DNA of 64,000 bases from Gossypium raimondii (taxonomy: Eukaryota > Streptophyta > Magnoliopsida > Malvales > Malvaceae). Below the pieces are notes generated by a model. The model saw only the letters and a program-made list of their open reading frames with translations, had not been told where the DNA came from and made no database searches. The position numbers and the translations under genes were made by a program. This document shows, one piece after another, positions 1 to 64,000 of this stretch (positions are counted from its first letter, which is position 1; each line of letters begins with the position of its first letter). The stretch covers positions 46,913,192 to 46,977,191 of the forward strand of contig NC_068566.1 in the NCBI RefSeq assembly GCF_025698545.1. The letters run 5' to 3'.

Positions 1-376
1 TTTATCAAATTGTAAAAAAAAAAAACCATATATGACACATCTCGATATGTTTTAAAAATTAAATCACGTCGAATTATTTGATGAAATTAAAAAAAGAGAT
101 AAATTATTATATATTACAGGTGCATAGGGCCTATGCACCTTTAGTTCATAATAAGATGACACATTATTATAAATGTAAAGTAAAAAAAATTAAAGGACTT
201 AAAATTAAATACTATTAACTATATTTAAACATAATTAAATATTAACTATAATTATTTTGTTTCCTTTCAAGGTCTGAGCTTCGGAGTTTTAGATTTTGGG
301 TTTTGATTTTTAGGTTTCAGATTTTAAATTTTGAGTTTCATGTATTTGTATTATTTAGTTTTATAAACTCTTTGTT

Positions 377-960
377 TTTCTTTTTGTTTTTGTTGATGCA
401 GTGTATAACAAGGAAGATGATGTGGTGGTGCTGAGAAAGCCAATTCACCTTAAGAGACGAAAAGCCGAAAAAGGCAAGAGGATAGGGAGAAGGCTAAGGA
501 GGATTAGTGCTCCATAGTTGCTTAAGGCCTCAAAAGATTTTTTTTTCCCATTGTTGGAAGGGTTTTATCGGGGAGGTCCTCTTGTCTGCTAGCATGACGT
601 GGCAAACCGTTATAGATGGGTTGCCATCAGGGAGTACGTGCAGAACGTGCATCGCGGACTCATTTTGTTATGGTAGTACGAGATTGTTATACTCAGGTGG
701 GGCCCAATGGTCTCTAAGGGCATGTTCACACTTGCCAAGAAGATGGGTTATCCTTGGAAGTGGGAGGTCTAGGTCTTCTAGAGGGAAGCGAGTGGTTCTA
801 ATCCCTTGCCAAGACTGAGGGTCGAACGGAGAGCAGGGATTCGAGAGGGCTAGTCATCGAGGAGTCCGAGTAGAGTCGGATGGTTCGTCATGGGTGTTTC
901 TCAGGTGGCCCTTCATGCTAGCACGTGTCCAAGTCTAGAGGAGGTGTAATAGTTTTGCAT
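377..960 (+). other. GC-richer degenerate stretch, probable old transposon or gene relic
   Basis: This stretch is less AT-rich than its surroundings. It reads in pieces through Lys/Arg-rich peptide around 400-520 and then a 103-codon frame (507-818) that lacks an ATG. Stops break it in every frame. I recognise no domain. It may be a decayed retroelement or a processed gene fragment, and it is not a working gene as it stands. Confidence 0.3.
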
Positions 961-1286
961 CGATGATGATGTATTATCTTATTATTAACTGATGTTACAT
1001 GAAATTTGTGCATCAATGGTATACCAAATTATCCCCCAAAAAATTTTATTCCAAGACAAAAAAAAAAAAATACACATTCGTAAAGAGACTAAAAATGATC
1101 AAATTACAATATAAAAGACTAAATCCACCCAAAAAAATGCATAACACAAGGGCCTTATATAGAATTTTGCCAAAAGTTTCAATCTCTCTCAAAAGACTCC
1201 AAATAGACCCCATCTTACAATTTGTCCATATATATATTTCGTAGCTAATAGAAACCAAACACCCCCATATTTTTATCATATGATCC

Positions 1287-1658
1287 ATGGCCATGGGGCC
1301 GCACTTAATAACAGCAGTAGCCAAATTCTATCTCTTATCATCAACCCCTAGTTTCTCCCCTTTAATTGTAGGCTTGATCTGCCCTTTCGCACTCAAATAT
1401 TGCATCAATTTAAGGGTTGGTGTTGCTCGGCTTTACATTGATTTAATCCATGCAGGCAGGCTCTTCTTTTTTCAGTTGAATCGGATAGTCCTTGAAGCTG
1501 ATCATCAACCAGCAGCAGCTCCGGCCGGTAATGGTAGCAGATGGCAACGAGCTCTCCGGTTAGTTTGCCGGAGGATAATAACCCATGCGAGAAGGTCGCC
1601 GCCAGCGTTAGAATTCAACGTGGCTAGCTTCCATACTCTCACCATGCTTTCACTGTAA
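1287..1658 (+). other. Possible small ORF, 123 codons, unrecognised
   Basis: A 123-codon frame starting with ATG whose C-terminal half (about 1450-1650) is richer in GC and in Ala/Arg codons than the flanks. No domain, signal peptide or homologue is recognisable. The opposite strand of the same segment also reads partly open from an ATG near 1650 but hits stops. It could be an unannotated small gene, an exon of a gene whose other parts have decayed, or chance. Confidence 0.2.
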
Positions 1659-1766
1659 GCACTCAGATTCTATTTCAGGGTGAGAAACATAAGAATCTTA
1701 TATGATCCGGAAAACCAGAAATTTAATTTTCATACGAGTGTATATATCTGGGTTTCAAATCTCTTT

Positions 1767-2117
1767 AAAGGTTTAATTTTGATATTAATCCCTTTATTAT
1801 GCTGAAATTTAAGATTTGATCCCTATATTTGGTAAAATTTAATCATGTATTTTGTAAATTGTTATTACTATGTGTGAATTGATAACACGTTTGTTGTTGG
1901 CATTAAAGCAATGGTGTTCATTATTTTTTTACTTTTACGTGTCACATCAAAATTCGAATTCGGTTAACCATGTTGAACCAATAATAAAGTGGCTAACAAT
2001 GTTACTAATTCGGACATACTAATAATATTATAAAAGTAGAGATCAAAATATGCTAAATCAAAACAAAGGGATTAAATTCAGCATAGTAGAAGGACTAAAA
2101 CTACAATTTGACCTTAA
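1767..2117. repeat. Fold-back MITE-like element
   Basis: The left end (ggtttaattttgatattaat, then 'ccctttattatgctgaaatt') is an imperfect inverted copy of the right end ('agcatagtagaaggactaaa' then 'actacaatttgacc'). This gives a palindromic element of about 350 bp without coding capacity. It belongs to the 'tttagtcc...ggactaaa' fold-back family seen repeatedly in the window. Confidence 0.6.
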
Positions 2118-2636
2118 AAGAACCCTTAAAATTTCGAGTGTCAATAAATTGTTTAATTCTACTTTTAATCCTTTTGTTGTGTTAAAATTTGAAATCTAAT
2201 CTCTTTTAATTTGATATAATTTGATATCTTTATTTTTATAAAATGTTAAATAGTAAGTATTTTGATTTAGTTATTATAATTGTGTGTTAGAATAAGTATT
2301 GTGTGTAAATTACAATACATGGGATTCCATTTTTATGAGTTTTGTTTAGGCATAATGATTTATTTGGTTCTCTAATTTTATAAAAAATTTAATTTTTCAC
2401 CTCTTTTAGTCCTTAAACTTACATTGTTTGTCAAATCACTTTAAAATAGATAGAAAAGATTCAACAATTAATTAATTTTTAAAATTAAAAATAATAAAAT
2501 ATTTTTATACTTTTTTATAATTTGATAAACAATGTAAGTTTAAATATTTAAAAGAACGAAAAATTAAATGAAAGATTAAAATAATTTTTATAAAATTGAA
2601 GGACCAAATAAATTATTATTCTTTTTATTTAAAAGT

Positions 2637-3140
2637 TTGGGTTGCCTTAATTTTATTTTTCCCTTTTATGCATATTGGATACCGCGTCGTGGAAAGGGCA
2701 TTGTATTTCATTTTCTAATAGCAAAATACCAAGTAGAGTCCTTTTCGCCTTCGGGTGCCAAATCCGAAAGCAAAAGAAGAGACGTCTCACTTGTGCCGTA
2801 TTGCGCACTACCTATAGACGGACAGACGCCTACTCATGAACCAATGATATTTGCTCAAGCCAACTACTTAGAAAGTCCAATCTTGGTCCATAGAATTAGA
2901 GCTACCAAATTTTTTTTGATTCAAAATCGTACTATTCGGTTTGATTTACTTGTGTTTAGCAGTATTTATAGAGCGAGGAGAACTCAACTTAGATATGATA
3001 TTGAAATCAAACAAGGCAAGGATGAGAGTGGTTTGGGGCGGTTTACAATAAGGTGGAAAGTCGTTGTATGTGGCGATCGGGGAATAGAGGTTGTTAGTTC
3101 AAGGGAGTTAGATGTGGAGAGAGAGAGTTCTCGGGACTGA
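2637..3140 (+). other. Long isolated ORF with organelle-like composition, possible NUMT fragment
   Basis: A 167-codon open frame, beginning at a non-ATG codon, in otherwise stop-rich DNA. The segment 2680-2880 is more GC-balanced than its flanks and contains phrases such as 'ccttcgggtgccaaatccg' that look more like plant mitochondrial DNA than nuclear intergenic DNA. I could not match the peptide to a named mitochondrial protein. The second half (from about 2920) looks like unrelated nuclear repeat. Possible organelle insertion; weak evidence. Confidence 0.25.
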
Positions 3141-3179
3141 GGGCTTATATACTCTCAGTTATGATCTCGTGATGTGTCA

Positions 3180-3440
3180 TTTTTTATTGGTAGTCTTAAA
3201 GTAAGTTGGCCACATGACCTGTCACTATAGACTTAGGTAGGGTGGCGATTGGACATGATGTCAATCACTTTAAATGGGACATGACAATTAGTATCAGAAA
3301 TAACAGTTAATGTATGAGACCCATTTGATTGTGTGATCGAAGAGTGGTTGCAAAGGGTTGCTCTTAGGGATATTTTCAAGGAGTATCTCCAGTGGATTCC
3401 TGAAGAGCATGTCTAAGGGGTAAAGGTCTAACAAATATAT
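3180..3440 (-). repeat. Dispersed repeat copy, inverse match to 30480-30600
   Basis: The block around 3235-3295 (ggtagggtggcgattggaca ... tcactttaaatgggacatga) is a close inverse of 30515-30575 (tcccatttaaagtgattgac ... attgccaccctacctaggta). Both are parts of one old, mobile-element-derived family. The copy at 30.3-32.5 kb was later split by the long hairpin. Confidence 0.6.
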
Positions 3441-5026
3441 TTTATACTCGCTTAAGCTCAATTTGGCCCGAAATAAGGGTTTAAAAGTTTGCCCCAAATT
3501 GCTCATATTTGTAAATAACTAAACGAAGTCCACTTTAAGTCCACCCATATTAATTTTTTGATTTTTTAAAAGAAATTATATTATTTTTAATTTGATATTT
3601 ATTATTTAAATATTTACATTATAATATTATATATTACTATAGATGCTTAAGGATTTAGATTCAGGCTCTATCATTCGCATGTTTTTTTTTTAATTTAAAG
3701 TATTTTCTTATAAATTTTATATAAAGATATATGGAAATATAAAATATCCCTTACTATTTATTAATTGCATAAAGCTTGGTTTTTGGTTTTTCATTGATCA
3801 AATTGGTGTTGAATTGGCTCGTGAAACTAACCCGATCATACACTTAAATAATAGTGTAAATTATAAAAACATTGTTAATTGCATAATATATTATATAAGT
3901 ATTAAAGTTGAAATTTTTTGAACTAACAAATGGTTGAAAGAAGTGAAAGTGGACTTCTTCTTTAAGCATTTGGACTAAGTTTGAATTTTAGAGTCGATAT
4001 TGTTTAGATGATTTTACTTAAATACCACCCACAGCTCGAACAGAATTGGCATCGAATTGTAAAATGGATGAAAACACAACACTTATACCAAAAACTTGAA
4101 AATTTTTAATATTTTTCAATTAAATTAGTATCGTGTTACCTGATGATCAACTCAATCAATACTTTTAATAATAGTATGGGTAAACTATGCCCAAAGTTGC
4201 TAAACTATTAGCAAATTTACATTTTGGTCACTCAATTTCAAAAAGTTCAAAATGATCACTAAACTATTTGAAAGTTTTCATTTAAGCGACTAAATCATTC
4301 GAAAGTTTTTATTTAAGTCACTAGGTTGTTAAATTTTTTTTAAAAGTTCAGTTAATGAGCTTCAAGTAACGATTCTATAACTAGTACGGTAAATCAATAC
4401 CCATCAATGAGTAAAATAGCATACATTAGATCTAAGTTGATTTGACGGTCAAAAGTTAAATATTAGAGAAGAAAGTTATTTTGATTTTGATTCGCAAATT
4501 CATGACTTCAAAGTTGTTTCATAAAAAAAACTGAACTATAAAAGAAAAGTGAAATAAAAACTTTCAATTGAAAAAAACTACAATAATAATTTTAACAACT
4601 CAATTACTTAAATAAATAATAAAAACTTAAATTTATTAATAATTTAATATTCACCATGAATGCAGCTTACCCTAACGAAAGTGTGATTATCAATGGGAGA
4701 CCAAAAGTCTAAGCAATGTGGGAAATTAAAAAGAAAACATCAGCACTAGATTATATGTAATATATTCCCTCGATATATCCACAAAAGCCATGATTTTAGG
4801 GCAAAACCTGTCACCACTCACCATGTTGTTTGCAAATCAACGTTAAAAAGAGTATATATATATATATACACTATAGCATCTTTTTTAGTAGGTCCCAAAC
4901 CAATAATCAACCCAATCATCAGCATCATCATAATTCATAATCAAAGACCTCTTTTTGGTGTTGCAACTTTTTAATAAATCTAGAATTTATTTATTTATTT
5001 TCGTCGTAAAATTAAGAAGGAAAAAA

Positions 5027-5056
5027 AAACATATATATATATATATATATATATAT
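5027..5056. repeat. (AT)n microsatellite
   Basis: A simple run of about 14 AT dinucleotides. Similar runs lie at 4854-4867, 8158-8171 (PME intron 2) and 34604-34622. Confidence 0.9.
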
Positions 5057-6796
5057 GTACCAGAGTCTGGGCAATTTTGTCTGTAGCCGTAATGGTGAAA
5101 ATGTTTTTTTGTAGTCCCAACGTTCAAAAGAAATACAAGTGGATCCCGGTAGGGACCAATGTGTGTTTTTTTAGGGGCCAAATTGGCCAAAATTCTTAGT
5201 TTCACTTTTAGAAAACAGACATTTTAGCCATGTCTAGTCCATTCAGTATTCTTCTACCATTATCAAAACCTTTAAATTCAGCATGGTTGAATGTTGTGGT
5301 GAAATATATTGTAACTTTAAGAAAAGATTTAAGGGTGGGTTTGGATGAACGGTAAGATATGTTTAGCTTATTTTTTGTCTTATCACTGTTTGTACATTAA
5401 CTGTAAGTAAGCACACTACCCATCTGAACCCACCCTAAATTTGAATTTTAAAAATAACATTATTAAAAAAAATAATCATGAAGATTAAAAAAATAATTTT
5501 TATAAAACGTAAAAGTGACATGAAATGAGACATTTACATAGAGAGAGATTTACTAAGATATTCCTAGCTTTGGTAGAAAAGGAGTTTCCTTTTAGCCCAT
5601 CTGTTGATAATTTGGTTAAATTCTGATTCTGATTTCTCTATTATTTTTAAATTTGAGATACAGTCATTATACTTTAATTTAGTATAATTTAATCTTTAAA
5701 TAATATCATTAGTTAATTTAAATAGCTAACATCTTTTAACTATTTCGGTTAAAATATCTGACATGATTTTTCTTAAAACACCTACTCCAGCAACACTAAA
5801 CAAAAATTTCATTTCAGCACGATAAACTAAAAGGGATGTTTTAAGAAAAAAATCATGCTAGCTTTTAAACTAATTAATGACATTATAAAAATATATGAAC
5901 CAAATTATGTCAAATTAAAGAATGGGATCTGAAAATAGTAGAGCGATCAAAATCGTAATTTAACACTAATAATTAGCAAGGACAACACTACAAAGAAAGA
6001 TTAATAGGTTTACCCAATTAGACTAACTTCTCAATTTTCGTAAAATAAAGAGATGAAATTCACAATTAGACCAATATATATGTATATATAAAGATGTTAA
6101 AATATCTTTCACAGAATTTTAAATTTAGTTCATATACTTAATAAGCTAAAATTCAGTTCTCCTACTTTTGCAATTTAAAGATCCTAATCCAATCATAATC
6201 GTTGTTGGTAATTTTAATCAATATTTATCAATTTAACATATATATACTTATTTTTCATCAATCATATGTCACGTTATATAAAAATTTTATCAAATTACAA
6301 TATAAAGATAATAATATAGTGTTATGTATATAATTAGATACTCTCTCTTTTTTTTTGAATAAGCTCATTATAGATTATGATCATATCTATTATTTTTGAC
6401 ATAATATCTAGAACTACCAATAGCCCTTCTCCAATCCATAAATAAGAGGATAGTGCGTTTTAACGCACTCAAACTCATGTCCTCATACATTAGCAACAAT
6501 ACCCGCACCAATCAAGTTAAAACTCAATCAGCCTTTGTAGTTAGTACTAAAAAAAATCTAACACATTCCGAATTTTTTAATAAATAAACAACAAGCAAAT
6601 CTCTGTCGGAAAATGACAAAAAAAAATTCAGAAACATATACTAAGAAATTATATTCGTTGGTAGATAATGCAAATCCAACCCCACAAATTTACGTATAAT
6701 ACAGCCAAGAACACCATAAGGAGGGAACAAAAAAAATGACCGTTGCAAACACCCAAAAAATTTATTATTAAAAATTAAACTCAATTTGTGGTACAA

Positions 6797-6804
6797 TATA
6801 AATA
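6797..6804 (+). promoter_or_regulatory. TATA box candidate for the pectinesterase gene
   Basis: The sequence tataaata lies 74-81 bp upstream of the pectinesterase ATG at 6878. That spacing leaves a short 5' leader, typical of plant genes. No other strong TATA motif lies in the last 100 bp. Confidence 0.5.
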
Positions 6805-6877
6805 CCATGAAAACCAAATCTATAATCATGAAAAAGAAAATCCCAGTTTTTTTTTGTTTGCTTAATGCTCTATTTTA

Positions 6878-9800
6878 ATGGAGTTTTCATCTTCATCTTG
6901 TTTCAGTTCCTTTTTATTATTGTTTTACGTATGTTTTTGCTTATGTCTTGCAACGCCGCCGTTAGTGGTGGCAACAGCAAATGGTTCTTCTTGTAATAAT
7001 ACTAATACAACGAGGCATCACCATAAATGGATTGGACCCATTGGTCACCGGTTGATTACCGTTGATGTTAACGGGTCGGGTCAGTTCCGGTCAGTACAAG
7101 ATGCCGTTGATGCTGTACCGGAGAATAATAGAAAGAATGTTATGATCTTAATCAGCCCTGGACAATACATGTAATAATTTTGTTTCTTTTTGTTTTTTGT
7201 TTTTTATGTAGTAATAGATATTAAAGCACTTTAAGAATAATGTGTGGTGGTGATGGCAGAGAGAAGGTGGTGGTGCCGGCGACGAAGCCATACATAACGT
7301 TTCAAGGTGCCGGTAGAGAGACGACGTTTATTGAGTGGCACGACAGAGCTTGTGACCGAGGGTCTAATGGTCAACAGTTGCGTACTTATCAAACGGCTTC
7401 CGTTACTGTGTATGCTAATTATTTCTCTGCTAGAAATATTAGCTTCAAGGTAAATATAAAGAAAGGTTAAATTATGATTTTGGTATTGAGAATTTAATAT
7501 TTTAATTTGCTATAAGTTTGTGTTTAAATAGCTAAATATTATTGTACTGAGGCTTGAACTTTTTTTTGTTTAAGTTAATTCCTAAATTCGATAATTATTC
7601 TCATATTGGGGCCTGAATTTGACAATTGTTCCCACATTAGGGGTCTAAACTTTAGGATTTTTAAGGAAATATCAGGGATTAACTTTGACCAAAAAAGTGT
7701 TTAGGCCCCAAAGTGAGAACAATTATCAAGTCTAGGGATTAATTTTGACAAAAGAAAATCCAAGTCTCAATGTGGAAATAATTACCAAATTTAGTCCCCA
7801 AAAGTGATTTAACCCCTTTTTTTTAAAACTAGAATAGGAAGCAAGGTTAACTATTTAGATTAACTAATGATATTAGAAAAGCAAATATCAAATTATGTTA
7901 GATTAAAGTATAAGGATTAGATCTTAAATTTGAACATATTAGAAGGACCAAAACTATAATTTGACTAATAAGAGAAACATTTCTCTTCTTAATGTTGCAA
8001 ATAAGCTTCGTGTGTATAATTCTATGCTTTATTAATGGTTATGATGATAACCCATCAAACTTAGAAGATTGTTGATTATGCGACCTCATCTAGTTTATTA
8101 GCTCGGCATAAAATTATAAAATTATACACCCTCAATGCATTAATACCGTATTATAATATATATATATATATAATATAGCCGATGTAGCTAGAATTCAAAC
8201 CCTAGTAACTCATCGTCTAAATTTGTAATGATAGAGAGAAAAGGTTACAATGCATTAAATCATGCAGAATACAGCACCGGCTCCGAAGCCGGGAATGCAA
8301 GGGTGGCAAGCTGTGGCGTTCCGTATTTCTGGTGACAAGGCATATTTCTCGGGGTGTGGATTCTACGGTGCACAAGACACTCTTTGCGACGATGCCGGAC
8401 GTCATTATTTCAAGCAATGTTATATTGAGGGTTCCATCGACTTCATCTTCGGGAATGGCCGTTCCATGTACAAAGTAAGAACAAATACTATTTTTATTAT
8501 TTAGGGTAAAATATGTCATAAGTCTCTATACATTTTGTAAATTTAAAATTTAATCGTTGTACTTTTTATTTTAATAACTCAGTTACTCTACTTTTCAGAT
8601 TTAAAAATTTAAGTCGAGTTGTTAATGTTGTTAAAATTATTTTAGCTACCGAGTGTTTTTAATTTTAAAATGTCATACCAATAAATTTAATTAGATAATT
8701 TTTAACAATGTTAGCAATTAAACTTGAATTTTAAAAATGAAAAGTGGAGGGCTAAGTTTTTAAAAATAAAATCACAAAGACAATTCTAAATTTTTGAAAA
8801 GTATAGGGACTTATGGAGTATTTTAACCTATTATTTATTATTTATTATTATAGTGTAGGGCCAATCTGACTCTCTTATCCATAAAAGCTTTAAAAAACCA
8901 AAAGGAAAAGGAAAAGATCTTTTCTATGTCAGAAAGTTGTTCATTTTAAATTTTAAAAATTTTAATTTATTTTGAGTTGTTTTGTTTTTCTGCTATTTGG
9001 GGTAAGAAATATTTTACGTTTGAGTAATTAGAGTTTATCAATTAAGTTTTTAGATTTGGATAATTTTGAGTTTTGTTATTCGATTTTGGAACATTTAGAT
9101 CTTAATTGAGATATTTTAGGGTTTTATCATTTGAGTTCGAGATTATTTTAAAATACGAATGGAATGAGTTCAATTTGTTGACTATTTATAGTCAAATTAT
9201 GATAAGTCGAGTTAAGATTCAGATTAATCCAATCAAGCTTTTGAGTTCAGATATGAATTGAGAGGTCTACTCATACTAGGTTGAATCCAAAGGGGTCATG
9301 AATTGGCTTTGGTCCTTCCTTCGTTTAAATGGTTAAATTACTTTTTTACCCCTTCACAAAAAATTATAATTCAATTTAAGCCTTCTTAATAAAAAATTTT
9401 ATGCCTTTAGCTCAAGATTTTTTTTTTTAATTTTTAGTTTAGGGTTTAAATATTATTACTTGCAATACGAGACTAAAATAAAATTGTGAGAAATGGAATG
9501 TTTTACAGGAATGTGAATTACACTCCATAGCTACGAGATTTGGATCCATAGCAGCCCATGACAGGAAATCACCAGATGAGAAAAGCGGGTTTGCTTTTGT
9601 AAACTGCACAGTGACGGGTACTGGCCCACTTTATGTCGGTCGAGCCATGGGTCAATACTCCAGGATTGTCTATTCTTACACCTACTTTGACAATCTCGTT
9701 GCTCAAGGCGGTTGGGACGACTGGGACCATGTTAACAACCAGAATAAGTATGTCCCCTTTTCTTTCCTATGAATTCTTATATGTACATGAATGATCTAGA

Positions 9801-10070
9801 CTCAAACTGATCTGAACTTGAAAATGATCTCAATATGTAAATTGAAATTCAAGCTCAAATTAATTTAATCCAAATCAATTCAACTCAAAACCGTTGTTCC
9901 CTTTGATTTATAGGACAGTGTTTTTTGGAGTATATAAATGTTGGGGACCCGGAGCTGCCGCTGTTGGTGGAGTAGGAAGGGCCAAGGAACTAGATTTTGG
10001 GACAGCCCATCGATTTTTAGCCAAAAGTTTTGTCAATGGGAGGCATTGGATAGCACCATGGGATGCTTAG
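6878..10070 (+). CDS. PME68: Pectin methylesterase, PME68/PME5 type (5 exons)
   Basis: Exons are 6878-7170, 7260-7449, 8268-8474, 9509-9747 and 9914-10070, together 361 aa; all introns are GT-AG. The protein demethylesterifies homogalacturonan in the cell wall. A hydrophobic signal peptide (about residues 8-33) is followed by the catalytic beta-helix with no N-terminal inhibitor (PRO) domain, so this is a short-type PME. The PME active-site elements are visible: Q175 in GWQAVAF, Q197 and D198 in GAQDTLCD (acid/base Asp), D219 in GSIDFIFG (nucleophile) and R275 in YVGRAMGQ, which replaces the usual LGRPW; I believe this variant is normal for the clade. Length and sequence fit Arabidopsis At5g47500 (PME5, 'probable pectinesterase 68') as I remember it. 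Introns 2 and 3 hold fold-back MITEs. The gene looks intact. Confidence 0.93.
7465..7975. repeat. Fold-back element in pectinesterase intron 2
   Basis: 'ggttaaattatgattttggt' at the left is mirrored by 'ggaccaaaactataatttga' at the right. Between them a second nested palindrome runs from 'cccacattaggggtctaaac' to its rough inverse near 7700-7790. There is no coding capacity. It occupies most of the upstream half of the intron. Confidence 0.6.
8508..8840. repeat. Fold-back MITE in pectinesterase intron 3
   Basis: The left part (ataagtctctatacattttg ... aatcgttgtacttttta) and right part (aaattttt, then 'gaaaagtatagggacttatg') are inverted copies. A central palindrome lies around 'gttaatgttgttaaaatta' and 'taacaatgttagcaattaaa'. 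The element at 50900-51235 in the DUF828/PH gene is a second member of this family. Confidence 0.6.
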
Positions 10071-10403
10071 CCCCAACACTCACAACATTCACCATAGTCT
10101 AATTTATTCTATTTCTTTTGCAAATTTCATTGATTCATTTCATTTTTTTTTTTTGCATATATTGTAATGAACACAATGTACCATTTCTCATTCAACTCAT
10201 TCTTTAAGATTTAATACATTTTATCTTTAGAAAGAAACCGATGTTTTTATTTTGGTCTAATTGCGATGTTAGTCCCTCTATTAGGCTAATTTGAAATAAT
10301 TTGACCTTTCTACTTTTTGTAATATTATTAATACATCCAAATTGATAATATAGTTGTTTCCACTTTTCATTGAGATTATGAGGTGAAGTTAATTTTTTTT
10401 CAA

Positions 10404-10862
10404 TAAATTGCACCAAGCATCCTCAAACTATGACTCACATTTTAAAATGGTTCTTAAACTTTAAAATGTTCTAGTTACATCCCTAACTTTGACGGTTATA
10501 TCAATCAAGTCCTTTTGCTACTAAAACAATTAATTTCACCATTAAGTGACACTTTAGATCTTATGTGGCATAACTTAAAATTAAAAATTAAACTAAAATA
10601 AAAACAAACCTTGTATTGAGTGAATTGCACCAAAGTTTCACTGTTTTGCTTTTTTTTCTTTTAATTTTTTAACTTTAAGGTTTAATTTTTTAAAATTTTA
10701 AATTAACACAAGATTTTATGTGTCACTTAACGATGAAACTAACGGTTTTAGAAATGAAACGCTTTGATTGATATAACTTTAAAGTTTGAAGATGTAATTA
10801 AAATATTTTAAAATTTAAAAGAATGTGAGTCATTGTTTGAAAATGTTTGGTGCAATTTACCT
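10404..10862. repeat. Fold-back element downstream of the pectinesterase gene
   Basis: The left end (taaattgcaccaagcatcct ... actatgactcacatttt) is the inverted partner of the right end (agaatgtgagtcattgtttg ... tttggtgcaatttac). The termini are at least 45 bp long with a few mismatches. It contains no ORF. It lies in the pectinesterase-PEX19 intergenic gap. Confidence 0.65.
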
Positions 10863-11280
10863 CTTCTTATTGTTCTTTGATCATACAAAGACTACACAAA
10901 ATTTTAGTCAATCATGTAACATGTACAATCAATAATAAATTTTAAAAATTGCATTTCACTTTAACAATCATTATAAAAGTTTTATAAAAGAAACCCATTT
11001 ATACCAAATTAAAATAGAAAGATTAAATTTCAATTTCCAGTATAGTAGGAGGGCTAAAACCATGATTAGACCTTTTATTTTATTTTAAAGAATCACCTAA
11101 AGAGCACAATTGAACCTTGGGCTAATGAACATCTTTCACAATAACCATATATAAGCTTGACAAAAAAAAAAAAAAAAAAAACTATGCTTGAACATTGAGT
11201 TTACAAGGATCAAATTACTTGGAAGTTAAAAAGGAAATCTACATTTCTTTTATTCCCTCAATCTATGGAAATATAAAGCA

Positions 11281-13314
11281 CACATAATCTGCATTAGGAA
11301 ATTGCCTCAACGTTTCTGCTGTGAATCCACCATCTCTGGGGATCTGCAAGAGTATAACTGTTTGTTACCACAACGATAGATATACCTGATTAAAAATTGA
11401 TACAAGTGTTTTAAATATGTTCAACATCAGATTCAAGCTAACATTTAACACCTAAATCAACATCAAATTCAAGCTAACATTTAACACCTAAATTAACACC
11501 AATATGATATTGATACTTTCGAGAATACGAATTTGAAGTCTAGGACCAATTTAAAATCGATGAAAGTACCTAAGAAATCCTTGTATCATAAAGACTATAT
11601 CAAATTAGTCCTATTATTAAATGGATCAATTTAGCTCTGTATTATTAAAAATAATCAAATAGGGGCTAAATTGGAATAGAACTAATATTTTAAATTCTTT
11701 TATGGTTCTTTAAATGAAATCTTTTGTTTGTAATTAAATTGCAATTGAGAAAAATAATTTTCAAGATATTTTTATATAGTAAATGTTAATTCTATTACAA
11801 TTTGGACTTAATTGATTTTTTTTAATAGTATAGGGACTAAATTGATCCAGTCCCCATAATACAGAGACCTCCTACGTACTTTAACCATTTAAAATTTGTG
11901 CCATAGCTCGGGAAGACATTGGCTAGTAGATTGGACAAAACTAGAACATTGAAAATGAATGTTCTTTTATTTCCATTATTAGACTGCTTCAAAAGAAAGG
12001 GAACTTACAGCTAGTCAAGATTCCATAAACCGAATTCAGGAGCAAGATCTTGCAGGATATCATTTGGTGGCTGGCCACATTCTTGCATTTTCTGCATGAG
12101 GTCAACGATCCAGGTGAAGTTACGAGGATCATTTTCATAAACTCCATTAAGTTCCTTTATCAGCTCGTATTGGAGGGAGTATCGTTCGTGTTCTTCTTTG
12201 CTCAAACTGGTTTTGTGCTCATCTAACCACTGTGGGTATCTTTCTTCGATTTCCTTCATCGGTCCATGAAGAATCTCTTTGGAAAAAAGTTTTTGCATCA
12301 CAGTCTCTACAATCGATTCCATGTCCTGGTCAAAATGAAGGAATAATTAAGAACGTATTCCCTAGCATGTGCTACTAATGAAACCTAAAACCTGTCTCAA
12401 TTGATAACACACTAAAACAGGCTAACAATGTATTTTAAAGCAAAACATTAACGTGCATATATTTAACCTGTCGGGAAAAAAACCCGAGCCTCAAACTCAA
12501 ACCCAAACCCAAAATGACTAGAACCTAAAATTGACCCAAACCCAAAATGATCGGACTAGAAATTGACACGGAATCAAAATGATCGGTAAATTTTAAAACC
12601 TGAATTGATCTGATCAAAAACTAACCCCATCCCCCCAACAAGTTTGAAAGTTTGAGATGGAACTAAAGTAGAAAAAGGTTAATGGATGAAAATACCGGAA
12701 ATGTGAAATTACACCTACAGCAAAAATCTGAATTATAATTGCGATAAACAAGGCCTTGAAAGGAAAAAAGAAAACATTCAAGTAAATATACCTGAGACCC
12801 GGCAAGCTCCTCAAACTGCTTGAACCAATCCTCCATCATTGCATCCTTACTGAGATCATATCCGCCAAGTTTCGACATTGGTGCCAATCCTTTTACAGCT
12901 TCTCTGGTCTGTTCTCTCAGTTTATGAAGAGCTTCTGCAATATGAGACTCCCTTGAAAACCTTTTGCTTTCCCTTTTTCTTGCACTTCAAGTCAGGTAAT
13001 CCAATTCCTAACCTTTGAAAACTAGGCAAAGTATCAGATTCTTGCTTTTCTCTTCATCATCTCCTCCTGCACACCAAATATAAAGTTACATATTTGGCAG
13101 AAATTTCACAAACACTAAAATATATAGCTTTTGAGGGGGGAAATAGAAGAAATGGATTTTAGCTTGGGGGAAAAAATTGGACTTGAATCAAAAAGGGATA
13201 TTGAGAGAAAAATAAAAAAAATATAGGATAAATATGTAGACATATAAAAGTACATGTAAAGAGACCTTTGAGGACGAGGGGTAAGGTTGAGATTCTGGAA
13301 ATCATCCAAAGCAT
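11281..13314 (-). pseudogene. PEX19: PEX19 (peroxisome biogenesis protein 19) relic
   Basis: PEX19 is the cytosolic chaperone and receptor that delivers peroxisomal membrane proteins. Recognisable pieces on the minus strand are: 13266-13314 (DALDDFQNLNLT-like); 12792-13066, which includes the conserved stretch GLPDLK, KLREQTREAVKG and DLSKDAMMEDWFKQFEELAG; and 12031-12325, [19 protein letters not shown] through [16 protein letters not shown]. The usual first exon (MA...LDQLLDSAL) is not found upstream. Exon 12792-13066 needs two single-base corrections to stay open: an extra A near 13047 and an extra T near 12974, each causing an early stop. The candidate last exon (about 11281-11343) keeps the phase and traces of an EMLE-A-PN-C ending but no clean CaaX box. 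Splice sites look preserved. I read it as a recently decayed duplicate; sequencing errors are the alternative. Confidence 0.75.
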
Positions 13315-13439
13315 CTGAGATAAAAAGGGTTCAAACTTCAGAGGTTTAAGAAAAACAATTAAAACAAAGATTAAAGACAGAGAATCATAGTACCATGAAG
13401 TAGGTCTATATATCATCAGGTTGAGCTCAAGCAGCCTTC

Positions 13440-13870
13440 ATTTGCCTTAAGGTCAGAAATTATCACCAGTAACTTCAAGTGAAAATCCAGGAAGTTGAGA
13501 AGCATGTTGCAAAGATTGAGCGACCAACAGGAATAGTCTGCTTCCTGGTCGCCAAGGATACCAACGAAATTCTAAACTCATGGAAAACCTTGTTGATATT
13601 GTTGAGAAGAGTCACCACCAAATACACAAAAAAAACATGGTTCACAAGCTGCTCTGACATTGTGAAAATGATATTCAGTGATTGCAGGCGGTTACCTCTC
13701 TATTCCACTTAATCTTTATCTTGGCATCAAATTTACATTCCTTTAAAATGATGGCTTTTCGAATTTCATGTGCGCAGGTTGGCCTACTTGAACTGTGTTT
13801 CTCAAAGCAAGAGGTTGACTGTGTTGGGTGCCTTCATTCTGGCTTTAGTCGCTCGGTAAACTGAAATTTA
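13440..13870. other. Gap between PEX19 relic and PPR gene: short open frames, no recognised gene
   Basis: Both strands carry 60-77-codon open frames (13479-13712 on plus, 13475-13660 on minus) in DNA slightly less AT-rich than the flanks. I recognise no family. It may be the remnant of the 5' part of the PEX19 locus or of another gene. 13870-14350 shows nothing beyond AT-rich spacer, presumably the 3' side of the PPR gene. Confidence 0.25.
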
Positions 13871-14351
13871 GATATAAAAACTATAGAAAACCTATATAGC
13901 AGGTGGAGTAAAAACATTGAACTATACTTGGTTATTTGTATTGTTAAATCTTGATCATTATTTACCAATTCGGCTGTGAATGAATCTTTTTTGAGCTTTT
14001 TTTGCATTGTTTTTGTACTTTTGCTTCATTTTCCCTTTCTGATTCACTTCAACAAGCTAAATTCAAATAAAGGGTGGTTCATTGTTACTAAGGTTACAAC
14101 TAGCTAGAGATAACAATAAAACTCGGGTTTTGGGACAGGTACATTAGCTTATACTTAAGCATTTCAATGATGCAGCTCCTACCATTTCATTAAGAAGCTC
14201 TAGTAAAATAACAATAAAAATTGGCTCAATAATGTTAACATTACCTGAAGAATGCAAAAGAATGAAAGTAATAGAAACATAAAAGATACGTTGCATACCT
14301 AGTAAACGTTCATATTCACTGTGGAACTTCCTCTTTATTGTTTGACAATCT

Positions 14352-16148
14352 TCACAATGCCTGCCTTATCTCATAAGTTGGTTGATCTTCTTCAGTCACT
14401 GCCAATAGAGTCACTAACTTGACTACTGTTAATGAATCAGCAGAAAATCCTTTATCTACCATTTCATGAAGAATTTTCATAGCTTTAGACATGTCATTTC
14501 TTTGAAGGAAACCCCGAATTGTAATATTGTAAGAGATGTTATTTGGAAAACAATCATCTTCTTCCATCTTCCTGAAAAGATCATATGCTTTTTCAGGTAG
14601 TCCTTCATTGCAAAGTCCCTTGATCATTATGTTATATGTCGGCAGACTAGGCTTTAAACCAATAGCAAAGACGTGTGAAAAGAGTCTTGTTGCAGCTTCG
14701 AAATGCTTGGCTTCGATCAAGCCATCAAGTAGGATATTATAGTGGAAAATATAGGGTTCTAACTCATTGTTTTGCACTGCATGAAATAGTTCTAATGCCA
14801 CATCAATTTGACCACGTTTGCATAAACCATCTAGCAAAACTGAGTAAGTAATATGATTTGGAACTTGACCACAAGCACGCATATTCTCGAAGAGTTCTTC
14901 TGCATCTGAAAGCCTCCCTACTTGGAACATGCAACGCATAAGACTAGTGTACGTAGCAACGTCGGGAGCCGGTCCTTTCTGAGTCATTTCATGAAAGAGC
15001 TTTAGCGCTTCCTCTATCTTGTTAGTTTTACAATATCCATTGATCATGATATTGTAACTAAATACATTACGTTCACATCCAAGGTTAACCATCGAATCAA
15101 AAACCTTTCTAGCCTCATCCAATTCACCCTGCAAACAATACATGTTTATCAATTCACTATACGTAATAACATTAGGCCAAACCCCTTTACGAGTCATCAT
15201 TGCAACCACACCTAAAGCCTCAGAAATTTTCCCTTCTTTACAAAATCCACCAACCAATATATTAAAAGTCACAACATTCAGTTTCAAATCGTTACTCTCC
15301 ATTTCATTGAGTAATCTCTTCACCTCACTCCAATTTCCCAAACTACACATCGCTCGAATTAACGAACTGTAAGTAACAACATCCAGTTGAATACCTTTGC
15401 CCTTCATTTCATCCACAATGTCCAAAGCCTCTGATATATACTTAGTCTTAAAAAGGCAATCTATAACAGATGTATACGCCACTAAATCAAGCCTGAAACC
15501 CCTTTCTTTCATCTCCCTCAACATTCTAACAGCGCCATCGCTATTACCCATTTTACAATATCCATTAACCATTATCGTATATAAATACAAATCCGGTCGA
15601 AACCCCATTAAAACCATCTCATCAAACAACTTACCAGCTTGACCAACTTTACCTTGAGTACAAAACCCTTTAATCAAAGTAGAGTAAGTAACTAAATTCA
15701 ATCTATAACCAAGCTTCAACATTTTCCCTAAAACCGAAAACCCGAAACTGACACAATTCGAAAGACAGAAACAATTCATCAAAATATTAAGAGTATAAAC
15801 ATCATGTCTTATCCCCAACAATTCCATTTGTTTACAAAGAGAAACAACAATGGCATAATGTTTCATTCCCACAATAGAACCTAATAGTTTGTTGAATTCA
15901 ACAATACATGGCTTGGGAGAAGCATGGGTCATTTTATTAAACAAAGTAAGGGCATCAACAATGTTATGAAACTCATACTTTTTTCTATTTCCTTTCTCGG
16001 ATGAATTTGTGGTGCTGTATACGCCATTAAAAGAAGAAGAGGAGGAGGAGGAGGAGGAGTTGGTTTTTATATGAAGAAGTGAATAATGGTTACCGATTTG
16101 ATGAAAACGAGGAAGAACAGTTTTGTGCAGCTTCCACTTCATTATCAT
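14352..16148 (-). CDS. P-class pentatricopeptide repeat protein, intronless, 598 aa
   Basis: PPR proteins of this class bind organelle RNA one base per repeat and stabilise, cleave or help translate transcripts. The frame is open from ATG (16146-16148) to TAA, without introns, as usual for PPR genes. A second Met at codon 3 is an equally possible start. The N-terminus is basic and Ser-rich (nine-Ser run at about residues 31-39), compatible with a mitochondrial presequence. From about residue 80 to 580 runs a continuous array of 35-residue repeats of the form VVTYSTLIKGFCxxGKxxxAxxLFDEM, about 13-14 units. No E, DYW or SMR domain follows. The short presequence plus dense P repeats resembles the Rf-like clade of mitochondrial PPRs; the target RNA cannot be read from the sequence. 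Confidence 0.92.
   Translation of the reverse strand: MIMKWKLHKTVLPRFHQIGNHYSLLHIKTNSSSSSSSSSFNGVYSTTNSSEKGNRKKYEFHNIVDALTLFNKMTHASPKPCIVEFNKLLGSIVGMKHYAIVVSLCKQMELLGIRHDVYTLNILMNCFCLSNCVSFGFSVLGKMLKLGYRLNLVTYSTLIKGFCTQGKVGQAGKLFDEMVLMGFRPDLYLYTIMVNGYCKMGNSDGAVRMLREMKERGFRLDLVAYTSVIDCLFKTKYISEALDIVDEMKGKGIQLDVVTYSSLIRAMCSLGNWSEVKRLLNEMESNDLKLNVVTFNILVGGFCKEGKISEALGVVAMMTRKGVWPNVITYSELINMYCLQGELDEARKVFDSMVNLGCERNVFSYNIMINGYCKTNKIEEALKLFHEMTQKGPAPDVATYTSLMRCMFQVGRLSDAEELFENMRACGQVPNHITYSVLLDGLCKRGQIDVALELFHAVQNNELEPYIFHYNILLDGLIEAKHFEAATRLFSHVFAIGLKPSLPTYNIMIKGLCNEGLPEKAYDLFRKMEEDDCFPNNISYNITIRGFLQRNDMSKAMKILHEMVDKGFSADSLTVVKLVTLLAVTEEDQPTYEIRQAL
16036..16062 (-). repeat. GAG/GAA trinucleotide run coding for poly-Ser in the PPR presequence
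   Basis: A purine-rich trinucleotide run on the plus strand (aagaagaggaggaggaggag) encodes the Ser run of the predicted presequence. Such runs change length easily. Confidence 0.8.
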
Positions 16149-16199
16149 GGAGGGGATTTTGCGGCTACCAATTTGAGGGTCGGCAGCTTTTGGCTTTTG

Positions 16200-17629
16200 G
16201 GGGGGGGGTGATAGTGGTTTGGTTCCTGAACTTTTGAATAAGCCCCTAAACTATTTTTAAATTCAGCTCCAAATTCCAAATTTTTCTATTGGCTAAAATT
16301 TTGGAAAAGCCCCTAAACTATGGTACTTTATTTATGTAAGTCCCTATTTAATTTTTAACCCTAATAAGCCTATATAAGTTAACTTTTTAATTTGTGAGCG
16401 TAAAATTAGATATTAGTTAAAATTAAGGATTCTTCGGAATTCTTTTAGGTAATGATTAAATAATTTTTTTACATAGTAAATTATATTATTATTATGAAGA
16501 TATTTTTATATTTTTAAAATTTAACTTAATCATTGTTTTACAAAATAAACTATATTATTATGGGGATATTTTTATTCTTTGGGATAAATCTCAAAATTAT
16601 ACACAAATTTTGATTTAATTTACAATTATATACATGAACTTTAATTTGGTGTAGTTATACACATGAAACTTTAATTATAATTTAAATGTATACTTAAAAC
16701 TTTAATTTTGATTTAACCATATACATTTAGAGAAATAAATACATCAATTTATTTTTATATTGGATAAATATAATTATTTATGTATTTAATATATAAACAT
16801 AAAATGATGTTACATCAATAATTGTGTTAATAATTTACAAAATTGGGTAAAATCAAAATTTCATGTGTACAATTGTACATTAAATCCTAATTCATATATA
16901 GTTTCGAATATACCCTTATCCATTTATATCTTTTAAAAATTATATTTTTACATCTTTTATATAAAAATTTGAAGAAGAATACACACATTTCATTTCATTT
17001 ATCACAAAATTTCAAAAAGTAATGCTTCTTATATTTTATTTTTGAATATTCTTTGACCAATAGTGTTAATGTACTAAAAAAGGCTTATTCCAAGAAGTAT
17101 GTACATTGAAGTTATTTTTGGTTGTAAAATAAAATCCATGTATGGGTAGCATTTTGATATTTAAAACTATATAATATAATATAATATTTGTGTCATATTG
17201 CTTTGTCCTCAACACAATATTTCCATTCTTCAACAAATGAACAAATGCTGTACAAATGATGCCTACTCTAAGGCATTTGTTTCTTTTTAGTAACCAAAAA
17301 CAAATATAAATATCCAGCCGTAAATACATGTAAAAAATAACCCCTATTAATACAATTAAATAAGACTCCATTTGATTGATTTCATGCTTTTGTTTCTTTT
17401 GCTATCTGTTTCTTGTTTCCCTTTCTATCCAAAAATTTACCAACCAAATGAAACCTAAGAAAATTACCTCAAAAATATCAAAATACAAATGCTGAAAAAG
17501 GGGGACGGTAAAGAGGGTTAAAAAGTTAATACTGGTGCATGCTGCCATTGTTGTATATGCTCGGAAATATCGTATTCAGATCCAAGGAACAAAACTTTTT
17601 GATATTTACATCGTCGACGAATCTTCAGG
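16200..17629. other. Spacer between PPR promoter and SEC16 3' end
   Basis: AT-rich DNA. Near 16220-16420 there are 'aaaagcccctaaactat'-type phrases of a dispersed element. At 16590-16880 a fold-back pair gives (tacacaaattttgatttaat ... acaattatatacatgaactt) and its rough inverse (aaaatcaaaatttcatgtgt). I see no gene. The short frame at 17066-17371 on the minus strand has no recognisable product. Confidence 0.5.
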
Positions 17630-20600
17630 TCAAAGTTCCACCTCATGTAGTTGTTCATCTCCAAAACTACCATTAGCTGGACCAGGCATGAACAATGGTG
17701 GAGGTTTTCCCGGTGCTTCTCCTGAAGGTCTTATTTCGGGTTTACTAGGAGGACTTAATGGATCATCAAAGTTGCCTCCACTCCACGAGACTGTTCGTCG
17801 TGAGTGTGGTGATGGATAGGCATTGGCATTTGTCGTAAAGACTTCTTGAGGGATGTTATCCATGCTTGGGAACCTTGGCCTAGTCACCGCCGGCAGAGGT
17901 CTGGGAGATTGACAAAAGTCATTGACACTAGAAGTGGAAGTGGGAGTGCTGGGATTATTGTTAGTAGCATTCTCTTCTTGTGCATTTTCAGTAATTGCCT
18001 CCATTGATTGTTCGCTCATTGTTGTTGATATGGGCATGGGAATAAAGAACTTTGCATTTGCGGCAGCAGCAGGTTTAACGGAGGAAACAGCAGGTGACTG
18101 AAATAAATTCGCTTGGCCACCACCTCCTTTGTTGAAAGTGTCCACGTACCTGTCGAGAGATCATAATGGCATAGGGAAATCAAACGAAAAACGTAAATAT
18201 TAGCCAGGTCTATTGAAATACTGCATTTACTACCTTATCATACTTTTGACATCCATTTCCCTTTTAGCCTATTTTCCACCAAGTTTGTTCCATAGCATCA
18301 TTCAAATGAAATAATGGGCATTGCTAAAAAGTAAAACTTTAGAAGTACCTTGCTCGAACACCCATCCGTCCACGAGCTGAGAATTGATTGGAGCTTGTAG
18401 GAATGGGAGGGATCCCAGAAGCATGTTCTATTGGGGTTGGATTTCGGAATTTTGGGCTTCCATTAGGGGGAGAACTTTCACTCTTCAATGCAGAGTTCAA
18501 GTTGTAATCAGATGTTCCATTCTGGAATGAAGCAGTGGTTGGAGGTGGTGGCAAGGCTGGTTCTTTGGCCAGAGGTTCAGCGCCTTCCTCCACCCATCTC
18601 TTAAGTTTTTCATCATAGTAGAATTTGTTCTTTTCACCCAGCTTAGCCTTCAGATAACGATGCAAATTAAATTAAATCAAACAATTTATATATCAGGAGT
18701 GGTTATCCATCTAGTTTGACAGTAGGTAAAAGGAATTACCTGTTTATCAGGGCGAGGTCTTAAGACTAACCCAAAAGTTTTCTGGAAAAGCTGTGAGCCA
18801 AAACTAAAACGAGAAAAGCGAGATGCCCCTGGTGAGACTGATTGTTTGCCTTGTTCATTGGATGGTCCTGTTTCCTTTGATGAATCAACCTGATCCCATT
18901 AAATATCAATAAGATGCACAAGCAGCTAATAGCAAATATATTTTCAAGTGAAGGTAGCTGTAAACCTGTCTTGTTGTTCTGCCAATGTCTGGTTCTGAAA
19001 CACTTCTATTATGCATTGTCATTTTACCATCAGCCCCCCTACCCTCCCAATCATTTATAGGTTCCATTGAAGATGAGGGCATCAAAGATGACATAGCCAT
19101 TGTTGATTGGCTAGCTGAGACTCTTGGCCCGGTTTGTTGGTTGAAATGGTCATTACCTTGAGAATTTCCATTTGATGCTGATGTAGGAGGTGGTGGTAGA
19201 CCCCCCACAACTCGATGCGCAGTGCTATCAAAAAAGTTTAGCAACTTACCAACTAATTTTACTGGAGCCAAGTTCGTAGCATATCCCCCCTGCAAAAGCA
19301 AAGCCCAATATGAACAGAGAGAAGATATTGATGAGAAGGCGTAAACTGAGAAGCTAAAACTTACCTGTTGATGGATTCTTATCCTCTCTTCAAGAGATAA
19401 AACTAAATGTTTCCAAGTTTCTACCTCAGGCACTCGACTAGTTTTCAGAGATTTTAATACGGCTTGACAGTACCTGAACTAGCCTTGTTATGTTAACAAA
19501 TTGAATGAAATGTATGTTCAGAAATCAAATGCAAACAACTTAAACATGCTTACTTTAATGAATCTGAAACTTTTCCAACTTCAGCCAGCATGTGCGCATA
19601 AATAAGTTTGTATGGCTGAAATGGTAGCAAGACAAACTGAGAGTTCCCCAGCACCTTTGAATATTCATATAACTCTGTCCTCTGTGAAATAAACAAGAAC
19701 AGAAATTTTGAAAGGCATAAGTGACAGGGTGATGTCTTAAAAATTACACACTAAAAATTGAGAACCTTGCCCATCTGAAAAGCTGGGTTTTGGCATTATA
19801 TACAATCAGTTACAAGAGATGGCTTTACCATAGAATTAAAAAATTATACAAATTTCACGAAGAGAGAGAGATGCAGAGAATGCACACTGAAGATTGATAT
19901 TCCATTTACATTTCCCCAACTAGGAAAAAACATCCTCAACTACACAGAGTAAAACAGTCATAAAAGGGAGGGGGGGGGGATAAACTCTAGTAAACATGCT
20001 AAAGTACCAATACCATGCTTAACATATAGTTAATAACACAATGATTAAGGACCAAAAAAACTTGAGGAGCACCTGGATAGCCTCTGGACTAGCATAGGTT
20101 CGGGGAAACTTCCAGTGGTCTGCTCCAATAAGACAAAGTCTAGCACTACCTGAATATGACTCAAAGTTTGCTTCCGCAACTAAATAACAGACGTGTGCTG
20201 CCGTTATCTGGATTAGAACTCTCGAGTAAGAGGCATTTTATAAACATTAAGGATAAATAAATATGTAAGTGTGCTATCCAAAAGTGAGAAAATGAGGCTA
20301 GAATGGACAATAATGTACCTCACTCCTTTCCTTCCACAGGCAATCTCCAAGATGGATAATTACAAGCTCATCATCTTTGGTTCTATTTGCAGTTATTACG
20401 GCCAAATTCTCTTCCCAATCATCAAGCATTAAATTAGTCCTTACCTGCCCATAAAAAAGGAGAAGCAAGGGAATTCAGCTGCTTACAGGTTACAGCAAAA
20501 GTAGTCCTATTACTTTGACTTCAAACATATGGACGTCACATGAGAAGAAACATGTGGTAAAATGAAATTTGAGATGAAACAAAATTAACAGGCAGTGGCT

Positions 20601-23600
20601 GAATGAAGCATGAATTCTCCACAACTAACTTACACTTCTTCCCAATAGCATTGCATGATCATTCCAAAAAGGTATACAAAGAACAGAAGCATCAGAAGTA
20701 TGTGTAAAACAATCCCTTTAACCTATGTCGTTCTTCTTGTGGGTAACCACTTCACCGCACGGGCATATTTTTTTCTTAAGTCTTTTATTGAAGAATCAAA
20801 AAACAATCAGATCATTTATTTGTCTTAATACCTCTTTGGTAGAAAATTTTCCTCCCTGAAAAATAACCAATTAGAATTAAATTCCATGCACCAATATATT
20901 ACCTCTGCATGCTGTTGAGACAAATCCATGCCATCAATTGTGGAGCCTGTGGAAAAAACATCTGCCGGTTGCCCTGCAATTAGCAGGCATAATGTCCGTA
21001 AAGGAGACCCTGCTACCAGCTGATGAAGTGCCATTTGCTTAATAGTATCAATGTAGAACTACAATGACCCAAAGTCACCGCCAAGAACCAATGGTAAAAA
21101 AGAGAGATTGCAGCTTCAGTCAAACCTTCCTCAACATGAAAATAAGAATATGTCACAGACAATTTAATGAACAAAAAAACAAACCTGTTCACCAACTTGT
21201 GACGCGAGAACAAGTGCAGGTCCCCACAACTGACCCTCTTGTGCACGCTGTAGAGCCTCTTTCTTTCTACCAGAAACCAGAAGATTCTGCACCTCAATTG
21301 CGGTTGCCTATAACATATATTAAAAATAACTGAGAAAATAAGACAAAGCAGTTTGTAATGATAAAAAGAGTGAAGTATAGTTGATGGCATACCCGAACTT
21401 GTCCTTCAGAAGGCAATAGCTGCAAGCAGTGGCTAAGAGCACCATAAGATGCGTCCTTCCTCTTTGCAGATGCAAAGAGTTTAGCAACTGCTGATTCTGG
21501 AGTATCAGTCTCCTATAAATGGGTGCATGCCAATAAGAATGAAATACAATATAACACGCAAAAGAAAGCAGAGAAGAACAAAAACAGTCTGACTTTTAAG
21601 GAATAGCTATTTCTTGAGTTGTATGCAAGAAAGCCTAAGACCATTAGATTGAATGAAAAGAAAAAGGACAAGCATCTTTACAAGATACAATTAAAGCGAA
21701 AATGAAAACTTTTAAGGCAAGTGAAACCTCATTGTTAATAAAAAAAGAAGGTTAAAATTACAATAAAAGCATTTACCTTCAATAGAGTGTCAGAGCCAAA
21801 AGGAGACCGAAGTTTTCCATAATGCTGACAAGCTATTTTGAGCAATGAGAGAAGCATTCTCATATTTTCACCTTTTCCGTAGTCCATGTTAGGGGATTCA
21901 CAGCTGGCAATTCGGTCATCAATCCATTTGCTCAAGTCTTTATTGCTTACATTTCCACCAACCAATGGACCAGGGAAGGATTGTTGGCACAGAGTATTAA
22001 AATAATCACAGGCTGCTGGTGCAGCAGCAGAAACACTTGTGTTTGAATTGACAACTTCCAACATATTGAGAACAGAAATATAGGCTCCCACAGAATCCTT
22101 CAAATAAACATAATCATACAACATTAGCAGTTAGAATAATTAATATTTACAGCAAGAGCATCATGTTTGGTACTTAAAACTCAATAAGGGATCCCCTGGC
22201 TACAAAACCATGCTTTAGACCCTCAATCAAGAAAGATATATTTTCTGGAAACTAGAACAAGAGACACAACTTCATACTATTTCTTACTTCCATCAGCTTC
22301 TACAAAATAAATTATATTATAAAGTAGTCTAACCTGGGTACCAAATGATGAGTTTTGCAGAGGACTACCATCCTTCATTATAATGAGTTTTCCACCAAAC
22401 CCAAAACTAACAAGTGCATGTGGAGGACGGCCAGCAGACGATCTCCCTGTGTTGGAAGCATAAGGAAACGGCTGGCTACTCTGAAGCGGCTGCGGGGCAA
22501 CATTAACAGATTTTTGGCTTCCATAGAAATCATTTGAGAAATTCACTTGCTCATTTTGGTTTAAATTTGTCTGGATAAACTGGTTGTTGAAGTTTTCACT
22601 AGGAAGAAAGCTTTGCAACCCAGTAACCCCATTGGCCTCAGTATGAACCTGATTAGCACTATTGACAGACTGAGCTTCCTGCAGAGAATTATAGGATGAC
22701 TGGAAGTTACTTGCATTGTTGTTCACAGGCATATTCAAACCAAAAGATGTATCTGATTGCTTGTTTGCATCAAAGCTTGAAAGTGCCCCACTATTGGCAG
22801 CAGTCCCAGGCTGCCACATATTGAAACCTTGACTTTTATAAGTACCATAGGAGTCACTCCAATTATGATGTCCACCAGGGCTTCCAAGGCCTAGTGACCC
22901 ATAATTATCACCTTGTCCATGTTCACCATACATACTAGAACTATCAGTTTGAGAATTCTGAACAGTAGAAGCAAATCCATTTTGATTTTGCTGACCATCA
23001 TCTTGAACAGTTGACTGAACAGAGGCATTATAGCTGTCAAGTGCAAACCATTGTTGAGCAATTAAATCGTAGTAATAACCAGGGTATTGAGGGTCAAAAA
23101 TCATATGTTCTGGATAACCATTATTCACTTGTGAAACCTGATTCCAATCTGCCACATTCTCCATGGCACCATGCTCTAAGGTTGTCATAGTCCCCGCAAA
23201 AGACTGAACCGTCTGTTGCAAATAAGAAGCCTCCGCTTTCACATCTGTGTTCCAACTGCCATCACCACCTGAACCGTCCACGTGATACCACTGCCCTGAA
23301 TTTGCATCATACTTCCACCCTGGATACATTTTCTCCCAATAGTCAATGCTATACAAATCTTGCTCATTTCCATTATTTGCAGCAGAAGCTTCATAAACTT
23401 GATCATGGCTGCCATCATGATACTGCTGGTAAGTACTAGCTGAATTATGATCTACAAAACTCGTTTTTGCAATTTCACCTGCTTCAGAAGGGAAAACCCC
23501 TATGGGATTCTCCCCTAAATCACTGAAAAAATCGGAATAATGACCGAACCCATGCACCCCATTCTCGTTAGAATCAGCAAAAAGTGAATTCCATCCTACT

Positions 23601-23998
23601 TCCTTAACCCCAGAATTCTTAGATCCAACATTCTCACCTAAATCCTGATTGAATCCAGCCTCCGACAGTTCTCCTTCTAGGAGATGATCAGACGTTTCGA
23701 CCACACTATTATCAAACCCCAATGAATCATTTGGCTCATTAACTACGGGTACATTGGCCTGTGCTGGACCTGTATCCACAGGATCTTTTTCCTTTACAGC
23801 ATGACTATCAACCTCTTCATCGCCGGAATCTTCTCCCATTGATAAATTGGAAAAGCCTTTAGTATCATCGGAATCAATACCCTCCGTGAATTTAGGAACA
23901 GTGGGACCCATACTGTCATCATCATCATCATCTACTAACTTATCAAAAAAATCTTCATCCGTGTGATCCTCCACCTGGAATGGAGGATTCGAAGCCAT
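17630..23998 (-). CDS. SEC16B: SEC16 homologue, COPII/ER-exit-site scaffold (13 coding exons)
   Basis: Exons, 5' to 3': 23998-22334, 22097-21777, 21512-21393, 21307-21185, 21058-20903, 20444-20319, 20207-20073, 19681-19554, 19473-19365, 19289-18966, 18889-18740, 18647-18349, 18149-17630; 1391 aa, all phases agree. SEC16 organises ER exit sites and templates COPII coat assembly through Sec23 and Sec13. The acidic N-terminus (EDFFDKLVDDDDDD) is followed by two aromatic OCRE-like motifs, YPGWKYDANSGQWYHVD (225-241) and YPGYYYDLIAQQWFALD (305-321). The central conserved domain begins at PHALVSFGFGGKL (526) and the alpha-helical ACE1-like part spans exons 2-9. The C-terminus is a Pro/Ser-rich tail containing FYYDEKLKRWVEEG. 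Length matches the Arabidopsis SEC16 proteins (about 1350-1380 aa). Which Arabidopsis copy (SEC16A/MAG5 or SEC16B) is closer is undecided; both are tandem in Arabidopsis, only one is here. Confidence 0.94.
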
Positions 23999-24268
23999 CG
24001 AACCAAATTGAAAGAAAAAAAAAAACGCTAACGAGCTAAAATGCCAAAGAAAACCCTAACGATCTAATAACAAAATCAAAATAAACAAACAAACAAAAAA
24101 GGCTTTAATATAAAGAAAAAAATTAACGAAAAGTGTAATTATAAAGAAATATCTTCGCAATTCGAGCTGGAAACTGTTATGTAGGCATCGAGATCCAATT
24201 GCTAAACGCCTCAATCAGATGATAATACATCCGAAACGAACCAGCAAGATCTAGGGATTTTGAGATCC

Positions 24269-24432
24269 CTGCAATCCTAATACAATAAAATTCAACTTCA
24301 AATTACAAAAAAGAACCGAATAAATAAATAAATTGAAACAAAAACTTAACGCATTAAATTCAAAAACAATAAGAGAAACCTAATGAATATTAAAAATAAT
24401 CAAATCGAAATACAACATATTAAACTACTTAC
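24269..24432 (-). other. Probable 5' UTR intron of SEC16
   Basis: Reading the minus strand, the segment starts with a near-perfect donor (gtaagtag) after 'cgcctgaattt' and ends with 'taggattgcag' before 'ggatctcaaaatccctag'. It would place a non-coding first exon at about 24433-24530, upstream of the ATG at 23998. This is a consensus-based prediction. Confidence 0.5.
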
Positions 24433-26056
24433 AAATTCAGGCGAAAACATGTGTAGTTACAACAAAAAAATTTAAAAGGGAAGAGAAAATAGAAAGCTCG
24501 ATTTCGTATCAGCCAAAGCCAAAGAGAGAAAACGTTGTTTTTGTTTTTTTTGTTTTTGTAGGAAACTATTTTTTTCCTGTTTTTGTTTTTTTTTTCTTTT
24601 TCTTTTTTCAGATGTGGAGTGTGTTAATTATTATTGGGGTAACTGCACGAAGATCCTCAATTTATGGATTAAATTGTTAAATTGATCTTTAATTTCAATA
24701 GGTTTCAATTGGATCCTCAAAGTCAAGTGTTGTTCCAATCAGACCCTTGCATATAAGGGTGAGCAAAAGTCAGTTAAAACCGACTTAATTGACTTGTTTG
24801 GTTTTTCTGTTTTGATTAAGATGTTTATATTGGTTATATCGATTAAGGTCTCGATTAGAATGATTAAGTTGATCGATTATCAATTTATTGAAATTCATAA
24901 TCGAATCAACCAATTTAATCAAATTAATATATTTATAATATATAATTTTTTTAATTTATTTTAAATAAGAGGGGAGGAAAAATCGGTTAATCAACTGAAA
25001 ACGATTAAAACCAAGAAAGGTCCATTAATTATTTATGAGAAAACCAACAGAATCAACCAAAATTGTATGGATTGATAAATAAATTTTCACACTTTAGATC
25101 CAAGCCAACATTTAATATAAAATTTGAAGGCTAGACCAAAAGGAAAACCTAATTAGAAAATATTTTAAATTAAGGATTCAATTGGAATATTTTGAAATTT
25201 AAAGACTACTTTAAAATTTAACTCATAATTTGAGACTTTTGATGCAATTAATCCAATTAACGTTTTTATGCAATTGCCCAAATTAAGTAAAAAAAAAAAC
25301 AAACTTGCGAGCCAAATGCCCGAGTCTACTCTCTATACGTAAACTGTAAATTTTGTAAAAATAAAATAAAAATAAAATGATTATAATTGTAACAAAAGAC
25401 ATTTTATTTTATCCAATAAAAAATAATATTGTTTGAATTGGCATAAAAATATTTAAGATTATAATTTTATTCTAGTAATTAATTTTTGTTATTAAAGTGA
25501 TCTTGCATTGCTTTAAAAATAAAAAAATAAAATTAAAGCTTTTTAACTATTTTTATTTTTTATATAAAATTTTCAACTACTATTTCTTCGAATCATTTAA
25601 AAGTATCAATGCATCTTAATTTAATAATTTAATAATTTAATAATTTATTTAATGATATATAAATACAAATGATTAATTTATTTATGATGATAAATTCTGA
25701 TTATTAATTTCAAAAACAGCTTTTTAATTAGTTGAGTTGAGTTGGGACATCATAATTTTTCTAGCCATCCAATTTTGTGGAGAAAATATAGGGACAATTT
25801 TCACCCACACCCTTGAAACTTGATCCTAATTAATCTCTAGTCCACAAAATTGTTAAGCTATGTTAACAGAAATTATAGAATTATTAGGAAAACCATACAC
25901 TTGTAACCTTCAAACCTTAATAACTTATAGTAAGTACAATTTTGATAAATTGTTCTAAAAATTAATAAACCAAATTTAAATACAGTTTTTTTCAAATCGG
26001 TTTTTTTAAATTAAATATTGTGTATTGATCGAACGGAATATTATCGCTTAAAATTA

Positions 26057-27030
26057 GGTAAAAGTATTGTGGAAACCCTTTGTACTAAAAGTTAGATTGC
26101 ATTTTATTTTCTTTAGTAAAAAATTAGGTAAATTAATTCTTGCATGTTATATCAATGAGCAAATTGAACATTTTTATTAAAAATTTCAATTATTTTTACT
26201 TTTAAAAACTGGTGGCGGGTAGAAGAACCAAGACAATTACACGTATACTTATCCATGGGCCGAGAAGGCCCACCTAAAAAGTGAGAGAGTTTGAGTAAAA
26301 ATATATGGCCCAAAAATAGGATTGGACAAAAAATAATGCCCGTTTTCTAAACGGGTCAGGCCTCAAGGTAAACTTTTTTTAGCCCAGACCCGAATTTGCA
26401 AAAAAATGAATTGTTGCTTTTTTTTTTACTGTTTTTCATTGTTTTGCTATCATTTCGCTATTATATTATTACTATTTTGTTGTTATTGTTTGCGTATTGT
26501 ATAACTTTTATTTTATTATTAATTTTGTTACTATTTTAGAGATATTTGTTTGCTAAGTTGTACTTATCTTAGTGTTATTTAAGTTTTTTTTTTAAATTTC
26601 TTTCCCATTTATTGGGAAACATTTATTTTAATATTTTTATTATATTCGATGTGTTATATTTTTTAATTTATTTTTATATAAAAAATTTAATATGAGCGGG
26701 TTGGGTCGGGTTTAGATTTTAGCATTTTTATCTCAATTGGACATGGGCAAAATTTTAGACTCATTTTTCAAGTCGAGTCAAGCCTGGGCCTAATTGTTTT
26801 ACTTGGCTCGACTCATGGACAACTCCAGTTACACGTGATGTGTCATGTGTACCTTATTCTGACGTACAAAGACTAATTTTTAACAAAAAAATGGATGAAA
26901 TCTTTAACAGAAGTCTAGTTTTCTCTTTAATCTAACATGTATAGACTAATTTGCCTATTTTTTAGTAGAAAGACAAAGTACAATCCAACTCTTAACACAA
27001 CTACACAAGTACCTCCACAATGCTTTTACC
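26057..27030. mobile_element. Mutator-type fold-back MITE, interrupted by a hAT-like insertion
   Basis: The left terminus ggtaaaagtattgtggaaac is the inverted partner of the right terminus cctccacaatgcttttacc. The inverted similarity continues inward for at least 150 bp (e.g. 'gcatgttatatcaatgagc' against 'taatctaacatgtatag'). It is the same family as 52620-52908, 58575-58942 and 35955-36200. The flanking target duplication is weak here (ttaaaatta / tgaaatatta). Confidence 0.7.
26245..26828. mobile_element. hAT-like non-autonomous element nested in the fold-back MITE
   Basis: The element is bounded by a perfect 8-bp direct repeat, ttacacgt at 26237-26244 and again at 26829-26836. The termini are inverted: 'cttatccatgggccgag' at the left and 'ggctcgactcatggacaac' at the right. 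The interior is rich in 'gggtcgggt' / 'cgggtcagg' motifs and A/T runs, with no transposase. It resembles the larger element at 62188-63287. Confidence 0.75.
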
Positions 27031-27499
27031 TGAAATATTATTTTGTTAAATTTTTTTCCTAATTGAAAAGCATTTTAGGAATTTACAATTGAATTACATA
27101 AAAATTGTTAAACATTTTACAACTTATAAAATTGAAGTGATATTTAAGTTGATTTCTGCACCCTTTCTTTAGCATCATTTCATTTTGCTATCGATCAACA
27201 ATTGTCATTGGAACATTTTCATGAAATTGGGATATTGATTGAGAGAAGTCCATATGATCAACAAAAACAAGTCCTTACTATTTTTGGGGTTAAAGTCTTT
27301 TTTAGTCCCCATGCTTGTCTTTAATTATTACTTTGGTATTTAAAGAAATTTTTAGTTCAATTTAATACCTAAAGTTGCACAATATTAGTTACATTAGTCC
27401 AACCTCCAAATCCGTCTCAAAAAAATTAGCGTGGCTTGTTGGGAAAGTGCCACGTGGCACAAACTTTAGTCAATTATGAAAAAAAACTAAAAAAACATA

Positions 27500-29480
27500 G
27501 AGAATATTTTTAAAAATGTAAAGAATTTAGGACAAATTTAGATAATTCTCATTTTTTTTAAAGTAAAAAATTCAAATCTGTAAAATTTAGGAAAATGCGG
27601 AACTCGAATCTGTAAAACAAGTTCGTGAAATTTTAAATAGAAAGATTTACATATTTAATATGAAAAATATTAATGGACGGTTAAGTAATTAAATCAAGAA
27701 AATCATTAATTGTAATATAGAGACTAAATTGTAAAAGTGCAATCATTATTGAGTTTTAAATTAGAAAATACATGAGGACTTAATTAGCAATTAACCAAAG
27801 GACTTAATAGTTATTTAACCATTTGTGTAACATGGATAGTGGAATATGATGTTCATTCACCCATTTTAATTAAGGAAGATTATTTATTAAACTAAGCATG
27901 TTTAAAAGTTAAAACTTAAGTTAATTAAGTTTAAATTACATCACTAATCAATGTATAAATAGCAAATGTTAGTGGAAGAGAGAATATCATCATCATTCTT
28001 CCTTCTTGTGTCGTCCCTAGCTATTGAAAGAAAGGAAAATATTTGCTCAAACCTTAGCCAAAATTGATTCAAATAATAAGTTAGGGATTGATTTTAATTT
28101 TATAGTTGATTTATGACATTAGTGACAAAATTGAATAAATTAAATTCTGTTAGGAAATTATCTTATAGATCAAAAGTTTTGAGTTCCTAATGAAAGAATG
28201 TGAAATCGGATTTTAATTCAATACTAAATATTGAAAAATATGACCATTTTCGGATATAATGACTAAAATGAATAAAATATAAATTATGTTAAATTGTTGT
28301 GCTTTCATGTGTTTGTGTGAAACTTTCTATTATAGAATTTATCGTACGTTGCTAAAGACGACCCAAGCCATCTTGAGATAAAAGAAATGCGAAGGTCGTA
28401 GACAAATAGCCTATTCTAGTTTGTGCTTTCATGATTGAATTCAAATTATATATATTTTGTTGTTGCAATTAGATTGCTTAAGGTAATGATCTTACTTGTC
28501 TCATGAATATGTAAGTATGAAATAGTAGGTGCTTTTAAAAAAAATGTGATAATAGTCAGGGTCGAAATCAGAAGATTTGTTTAGGGAGGTCGAAATTAAA
28601 TTGTAATTCTTATAATAGCAAAATGAAATTTCACCATTTTAATAGTCTATATCTTTATAATTTTTAAAGGATTAAATTAAAATTTTATATTATTAAGGTG
28701 GCCAAATTGCAATTTTGCCTTACTAATTTAAAATTTTAAAAAATTTAAAGGGCATAAATAGAAATTTTCCCATTTTAAGGGCCCCTGCTATCCCCTAGTT
28801 TCGCCATTGATAATAGTGCATATGATGATATGAAATAGTATGAAATTGATTTGAGCATGATGTGAATTTGTTATGTATCAATTCATGATATATGAACCGT
28901 TATGTTTGAAACATTGAATATCTTATTAACGATCTCGGATAAAGTCGGGTATAATTGGCATGTCATAAGATTAGTGTACGAGATTTTACTTTGGTTTATA
29001 CTGATGAGGTGCAGAGCGCAAATTATACTTCGAATGTGCCAATGAGGCACTGAGTGCCAGATATATTGGTGTGACGGTCGGATGATCCATGTATCCATGT
29101 ATCTATCTTAAGTTTGTATCTGGTTAATAAGGATTATGAAACATGTACTTTGCTTATTGACATTTGATATTGAATGTTAAAGGTGAATTGTATAAATGTA
29201 AATTAATGTTAAAGTAATAAAAGATGACGCGTGAAAGACCATGTGATCTGGTTAATACGAGCCTTGAGTGCCAATAGAGTTATAAAATTAATTTATCATA
29301 AATTTCATAAAATTTTTATAATTTTGGAAAAGTTTCTGTTTTTAAAAATTGTGAAATTTTTTTATTTTGTTGGAGTTTTTTTATACTTTTTCAAAAAAAT
29401 ATTTTTTCTGATTTTTAAAATATTTGTATATTTTTAAATTTGTTTTAATCAGTGACTAAAGCTTGTGCTCTCGATGAACC
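27500..29480. repeat. Decayed LTR-like dispersed repeat
   Basis: Stretches such as 28880-29100 (gatctcggataaagtcgggt, gaggtgcagagcgcaaatta, gaggcactgagtgccagata) have the spacing and tandem 'gtgc/tgcc' wording of plant Gypsy LTR interiors I have seen. No paired LTR or polyprotein is visible. It may be a solo LTR. A small hAT-like MITE (28557-28809) lies inside it. Confidence 0.35.
28557..28809. mobile_element. Small hAT-type MITE, copy 1
   Basis: This 253-bp element is flanked by a perfect 8-bp duplication, ataatagt (28549-28556 and 28810-28817). Its ends are inverted: cagggtcgaaatcag at the left, ctagtttcgccattg at the right. The interior ('tttaatagtctatatcttta', 'ttaaagggcataaatagaaa') matches copy 2 at 32507-32737. 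Confidence 0.85.
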
Positions 29481-29771
29481 GTGCTAGCTTTTTTTAAATG
29501 GATTTGAAGGTTAGACTAATATGACTAACTTTTGTAAGTTGAAGTATTAAATCGAATAAAAAAAATTAGTACCAAATGGCAAATAGGGACAACTATAAGA
29601 GCTAAATAAGGATTTAACCTTTATTTTTATGGAAACAAATCATTTCTAATTGATTGCTTAATTTTCATGGTCAAATCATGAAATTATGTCGTCAAAAGCC
29701 TATCATTAGAAACTATGTTTGTTTGGACAAAGTGTGCTTCAGCCACAATGCTACTTTAATCTTAAAAACAT

Positions 29772-30092
29772 GGGTTAATATACTAATTGGTACCTATGTT
29801 TGGCTTCAACGTTGAATTTGATATTTAGAGATTTTTTGTTCCACTTATGTACTTGAGTTTAGTTTCACTCTTCAATTTGATATTTGAATTTCTTTTTTTT
29901 CTCACTTAAGTACCTATATATTTTTTACTGGAGCACATGTGTCAACTATTCGTTGGGCCACGTGGTGCTATTTGGTCTAGATACCAAATTGAACATTGAA
30001 GCCAAACTTAGTTACTAAATTGGAATAAATAAGGCTCAAGTACTAAATTGAATATTGAAGCCAAATTCAAATATAAAATAATATATTAACCT
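29772..30092. repeat. Fold-back MITE-like element
   Basis: The left end (ggttaatatactaattggta ... tttggcttcaacgttgaat) is mirrored by the right end (ttgaatattgaagccaaatt ... ataatatattaacctt). About 320 bp, no ORF. Confidence 0.65.
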
Positions 30093-30728
30093 TCAAAACA
30101 TACATTATTGGGAGTTCTTCAAAAGAAGAAAAAAAACTATAATTAAGATTTCTAGTTCTATGGCACATCCATATTGTGGGTAAAAAAAAGTGTATGTACA
30201 TATATTTATAAAAAAAATTATATTAAAATCAAGTGAGTCATTGGTTGAAATGATTTAAATGTTTAAAATTCATAGTTTATAAGTTTAAATCCTGTTATTG
30301 TTATAGTATTAGTTTACTAAAAACATGAAATAATAAATATACCTTTGTTATACCCTTACTTCACAGGGGCAACCCCTCGAGCGGATTCCTTGGATAGACT
30401 TCTTAGTATGGCACTCACAAAGGTCCCACCTACTCCTTGAGCACACTCTTCAAAAATATTTCTTGGCTTAATATTCGTGTAGACCCCATTAACTAATTGT
30501 CATCTTTGAATCCAATTACCGCATCCCATTTAAAGTGATTGACAACACGTTCAATTGCCACCCTACCTAGGTATATAGTGGCGGGCCACTTGTTTGTGAG
30601 CCACCAATATGGACTTCACATGTGACACCTTAAGACTGTAGCTAAGAGTATAAAATCCCTTGACTCCAATAGAAAAGGGGATTCTCTTTTCTCTCTCATC
30701 CCCCTATTCTCCTTCAACCTTCTTTTCT

Positions 30729-32394
30729 TGTAATGACCCAAAATTCACAAGCATCGAAAAAGTACATTATCGGGCCTCTGTCTTAGTAAATTGAGTTCGA
30801 AAATAATTATTAGAAATATTTATTAGACTAGTTGTGTGTTTAATTAGGTTTTAGATAGGTGAATTTAGCCTAATTAAAGTAATTAGTAAAAAGGATTAAA
30901 TTACAATAGAAGTAAAAGTTTAATTATAGATTAAAATAAAATAAGAGGGACTAAATAGGTAAATAAGCCAATAGCTAAAGTTAGGCGGCAATAGATGGAA
31001 AAATCTTAGATTTTTATGTTTTATATATATTATTTTATTATATAATATATATTATATTATATTATATTGTTTTATATTATATAAATTAAATAGATAACAA
31101 ATGTATGGTAAAGATTAAGGCAAGTGTAATAGTAATAATTACATAGGTACACTTGTAATAAAATAAATATATGCTTAAATAATAAGTAAAGATTTTTTAA
31201 AATATATTATTATTAATATTATTAGTTAAAATAAAAGAAATAAAGTAAAAGAAACAATGAAACAAAGAAGAAAAGAAACAGAATAGCTAGAAAAGAAACA
31301 GAGAAAGAGACAAAAACAGGGGAAGAAAAAGGGAAAGAAAATAAAAAAGGGAAATTGAGATTTTAAAGCTTCAAGTTAATTGGTAAGCTAAATTTAGCCA
31401 TTTTCTCTTCATTTTGATGTTTTAGAAGCTTTAAAACAAAGTTTTGTCTCTAACAAATAAACCCTCAATTCCACCATTTATTCAACATAAACCCTAATTT
31501 AAGGCTTTTTGTAACTTAATCCCAACTATGTAAAACTTACAACTTAGTTTACAAATCATTCTTTTTATCTATTCTAACTAGAAATTCTATCAACTAAACC
31601 CCTAATTTAACAACTTGTTCAAAATGAATCATGTTCAAAAACCTATGAACTTCCATAACCTCCACTTAACTTCAACAAAACTTTGTTTTAAAGCTTCTAA
31701 AACATCAAAATGAAGAGAAAATGACTAAATTTAGCTTACCAATTAACTTGAAGCTTTAAAATCTCAATTTTCCTTTTTTATTTTCTTTCCCTTTTTCTTC
31801 CCCTGTTTTTCGTCTCTTTCTCTGTTTCTTTTCTAGCTATTCTGTTTCTTTTCTTCTTTGTTTCATTGTTTCTTTTACTTTATTTCTTTTATTTTAACTA
31901 ATAATATTAATAATAATATATTTTAAAAAATCTTTACTTATTATTTAAGCATATATTTATTTTTATTACAAGTGTACCTATGTAATTATTACTATTACAC
32001 TTGTCTTAATCTTTACCATACATTTGTCATCTATTTAATTTATATAATATAAAATAATATAATATAATATAATATATATTATATAATAAAATAATATATA
32101 TAAAACATAAAAATCTAAGATTTTTCCATCTATTGCCGCCTAACTTTAGCTATTGGCTTATTTACCTATTTAGTCCTCTTATTTTATTTTAATTTATAAT
32201 TAAACTTTCACTTCTATTGTAATTTAATCCTTTTACTAATTACTCTTAATTAGGCTAAATTCACCTATCTAAAACCTAATTAAACACACAACTAGTCTAA
32301 TAAATATTTCTAATAATTATTTTCGAACTCAATTTACTAAGACGGAGGCCCGATAATGTACTTTTTCGATGCTTGTGAATTTTGGGTCATTACA
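30729..32394. repeat. Long inverted repeat (hairpin), arms about 719 bp
   Basis: The left arm 30729-31447 starts tgtaatgacccaaaattcac. The right arm 31675-32394 is its reverse complement and ends with the matching gggtcattaca. I compared the outer ~170 bp and several inner blocks base by base and saw only scattered substitutions and small indels, so the arms are near-identical. The 227-bp loop (31448-31674) is unrelated to the arms. No ORF is present. The whole structure begins TG and ends CA, with tttct / tttcc as a possible 5-bp target duplication. It splits an older repeat whose parts flank it at 30340-30728 and 32395-32500. Origin (Mutator-like element, or two LTRs joined head to head) is undecided. 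Confidence 0.9.
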
Positions 32395-32506
32395 TTTCCA
32401 ACTCTATTTTATCTCCTCGAAGCACCCTCTATGGTGGCTCTCCGCCTTGTACCCAACTAGGTGAACCACCTAGCTCTCCTATCCACTCCACCTATTAGAT
32501 TCAAGT

Positions 32507-32737
32507 CAGGGGTGAAGAAAATTTTTTTTTTAGGGGGGACGAATGAAATTTTAATTTTAATAGTCTATATATTTATAGTTTTTAAATGATTAAATCAAAT
32601 TTTTATAATTTTAAGGGGAGCCAAAGTACAATTTTACCTTTATTAATTTAAAATTTTAAAAATTTTTAAAGGGCCTAAATAGTAATTTTCTATTTTAGGG
32701 GGGCGGGGCCCTTGCCAGCCCCCTAGATTCTCCTCTG
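32507..32737. mobile_element. Small hAT-type MITE, copy 2
   Basis: This 231-bp element is flanked by attcaagt (32499-32506) and attcaagc (32738-32745), an 8-bp duplication with one mismatch. The termini are caggggtgaag and gattctcctctg. Interior words ('tttaatagtctatatattta', 'ttaaagggcctaaatagtaa') match copy 1 at 28557-28809. Confidence 0.83.
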
Positions 32738-33963
32738 ATTCAAGCATCAACAATCTTGTATTAATATTTGTTGCTTTATGAACATAAAAATATTTTGATA
32801 ATTTTCAAACTAAATTTGTACCTGGTTAACTTGTATGCCAACTCAATCAAGCTTAATATAAGTATAGACATAAGATATAGATATTCAATGTTAAAAGAAT
32901 AGGATTACGATTATGTGTTTTGTTATATATATATATTTAAATTTTTAAAATAAATAAAATATTTATCATCGTTTTAATATAGAACTTATCATGGATAATA
33001 ATCATGTCAATATCTATATCTATACTTATATTTAAGATTCTTATTGAGTTGGTGTCGCTCTTCAATCTACCTGGTCTAATGAAAAATTTACCAAAACCCC
33101 TTGTTTTTTAAAGTAATAAATATTATTTTGAAGATAATTTTAACCTTTTATATAAAAATTTTAAAAATATCTACAAATAATAAAATTAAAAGACAAAACA
33201 TTATAATTTTTAATAATTCAATTTCATCCTTTCAAAGTCATATTTAACGGCTCTTTATCCAAGTTTCTCTAATTCTATATTGGACTAAACTCAAGATATC
33301 CTCAAATCACGTTAAATTTAAGATCAACTTTTTCATACCAAAAACGTTTAAATTCCTCTCAAGAAATAATAACTCCCATAAATTTGGTCTATGTATAGAT
33401 GCAACAAAATACAAAAAAGAAAAAGGAAAAAAAAATTGAAAACTAATTTCAACCATGATGTTTGAATTTTTCTTTTAAATACAAAGAAAAATATATATTT
33501 ATACTAATTGAGTCTTAACTAAATTGGCATGAGTATTGTTGTCAATGCAGGAGGATGTGGCTTTAAGTGTACTGAAGCGTATTATTTTTCTATTTATAGG
33601 CTGAGAAGGGGTTATGAGTAATTCTAGACATTGTGTCTAAAAAGAGCAGATATGATCAGAATTTATAATGAAATTTACTCGGTATTGAAATTGAGAGGAA
33701 CCATAAAATATGTTTTTACCTCAAAAAAGTACATGTGGTTGGAGATGATAATAGGTTTTCCTTATTCATCATCAGCATCATCATTACTGTATTCAGACAA
33801 GTAAACCCTACAAGAGAGGCTGAAGAACAAAGAACTGCTAGGGCTAGGTGAAAGCGTGATGGTGCAGGCAAGGTGCAATTTCGTAATGCAAACCCACGTA
33901 TCTGGGTTGAATATACGTAGTTGAAACTTGAAAAACCAGCAAATCCAAAAAGGGTTATATTCT

Positions 33964-34465
33964 GTCATTAATCCTTGTACTAAGTAAAAGTTGTGGATTT
34001 AGTCCATATATTTTAATTTGGTCATTTTAGTCTCTATTCTTTATGAATTTTAAAATTTCAAATTTGATTAAGTTAAGTTCTACTATTTCCAAAATATGAT
34101 GTGTCAAACATATTATCTCATATATAATATCATGTCAACTTCTTATTTCCACATATATATTATTTACAAAAATGTCACTATGAATTTAAAGGTCATCGTT
34201 TGCATTTAGATTGAGATTTCAAAATTCGAAAAATATAGGGACTAATAAATGATTTAGTTGGAGGATATAGACTAAATCTATAACTTTAGACACAATACAG
34301 GACTAACAGCAAAATTTAACCAAACAAAATTAATTGCTACCATTTGATCCGGACTGAAATTTCAAAATTTTAAAAATATAAAGACTAAAATTGATCAAAT
34401 TTAAGTATAGAGACTAAATTCATAACTTATATAAAAGTACAAAGACTTATTACAGAATTGGACCC
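33964..34465. repeat. Fold-back element of the 'tttagtcc' family
   Basis: The left end (taatccttgtactaagtaaa ... ggatttagtccatatattt) and right end (gagactaaattcataactta ... aaaagtacaaagactta) are inverted copies. A second internal partner at 34215-34320 suggests a nested or tandemly rearranged copy. Confidence 0.55.
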
Positions 34466-35954
34466 TCTTTTAAGTTCTCATCCATTCAACAATATATCCT
34501 ATATGGCTCGAAACAACAAAGTAACATACGCTAGTACTTATATATATAGCTGAAATAATAGCTCAAGGTATAGCAGAATGCAGACACACCCTATTGTGTA
34601 CTTATATATATATATATATATAAAATAACTTTAAGACTCGAAATAATTTGATTCGAGAAATTCAAATTTAAAATGACCCGAATCTTAAAAAAAATAATCG
34701 AATCACATTAAAAAGTAAAATATGGAATTAACTTACCTACTCTATCAGCTGGTGTAGCTTGAGGCAGACCCCCAATAAGCCATTGTAGATAATGCAGATG
34801 CTTGACCTCTTCTTTTTTATTTTTTTTATTTTTATATATAATAGAAAAATGAGTTGCCAAAAAGTAGGTCAATGTTTTTGCTATATGATTATCAGGTTTT
34901 CTCCTTCATGAAAACACTGTTTCATCTAATCCTATATATATATACCACTTTAAATGGTTGAATTTGATTGCTTCTTCTTCATTCTTCAAACAGTACCTAA
35001 CCTAAATTATGCTGATCCTGAAATGGAAATGGAAATATTTTCTTAATTAATTATATACAATGAATTAATTCTCTTTCCATATTTTTTTATTATTTCTTAT
35101 CAAATTTTGAAGTCAATTTATGAATTAAGCTGCCATTAAACTTCCAATAATCTTAAGGTGCCTTTGGATAACTCAAGTGCGTGGCACGTTTATCGCAGAA
35201 AGTGCCTCAGCGATTCCTTTGGATTGCATGTTTCGATGAATGGTTTTCAGACTATACTTAACGAGAGATTTATCGGGATATCAGTTGACTTATAAATCAA
35301 TATGAATTAATTAAATTATATTAAATTAAAATTTTAATTTTTTTTATATTTTTAAATTTTAATGATTTTTAAATGAATCGATTGAATTGGTAAACTATAA
35401 TTTGATTGGTTTAATCATCTTTTCGATTCTAATTTATTTCATTTTTAAAAATCATTTATTATTTTAGTTGTTAATTATTTTGGTTTAAAGGTTTTTTAAA
35501 TATTTTCATATTAATATAATAAATGTATTTATATAATTATATGTTAATTAATCAGAATATTTAAATTATTTCTATATTTTAGTAATTTTAATGTTTTTAA
35601 TTATTTATTAATTTTCAAATATGTTATAAGTTTTACTATGTACAAATGTTATTTTAATGTACCTAATAGTCATTTTATTTTCTCATTATAATTTACCTTA
35701 TTGCAATCATTGCGATTGAAACCAAACACATGTTTCATCACTGATTTGAATCTCACCACTACCGTAAATAATCTCATTGTCACTATTGTTTCAATGTCAC
35801 CAAAATCAATTTCATCACCCATCCAAATAGATCCTTAGTAGATAAGCTCTATTATTTTAAATATTTTAATCGATTAAATTGTATCTTCGACATTTTTGTT
35901 GAGATAGATAGAGTATATTGATAAATAATTCACATACGATATATTACAAGCTCA

Positions 35955-36200
35955 GATAAAAGTACCACGGAGGCCCCTATACTAGGAATCAGATTGAATT
36001 GTCTCTTCTTCTAAAAAAAATGGGCAAATTAGCTCATGTATATTATATCAAAGAGCAAACTGGTCATTTTGTTAAAAATTTCATCTATTTCTATTGTTAA
36101 AAACTGGTCTATGTTTATCCGCATGAGGTACATGTGACACATCACATGTTACTGTCTGGTCATTCCATTAACCACATCAAAGTTTAGTAGTACAAGGTTA
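35955..36200. mobile_element. Truncated Mutator-type fold-back MITE
   Basis: It begins 'agataaaagtaccacggagg' and 'cccctatactaggaatcaga', matching one terminus of the elements at 58575 and 52620. It continues through 'atatcaaagagcaaactgg' but lacks the matching second terminus. Confidence 0.55.
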
Positions 36201-38124
36201 TGGGTAGTTCTGAACATTATATAAAAAAACGAAGATTAAATATCTTGATGCTACGCTCATATGAAATAAATACCAAAAAGTAAAATATGAAAACAATTTA
36301 AATAAACTTTAATTTTCATGTGATGCCACAATTGCCCTTAAGCTTTAATTTATGACATTTGACTATGTGGCATGAATGAAGAGCCCTAAAATTTTAAATT
36401 GAGCATTCTCACATACTTTTGGGGATAACTTTTAATGTAGGTATAAAATTTGGCATTAAAGAGATTTCCACTATATGGAAGGCACAATTCCACTAGTCAC
36501 ACTTAAACATTAAAAATAAGAAATAAAATATATACATAAAGTGCTTTTTTTCTCACATCTATATCCACAATTTATTTTATTATTATCTTTGGTAAGCCAA
36601 ATTAAATTAATCACCACCACCACTGAAAACATTAATTTATAATTACTTCATCAATCACTACATAACTAATTCATAGTGTGATATCATCTATTTAAATCTA
36701 AAACATTTTATCAATGAATGTCAAAAGCTACCCTTTTTTTTATAATGTTTGAGCTTTTCTTTTATACATTTTAATAATAGAATGTTTTTGTTTTGTTTTA
36801 TCACATATTTTGCTAGAAACCTTGAAAATTATTAATAATAATACATGAAATAAAAAACTATTGTTTGCGCTTCAATATGAGTAGTTAAGAACAATATCGA
36901 AATTCTATCACACGTGTATGTATATAAAAATCACGTATTTAGAATATAGATATGTGTTTAAAATAACATACAATAAAACTAAAATATATAATTTAAAATA
37001 ATTAATAATAATGTAAAATATGTAAACTTGATGGAGGTAATAAAATTAGCATAATAAAATTAAAATGTACAACAAAATAACTTTTTAATAATAATTAATA
37101 TTATTATGATAACGCTTTTTCTTTTCATGCTTTTATATCATCTTTAAATAAAACAATTATAAATTATAAATTCAAGGATCGAACATGTATATTCAATAGT
37201 AATTAAATACAAATTGTTACCACCCCACCTAAATTCATCATTAAATCAATTTTAAAAGCAAATATTTTTAATATAAATTTTTTCTTTTACCTACACTGTA
37301 GTTGTGACAAAATCTAGTTTTACATTTAAACTTCCGATTGAGTTGATATTATAAATCAATCAGTCACCAACTCGATCGGAAAATGATTAAAATACTTTTC
37401 TAGATACAAAGTAAATTATATTATTATAAGAATGTTTTTATTTAAAACTATAATATAACGAGATCTGAACCTATGATATAATAAATTTTAAATATTTAAC
37501 TTTACTATTTTAACAAACACTTCATTTAATTTAACTTAAATTTTTAATAAGCATATTAATTATATAAATTTTCCACCATATCATAATATGATATAAATAA
37601 AATTAAACTTTATTGATTAAACCAACATCATAATTACAGATTCCTCTTCAATAGCTAAATTAATACATAAAATAGTCCATTTTTGTTTTTTGGTGAATTA
37701 CGAAAGAAAAACAAAACCCTAATAACAACGTGACTAACGCGACTCAAACTCAGACAAAACCCCATTTTTTAAAACACATAATCATTGGCATTACCAACAA
37801 CAAAGCCATTTTCCATTTAAAAAATCACCTTGTTAAGATAATGACATCAAACCTCTACCAATAATGTAGATAAAGCATACAATTCATAATATTCCATCAT
37901 AAGCATACTTATCCTATAGAGTTCTTTTTAAAAAAAAACATTGTCTATTTCTTCATAAATTACTAGTTAATATAGTTGTCTTATGCTCATAATTCGTATA
38001 AATTATCACAAAAGGCGGTTGGTCGGTTTGCCAATCATGTTATGCCAGTTCAACCATGTAGGCCCATGGTCGGTGCCGGCGATGGCTATATACATTTTTT
38101 TTAACCTACTGGTGGGTGTTAAGC

Positions 38125-38136
38125 TATATATAAATA
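38125..38136 (+). promoter_or_regulatory. TATA box candidate for TIP2
   Basis: tatatataaata lies about 100 bp upstream of the TIP2 ATG (38233), a normal distance for a plant gene with a short leader. Confidence 0.55.
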
Positions 38137-38232
38137 GCTTCGTCATTAATGTAAACTCACCCAAAGCAAAGGTGTAGATATAGGCACAAATAGGAGTTCC
38201 TTACTTGTGTTGTAGAAGCCGAAGAAAAAAAA

Positions 38233-40109
38233 ATGGTGAAGATAGCTTTTGGTAGCATTGGTGATTCTTTTAGTGTTGGGTCTCTCAAGGCTTATTTGGC
38301 TGAATTCATTGCTACTTTGCTTTTTGTGTTTGCTGGTGTTGGATCAGCTATTGCTTATGGTAAGAGTGTCAAAATAATCATTCTAAGACTTAAAATTAAC
38401 TAAAAATCTAGTTTAGTGTTTGGTTTATTGGTTATAGGTGTTCATCTTAAGCTTATTTCGTAGTGTGTGCGTGACATGATAATTGTTTAAAAAATTAACT
38501 AAAAATAACAAGGGTATATAGATCATTTTACAGGTGAATGGGTGAATAGTAGTAAATGCTTGTACTGTTCTATTCACCTGATTTCAATATCTAAAATTAT
38601 TGTTCTACTTTTAAGTAGGACTTAGAAATTTAATGGTACACCTTAAACTATTATTATTGAGAAGTTAAATTTTAGTTCTGGACATGTTTTCAGTCTATCA
38701 TGTTCATTACAATTATAAATATTAACAATAAATGCTATCACAATTAATTACGATATAAATATTATCATGTTTTCAATATTTAAATATTTGATTATTTTCA
38801 ACAACAACAAAAAATTAATCATTTGATTTTAACTTTTTTTTTATAGGGAAGCTAACGTCGGATGCAGCACTAGACCCACCAGGCTTGGTGGCCATAGCGG
38901 TAGCTCATGCATTTGCGTTGTTTGTTGGGGTAGCCATTGCAGCCAACATCTCAGGTGGTCATTTGAACCCAGCCGTCACCTTTGGTTTGGCCATCGGAGG
39001 AAACATCACCATCTTGACCGGCCTTTTCTACTGGGTTGCCCAATGCCTTGGCTCAATTGTTGCTTGCCTTCTTCTCCAGTTTGTTACCAACGGATTGGTA
39101 AGGGATAATCTAACTCGATTTGATCATAAAAAGTCTACAACCCAAACATGTCAAACTCGAAACTTGAAATTGACCTCCAAAATCACTCGAAACCCAAAAC
39201 GACCTGAACTCAAAATAACCTTAGCACATAACTCAAAATGACCTGAACTAGAAGTGATCAAAACTTAAAATGATTAGAATATTAAATGATCAGACTCGAA
39301 AAACTCAAACCTCAAATCTAAATAACCTAAACTCAAAATAACATGAACCCAAAATGTTCAAAATTAACTTTAACCCGAAAGACCTCAACCGGAATGATTA
39401 GAAAACCTTAAAATCTAAATGGATTCTATCTAGATTGACTAGACTTAAAACCATGACATTCTCAACTTACAATTAGAAGTGTGCATAAGTTTAGCAACTA
39501 GGTTGACTTAATTCTTTTTAGACAGGGTTTGGGTTTATATTTTTCAAATCCGGCCTAGTTCAATCATTTTTAACTTAAAGAATAAAATAGACTATTTGAG
39601 TGGATCTAAACAAACTAAGCTTAAACTCGAGTTTATAAATTTTTTGAAATCGGACTTTAAATTAGTCTAACTCGATCCATAAACGCATATTTGGACCCTA
39701 TTATTAATTTTCAATGTATTAAATATGTTTGCAGAGTGTACCAACCCACGGTGTCGCTTCAGGAATGAATGCCGTCGGAGGTGTTGTAATGGAGATCGTA
39801 ATCACTTTCGCGTTAGTCTACACCGTCTACGCCACCGCAGCTGATCCCAAAAAGGGTTCTCTAGGAATCATAGCACCCATTGCCATTGGTTTCATCGTTG
39901 GTGCTAACATCTTAGCCGCTGGTCCATTCAGTGGTGGTTCAATGAACCCAGCTCGTTCTTTTGGACCAGCCGTAGTCAGTGGGAACTTTGCTGATAATTG
40001 GATCTATTGGGTTGGTCCATTGGTTGGTGGTGGGTTAGCTGGGTTGATTTATGGTGATGTTTTCATTGGGTCATATTCTGCCGCCCCAGCTTCAGAAGAT
40101 TATGCTTAA
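38233..40109 (+). CDS. TIP2: Tonoplast intrinsic protein, TIP2 (delta-TIP) aquaporin, 3 exons
   Basis: Exons 38233-38359, 38847-39097 and 39735-40109 give 250 aa, the usual TIP2 length. TIP2 channels pass water, ammonia and probably urea or H2O2 across the vacuolar membrane. Six membrane helices are evident. The two pore motifs are N83-P84-A85 (HLNPAVTFG) and N197-P198-A199 (SMNPARSFG). The selectivity filter by alignment spacing is H63, I185, G194, R200, and H131 in loop C (VPTHG) is the extra TIP2 filter residue: the ammonia-permeable pattern. [15 protein letters not shown] at the N-terminus and the closing FIGSY place it nearer Arabidopsis TIP2;2/TIP2;3 than TIP2;1. Intron 2 is filled with a degenerate 'aactcaaaatgacctgaac' repeat. 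Intact gene. Confidence 0.96.
39110..39440 (+). repeat. Degenerate short-period repeat in TIP2 intron 2
   Basis: Units of roughly 14-18 bp recur with changes: ctgaactcaaaataac, actcaaaatgacctgaa, acttaaaatgattaga, actcaaaataacatgaac, acccaaaatgttc. The same wording, in either orientation, is seen at 9780-9890, 12475-12600, 41240-41370, 47990-48370, 51830-51990 and 52130-52460. Confidence 0.7.
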
Positions 40110-43100
40110 AAGTTTGAAACTTTGAAACTGTTTGCTTATGGCTTTTGTGTAAAATGCTTTGAATGCTTTTGATTATGGGGATGTGATGTTTGTGGGTGTT
40201 TTTCATGAATGAAAAAAAAAAAAAAAGAAACAGGAATTTGTTCTTGCTGTTAATAAGGAAATGTAAATAAACCTTGATTATGAATGTTTCCCTTAAATAT
40301 TTCTCTTCGTCTAAAATTTCTTTAGGTTTGTATCGGTATACATTTGTTTTATATTTTTCATATATGTTTTATTGTGCATATTTGAGATTCGTATTTGTCT
40401 CTTTCAATAATAATATTTTTAAGGTTCAATTATTGTTCTCTCTTTAAACGCAATATGCTTTACAACTACATCCAACACTTATTATTATCGATAGACAATT
40501 TTTGTTTGACCTATCAATTAGACTGATCAATTAGACAAATTAAAATTTCTAGATATGAAAATAATTTATCTTACAGACTTTTATTATGCCTTTAGGATGC
40601 AACAAAATAATAAATAATCAAATCATATCAATGAAAATGATATGAAAGTAGTCTTTACATAGGGAATATAAAATTACAATTAATGTAACATCTAAATGGA
40701 GATTAGATGTGTTATTTCGTAACACTCTTTTAAAAATATTGTATTTTTTCGATATAACTATTCAAAAACATTTCGTTGTGAGATGAAGTATGAAAAATTT
40801 TTATCAGTTCATAAGTATAGTTGTCTGAATCAAATTGAATTAACCAGTTAAATTAATTGGATCGAAAATCGATTACCGTACTGGTCTGAAAGGAGTCATC
40901 AGGTAAGTTAATTTATGAACAGGATGCCCTTATTGAATCAGGCTAAAACCATACAAACCACGAATTTAGATTCTAAAAAATTCTTCATAAGCCGGGCAGA
41001 AATTATAATTTACCTAGAATTTAGAAAAAACCCAAAATAAATTGGGTCGTCAAACTTCTAAGCCTACAACTTCTAAGCCTACAAACCCAAAAATGACAAA
41101 TCTACCCATTATTTTAGTAGGCAACCTATTTGACTATATTTTCTAGACTACAAAGACTAGTAACATGGGATTACCAATATTGCAAATTTGGTGTGGGTAA
41201 ATTCGGATCAAGTAATTTCAAACTTTAAAATTTTTGGGAATTTTTGGGTCATGGTTGCTTCTATTCGAGTTATTCATTTGGGTTTGAAGCTCGATTATTA
41301 CATGATCAAATAATTTCAAGTTTAGATTATTTTAGATTTGATTCAGTGAAACTAGAAAATTGCTTCAAGTTCAATTTTATTATTATATTAATATGTAATT
41401 TTATAAAAAATTAAGAGATTAAATGACAAATCTACCATTTTTAAGGCCAAGCCCACAATCTGCCAGTTTGTATTCATCGTGTTTTGATTCATTTCAAGTT
41501 ACTTATTTAGATAATTTCAAATTCGAATCGAATGAGTTTAAGTCGTTAGTTTTATGATAAATCAGATTAAATTAAACTTAAATTTGAATAAATCCATCTA
41601 ATTTTTAAATTGGAATGAGAGTAAATAAAATAATCCATGGGGAGTTGAAAGGCAGTGTAATTAGCAGACAAGAAACATGGTATTACGTTGGAAAAGTCCC
41701 ATGCGCAAGCAAATGGGAGGGATAGAATAGAAAAGATTTCTATCAGATCATAATTTTTAAATTCAAATGATAGAGGAATCGATTCCTTTAGATAATGTGG
41801 TGAAGTGATTTGAGTTAGATCTGCTTTACTGCAATGTGGAACTCAAACTTGATTTTGTTTTCATTGGTTAAACACCATTGATGTGTGCACAAAAGAAAAA
41901 AGGGTTTTGGTTAGTGGATCTCTTTTATAAAGGCAAAGCAAGTGGTGGAAGAAGATGACATAACCTTTCTTCTTTTTCCACCCAACTACTTTTCCTGTTC
42001 CCCTTTTTTCCTTTTCATTTTATTCTACTTTTATGTGTGGATATACCTTTTCCCCTTTTTCTTCTATATAAGATATCTAGTCCTAGATTTAGATATCTAT
42101 ATATATTTGAATATTTTTAGAATTTGTTGATATACGATATCAACAGTAGTGGAAAAAGAGGGGAGGGTGTTCTGGTGAAGAAGCAGAGAAGAAAAAGATC
42201 TCGACTCCCTAAAGAGGGAATTTAGAAATGTATACAAGGGAGTTTTTCAGGACGAATTTCGGATCGGTGATGGACACCTGGTCTCGACAAAATAAATACT
42301 TTTTTTTTGTTTGGTAATAATAAATATTAATTTTTTAAAAATTATTTATTTCATAAATTTAATTTAATTTTCTTGAACTTAATCATTTTATCTAATTAAT
42401 ATCATTTTAAATAGTTTTGCTTAAAAGTTAAATATATAAGTTGAATAGTCATTTAAAGAGAAAAGAGATAATATTTGACAATGGCAACTCAAGCAACCGA
42501 ACAAAAAAGGGGGAAAAAAGTAGCTTTCAATGGCAAATTATTTTTGTTTCAATACTTTCAATAGCAAAAAATAGGCAGTCTATATTGGTATGTACTATAC
42601 TCGTCCTTGATCTACCTACAATATGATATTTTTTTATGTAGCTCAATTTCATTTTATTGTTAAAAAAAATTATATATTAATTTTTAAATATAAATAAATT
42701 TAAATACGATTTATGATAAAATTGTATTTCAACAAAGATTGAAATCGCTAGGAACTTAGTTTCAATTTGGTCGATTGTCATGTTGTGTACAATGGATCCA
42801 TATCACCCCTAGAAGATATATAGAGAAGAATACTTGCTAACACTTATCAATCTATCACATCTCTCCGTGTAATTACTTCACATTCATTCCAATAGTATTC
42901 CTAATTGACAATTTGTCACTCTATCATCTCTACCTATAGAGTAGAGAACTTGATTATTAGGACTCACGCCAAGCCAACCTTCCTCCTATTAATGAAAGAC
43001 CATTTCTTATTTAGTTTTGTTGGTCATTATTTTTTATGTAATTATCCCTTAGTTTTCTCCTATTCTTAATTATTTGGTTTATTTTTGTATAATTTGAAAA

Positions 43101-46100
43101 TTTTATCTTATTTGTAAATCACCTATATATACAAGTGTTTTCATTATCTAGAACAACTTTCTATCTTTTTTTTCTAAAAACCTCTTATGATATCAAAGCT
43201 TTTTCTTTTTTATAATATAATCACCTTACCATGACTCTCTCCCAAATTCTTTTTATACTTAAACTTTAAAATTTTAGTGGCTTTCCACACCATACATGAC
43301 GTGAACCACCATTGTAGTCTATCACAATGCCTTGTATAACTTAATTGTTATGACAATTGACGTTGTCCATGAAAAATTAAACAAAAAGCTATGTCTTTAC
43401 TTTTAGAGAACTATCATCATCATGAACAAGAGATCAAGATTCCATCCATTATCATCACTAAGGTGGACCAAACACCAAGACCAAATGATATTGTAAAAGC
43501 TTATCATTCATCATTTCCATAATTTCAACGACGGAGCAACAACTTTACCCTTTCATTTTTGCTATGTTACATTGTCAAACAAAGTCAATTCCTTTGAAGT
43601 CACATTATTCGGGGCTACACCTTCCAAGAAAAAATCTTTAAAAATTATTTAGGAACCACACCTCATTAAATATTAGCGACCCTAATCTTAAATGATAGAA
43701 TTGATTCTCGACGAAGTCTTCACCAAGTGAAGAAGCCAAAAGTCTTGCAAACAAAGGGAGGATCAAATTGATAGGAAAGGGAAAATCTCCAACTTAATTT
43801 CTATAAGAATGTATAGAAATAGATATAGCAGAGATTCTGTTATTCGTATTAACAACTACTTTAAGAGGAATGTTTTTATGTGGTGCTATCAATTTAATAA
43901 TTATTTGTGTAGTTTTAGAATGTTTCAATTTATGCTCCTACCCATTATCTGGATATACTAAGAAAAGTGTATATATAATGAGACTACTACGAAATATTTA
44001 CTCATGAGTAGGGCAAATTCTTCTTTTTTGGGGATAAAAAATAATATTTTTTAGGAACTTGTTCACCTCAGGCTTATGATTCCCTTGTGGTTTAAAATAA
44101 CCGATGCAAAGAGATGCTTCGAAGTTAGGGTACATGTTCCTAAATTTGACTGAAGAAGGTGATTATAAACTCCTTTGACAAGCTAAAAAGTACAATACTA
44201 ATAAGTGCCAAAAGTCCTTTGATAATTGTCCAGAAGAAATGTAGTACAACTATAGCATCTCAACAAACCAAGGATGAAGAGGTAAGTGAACTCGCTTCCA
44301 ATAGGTGTAAAGGAAGATAGAAGCATCTTCCATTAGCCAGAACATCGCTTATCCGATGTGTACCTGATGTAACTAAGAACTTCTATTTGTAATGAGGATG
44401 TTTAAGACATTGGAGTTTCAACATTATCATTCCTGCAATGGTAGTGGAACACGATCGTTCTTCCCTAGCCACCAAAACATTCTCTGTTTGGAATTTCAAA
44501 AAATTGACATCCATTCTAAAGAACAAAATGATAAGAATGAAAAAACAAGAAATAAAAAAAGGAATTTTTCGACCAAAGACAAATAAAAGAAGAAAAAGAG
44601 CAAGTGCAAAGAAAAAGTAGAAGCAAATAAAAGTTTCAGCTCCACAACGGGACTAAAATGAACCACAAAAGGAAACAACTGTGACAACGAAACAATGTTG
44701 TTTCAAAAACCCCAATTAGAGTTGAGCAGTCTAAGAACATCAATGAAGAGGCACGATGATTCAGAGAATTAATTTTTGATGTCCAGAACTTCTAAAGCCT
44801 CACCAAATATTCGCTAAACCTGAGTCACTTAATAATCTCTTTAATCTAGGGGGCATTAGTTATACGCAATTAAGTCAAACCCCTGCCATACCATCCAACG
44901 CATGAAGATGAAGATATAATTCGACGAAGCTCGACCTTGCCAAGAGCTTAGTCCGCCGAATGCCATGTCACATAGTTGGTCTTTTAAAATCTCCGGATGA
45001 TATAGGGGAAAAAGCACCTACTAGCACCCATTAACCTGTCACCTCATCATATTTAACATTTTTTCGCCTAGTCATCTCATATAAACTCCGATAGTATTCT
45101 TAGCTGACAATCCACCATTCATCATTTGTACCTATGAAGTAAAGTGCTTAATGATCGAGACTAATTACAAGCTAACCTCCTTCTATAAATACCTCCCTTC
45201 AGCACCAAGGAAGACACATAGAAGAGCTCAACTACTTATAATACAATCACCATGCCACGACACTCTCCTAACTTTTTATACAACCTAAACCTTCAACTTT
45301 AGTGGCTTTCCGCACCATACACAATGTGAACCACCACCATAGTTTGTCCCAACACCTTGCATAACTTAATTGCTATAACAAAAGTCAAGAAGTTAGTTCC
45401 TCAAGCTCTAGTTTTATTTGTGAAAATTGTGAAGTTGATTCAATTGTTGATAAACGCGTCAACTTAAACTATTAAAATTTTCTATTTTGTTGTATATAAA
45501 TGCTTGAACTACTGATTTTTTGTTAATTCCTTTCATATAAATGGTGAAACTATTAATTTTCAAATTAACGATTTAGATGTAACCCAATCAAATTAATTTC
45601 TCAATTTTTGTAAGATATTTTCATAGATGAAAAGTATAAAATAGACCCATAATAAGTAACAAATGTGATTTCGTTATCATTAATTTGGTTAAAGGTAGCT
45701 TTCAAGTGGTCAAAAACCACCTAAGAAATTCCCTCCTCTCAGTCATAGATACATCCATATCTTAGGGCTCTCGAAGTGAAAGGATATATGATAATAACAG
45801 GCCATATCCAACTATGTTCATTGAAATCTAATCACATAACCTTTGCTATGGATTGATTGACCCACCTTTTTTTCAAATAAAAAATTGGGGTCCCTAAAAA
45901 TCCTTATAATAATACACATATTTCTTATACTAGTAGGTATTTCTCACCATATAATGTGAGCTATACATAGAAGGCCGAAATCTATCCCAACACCTTGTTA
46001 AAAATTTCAGAAATAACCCAAAATCCAATTTTATTACCTCTTTCGCTTCTCGTTTTCTAATTTTTTTACCAATTTAGTTAGTTTTTTCTAATCCAATTTT

Positions 46101-49100
46101 ATAATTAAACCGTCAGACCAATAATTTTTTAATTCAACAGGTTGGATTGATGGATCCGATTTCACGACATATGATACATACGACAGGAGGCACTTGTTTC
46201 TTGCAACCACACATATATATATTCTATGAATTATCCAAAGGACTTAATTTTAATGATAATTTAAAGAGGGAAAACGAGTACAGCTATGCATGTATATGGA
46301 GCTTCAAAAAAAGTTGCTGAATTTGACTTTATTTAATTTGTTAGGTAGCCTTACGAAATTGATTGATGATTTTGGGTCATCATCGGAAATAGCTTCGAAA
46401 TTGACATTACACCGATGTTTAACTTATTAGTCTCTAAATCAATCATCATGTCACATTCCATATTAGCCAAATAAAAACCTAAGATTTTTAAGTATAGTAG
46501 TGTATCTTTCGTATTTGTTTTAAAGTTCATAAAATTTAATTCTTTTAAAGTTATAATATCGTTTTCAGAGTTTGAATTCGAGTCCTCTTCTTCAAGGATG
46601 AGAGGTAGATAATGGTCTTAACCCTCAAAAATGATATATTTGTCATTTAGTCTCTTAATATTTTATGAAATTACATGTTAGTATAATGATAAAGTTACAT
46701 TTTGACCCCTCGAAAAATTTATAATTCATTTTTGGCTCTCTTAAAATAATTTTCTAACTTTGTCTCTACTTCGCTTAAAAATGTAATATACATTACCAGT
46801 ATACCAAATATTTGGTAGGAGGCTACTAATAATCATTGTATTTATTTGTTAAATTCAACTTAATTTAACACAGCTTATCAAAAGGCAGAAGAGTCAACTA
46901 CAAAGACAAAAGTTTGGGACCCGACCCGACCCGACCTGATCAGACCAGAGCAGAGCAGAGCCTTAAGGTTTTAAATAATTGGGAGGCGGTTTTAGAAAGA
47001 GAAACAGACGTGAACCTAACCATGCAAAAACCACGTGAACATCGTTTACTTGTCTGGCCAAGAACACTACCAGATAAGGCTCTTGGGGGATGGCAATTAT
47101 CAACTTCACACGCTATTCATTTTAATTTGATGAATCAACTTCCATAATTCCAAAACCCCAGTTTACAGTAGTTTTGTTTTGTCAAATTATGGTTTTCGTC
47201 TTGTACTAAACTTAGTGATCCATTTAGCTTTTATACCTGTTGAGGTTTAATAGATTTTTTCTGAAGAAATTCTCGATTTGATGTTTTTTGGGAAGTCGAC
47301 CAAACCCCCAATAATGTTGAAGTATTGTCTTCGTATCAGTATTTTTCTTCCTTCTTTATTTAAAGTCCTGTAAAGTTTATGAAAGAGGAGTACCTAAGTT
47401 AATGAAGATACGAAGATAATAACTATCATTGTTGGGTGTACATCAGTTTAAAGACTTTCTCGAAAATAATTACTTTGTTAGGTGTAAGCTAACTGTGGGA
47501 TAATTCTGACAAAAAAAATGCTAGCGTTCATTATGAGATTTTGTGAAGAGTGTTATGGCTTCAACCACACATATAGAGCTAATGGAGATAACCATATACA
47601 TTAAAGTCTCATAATGACAATATATTGAGAAATAATTATACAAATAAAGTGTTATTTCTCATTCAATGAGAGGCTGACAAGCTTAATATTGACTTCACTC
47701 TAGCCAAACTATTTTCAAGCACATAATTATAAGCAACTTTTTGTTGCAATGTATAAAATTCAATTCCAATTGGATTGAATTTATTATATCCATTTAATTG
47801 ATTGATTGATTAATTATAATCCGAATAAATATAAATTTGAAGGAAAATTCATATATTTAAGATTCGAATTTAAAATTTTAAAATTCTCAAAATTTTTAAT
47901 ATTGTTTTTAAATATTGAGTCAAGACTTCATTGGTAGCCAATTAATTAAACTGACTTTTGTTTTGTTTTTTTTAATGTTATTATTCGTATCGGGTTAAAC
48001 TTATCAATTTTGACATTAAATGAAAAATTCACCTCGATTAATCCGAATCTAAAGTTGACCCAGTCTGAGTTTATCATAAAAAGTTAGTAATTCAAACCCA
48101 TCCAAACTTGCATAAAAAATTATTTGAATTGAGAATTACTTAAACTCTGAATAATTAATTTGGACATGAACTGATCAAATCCAAATGATCTAATTGGAAA
48201 ATTTGAATGATTTGAACTCAAAGCTTAAGCTCAAATTGATTAGATAATCTAGATTAAACCCAAAATAATCTAAATTTAAGATGATCATGAACTCAAATGT
48301 AAAACTCATAATCCAAATCCAAGATGATGTGATTGAAAAACTTGAATAACCTAAATCCAAAATGAATAGATATCCTAGATAAGTTAGCTTGCATTAATAG
48401 CCGACAGTATGGACTCCTAGATAAGCAAAAGGACAGTAGATTCAATCCATAGGATTTAACTATTACAATGAAAATGAAAATGAGAATGAAAATGTAGATT
48501 TGTGGTTATTAGAAGATTGCAACTATATATCTTGACCATTAGATTAACCCCAAAAAGACCCAATGTGGCAAACATCCATTATTGGGAACACATTTCAAAG
48601 GAACCCACCGTCCATTCAAAGCTTCATGCATGGCCATTGCCATTGGTTGGTACAATTTCTGCTCACATACATTATCAAACAATCCAACAACCGAAAGCGA
48701 AATGGCTCTAAACCCACCAAAAAAAATAAATAATTAAATCTTTATTGTTTTTATTAGTTCTAAAGCAAGATTTAGAGATACTCTTAATTACAACATTTAT
48801 GTTTATGGATATAGGAGCTTAATTGCATGTATATTGAGAAACAATCACCCCTTTTTTCAAGGGCAAATGCTTCCTCTTTATAATGTATATTTAATTTTGC
48901 TTTTGGTACTTGTATTCTTCACATATTTGAAATTTAATCTATTTACTTTTAATTTAATCTATTTTAGTAATTGAAGTACAATTGATAATGCCATAACCCT
49001 GTCAAGTCGAGTCAGAACTTTATCTCCCAACTTTGTAAAAGATCCGAGCTTGAGGTTGGGTTCACGAAGATGGAGCGCCTCAACATTGTTGGACTTAAAA

Positions 49101-49380
49101 GGGGCTAAATTCCTATATTAAAAATAGAAGGATCAAATTTCAAATATACAAAAAAAACAGGGACTGATAGCAGATTTAAACCTATATAAACATACAACAA
49201 AATTTTGGGTTTTCGTGGACTACGACTCACCGAGTCCACATCAGTAAAAACAATACCTGAATTCGTGAACGGTTCAAAGCACTAGATCTTAATATCTGTT
49301 CCCATGTTTAATTATATTTTTGTGTCACTCACTCACTCACTGAGTCACTGTTCCAACATATATTTCTTTACAACACCATC
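40110..49380. other. 9.3-kb gene-free region between TIP2 and the DUF828/PH gene
   Basis: The first 170 bp are the TIP2 3' UTR, with an aataaa signal near 40265. After that only repeats are visible: degenerate AAAATGATC-type stretches (41240-41370, 47990-48370), an LTR-like pair (42813-45379), and a short GC-rich simple stretch (gacccgacccgacccgacct, near 46918). Open frames at 42441-42626, 44392-44586 and 48502-48711 have no recognisable product. Confidence 0.55.
42813..45379 (+). mobile_element. Degenerate LTR-retrotransposon relic without coding region
   Basis: Two diverged direct repeats about 2 kb apart. The upstream copy, 42813-43356, contains 'tttagtggctttccacacca' and 'ccttgtataacttaattgtt'. 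The downstream copy, about 44856-45379, contains 'tttagtggctttccgcacca' and 'ccttgcataacttaattgct'. The downstream copy is preceded by a purine-rich tract (ctagggggca, about 44847), as expected of a polypurine tract. The 1.5-kb interior has no gag or pol that I can read, so it was non-autonomous or is heavily decayed. Outer boundaries are approximate. Confidence 0.6.
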
Positions 49381-49389
49381 TCTATACTC

Positions 49390-49396
49390 TATATAA
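49390..49396 (+). promoter_or_regulatory. TATA box candidate for the DUF828/PH gene
   Basis: tatataa about 170 bp upstream of the ATG at 49564, followed by a CT-rich leader. A short actcactcactcactgagtc repeat sits at 49328-49350, just upstream. Confidence 0.45.
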
Positions 49397-49563
49397 TTAC
49401 CAACAAGACAATAACTTTTGTTCTTCCATAACCCAATAATTTTCTCTCTTTTTTTCCTCCAAAAACTTGGGTTTTCTTTCATTTACATCCAAGTCCTAAA
49501 ATACCCAAAAAATTTCATAAAAAAAGTGTTCCTAAAAGCTCAAAAGATTTCATAAAAATAGAA

Positions 49564-52500
49564 ATGGAAACTGGGTTTTATTCAGCATGGGAGAATGGTT
49601 CTTTATTAGAAGAAGATGGTGATGATGAACTGATCCCTCAGCCATTAACACCAAAGGAGCCAATGGAGTTTTTATCAAGATCATGGAGTTTATCTACATC
49701 AGAAATCTCTAAAGCTCTTGCCCAGAAACACAATCACTTTGAATTTGATCATCATAATAATGATAATAAGAATCAAAGTTCATTGTTTTCAGAATCCTTT
49801 GATGCACCACAAATTGTAAGTAAATTTTCAATCTTTATTTGTTAAAACATCATTAACTAATTAATTAATTACCCCTTTTTTTATATACGATTTGTTTCAT
49901 CTTTTGTGCTTCCATGGATCAAAAACTAAAATTTTGATCCTTTCTTGATAGATATCATTGCAAATCCTGGTTTCCTGGTTCTAGTATTTTTGGTCTAATT
50001 TAGGTTTTAGTCCTTCTACTATGTTAAAATTTAAAGAAAAGTTTTAAATTTTTAGATTGATTAAACTTTGACGTGAATGGTAACAATTAACAATGTTATC
50101 TGTTTTAGTCCGAATTAGTCGGTTTTGTATAGATTTTTTATTTCTTTATCTACTTGTGTCGTAATAATTTGATTTTACTTTTCGATTCTACCGGTTCGAG
50201 ATTTGTATTTATATTTATACTTTAATTTATCGTTATTGTAAACTTAAAAGGAAATAAACATTATAAAAGTAGATAGTTTAAATTATGCCAAATTAAAAAT
50301 AGGACTAGATATAAAATTTTATCATAGTACAAGGACTAAAAATTGATTAAACCTTTTTTAGGCAGGGAAAGGGATGAACTCCATTAATGGTCGAAGAACA
50401 GGCACAATCAGCAAATGGTTTAATCATCACAAAGAAATAGGAACCAACACAGTGAAGAAGAAAGACAAAATACGTGCAGAAAACGCTCGGCTTCACTCCG
50501 CCGTTTCCATCGCCGGATTAGCGGCAGGTTTGGCCTCGGTAGCCGCCGCAGGGAACTCCAACGGCGGCGGCGCAGGCTCGAAAATGAGCATGGCATTGGC
50601 ATCCGCTACTGAACTTCTGGCATCCCATTGCATCGAGTTAGCTGAGCTAGCTGGGGCTGATCACGACCGAGTTGCCTCAGTTGTGAAATCAGCAGTGGAT
50701 ATTCAAAGTGCAGGTGATTTGATTACACTCACTGCAGCAGCTGCAACAGGTGATTTAGCTTATCTCTAACTGTATATTTTATCTGTTTACTGTTCAAGTT
50801 AATCGTTTAAGTGGAAGAACCATTTGAAATATGAGTTGAATTCGGGTTCAAATATTTAAAATTTGAACTTGATTTCCTTCGGTCGGTTTTTGAGTTTATA
50901 ATATACTATAGATTAAAATATATCATTAGTTTTCGTATTTTTATAAATTTAAAATTTAACCTCTATGCTTTTATTTTTAAGAATTTAGTCCTTTCAGATT
51001 TTAAAATTTAGATTTATTACTACTGTTAAAATTATTTTGTTAAATTTAAGTTTATTACAATGTTAGTTTTTAGTTACACCAACAAATTTAACAAAAAAAT
51101 TAACAGCGTTACTAAACTTGAATTTTTAAAATTTGAAAAGTATTAAGACTAAATTATAAGAAATAAAATTATATAGACTAAATTCTAAATTTATGAAAAA
51201 TACAAGAATTTATGGCATATTTTAATTTACATTATATTATGTTAATTTTACTATTATGTATCTTATAACATATTAATTAAATTTATAGTTATATATAATA
51301 TTATAATATATTCATTCAATAATATTATAATTTTAAATTACTTATATATAAAATTTTAATAAATAAAATTAATATAAAATTAAAAGAATAGTATCCACAT
51401 ACTTAAAATGAGTTTGGATTATCTATTTAAAAATATGAATGGGCATGAGTAAAATTTTAAGTTTACATTTGAGTTGGGCTTGAACAAGCATAAAATATAT
51501 TAATATTATAATTAAAATTGTCTCGATTTTAGTCTAGTTCAACTCATGAACATTTATATTGTATATGAATTTTGCAGTACTTTTTATGAATTATAATTTT
51601 GTAATTTTTTCAATTTTTTATTGAAATTATTATAGCATTGAGAGGAGAAGCAGCTTTGAAGGCAAGAATACCAAAAGAAGCAAAGAAGAATTCAGCAATA
51701 AGTCCATATGCAGAAACTCAATGGTCTGATGCTTTGCATACTCAAATGAAAGAGCAAAATCCTCCTTGTCAAGGTGAACTATTGCAACATACAAGAAAAG
51801 GTAATTTCTAGTTGAGTGAGTCGGATTGAATTTGGATCGGTTCAATTTGAGTTTAAAATTTTCATGTTAATTAGTTTTTAGATTATTTTGGGTTTGAATG
51901 ATTTTGATTCGAGTTCATTTTAAATTTTAGGGTTTATCAATCAAAACTTTTTTATTGATCATTTCGAGTTTGACATTCTATTTTGTATCATTTAAGGTAA
52001 AGGATGAAGTCAAAATTTTTTAAGAGGCTAGAATTTTACTGTAAAATTTGCGGAGTTAAAATGTAAATTTATCATCGTATTAATTTATAATTTTACTATT
52101 GCAACACACACGAGAAGGTAATTCCTAGATCTGTCAATCAATTTGAGTTTTGGTTTTAAAACTTTTGGATCATTCTATGGTCGACTCATTCAGATTTAGT
52201 TGTTGTTAGGTTCGTTTTGGGTTCAAGTCACTTTGAGTTATCGTCTTTCGAGTTTATCAGTCAAGTTTTTTGAATCCGATCATTTTGGATTTGACACTCA
52301 AATTTAAAATTTTTTTCGAGCTTAGATAATTTCTTATTCAAATTATTTTCAAGTTTGAGTTGTGAGGGTTGATGTTGTTTAACTTTTAACTATTAAATCA
52401 GATTAGACTGAACTCGAGTTATGATTAACCTATTCGGATTTTTTGATTAATTGAGCTACTTTAAAGAATTACAGCTAAGTCACTTGTTACTGCTATTCTC

Positions 52501-53894
52501 AGGTGTGTTGAGATGGAAACGGGTCAATGTGTACATCAACAAGAAATCTCAGGTACTCAAATACAAATGCACCAAGAAACCATATTCAAATTTCCCCTTT
52601 TTTTTCTCATGATAAAGAAGGTAAAAGTATCATGAAGGTCCTTGGATTAGGAGTCAGAATACATTTTGCTCCACTTATTAAAAAATTGGGCAAATTAACC
52701 TATATATTATAGATTAAAAAGCAAATATGTATTTCCGTTAAAAATTCTATCCATTTCTATGCTAAAAATTAGTCTTTCTACATCCGTATGATATACCAAA
52801 AGACATGTCATTACTGATTATTTCATTAATCACACTAATTTTTAACAATAAAACGTACATAAATTAAATTATCTATTTTTAAACCTAACTACCTATGGTA
52901 ATTTTACCAATAAAGAAATCATATTCAAAATACAAAGTAATGCAGTACATATTGCAAGCTCTTATAAAGAAAGCTGCCATTGTCAGGTAATAATTAAGCT
53001 CAAAAGCAAACACGTTGGGGGAGCATTCTCCAACAACAATAAATGTAAGCACCTCTCTTATTTTATTAAGTTAAATTTTGCTATTAGTCCTTGTATTTTA
53101 TGAAAGTTGTGTATTTAGTCCTTGCACTTCAAATGATCAAATTTAGCCTTTATACTTTTCAAATTTTGAAAATTTAAGCTTAACCCAAATAGTAACAATT
53201 AAATTCGTTTGGTTAAATTCAACTACCAGTCTTATATTATGTGTACAATTTTAGATTTAGTCCATATTATATATTTAGATAATTCTAAGTTCCTATACTT
53301 TTCGAATTTTAAAATTCTAGCATTGATGTAAACCATAGTCGTTAAACCATTAAATGAGTTTGTAATGAGTGATATGTTGAAATAACATGCCGATGTAGCA
53401 TTATACATATGATAATATGTTTGTCGTATCATATCTTGAAAATAGCATAACTTAATAAATTTAACGGTGACCATTTGGTGAGGACTGAAATTTTAAAGCT
53501 CGAAACGTACAAGGACTGAAAATGATCAAATAAAAGTACAAAGACTAGTAGCACAATTTAATATTTTTTTACCATTTTACAAAAGAGTACAGGGACTAAA
53601 ACAACAATTAAACCGTTTTATTTTTCTCTAACATTTATCCTGTTTGCAGGTATTGTTTATGGAGTGTGTGATGAGACATCAGCATGGCCATATAGAAAAG
53701 AAAGGGAAACTTCAGATTCAGAGGAACTCTATTTTGGTCTCAAAACAGGGCAGGGGCTGTTAGAATTCAAGTGTAAAAGCAAAATTGACAAGCAAAAATG
53801 GGTGGATGGGATTCAAAATCTACTACGACAAGTCTGCCATGGTCAACCACCTGAGCTTTCTCTTGAATCTTTGAGTATTAACGATGGTATATAG
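49564..53894 (+). CDS. VAN3-binding/FORKED-like protein: DUF828 plus PH-like domain (6 exons)
   Basis: Exons 49564-49815, 50362-50749, 51636-51800, 52503-52552, 52987-53044 and 53650-53894; 385 aa, in frame throughout. In Arabidopsis this family (VAB/FKD1 and relatives) works with the ARF-GAP VAN3 in vesicle traffic that positions PIN auxin carriers during vein patterning. The N-terminus has the family motif PMEFLSRSWSLSTSEISKAL (residues 39-58). Exon 2 is the DUF828 core (KDKIRAENARLHSAVSIAG, then an Ala-rich helix region with AELAGADHDRVASVVKSAVD). The C-terminal PH-like domain runs from about VLRWKRVNVYINKKSQ (272-287) to DKQKWVDGIQNLLRQV. Likely orthologue of At5g47440/At4g17350, from memory. 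Four of its five introns carry recognisable MITEs or degenerate repeats; the coding parts look intact. Confidence 0.9.
49992..50353. repeat. Fold-back MITE ending at the exon 2 splice acceptor
   Basis: The left end (ggtctaatttaggttttagt ccttctactatgttaaaat) is the inverted partner of the right end (attttatcatagtacaagga ctaaaaattgattaaacc). The right end stops 8 bp before the acceptor AG of DUF828/PH exon 2 (50362). Confidence 0.7.
50900..51235. repeat. Fold-back MITE in DUF828/PH intron 2
   Basis: Left (aaatatatcattagttttcg ... ttaacctctatgcttttat) and right (aaattatatagactaaattc ... aatttatggcatatttt) ends are inverted copies, with a central palindrome. Same family as 8508-8840 in the pectinesterase gene. 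Confidence 0.6.
52620..52908. mobile_element. Mutator-type fold-back MITE in DUF828/PH intron 4
   Basis: This 289-bp element is flanked by gataaagaa (52611-52619) and aataaagaa (52909-52917), a 9-bp duplication with one mismatch. The ends are ggtaaaagtatc and ggtaattttacc. Internal words (ttaggagtcagaatacattt, tgggcaaattaacctatata) match 58575-58942. A 9-bp duplication points to a Mutator-type transposase. Confidence 0.8.
53073..53617. repeat. Fold-back element in DUF828/PH intron 5
   Basis: Left (aattttgctattagtccttg ... gtatttagtccttgcactt) and right (gtacaaagactagtagcaca ... tacagggactaaaacaaca) ends are inverted copies; a nested duplicate of the end motif lies near 53220-53280. Same broad family as 33964-34465. 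Confidence 0.6.
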
Positions 53895-54737
53895 TTTTTG
53901 TAGTATATAGTTCATCTTTGTTTGTGCATACACAGTGAATTTGGGGTTGTTGAAATTATGAACTTTTATACATGAAGAATGAAATAGGTTGAATTCAGGT
54001 TGAAATCATTTCGAGTTTGAAATATTTCAAATTTATTATTGTGAAAATAGATAGGATTTGAATTCAAATTAATCGTGTCCAACTTGATGAGTCTAAGCCA
54101 AAGCTAAACTATGAGTTTTATAATATGAGTTGACCTAATTAGAATCGTAATCATATTGTTTAAGTTGTTAAATAGAACATGTGTTAATTTACTTAAAGGT
54201 TCGATACATAATAATAAAGTAAAATATTTTGGAGACCTTTGTACTAAAATGAATATGCAAACGTTAGCAAGTGAGTAAAATGGATCAAGGGGGTATTATG
54301 GGCTTGAGCATGGAGTATTAAAAGCACATTTACCTCCATTGTCGTCAGGGCAAAGGTAAGGGGGAAGCAATGGCTTGGCCCCAAACATAGTAAAGGGGTA
54401 GAGGAGGATGGGGGCAGGCAATGACCTAGGCCCAACATGGTAAATTTGTCTCTTTTAATCTTTTTAAAAAATATGAAATTACAAAAGGTAAAATTATACA
54501 TTAACCCCTCAATGCATCCCTTAAACAATATTCTAACTTTCCCAGTACTGTTGTTTTGTTGGGGTCACAATCATTGCACCTTAACTTAGAGCAATGGTGT
54601 ATACCTTGATAGTTTTCATTTTCTTATATCCAAAGAAACCATGAACAAATGTCTGCAATTACAGTTAATGTGGTATATAGTGCCATATATATATAAATGC
54701 AAATTATAGATGTGTTTTTATCTTCTAATTTCTCTCA
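53895..54737. other. Convergent intergenic gap between DUF828/PH and PURU
   Basis: Both genes end here, so it holds two 3' UTRs. 53990-54080 contains AAAATGATC-type degenerate repeat in reverse. 54270-54440 is a slightly GC-richer patch (ggcttggccccaaacatagt, caatgacctaggcccaacat) with a two-copy similarity inside it. No gene is visible. Confidence 0.5.
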
Positions 54738-55631
54738 TCAGAATACAACAGTCCTGTTTTCCTCATATGGTAACACTCGCAATTCACAGTACCATCTCAA
54801 AGCCTTTGCAAGGCATTGCTTCTCAAGGTTCTCGGATTTTTGCACAAAGCTCTGCAAATTGTCTCTGTGAGAAACTCTTTCAACCTGTCAAAAAACGAAG
54901 GCATTAAGGATTGCATGTTAAGAATGGTCGTAAATCGAGAACCATACCAACTTCAAAAGCAAATCATTATGAATTCAGTAAGCATAGTTGATAGTAAGCA
55001 AATTTCAACGGAAAATACTAATAGCATGAACGATGAGGGATTTGGATGTTGCAGCCAAATAACTTGAAGAATTTGTAGAAACTACAACCATGAAAGGACC
55101 CTTTCATCTCAGTCGAAAGAAGTTAACTTCATGGTCCAAAAACCGGGAATTTTTGAACAGTGATTATATATACATGTTGAGACAACAAGAAACTGCAGTT
55201 TCAGCTATTACTTAAAGATCAAGAAACAATGTTTAGAGCATCAGTAAGAAAAGATAGAATAATACCATCTGTTCGATAATAGGCCCCGAATCGAGTTCTT
55301 CGGTTACAAAGTGACTTGTTGCACCGATTAACTTCACACCTGCATCAAAAGCCTGCCAACATAATCTAGAAAAATTTAACATGCATCTATAGTTTTTCAA
55401 TTACTAAAGGATATAAGCAAAAAAATACCCCACCTGCTTACATGGATTCCCACCTTTAAATGATGGCAAAAGGCCATGGTGTATGTTAATTACATCCTTC
55501 CCATATGTCCTCAAAAATTGACCAGATAAAACCTGCAATAATAACACTAGTTTGATTCATTGAAATGCATATATGGTTTAAGACCTCGTATTTACTCTCG
55601 TTCGCGTGTGTATCGCATTATGGTGATGCAT

Positions 55632-55670
<39 letters not shown>

Positions 55671-57430
55671 GCCTCAGTTACCTGCATGTACCTGGCAAGT
55701 ACCAAAAAATCAGTATTTAGAACCAACTCTAGGATCTCCCTTTCTCTTTTATTCCCTTCAGTTGTGTGCAAATAATGATATGGGATACCATTCCTTTCAA
55801 GAAAGTGCATCACATTATTGTTTGGACCTCTATGATGATTACTGCCATACAATTGATAAACACTGAAATCAGAATTTTCGAAAACGGAACTTGAATAGGA
55901 CTCAAAAGACAAAGAACTACGGTTTATGTAGTACCTTATCACACAAGTAATATCAACTGGAAGTCTTCCTTCTTGCCAACCATAAAGCAAATCTACCAGG
56001 CAATGGTCCTAGAGCAAGATAAACATGGTTCAATCATGCAAAAACATGAAATTAGGGGAAAAGAAACAATGGTATACCTGTTTCGAAGCAAGGACCGCAA
56101 TTTTAAACTTCGGGTCTAGGGCAGGGACTCTAGCAACAGATCTTATGGCACTAAACATGTTTGAAAGCTTTAGGAAATCTTCATCCATTTGCTTTCGAGG
56201 CCATCGAACGGGGTCAAAAACGAACTCACTGCAAATTTGTACACACAACAAGAAGATCCATGTCTAATTATGGTTGAATCAATCACCTGTTGTCACAAAG
56301 TACAGTTACCATTGGACATATTAACCGTTTTTTCAGACTAAAACAATATTCATTCTTGGAAATTCACAAACAAGCAAAAAGATGTAATTGAGAAAACAAT
56401 TAAGATAATGGTATCTCTTCTTTATTCTTATAACTTATGTCTCAGCCAAAACAAGAAGTATTCAACATCAACAACACATATCATCCAAAAATTCTTTGAT
56501 TGCAAGTCACAACCCTACTCAACTTGTTGGACCGTATTATGAATGCATAATCCGAAATTGTTAAATACCACGAGTTCTCAAGGTTTTGTCACTACTTCCG
56601 ATTAGTACTCGTACTCCAAAGTACATTCACTCGAAGGTGACAAAACCTTGAAGATCTTGGTCAAGGTTTTGTCTCCATACTCTACTAAGAGTGCTAACGG
56701 ATTTATTGAACAAAAACGCCTCGGAGTATCTGAACAAGTAGAACCATGGCAAATTGAAAAGTTTTTGCAAGGATAGACTCGAAGCTATAATCTACGGCAT
56801 ATAGGTCATTTATGGGGAACATGCTACCACTTGAGGCAACAAAGCTCCAACCAAAGACAATACTAGGACTCCCCGCAGAGCCGAGTCACATCAACAATGA
56901 GGATAAACTGAGTTATATATGACATTGGCATAAAATAATGGCTACCCAAACTCAAACTTTGTATCTTGCATTCATCAATGGAAAACAACTAGCATTAAAT
57001 TAGAAAATCTTTAAACCATTAAATTTAAAAAATAAATAAATAAAATCTTACCTTCTGGAATAGAAAACATTCTTGTTTTGAGGAACAAAAACATCAGCCC
57101 CAAGTATGTTTCCTCCTCTTGAAGCTATACGTTCGGATAGTTTTGCAACTATTCCAACTTCATCCTATAAAAAAAAACAGATTTCAATTAAAATACAATT
57201 AGATAAAATCATCCATTATTAAATAGGAAAAAGAACTGGAAATGGGTGAAGAGCAAAGTAAAAGAGAGAGGAGGGACGGGGGGACATACAGGGCAGTGGA
57301 AGATATGGATGCCATAGGTAAGAGAAGGAGAAGAAGAGGGATCTCCGGGTAATTTATAAGAATTGAAGGACCTGTTTGCAAATCCCAGAAACTGGGAGAA
57401 GCAGGATGATACTCGTCTTGTGAAAGTCAT
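54738..57430 (-). CDS. PURU: Formyltetrahydrofolate deformylase (10-formyl-THF hydrolase), mitochondrial, 8 exons
   Basis: Exons, 5' to 3': 57430-57290, 57164-57052, 56228-56078, 56008-55935, 55841-55682, 55532-55434, 55352-55266, 54884-54738; 323 aa, the length I recall for Arabidopsis PURU1/PURU2. It hydrolyses 10-formyl-THF to THF and formate, keeping mitochondrial folate pools balanced so that glycine decarboxylase in photorespiration is not inhibited. The basic N-terminus ([11 protein letters not shown]) fits a mitochondrial presequence. Residues about 40-120 form an ACT-type regulatory domain ([20 protein letters not shown]). The formyltransferase fold follows, with catalytic N229 and H231 in [16 protein letters not shown] and D267 in [13 protein letters not shown]. 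Intron 5 (55533-55681) contains a (CA)n(TA)n microsatellite. Orthologue of At5g47435/At4g17360 by memory. Confidence 0.94.
55630..55670. repeat. (CA)n(TA)n compound microsatellite in PURU intron 5
   Basis: About ten CA units followed by about ten TA units, close to the donor site of the intron that begins at 55681 on the minus strand. Likely polymorphic in length. Confidence 0.9.
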
Positions 57431-58316
57431 ATCTTTAGAACTTCACTTCCCAGTGCCTCCCCGCCACCAAATACTTGGCTATTGAATCTCTCGGATAGAC
57501 GGTAATACGACAACGTATCAGGCTCTTTTTTATTTTATTTTATAACTTTTATAATTTTTTAATAACTATTTGATATGTTTAACTGACTAAAATTCTTTTA
57601 ACGATAATAATAATTTAAACTAAAATATAGCATCTACGGGTTAAAATACAGCAGAAGTCCCTCTACTATGTTGAGAAGTTCAAATTAATCCTTTTACTTT
57701 AAAAGACATTTTAATCCTTGTAGATTAAAAAAACATAGTAAATTGGTTAAAAATGTTAGATGTACTAGGTGGCTTAAATGTAAATAACATGTGAATAAAC
57801 TTAATTAGTGAGTTAGATTAAGAATCTGACATAGAAAGGACTCCCTCAACTCATAAATCTTAAGGTTAAAGTACTTGAAAGATCCTGTATTATATGTACG
57901 GATTTCATTTACAAAAACATAAAAACTTTAAAAATATTAATTTTGTTATACGGTAAATGATATTATATTGATTCTATTCTAATTTGGAACTATTTGATTC
58001 TTTTTAATAATACAACTAAAATCTATTTAATAGTAGATGGACTAATTTGATCAAATTCCTAAAATAGAGGAACTTTTCAAGTACATTCATCTATATTGAC
58101 AGTCATTCCATGTCTTGAAGTATAAACTACAGAATTTAAGGATAAAATTCAAAACCTCCTATTGCTTTGTAATCAACCGATGATATAGATTGAAGCATTA
58201 ATTAGGGTGGTGGCACCACATTTGCTTAAATGACCATTTACACGGTCAGTGCTGCTCCAATGCCAACAATGGCAATCCATCCCATAGTTAACACTACTGA
58301 TCGCGCTTCGCCATCG
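57431..58316. other. PURU promoter and PSD1 3' flank
   Basis: The first 100 bp are the PURU upstream region. 57640-58090 has a degenerate fold-back-like repeat (tccctctactatgttgagaa, then 'ttaaagtacttgaaagatcc' and 'gaacttttcaagtacattca'). No coding signal is seen. Confidence 0.45.
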
Positions 58317-61300
58317 CTATGCATGCCATACACCTAATGCTTCTCCAACACGGATTTTATCTCCCCGTCTAATAGAAAACTCAAACTCTGAAGCATCATT
58401 GTTCTTTGGTGAATTTGATGTTGGGGCTTGGAAAACAAGGACAACCGTTGATCCCATATTGAAAGCCGCGACCTAGAATGAAGTGCATGGAATTATATAT
58501 ATCTTGATACTACTTCCAAATATGAAACAAATTTTACACGATATGCATAAGAAGACCAAAAGTACAACTCTAGTCAGTAAAAGTACCATAAAAGCCCCTA
58601 TACTAAGAGTCAAATTGTATTTTATTCTCTCTACTCAAAAAATAAAAAATTAATTCCTATACGATAAATCAAAGAGCCAATTAATCATTTTTACTAAAAA
58701 TCTCATCCATTTGTATCCTTAAAAATTGATGTGGCTCATGGAATAACCAAACAGTGACGTGGTATGTCACCTCATGTTAAGGTACAGGAACCAGTTCTTA
58801 ATGGCAAAAATGGATGAAATTTTTAGTAGAAAAAACAGATTGCACTTTGATCTAATGTACAGGGACTAATTTGCCTATTTTTTGAGTAGAAGGACAAAAC
58901 ACAATCTGACTCCTAGTACAAGGGTCTCCATTGTACTTTTACCAATTTTAGTTGTCTGTGAGGCATCTGGTTTTGAAAGAAAAGTTGTGTATCGAACCTC
59001 ATCTCCCTTTTTAAGCATCACACCGACTCCTTTAGGTTCATATAAATGTTCTTCCGGAGGCTCTGATGGTATCAACTTTTTTCTTGGCCTGTTTGTCCGA
59101 AGTTCTGGTTCGATGAAAAGCTGTGAAGTACAAATTATGGTGTCAAAAGACAGATTCCAATTGAAGAACATATTCGTGTCTATGCATGTATCTGCTGTCT
59201 AAATAGGATTCGATTTTTTTAAGGTTCAGGGTAGAAAGGGGCATTGGCACTGAACCTCAATTGAACCAATATTCGTTGCGCCAACTGCTGCAATTGCCAT
59301 AAAACCTTGTTGCCATAGACCTTCAAGGACAACCTGATGATAGGAAAATTGCAACAGCAATTCAGAGAAATTTAAATATAACTAACCAAAACAATTTAGC
59401 ACTTGAATGTAAGCTCAAAAATCTCCAAATATCATGATTCTCAGGAAATTTAAATAATGTTCTAAATACACCACTCTATCTTCATCTTTCAGATATCATG
59501 TCATCGGCTTGTTTTATCCTTTCCCAACTTGCATCTTTTAATCCAACAATTTGCACGCATCAAGACCATAGAATCATATAAGAAAACTGACAAAGTACAT
59601 AGAGGGCATTTTAAGTTGTTGACACATTAGATTTACCCTTTCATTCTCGACATAAAGGTTCCTGATTGTTCTTGTAGCACGTTCATTCACAGGAAACAAG
59701 CGGCCTGCGAAATATGCAACAGATCAAATGATATCATTTGATACTATCACTGTACAAAGAAACTCCTTGGCGTAGTATGCAACTATAAAATCAAAGTTAC
59801 CTGAAAAATGCCGTCGAACAAGAACATTCCAATCAACTGGTGAATGTATGCGATGATAGTCTCCTGGTTTCAAATATATTACACAGTAATAGAGGCCTTT
59901 CATTGGACTGCAAAAAAGATTTTATGTATAAACTTACTTTAACTCATAGATGGTTTATAGCAGTTAAATCATGTAAATTACTTCCAGAGATAAAACTGCT
60001 TAACAAATTCGAAAGCAAGTTTAAGGAAAACATCAAAAGACTTACTATCGAATCTAAACAAAAACAAATTACTGTTATAAACAAAAAAAAAGGGCGAATA
60101 TTGCACAAACTGAATAGGCGAATATTTTTACAAGATTACCACTCCGAAATTGTTTCCCGGACTTTAGGAGAAGCCAATGAAACGCGCCACCATGACTTCT
60201 TACTCTGTTCTCTCTGAGTGCTTTCCTGCTCAATAGTACTACCGTCATCTTCAGTATTTTTCTCAGCTAGCATCGAGAGCAAAGGACTAGCACCAAGAAG
60301 AGATGAAACAGAATAGGAGAATCCTTTGACTTGGTCAATCATAGCCCCTGCACCGTTCAACTTCCCAAATCTAAGAATAGTACCATCCACAGGACTGACC
60401 TGTTATTTAACAGAACACTCTTAGCAATGCTTCAGAGTGACACAAATGAAAATATTAACATGTCCAAGATGCTCGTTACCAGTTACCAGACTATAGGGAT
60501 TAGGATTGATAGGCCTGCAACCTTCTTTCAATGTGCGAACAAAGAAATCCCTTAAAGACGCATATTCTTCAAGAGGGAGAGCTGCTTCTTCTAGGTCTTA
60601 AATGCAAACCAAAATACCACATCATAAGTTATTCTTCATTCTCAGTTGACTGTGCATTTATCTCATCAATCGACAAAAGCGATCTAAAGGAAAATGAGAA
60701 GGGAAAAGATATGAGGTAAACATACTTGAGTGGAAAGCACGAGCCCATGCTCTATAAACATGCGGCCGCAGCCAAACTGGAATGTCCTAAAAAACAATCT
60801 TTAAGCAGGTAAAAGGATAACAAAACAATACAACAAAATAAAATAAAATAAAAAGCAAGAACAGGAGCATGGGAACTGTCATCAATCAAACTCTAAGAGT
60901 ACTTTTAAACTCAAGTCAAGCGAGTTTAACTTGAAAAACAAAAAGGAATTTCAAAAATCCAATTAAAATAAGAAAAAAAGAAATCTTAAAAGAGCCAATG
61001 ATTCAAAATTAAGAAAATTACTCACCACACTCATCAAGAAGCCCCAAGCTCTAGAAATAGATCGCAATGGTAGTATCCTTAGAAATGAAGCCTAAAAGTT
61101 GGTAAGGTTCAAAAGATATATGAAAATCATATAAAAAACGAAAATAAGAAAAACACATGAGAAATTAAAATGGAGAAATTAATATAAATATACTACTTTT
61201 ACATCCGGTCGGAACTCGAATTCAATCCCTTTCTCCCGTGCTTCTTCAACCTACTACCAAAAATACATATATCAGTAATAGCCAGAAACTAGCACTGCCC

Positions 61301-61954
61301 TGACATATAAGAATCAATAGCATGCAATGCATCAAACAGTTTATATAATAAGCAAATTTAATACCTTCTTGTCATCGTAGAGTCGTCGAGCATGAAGAAC
61401 ACCAAGCATGAGTAAAGTAGCTACTGTGGCACCCGGCACCAGAAAAGCGTTACCTATAGAAACCAGAGCAAGTAAAACATAACTAATTTATACACGGTAC
61501 TGAATTTGCTGTATTTTAAATTTATATTTGCATTAATTAGAAAACATTATTGTTTATTATCAATGGTTTTCTCGCCAATTTTCTCAGAATACAAACAAAA
61601 ACTACTAATTTGAATTCTTTTTAAAGAAAAAAACAAGCCAATGAAAAAAAAAAACGAACTTCATATGCTTCTCCGAGAAGTAAAACAGAACAAACTTATG
61701 CACAAGAATTCGCCGTATCTAAATGTGTTTTTGCCTAAATCGGTGAGAAAATAAGTAAGAAAGTTTGTTACAACAATGATTTCACCTTGAGAATTGCTGC
61801 TGCTGCTGCCGCCGCCACTGAGAGAAGAGCGAGCTTGCGACGTCGTACGGAAGTGCTTGACGTACCAAGAGAACAACCGGCGACGGTTGTGGACATTGGC
61901 GAAATGTAGATAGGGACGGAATACGGCGACGTCTCGCGGGAACCGGAAATTCAT
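58317..61954 (-). CDS. PSD1: Phosphatidylserine decarboxylase proenzyme 1, mitochondrial, 12 exons
   Basis: Exons, 5' to 3': 61954-61786, 61453-61365, 61250-61197, 61091-61026, 60786-60726, 60596-60487, 60399-60140, 59907-59801, 59704-59637, 59333-59256, 59120-58998, 58472-58317; 446 aa. The enzyme decarboxylates phosphatidylserine to phosphatidylethanolamine in the inner mitochondrial membrane. The Arg-rich N-terminus fits a presequence. A hydrophobic segment (about residues 59-77, [17 protein letters not shown]) is the probable membrane anchor. The catalytic Asp of SPVDG is D188, the His pair is in GDYHRIHSP (H288, H291), and the self-cleavage motif is M-G402-S403-T, giving a pyruvoyl group on the C-terminal alpha chain. 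The first motif residue is Met where bacterial and animal enzymes have Leu (LGST). Closest to Arabidopsis PSD1 (At4g16700), not the vacuolar/ER PSD2/3, which carry C2 domains. Confidence 0.94.
58575..58942. mobile_element. Mutator-type fold-back MITE in PSD1 intron 11
   Basis: This 368-bp element is flanked by caactctagt (58565-58574) and caattttagt (58943-58952), a 10-bp duplication with two mismatches. The ends are cagtaaaagtaccataaaag and ccattgtacttttac, with inverted similarity running inward through 'agtcaaattgtattttattc' and 'gacaaaacacaatctgactc'. It fills most of the 525-bp intron. Confidence 0.8.
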
Positions 61955-62187
61955 CGTTGCCTTTGTTGTTGGTTTAACAAAGCTTTTTTGCTTTCCGTCG
62001 TCACCCGTTTAGGGTTAGTTTCTGTGTAAGAATTTGCAGTGATTATTAAGCCATAAAACGGTGTTTGTTTACGTCGTTTAGGCAACTTTGCTTTACTGCT
62101 CTGAACCGAAAACTTGTAATTATTCAGGCTAAAATTCTAACCTTCTTCCGTACCGTAACGTGGAAACAATCGATCTTGTGCCTCTGC
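61955..62187. promoter_or_regulatory. PSD1 upstream region
   Basis: Only 233 bp separate the PSD1 ATG from the hAT-like element. The stretch includes 'acccgtttagggttagtttc' (a telo-box-like aaaccctaa on the minus strand at about 62011-62019), common near plant housekeeping promoters. No clear TATA box is seen. Confidence 0.35.
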
Positions 62188-63287
62188 TAGAGGTGCTCAT
62201 AGGTTGGGCAGCCTGGCCCGGCCCGAAGGCCCGCCCGAAATTTAGGAGGGTTTGGTAAAAAAATAGGTCCGAAATATGGGCTCGGGTAAAAAAATAGGCC
62301 CGTCGAGTAAAATTTTTTCGGCCCTGCCCGAATCTAAATAATATTTTTTATTTTTAAAATTTATTATTAGAATTTAACTTTCCCAATTCCCCTCCCCAAT
62401 TCCCCGACACCCTTCCCTTCCCTTTTTTATCTTCAGAGACAAATCCCTAACACATTCCCTTCCCTTTTTTTCCCCCAAATCGGAAACCCACCTCGCCCGA
62501 CCCACCATTCCACCTCAGGTGACCGGTCCTCCACGACTCCACCTCCGCTCTAACGGTGCTTCCAGTGAATCTAGCCTTCAACGTCTTCAAAGGTGAGTTA
62601 TCTGTTAAGTGTTAACCCTATTTCCTGTTAACGGTTTCCTAATTTTTTAAGGTCTTCTCCCTTTTTTGCTTTTTGATGTTGGTTGTGATTTTGATTTTTG
62701 CTGTTAATGGTGTTCTAACTTTGATTTTGCTGTTAATGCTATTAATGGTTATGTTTTTTATTTTTGCTGTTAATGGTGTTCTGTTAATGTTGCCATATTT
62801 ATGGCTTGAAGGTGTCCCTGACACATAAATGGTATCAACACAAAATGAGGTTGAGAAAATGAGTTTAAGGCCATCGAAATTGTCAGTGTTTAAGCTATGA
62901 CAAACCAGTAACAATGAATGGAAAATCTCAAACGAATTGGAATATGATGTTTTTTTTTTCCTTTCTTTTACGGTTGTTTTCATTAGTTTGATAAAGTGGG
63001 TTATTTATACATACTGTAGTGGGTCTGTAATTTATACATGCTGTAGTGGGTCTGTAATTTGTTTTCATTAGTTTGACCATATCTAAGAAATTGAGGGTCT
63101 GTAGTTTGACCATGTCTAAAAAAACCGGGCAGGGCCGGGTCGGGCGTCATATTTTTTCCACGGGCCGGGCTTGGGCTACATCTCAAGCCCATATTTCGGG
63201 CCGGGCCATGCCCGAGCCTAGTAAGTGGGCTGAATTTTTTTTGGGCCCTGCCCGAACTCGGCCCGACCCGGCCCATGGGCACCTCTA
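62188..63287. mobile_element. hAT-like element, 1.1 kb, upstream of PSD1
   Basis: The termini are tagaggtgctcataggttgg and cggcccatgggcacctcta, inverted copies. They are flanked by gcctctgc (62180-62187) and gcttctgc (63288-63295), an 8-bp duplication with one mismatch. Both ends carry long runs of gggccggg/cccgaaat-type sequence. The interior has a pyrimidine-rich block (62360-62590), a tandem repeat of 'tttttgctgttaatggtgtt' (62690-62790) and a duplicated 'ctgtagtgggtctgtaattt' (63016-63060). No transposase is visible; open frames inside it on both strands are by-products of the GC-rich ends. Confidence 0.8.
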
Positions 63288-63295
63288 GCTTCTGC

Positions 63296-64000
63296 TACGC
63301 ATAGATAATTTTTTTGGTAAATTTTCGTTATTAGTCCCTATACTATGTATAAATTATGAACTTAGTCCGTTAGGCTGTTTTTGTTTCTTTCAAAACAATT
63401 TCAAAAAGTTTATTTTTAAAGAATGTTTTTGTTTCTTTCAAAAACAATTTCAAAAGTTTATTTTTAAAGAATGCTAATTTTGCTAATTTTCTAAAACAAC
63501 AGATATTCCAAATGATAATCTATAAAGTTTTTATTACATTAACAAAATTATAAAAAAATAATTTCCTCAACCAATCCATGTCATTAACATTGTTTTTTTC
63601 TTCTCTTCACTATCGGTAATTGACTTTTATCTTTTGGCAACTTGTTCTCGCAAGGAAAACATGATAAATTTTCCAGAATCTTTGTTTGGCTTTCTGAAAA
63701 GCTATTAATTAAACTGGTCAAATCATCCCACTTGACCACTTTGTCATTTTCATACAAATTCTACTTTTGCTTCAACAAATCTTTCCCATGGCATTGCACC
63801 CACTTCTAATGCATAATTTTTTTCTCCCATGCAGGCAATGGTTCAAGTTTGGAATGAGTAATCCTTAAGTAAAATTGTGACAAGTAGAATTGTGAAAATG
63901 ACGAAAAAATAATGAAATTAATATTTGATGCTTTGATGCAACAAATTCCAAGTAGGAATAAATATTCCAAGTAGAATTGTGAAAATGTCGAATAGAAAAA
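63296..64000. other. AT-rich right edge, fold-back remnants
   Basis: It contains one arm of a 'tagtccctatactatg'-type fold-back element (about 63320-63370), then a nearly exact tandem duplication of about 55 bp (63380-63470: tttttgtttctttcaaaa, repeated). Beyond that is AT-rich DNA with no gene. Confidence 0.5.

Follow-up and report, generated by a model that had tools for sequence, protein, structure and literature searches.

A cotton LTR hairpin that very probably arose as a retrotransposon cDNA with two U3 ends

Introduction

The question raised by this locus is how a long, almost perfect hairpin came to lie within repetitive DNA of Gossypium raimondii, and what an RNA crossing it might do. 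The hairpin was noticed in a stretch of 64,000 nucleotides (the window, to which plain coordinates refer), and the original prediction placed two origins side by side, namely an LTR-related structure and a Mutator-like element. By taking into account the anatomy of the arms, their relatives in the genome and the target site, it is proposed that the hairpin is very probably an aberrant cDNA of an LTR retrotransposon, bounded by a U3 terminus on both sides and integrated as one unit. For the initial recognition of a new LTR retrotransposon by the plant, LTR hairpins are one proposed trigger, and the present locus would be such an LTR hairpin, ready-made by a single insertion.

Anatomy of the hairpin and age of the arms

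On C2, the left arm (30,729–31,447, plus strand, 719 bp) is inverted with respect to the right arm (31,675–32,394, minus strand, 720 bp), and the two are separated by a loop of 227 bp (31,448–31,674, minus strand). The alignment of one arm to the other extends over 722 columns with 709 matches, eight substitutions and five one-base indels (blastn: E-value 0.0, 98.2% identity), in full agreement with the two inverted arms of approximately 719 bp with scattered differences that had been predicted. The predicted TG...CA ends are also there, the arms starting exactly at TG and finishing exactly at CA, and the arms are indeed better matched than the surrounding fold-backs, the remaining close inverted repeats of at least 60 bp listed in the window being only about 58–75% identical. 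The longest stop-to-stop frame touching the hairpin is of 49 amino acids. A purine-rich, leader-like tract of the LTR (31,229–31,360, plus strand, 88% purine) is followed by GGTAAG at 31,382, and none of the 62,070 windows of 132 bp outside the hairpin matches the purine or pyrimidine extreme of this tract.

A search of the whole window against Rfam at the gathering threshold returned two matches, none of which within the hairpin, and the exact 20-base end pattern found no match in either viral_contigs or genome_contigs. Elsewhere in the window, Rfam MIR7502 matches both strands at 58,692–58,828 (100.8 and 82.5 bits) within a palindromic fold-back (58,564–58,955) with relatives at 35,954–36,186, 26,826–27,000 and 52,619–52,834; from its sequence, what is annotated as a miRNA family resembles a fold-back transposon.

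All eight substitutions between the arms are transitions, and seven of the eight are C:G to T:A when the polarity is taken from the base that prevails among 20 related copies, as either DNA methylation or the usual bias of mutation would lead one to expect. The alignment of the 20 copies scores a ninth substitution, at 584, which the pairwise alignment counts as an indel. The 8–9 substitutions in 717 columns compare with the 10 in 708 that separate the LTR pair of an element on C9 of the same family (see below), so that the arms resemble two parts that came into being together when the insertion took place. At the commonly used substitution rate of 1.3 × 10⁻⁸ per site per year, the insertion would be about 0.4 million years old. 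The proposal that the insertion is recent is in line with a between-arm substitution level of about 1.1%, whereas gene conversion, offered as the other explanation of the similarity of the arms, is unnecessary, because this similarity is no higher than age predicts from the C9 LTR pair.

The source LTR family

A search of the 750.8-Mb assembly with the left arm, in which 40 of 1,603 candidates were scored, gave 49 match rows, 40 of them spanning the whole arm with both arms of the hairpin included. The whole-arm matches elsewhere are 84–96% identical, and some of them are same-strand pairs approximately 7.5 kb apart, so that the search that had been suggested, for the arm sequence as a direct-repeat LTR elsewhere in the genome, gave a positive answer. 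In the C9 element, the LTR is 2,689 bp long, starts with TGTAATGACCC and ends with GGGGTGTTACA; directly after it is TGGTATCAGAGC in the position of the primer site, which we take to be of the iMet type (PBS). The element is flanked on both sides by AATCT, a target-site duplication with all five bases matching. Its interior contains open frames for, in this order, protease, RNase H, integrase zinc-binding and integrase C-terminal domains, the last one running off the end of the fetched piece, along with gag and zinc-knuckle matches that are under the curated cut-offs. A polypurine tract, GGGG(GG)AGAAA, immediately precedes the TG of U3 in six of 20 copies, as at the start of a 3' LTR.

On these sequence features the source is a Ty3/Gypsy family. 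Thus, the hairpin is made of sequence from an LTR that elsewhere flanks gag-pol as direct repeats, whereas its own two ends are not the expected pair of one U3 and one U5: both are U3, and the U5 end GGGGTGTTACA is at neither of them.

Some members of the family show peculiarities of their own. In L025 (G000:C1:6387500-6391500), an LTR is preceded by a polypurine tract and followed by a primer site, an arrangement like that of tandemly arrayed LTR retrotransposons. The same-strand LTRs of L008 and L015 (G000:C8:42575321, 42582938) are approximately 7.6 kb apart and are not sisters in the tree, which suggests recombination between elements or neighbouring insertions.

How the arms were joined

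When read on the minus strand, the right arm (LTR positions 1–720) and the loop (721–947) form an uninterrupted stretch, LTR positions 1–947, in all six related loci inspected (L003–L008), each of which runs on past position 947 into LTR sequence that is absent from the hairpin. The loop therefore has the predicted length of 227 bp but is not the unrelated sequence that had been described, since in the source LTR the same sequence follows on from the right arm, and the possibility that it is unrelated filler was rejected on the same six loci. With a 140-base query across the junction of left arm and loop (40 of 639 candidates scored), the only whole match was the hairpin locus itself, the other 66 rows covering one side each, with a boundary no more than 3 bases away from the junction. 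Since right arm and loop are native, and the junction is whole only at the hairpin among the candidates scored, the left arm (an inverted copy of LTR positions 1–719) is the added piece; with the same scope, nothing in these sequences suggests a multi-copy transposon. Furthermore, both arms being the start of the LTR in inverted orientation, both outer ends are U3 (TG) ends, that of the left arm reading TGTAATGACCC. The LTR origin that had been put forward is thus borne out, the arm corresponding to the first 719 bp of a direct-repeat LTR; the head-to-head joining that went with it is not, as the inner tails are joined and the heads point outward.

In a 22-row tree, the arms are sisters (support 88/85; branches of 0.0055 and 0.0071), and two one-base indels are common to both and found in none of 20 other copies. 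Against this relation, the support is moderate, and, counted in substitutions, single copies such as L009 and L013 stand at about the same distance from each arm (8–10 in 689–694) as that which separates the two arms. No microhomology is visible by eye at the junction of left arm and loop, which favours joining of two molecules over snap-back, since the latter would usually leave microhomology. As a separate observation on this part of the LTR (loop and following LTR, L003–L008), a stretch of approximately 116 bp is repeated about 145 bp further on with 73–75% identity, and the hairpin breakpoint at LTR position 947 lies inside the second unit.

The target site

The insert is bounded by TTTCT on the left (30,724–30,728) and by TTTCC on the right (32,395–32,399), a probable 5-bp target-site duplication with four of the five bases matching, a level that 3.7% of random 5-mer pairs from the region equal or exceed. 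By its sequence, the target was an older dispersed repeat: the left half (30,346–30,728, plus strand, with TATAAA at 30,649) has 17 matches in the genome and the right half (32,395–32,510, plus strand, end approximate; right-flank search) has three, self included in both cases. The joined flanks align as one stretch in all six paralogs examined, several of them being poor at the junction. These paralogs are without the insert, and the best preserved of them, L044, is diverged. With 30-base flanks, L044 is best fitted when 5 bases, out of the 0–12 tried, are removed from the joined flanks; with 60-base flanks the best fit is at 10 bases and not at 5, and none of the other five paralogs points to 5, each being either uninformative or better fitted by another value. 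A 5-bp duplication at the hairpin is likely, not proven, on this sequence comparison. Within the window, 30,340–30,728 and 2,960–3,445 (minus strand) are related to each other as members of an old, dispersed repeat that contains a TATA box, and the repeat at 2,900–3,700, when tried as an empty site, gave clear similarity for the left flank only.

Other U3-U3 insertions in the genome

In the genome, 318 sites carry the first 20 bases of the U3 end. Inspection by eye of neighbours less than 10 kb apart yielded at least 15 pairs, 11 in the same orientation, four convergent (hairpin included) and none divergent among the matches listed, a count that rests on 100 of the 318 sites and 100 of the 167 of one subset, which overlap. 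One of the other convergent pairs is that at C5:21051325-21060309 (8,985 bp; L051, L052), a U3-U3 structure whose inverted arms, 95.2% identical, measure at least about 3.28 kb, a lower bound as they were followed to the end of the fetched pieces. The arms hold LTR, primer site and interior, and the flanks are TCATA on both sides, a perfect 5/5 duplication, with an LTR that is only approximately 75% like that of the C9 element.

The insertion at C2:31481483-31484317 (L048, 584–3418) is also U3-bounded on both sides, with flanking 5-mers matching at three of five positions. It consists, on the minus strand, of approximately 175 bp of U3, the LTR end, the PBS, part of gag-pol and then 214 bp of inverted U3, with about 5 bases of overlap at the inverted junction; a frame beside it looks, by eye, like a Copia polyprotein. 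The fourth convergent pair, C5:7417766-7427483, has 119 bp of inverted similarity only and none of five bases duplicated. Judged from sequence, U3-U3 insertions are thus recurrent, and one of the three (C5:21051325-21060309) carries the full hallmark of normal integration. A limited search of the open literature, judged by titles and the starts of abstracts, found no report of U3-U3 insertions, and none of the titles obtained with the end letters TGTAATGACCC and GGGTCATTACA concerned such a hairpin.

Proposed origin and alternatives

According to PMC5371799, plus-strand synthesis in Ty3 is primed by a fragment of the polypurine tract. In the source family, plus-strand products would similarly begin at the boundary of polypurine tract and U3, and two of them may have stopped after 947 and 719 nt. 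Truncation at the far end would leave each plus-strand fragment with an intact U3 end only. The two truncated products would then be joined tail to tail or, as a variant, a single product would snap back and copy itself, the loop representing the length difference between the joined products (947 − 720 = 227). Finally, the integrase of the element would insert the U3-U3 molecule with duplication of 5 bp of the target; that the enzyme accepts two U3 ends is suggested by the duplication at C5:21051325-21060309.

A DNA transposon with 719-bp terminal inverted repeats, Mutator-like or another fold-back, would account for arms that are coterminous and for a short, non-coding interior. For a Mutator-like element a duplication of 9–11 bp with at most two mismatches is the criterion, as given in PMC3310237, and the matches at the hairpin are 4/9, 3/10 and 5/11. 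The junction has no second whole match among the 40 of 639 candidates scored, and the arm is part of an LTR from a family with polypurine tract, PBS and gag-pol domains. On these three grounds, an origin from a Mutator-like or other TIR element, which the original prediction had drawn from the length of the terminal inverted repeats, was rejected and retains hardly any probability. An assembly artefact is just as improbable. Palindromes are prone to assembly errors, but 13 of the 722 columns distinguish one arm from the other, the flanks are unrelated, the structure ends at a biological terminus and two further U3-U3 loci are found in the genome.

Two explanations accept the LTR and dispense with the cDNA. 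An ordinary element or solo LTR may have inserted first, the left arm being made by a later inverted duplication or rearrangement of the genomic DNA, with which a breakpoint lacking visible microhomology, as in end joining, would agree. However, the far end of the extra copy is the exact U3 terminus, placed at the target, and the flanks are otherwise one stretch in the paralogs. A U5 end or flanking DNA would be expected as a remnant, and the separate U3-U3 palindrome at C5:21051325-21060309 has its perfect 5-bp duplication. Such a rearrangement is considered improbable, if the least so of the four alternatives. Separate insertions of two truncated LTRs, one in each orientation, are less probable again, by a clear step: non-sister, same-strand neighbours of the source family are known on C8, and the sister support for the arms is only moderate, but the inner parts would have to be lost from both copies, which nevertheless meet at a single junction. 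The arms also share two indels seen in none of 20 copies, and the target is otherwise unbroken. An aberrant cDNA with two U3 ends, inserted in one step, is therefore by far the preferred origin.

A broader proposal is that in LTR retrotransposons plus strands started at the polypurine tract are regularly joined tail to tail into palindromic U3-U3 cDNAs that are competent for integration, and that the integrase accepts two U3 ends. Each insertion would be a ready-made hairpin gene, so that a proliferating LTR family would trigger its own siRNA silencing. This generalization is put forward tentatively, and we regard it as rather less probable than its contrary.

The predicted RNA and its possible role in silencing

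The claim that a transcript of the locus would fold into a long double-stranded RNA is upheld by structure prediction, which gives 714 mirror pairs for the plus strand and 721 for the minus strand. The predicted fold energies are −1068 and −1089 kcal/mol, respectively, compared with −243 to −281 kcal/mol for eight shuffles of the plus strand. A TATAAA, within the target repeat, lies 80 bp before the hairpin (30,649). RNA started from this flanking motif, or from an assumed LTR promoter in either arm, would cross the loop and fold to a near-complete duplex of up to approximately 715 bp, a putative Dicer-like substrate. The resulting siRNAs would match the U3/leader part of the LTRs of the family and may help to silence it. 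Of the 696 24-mers of the left arm, 498 have an exact match in one or more of the 20 copies retrieved, with a share per copy of 0.14–0.53 (median 0.40), so that the predicted siRNAs could reach many family members. An active silencing role of the hairpin, as modelled here, is possible, although on balance we would not expect it.

The most interesting part of the present analysis is the class of single-step U3-U3 palindromic insertions. The much larger palindrome at C5:21051325-21060309, with its perfect 5-bp duplication, suggests that the ordinary integration reaction is open to such cDNAs. Should U3-U3 insertions prove common, they could be counted in any assembled genome, dated from their arms and compared with small-RNA maps, and their counting would make the idea of hairpins as triggers directly testable.

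Comparison with known systems

A functional parallel may be found in Mu killer, which is said to be an inverted duplication of MuDR, a DNA transposon, with silencing shown. The likeness lies in a rearranged transposon copy, the transcript of which would be a hairpin matching active relatives; the difference is that a DNA transposon with silencing reportedly shown is compared with an LTR element known from sequence alone. The inverted-duplication silencer of MuDR is mentioned in PMC11624286 and PMC10760457.

That inverted LTRs may be what first sets off LTR silencing is discussed in PMC11624286, which sought LTR hairpins and found one nested antisense insertion, of EVD, without an siRNA test. 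As in the cotton hairpin, the inverted LTRs are there a possible source of siRNAs starting transcriptional silencing. However, the EVD case consists of two insertions, the LTRs of which lie at distances of 1,942 and 2,562 bp, as opposed to a single insertion with a 227-bp loop. A long, near-perfect hairpin is also the feature shared with IR71 and IR2039 of Arabidopsis (PMC4687873). In the dcl234 mutant the IR71 precursor builds up, which the authors credit to lost processing by DCL2, DCL3 and DCL4. The cotton hairpin differs from both in that it would derive from LTR cDNA and in that its processing is a prediction. The tandem LTR retrotransposons described, upland cotton included, in PMC11899658 are likewise abnormal joined LTR elements, but they are tandems, whereas the present locus is an inverted fusion of LTR fragments.

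With respect to lineage, PMC4029996 reports attachment-site motifs of Del (Tekay) Ty3/Gypsy elements, TGTAACACCC being the commonest U3 motif. The U5 end of the source family, GGGGTGTTACA, with GGG at −8 to −10, corresponds to type A of that account. Its U3 end, TGTAATGACCC, is two edits from the published motif, a likeness that is weak when taken alone, since 103 of the 127,976 window positions are as close or closer. The source also shares with Del/Tekay a long LTR and protease, RNase H and integrase in Gypsy order. Thus, by sequence, the U5 end fits the Del (Tekay) type A attachment site, making this a candidate lineage only, from which the hairpin insertion differs by its two U3 ends, without U5 and without a coding part.
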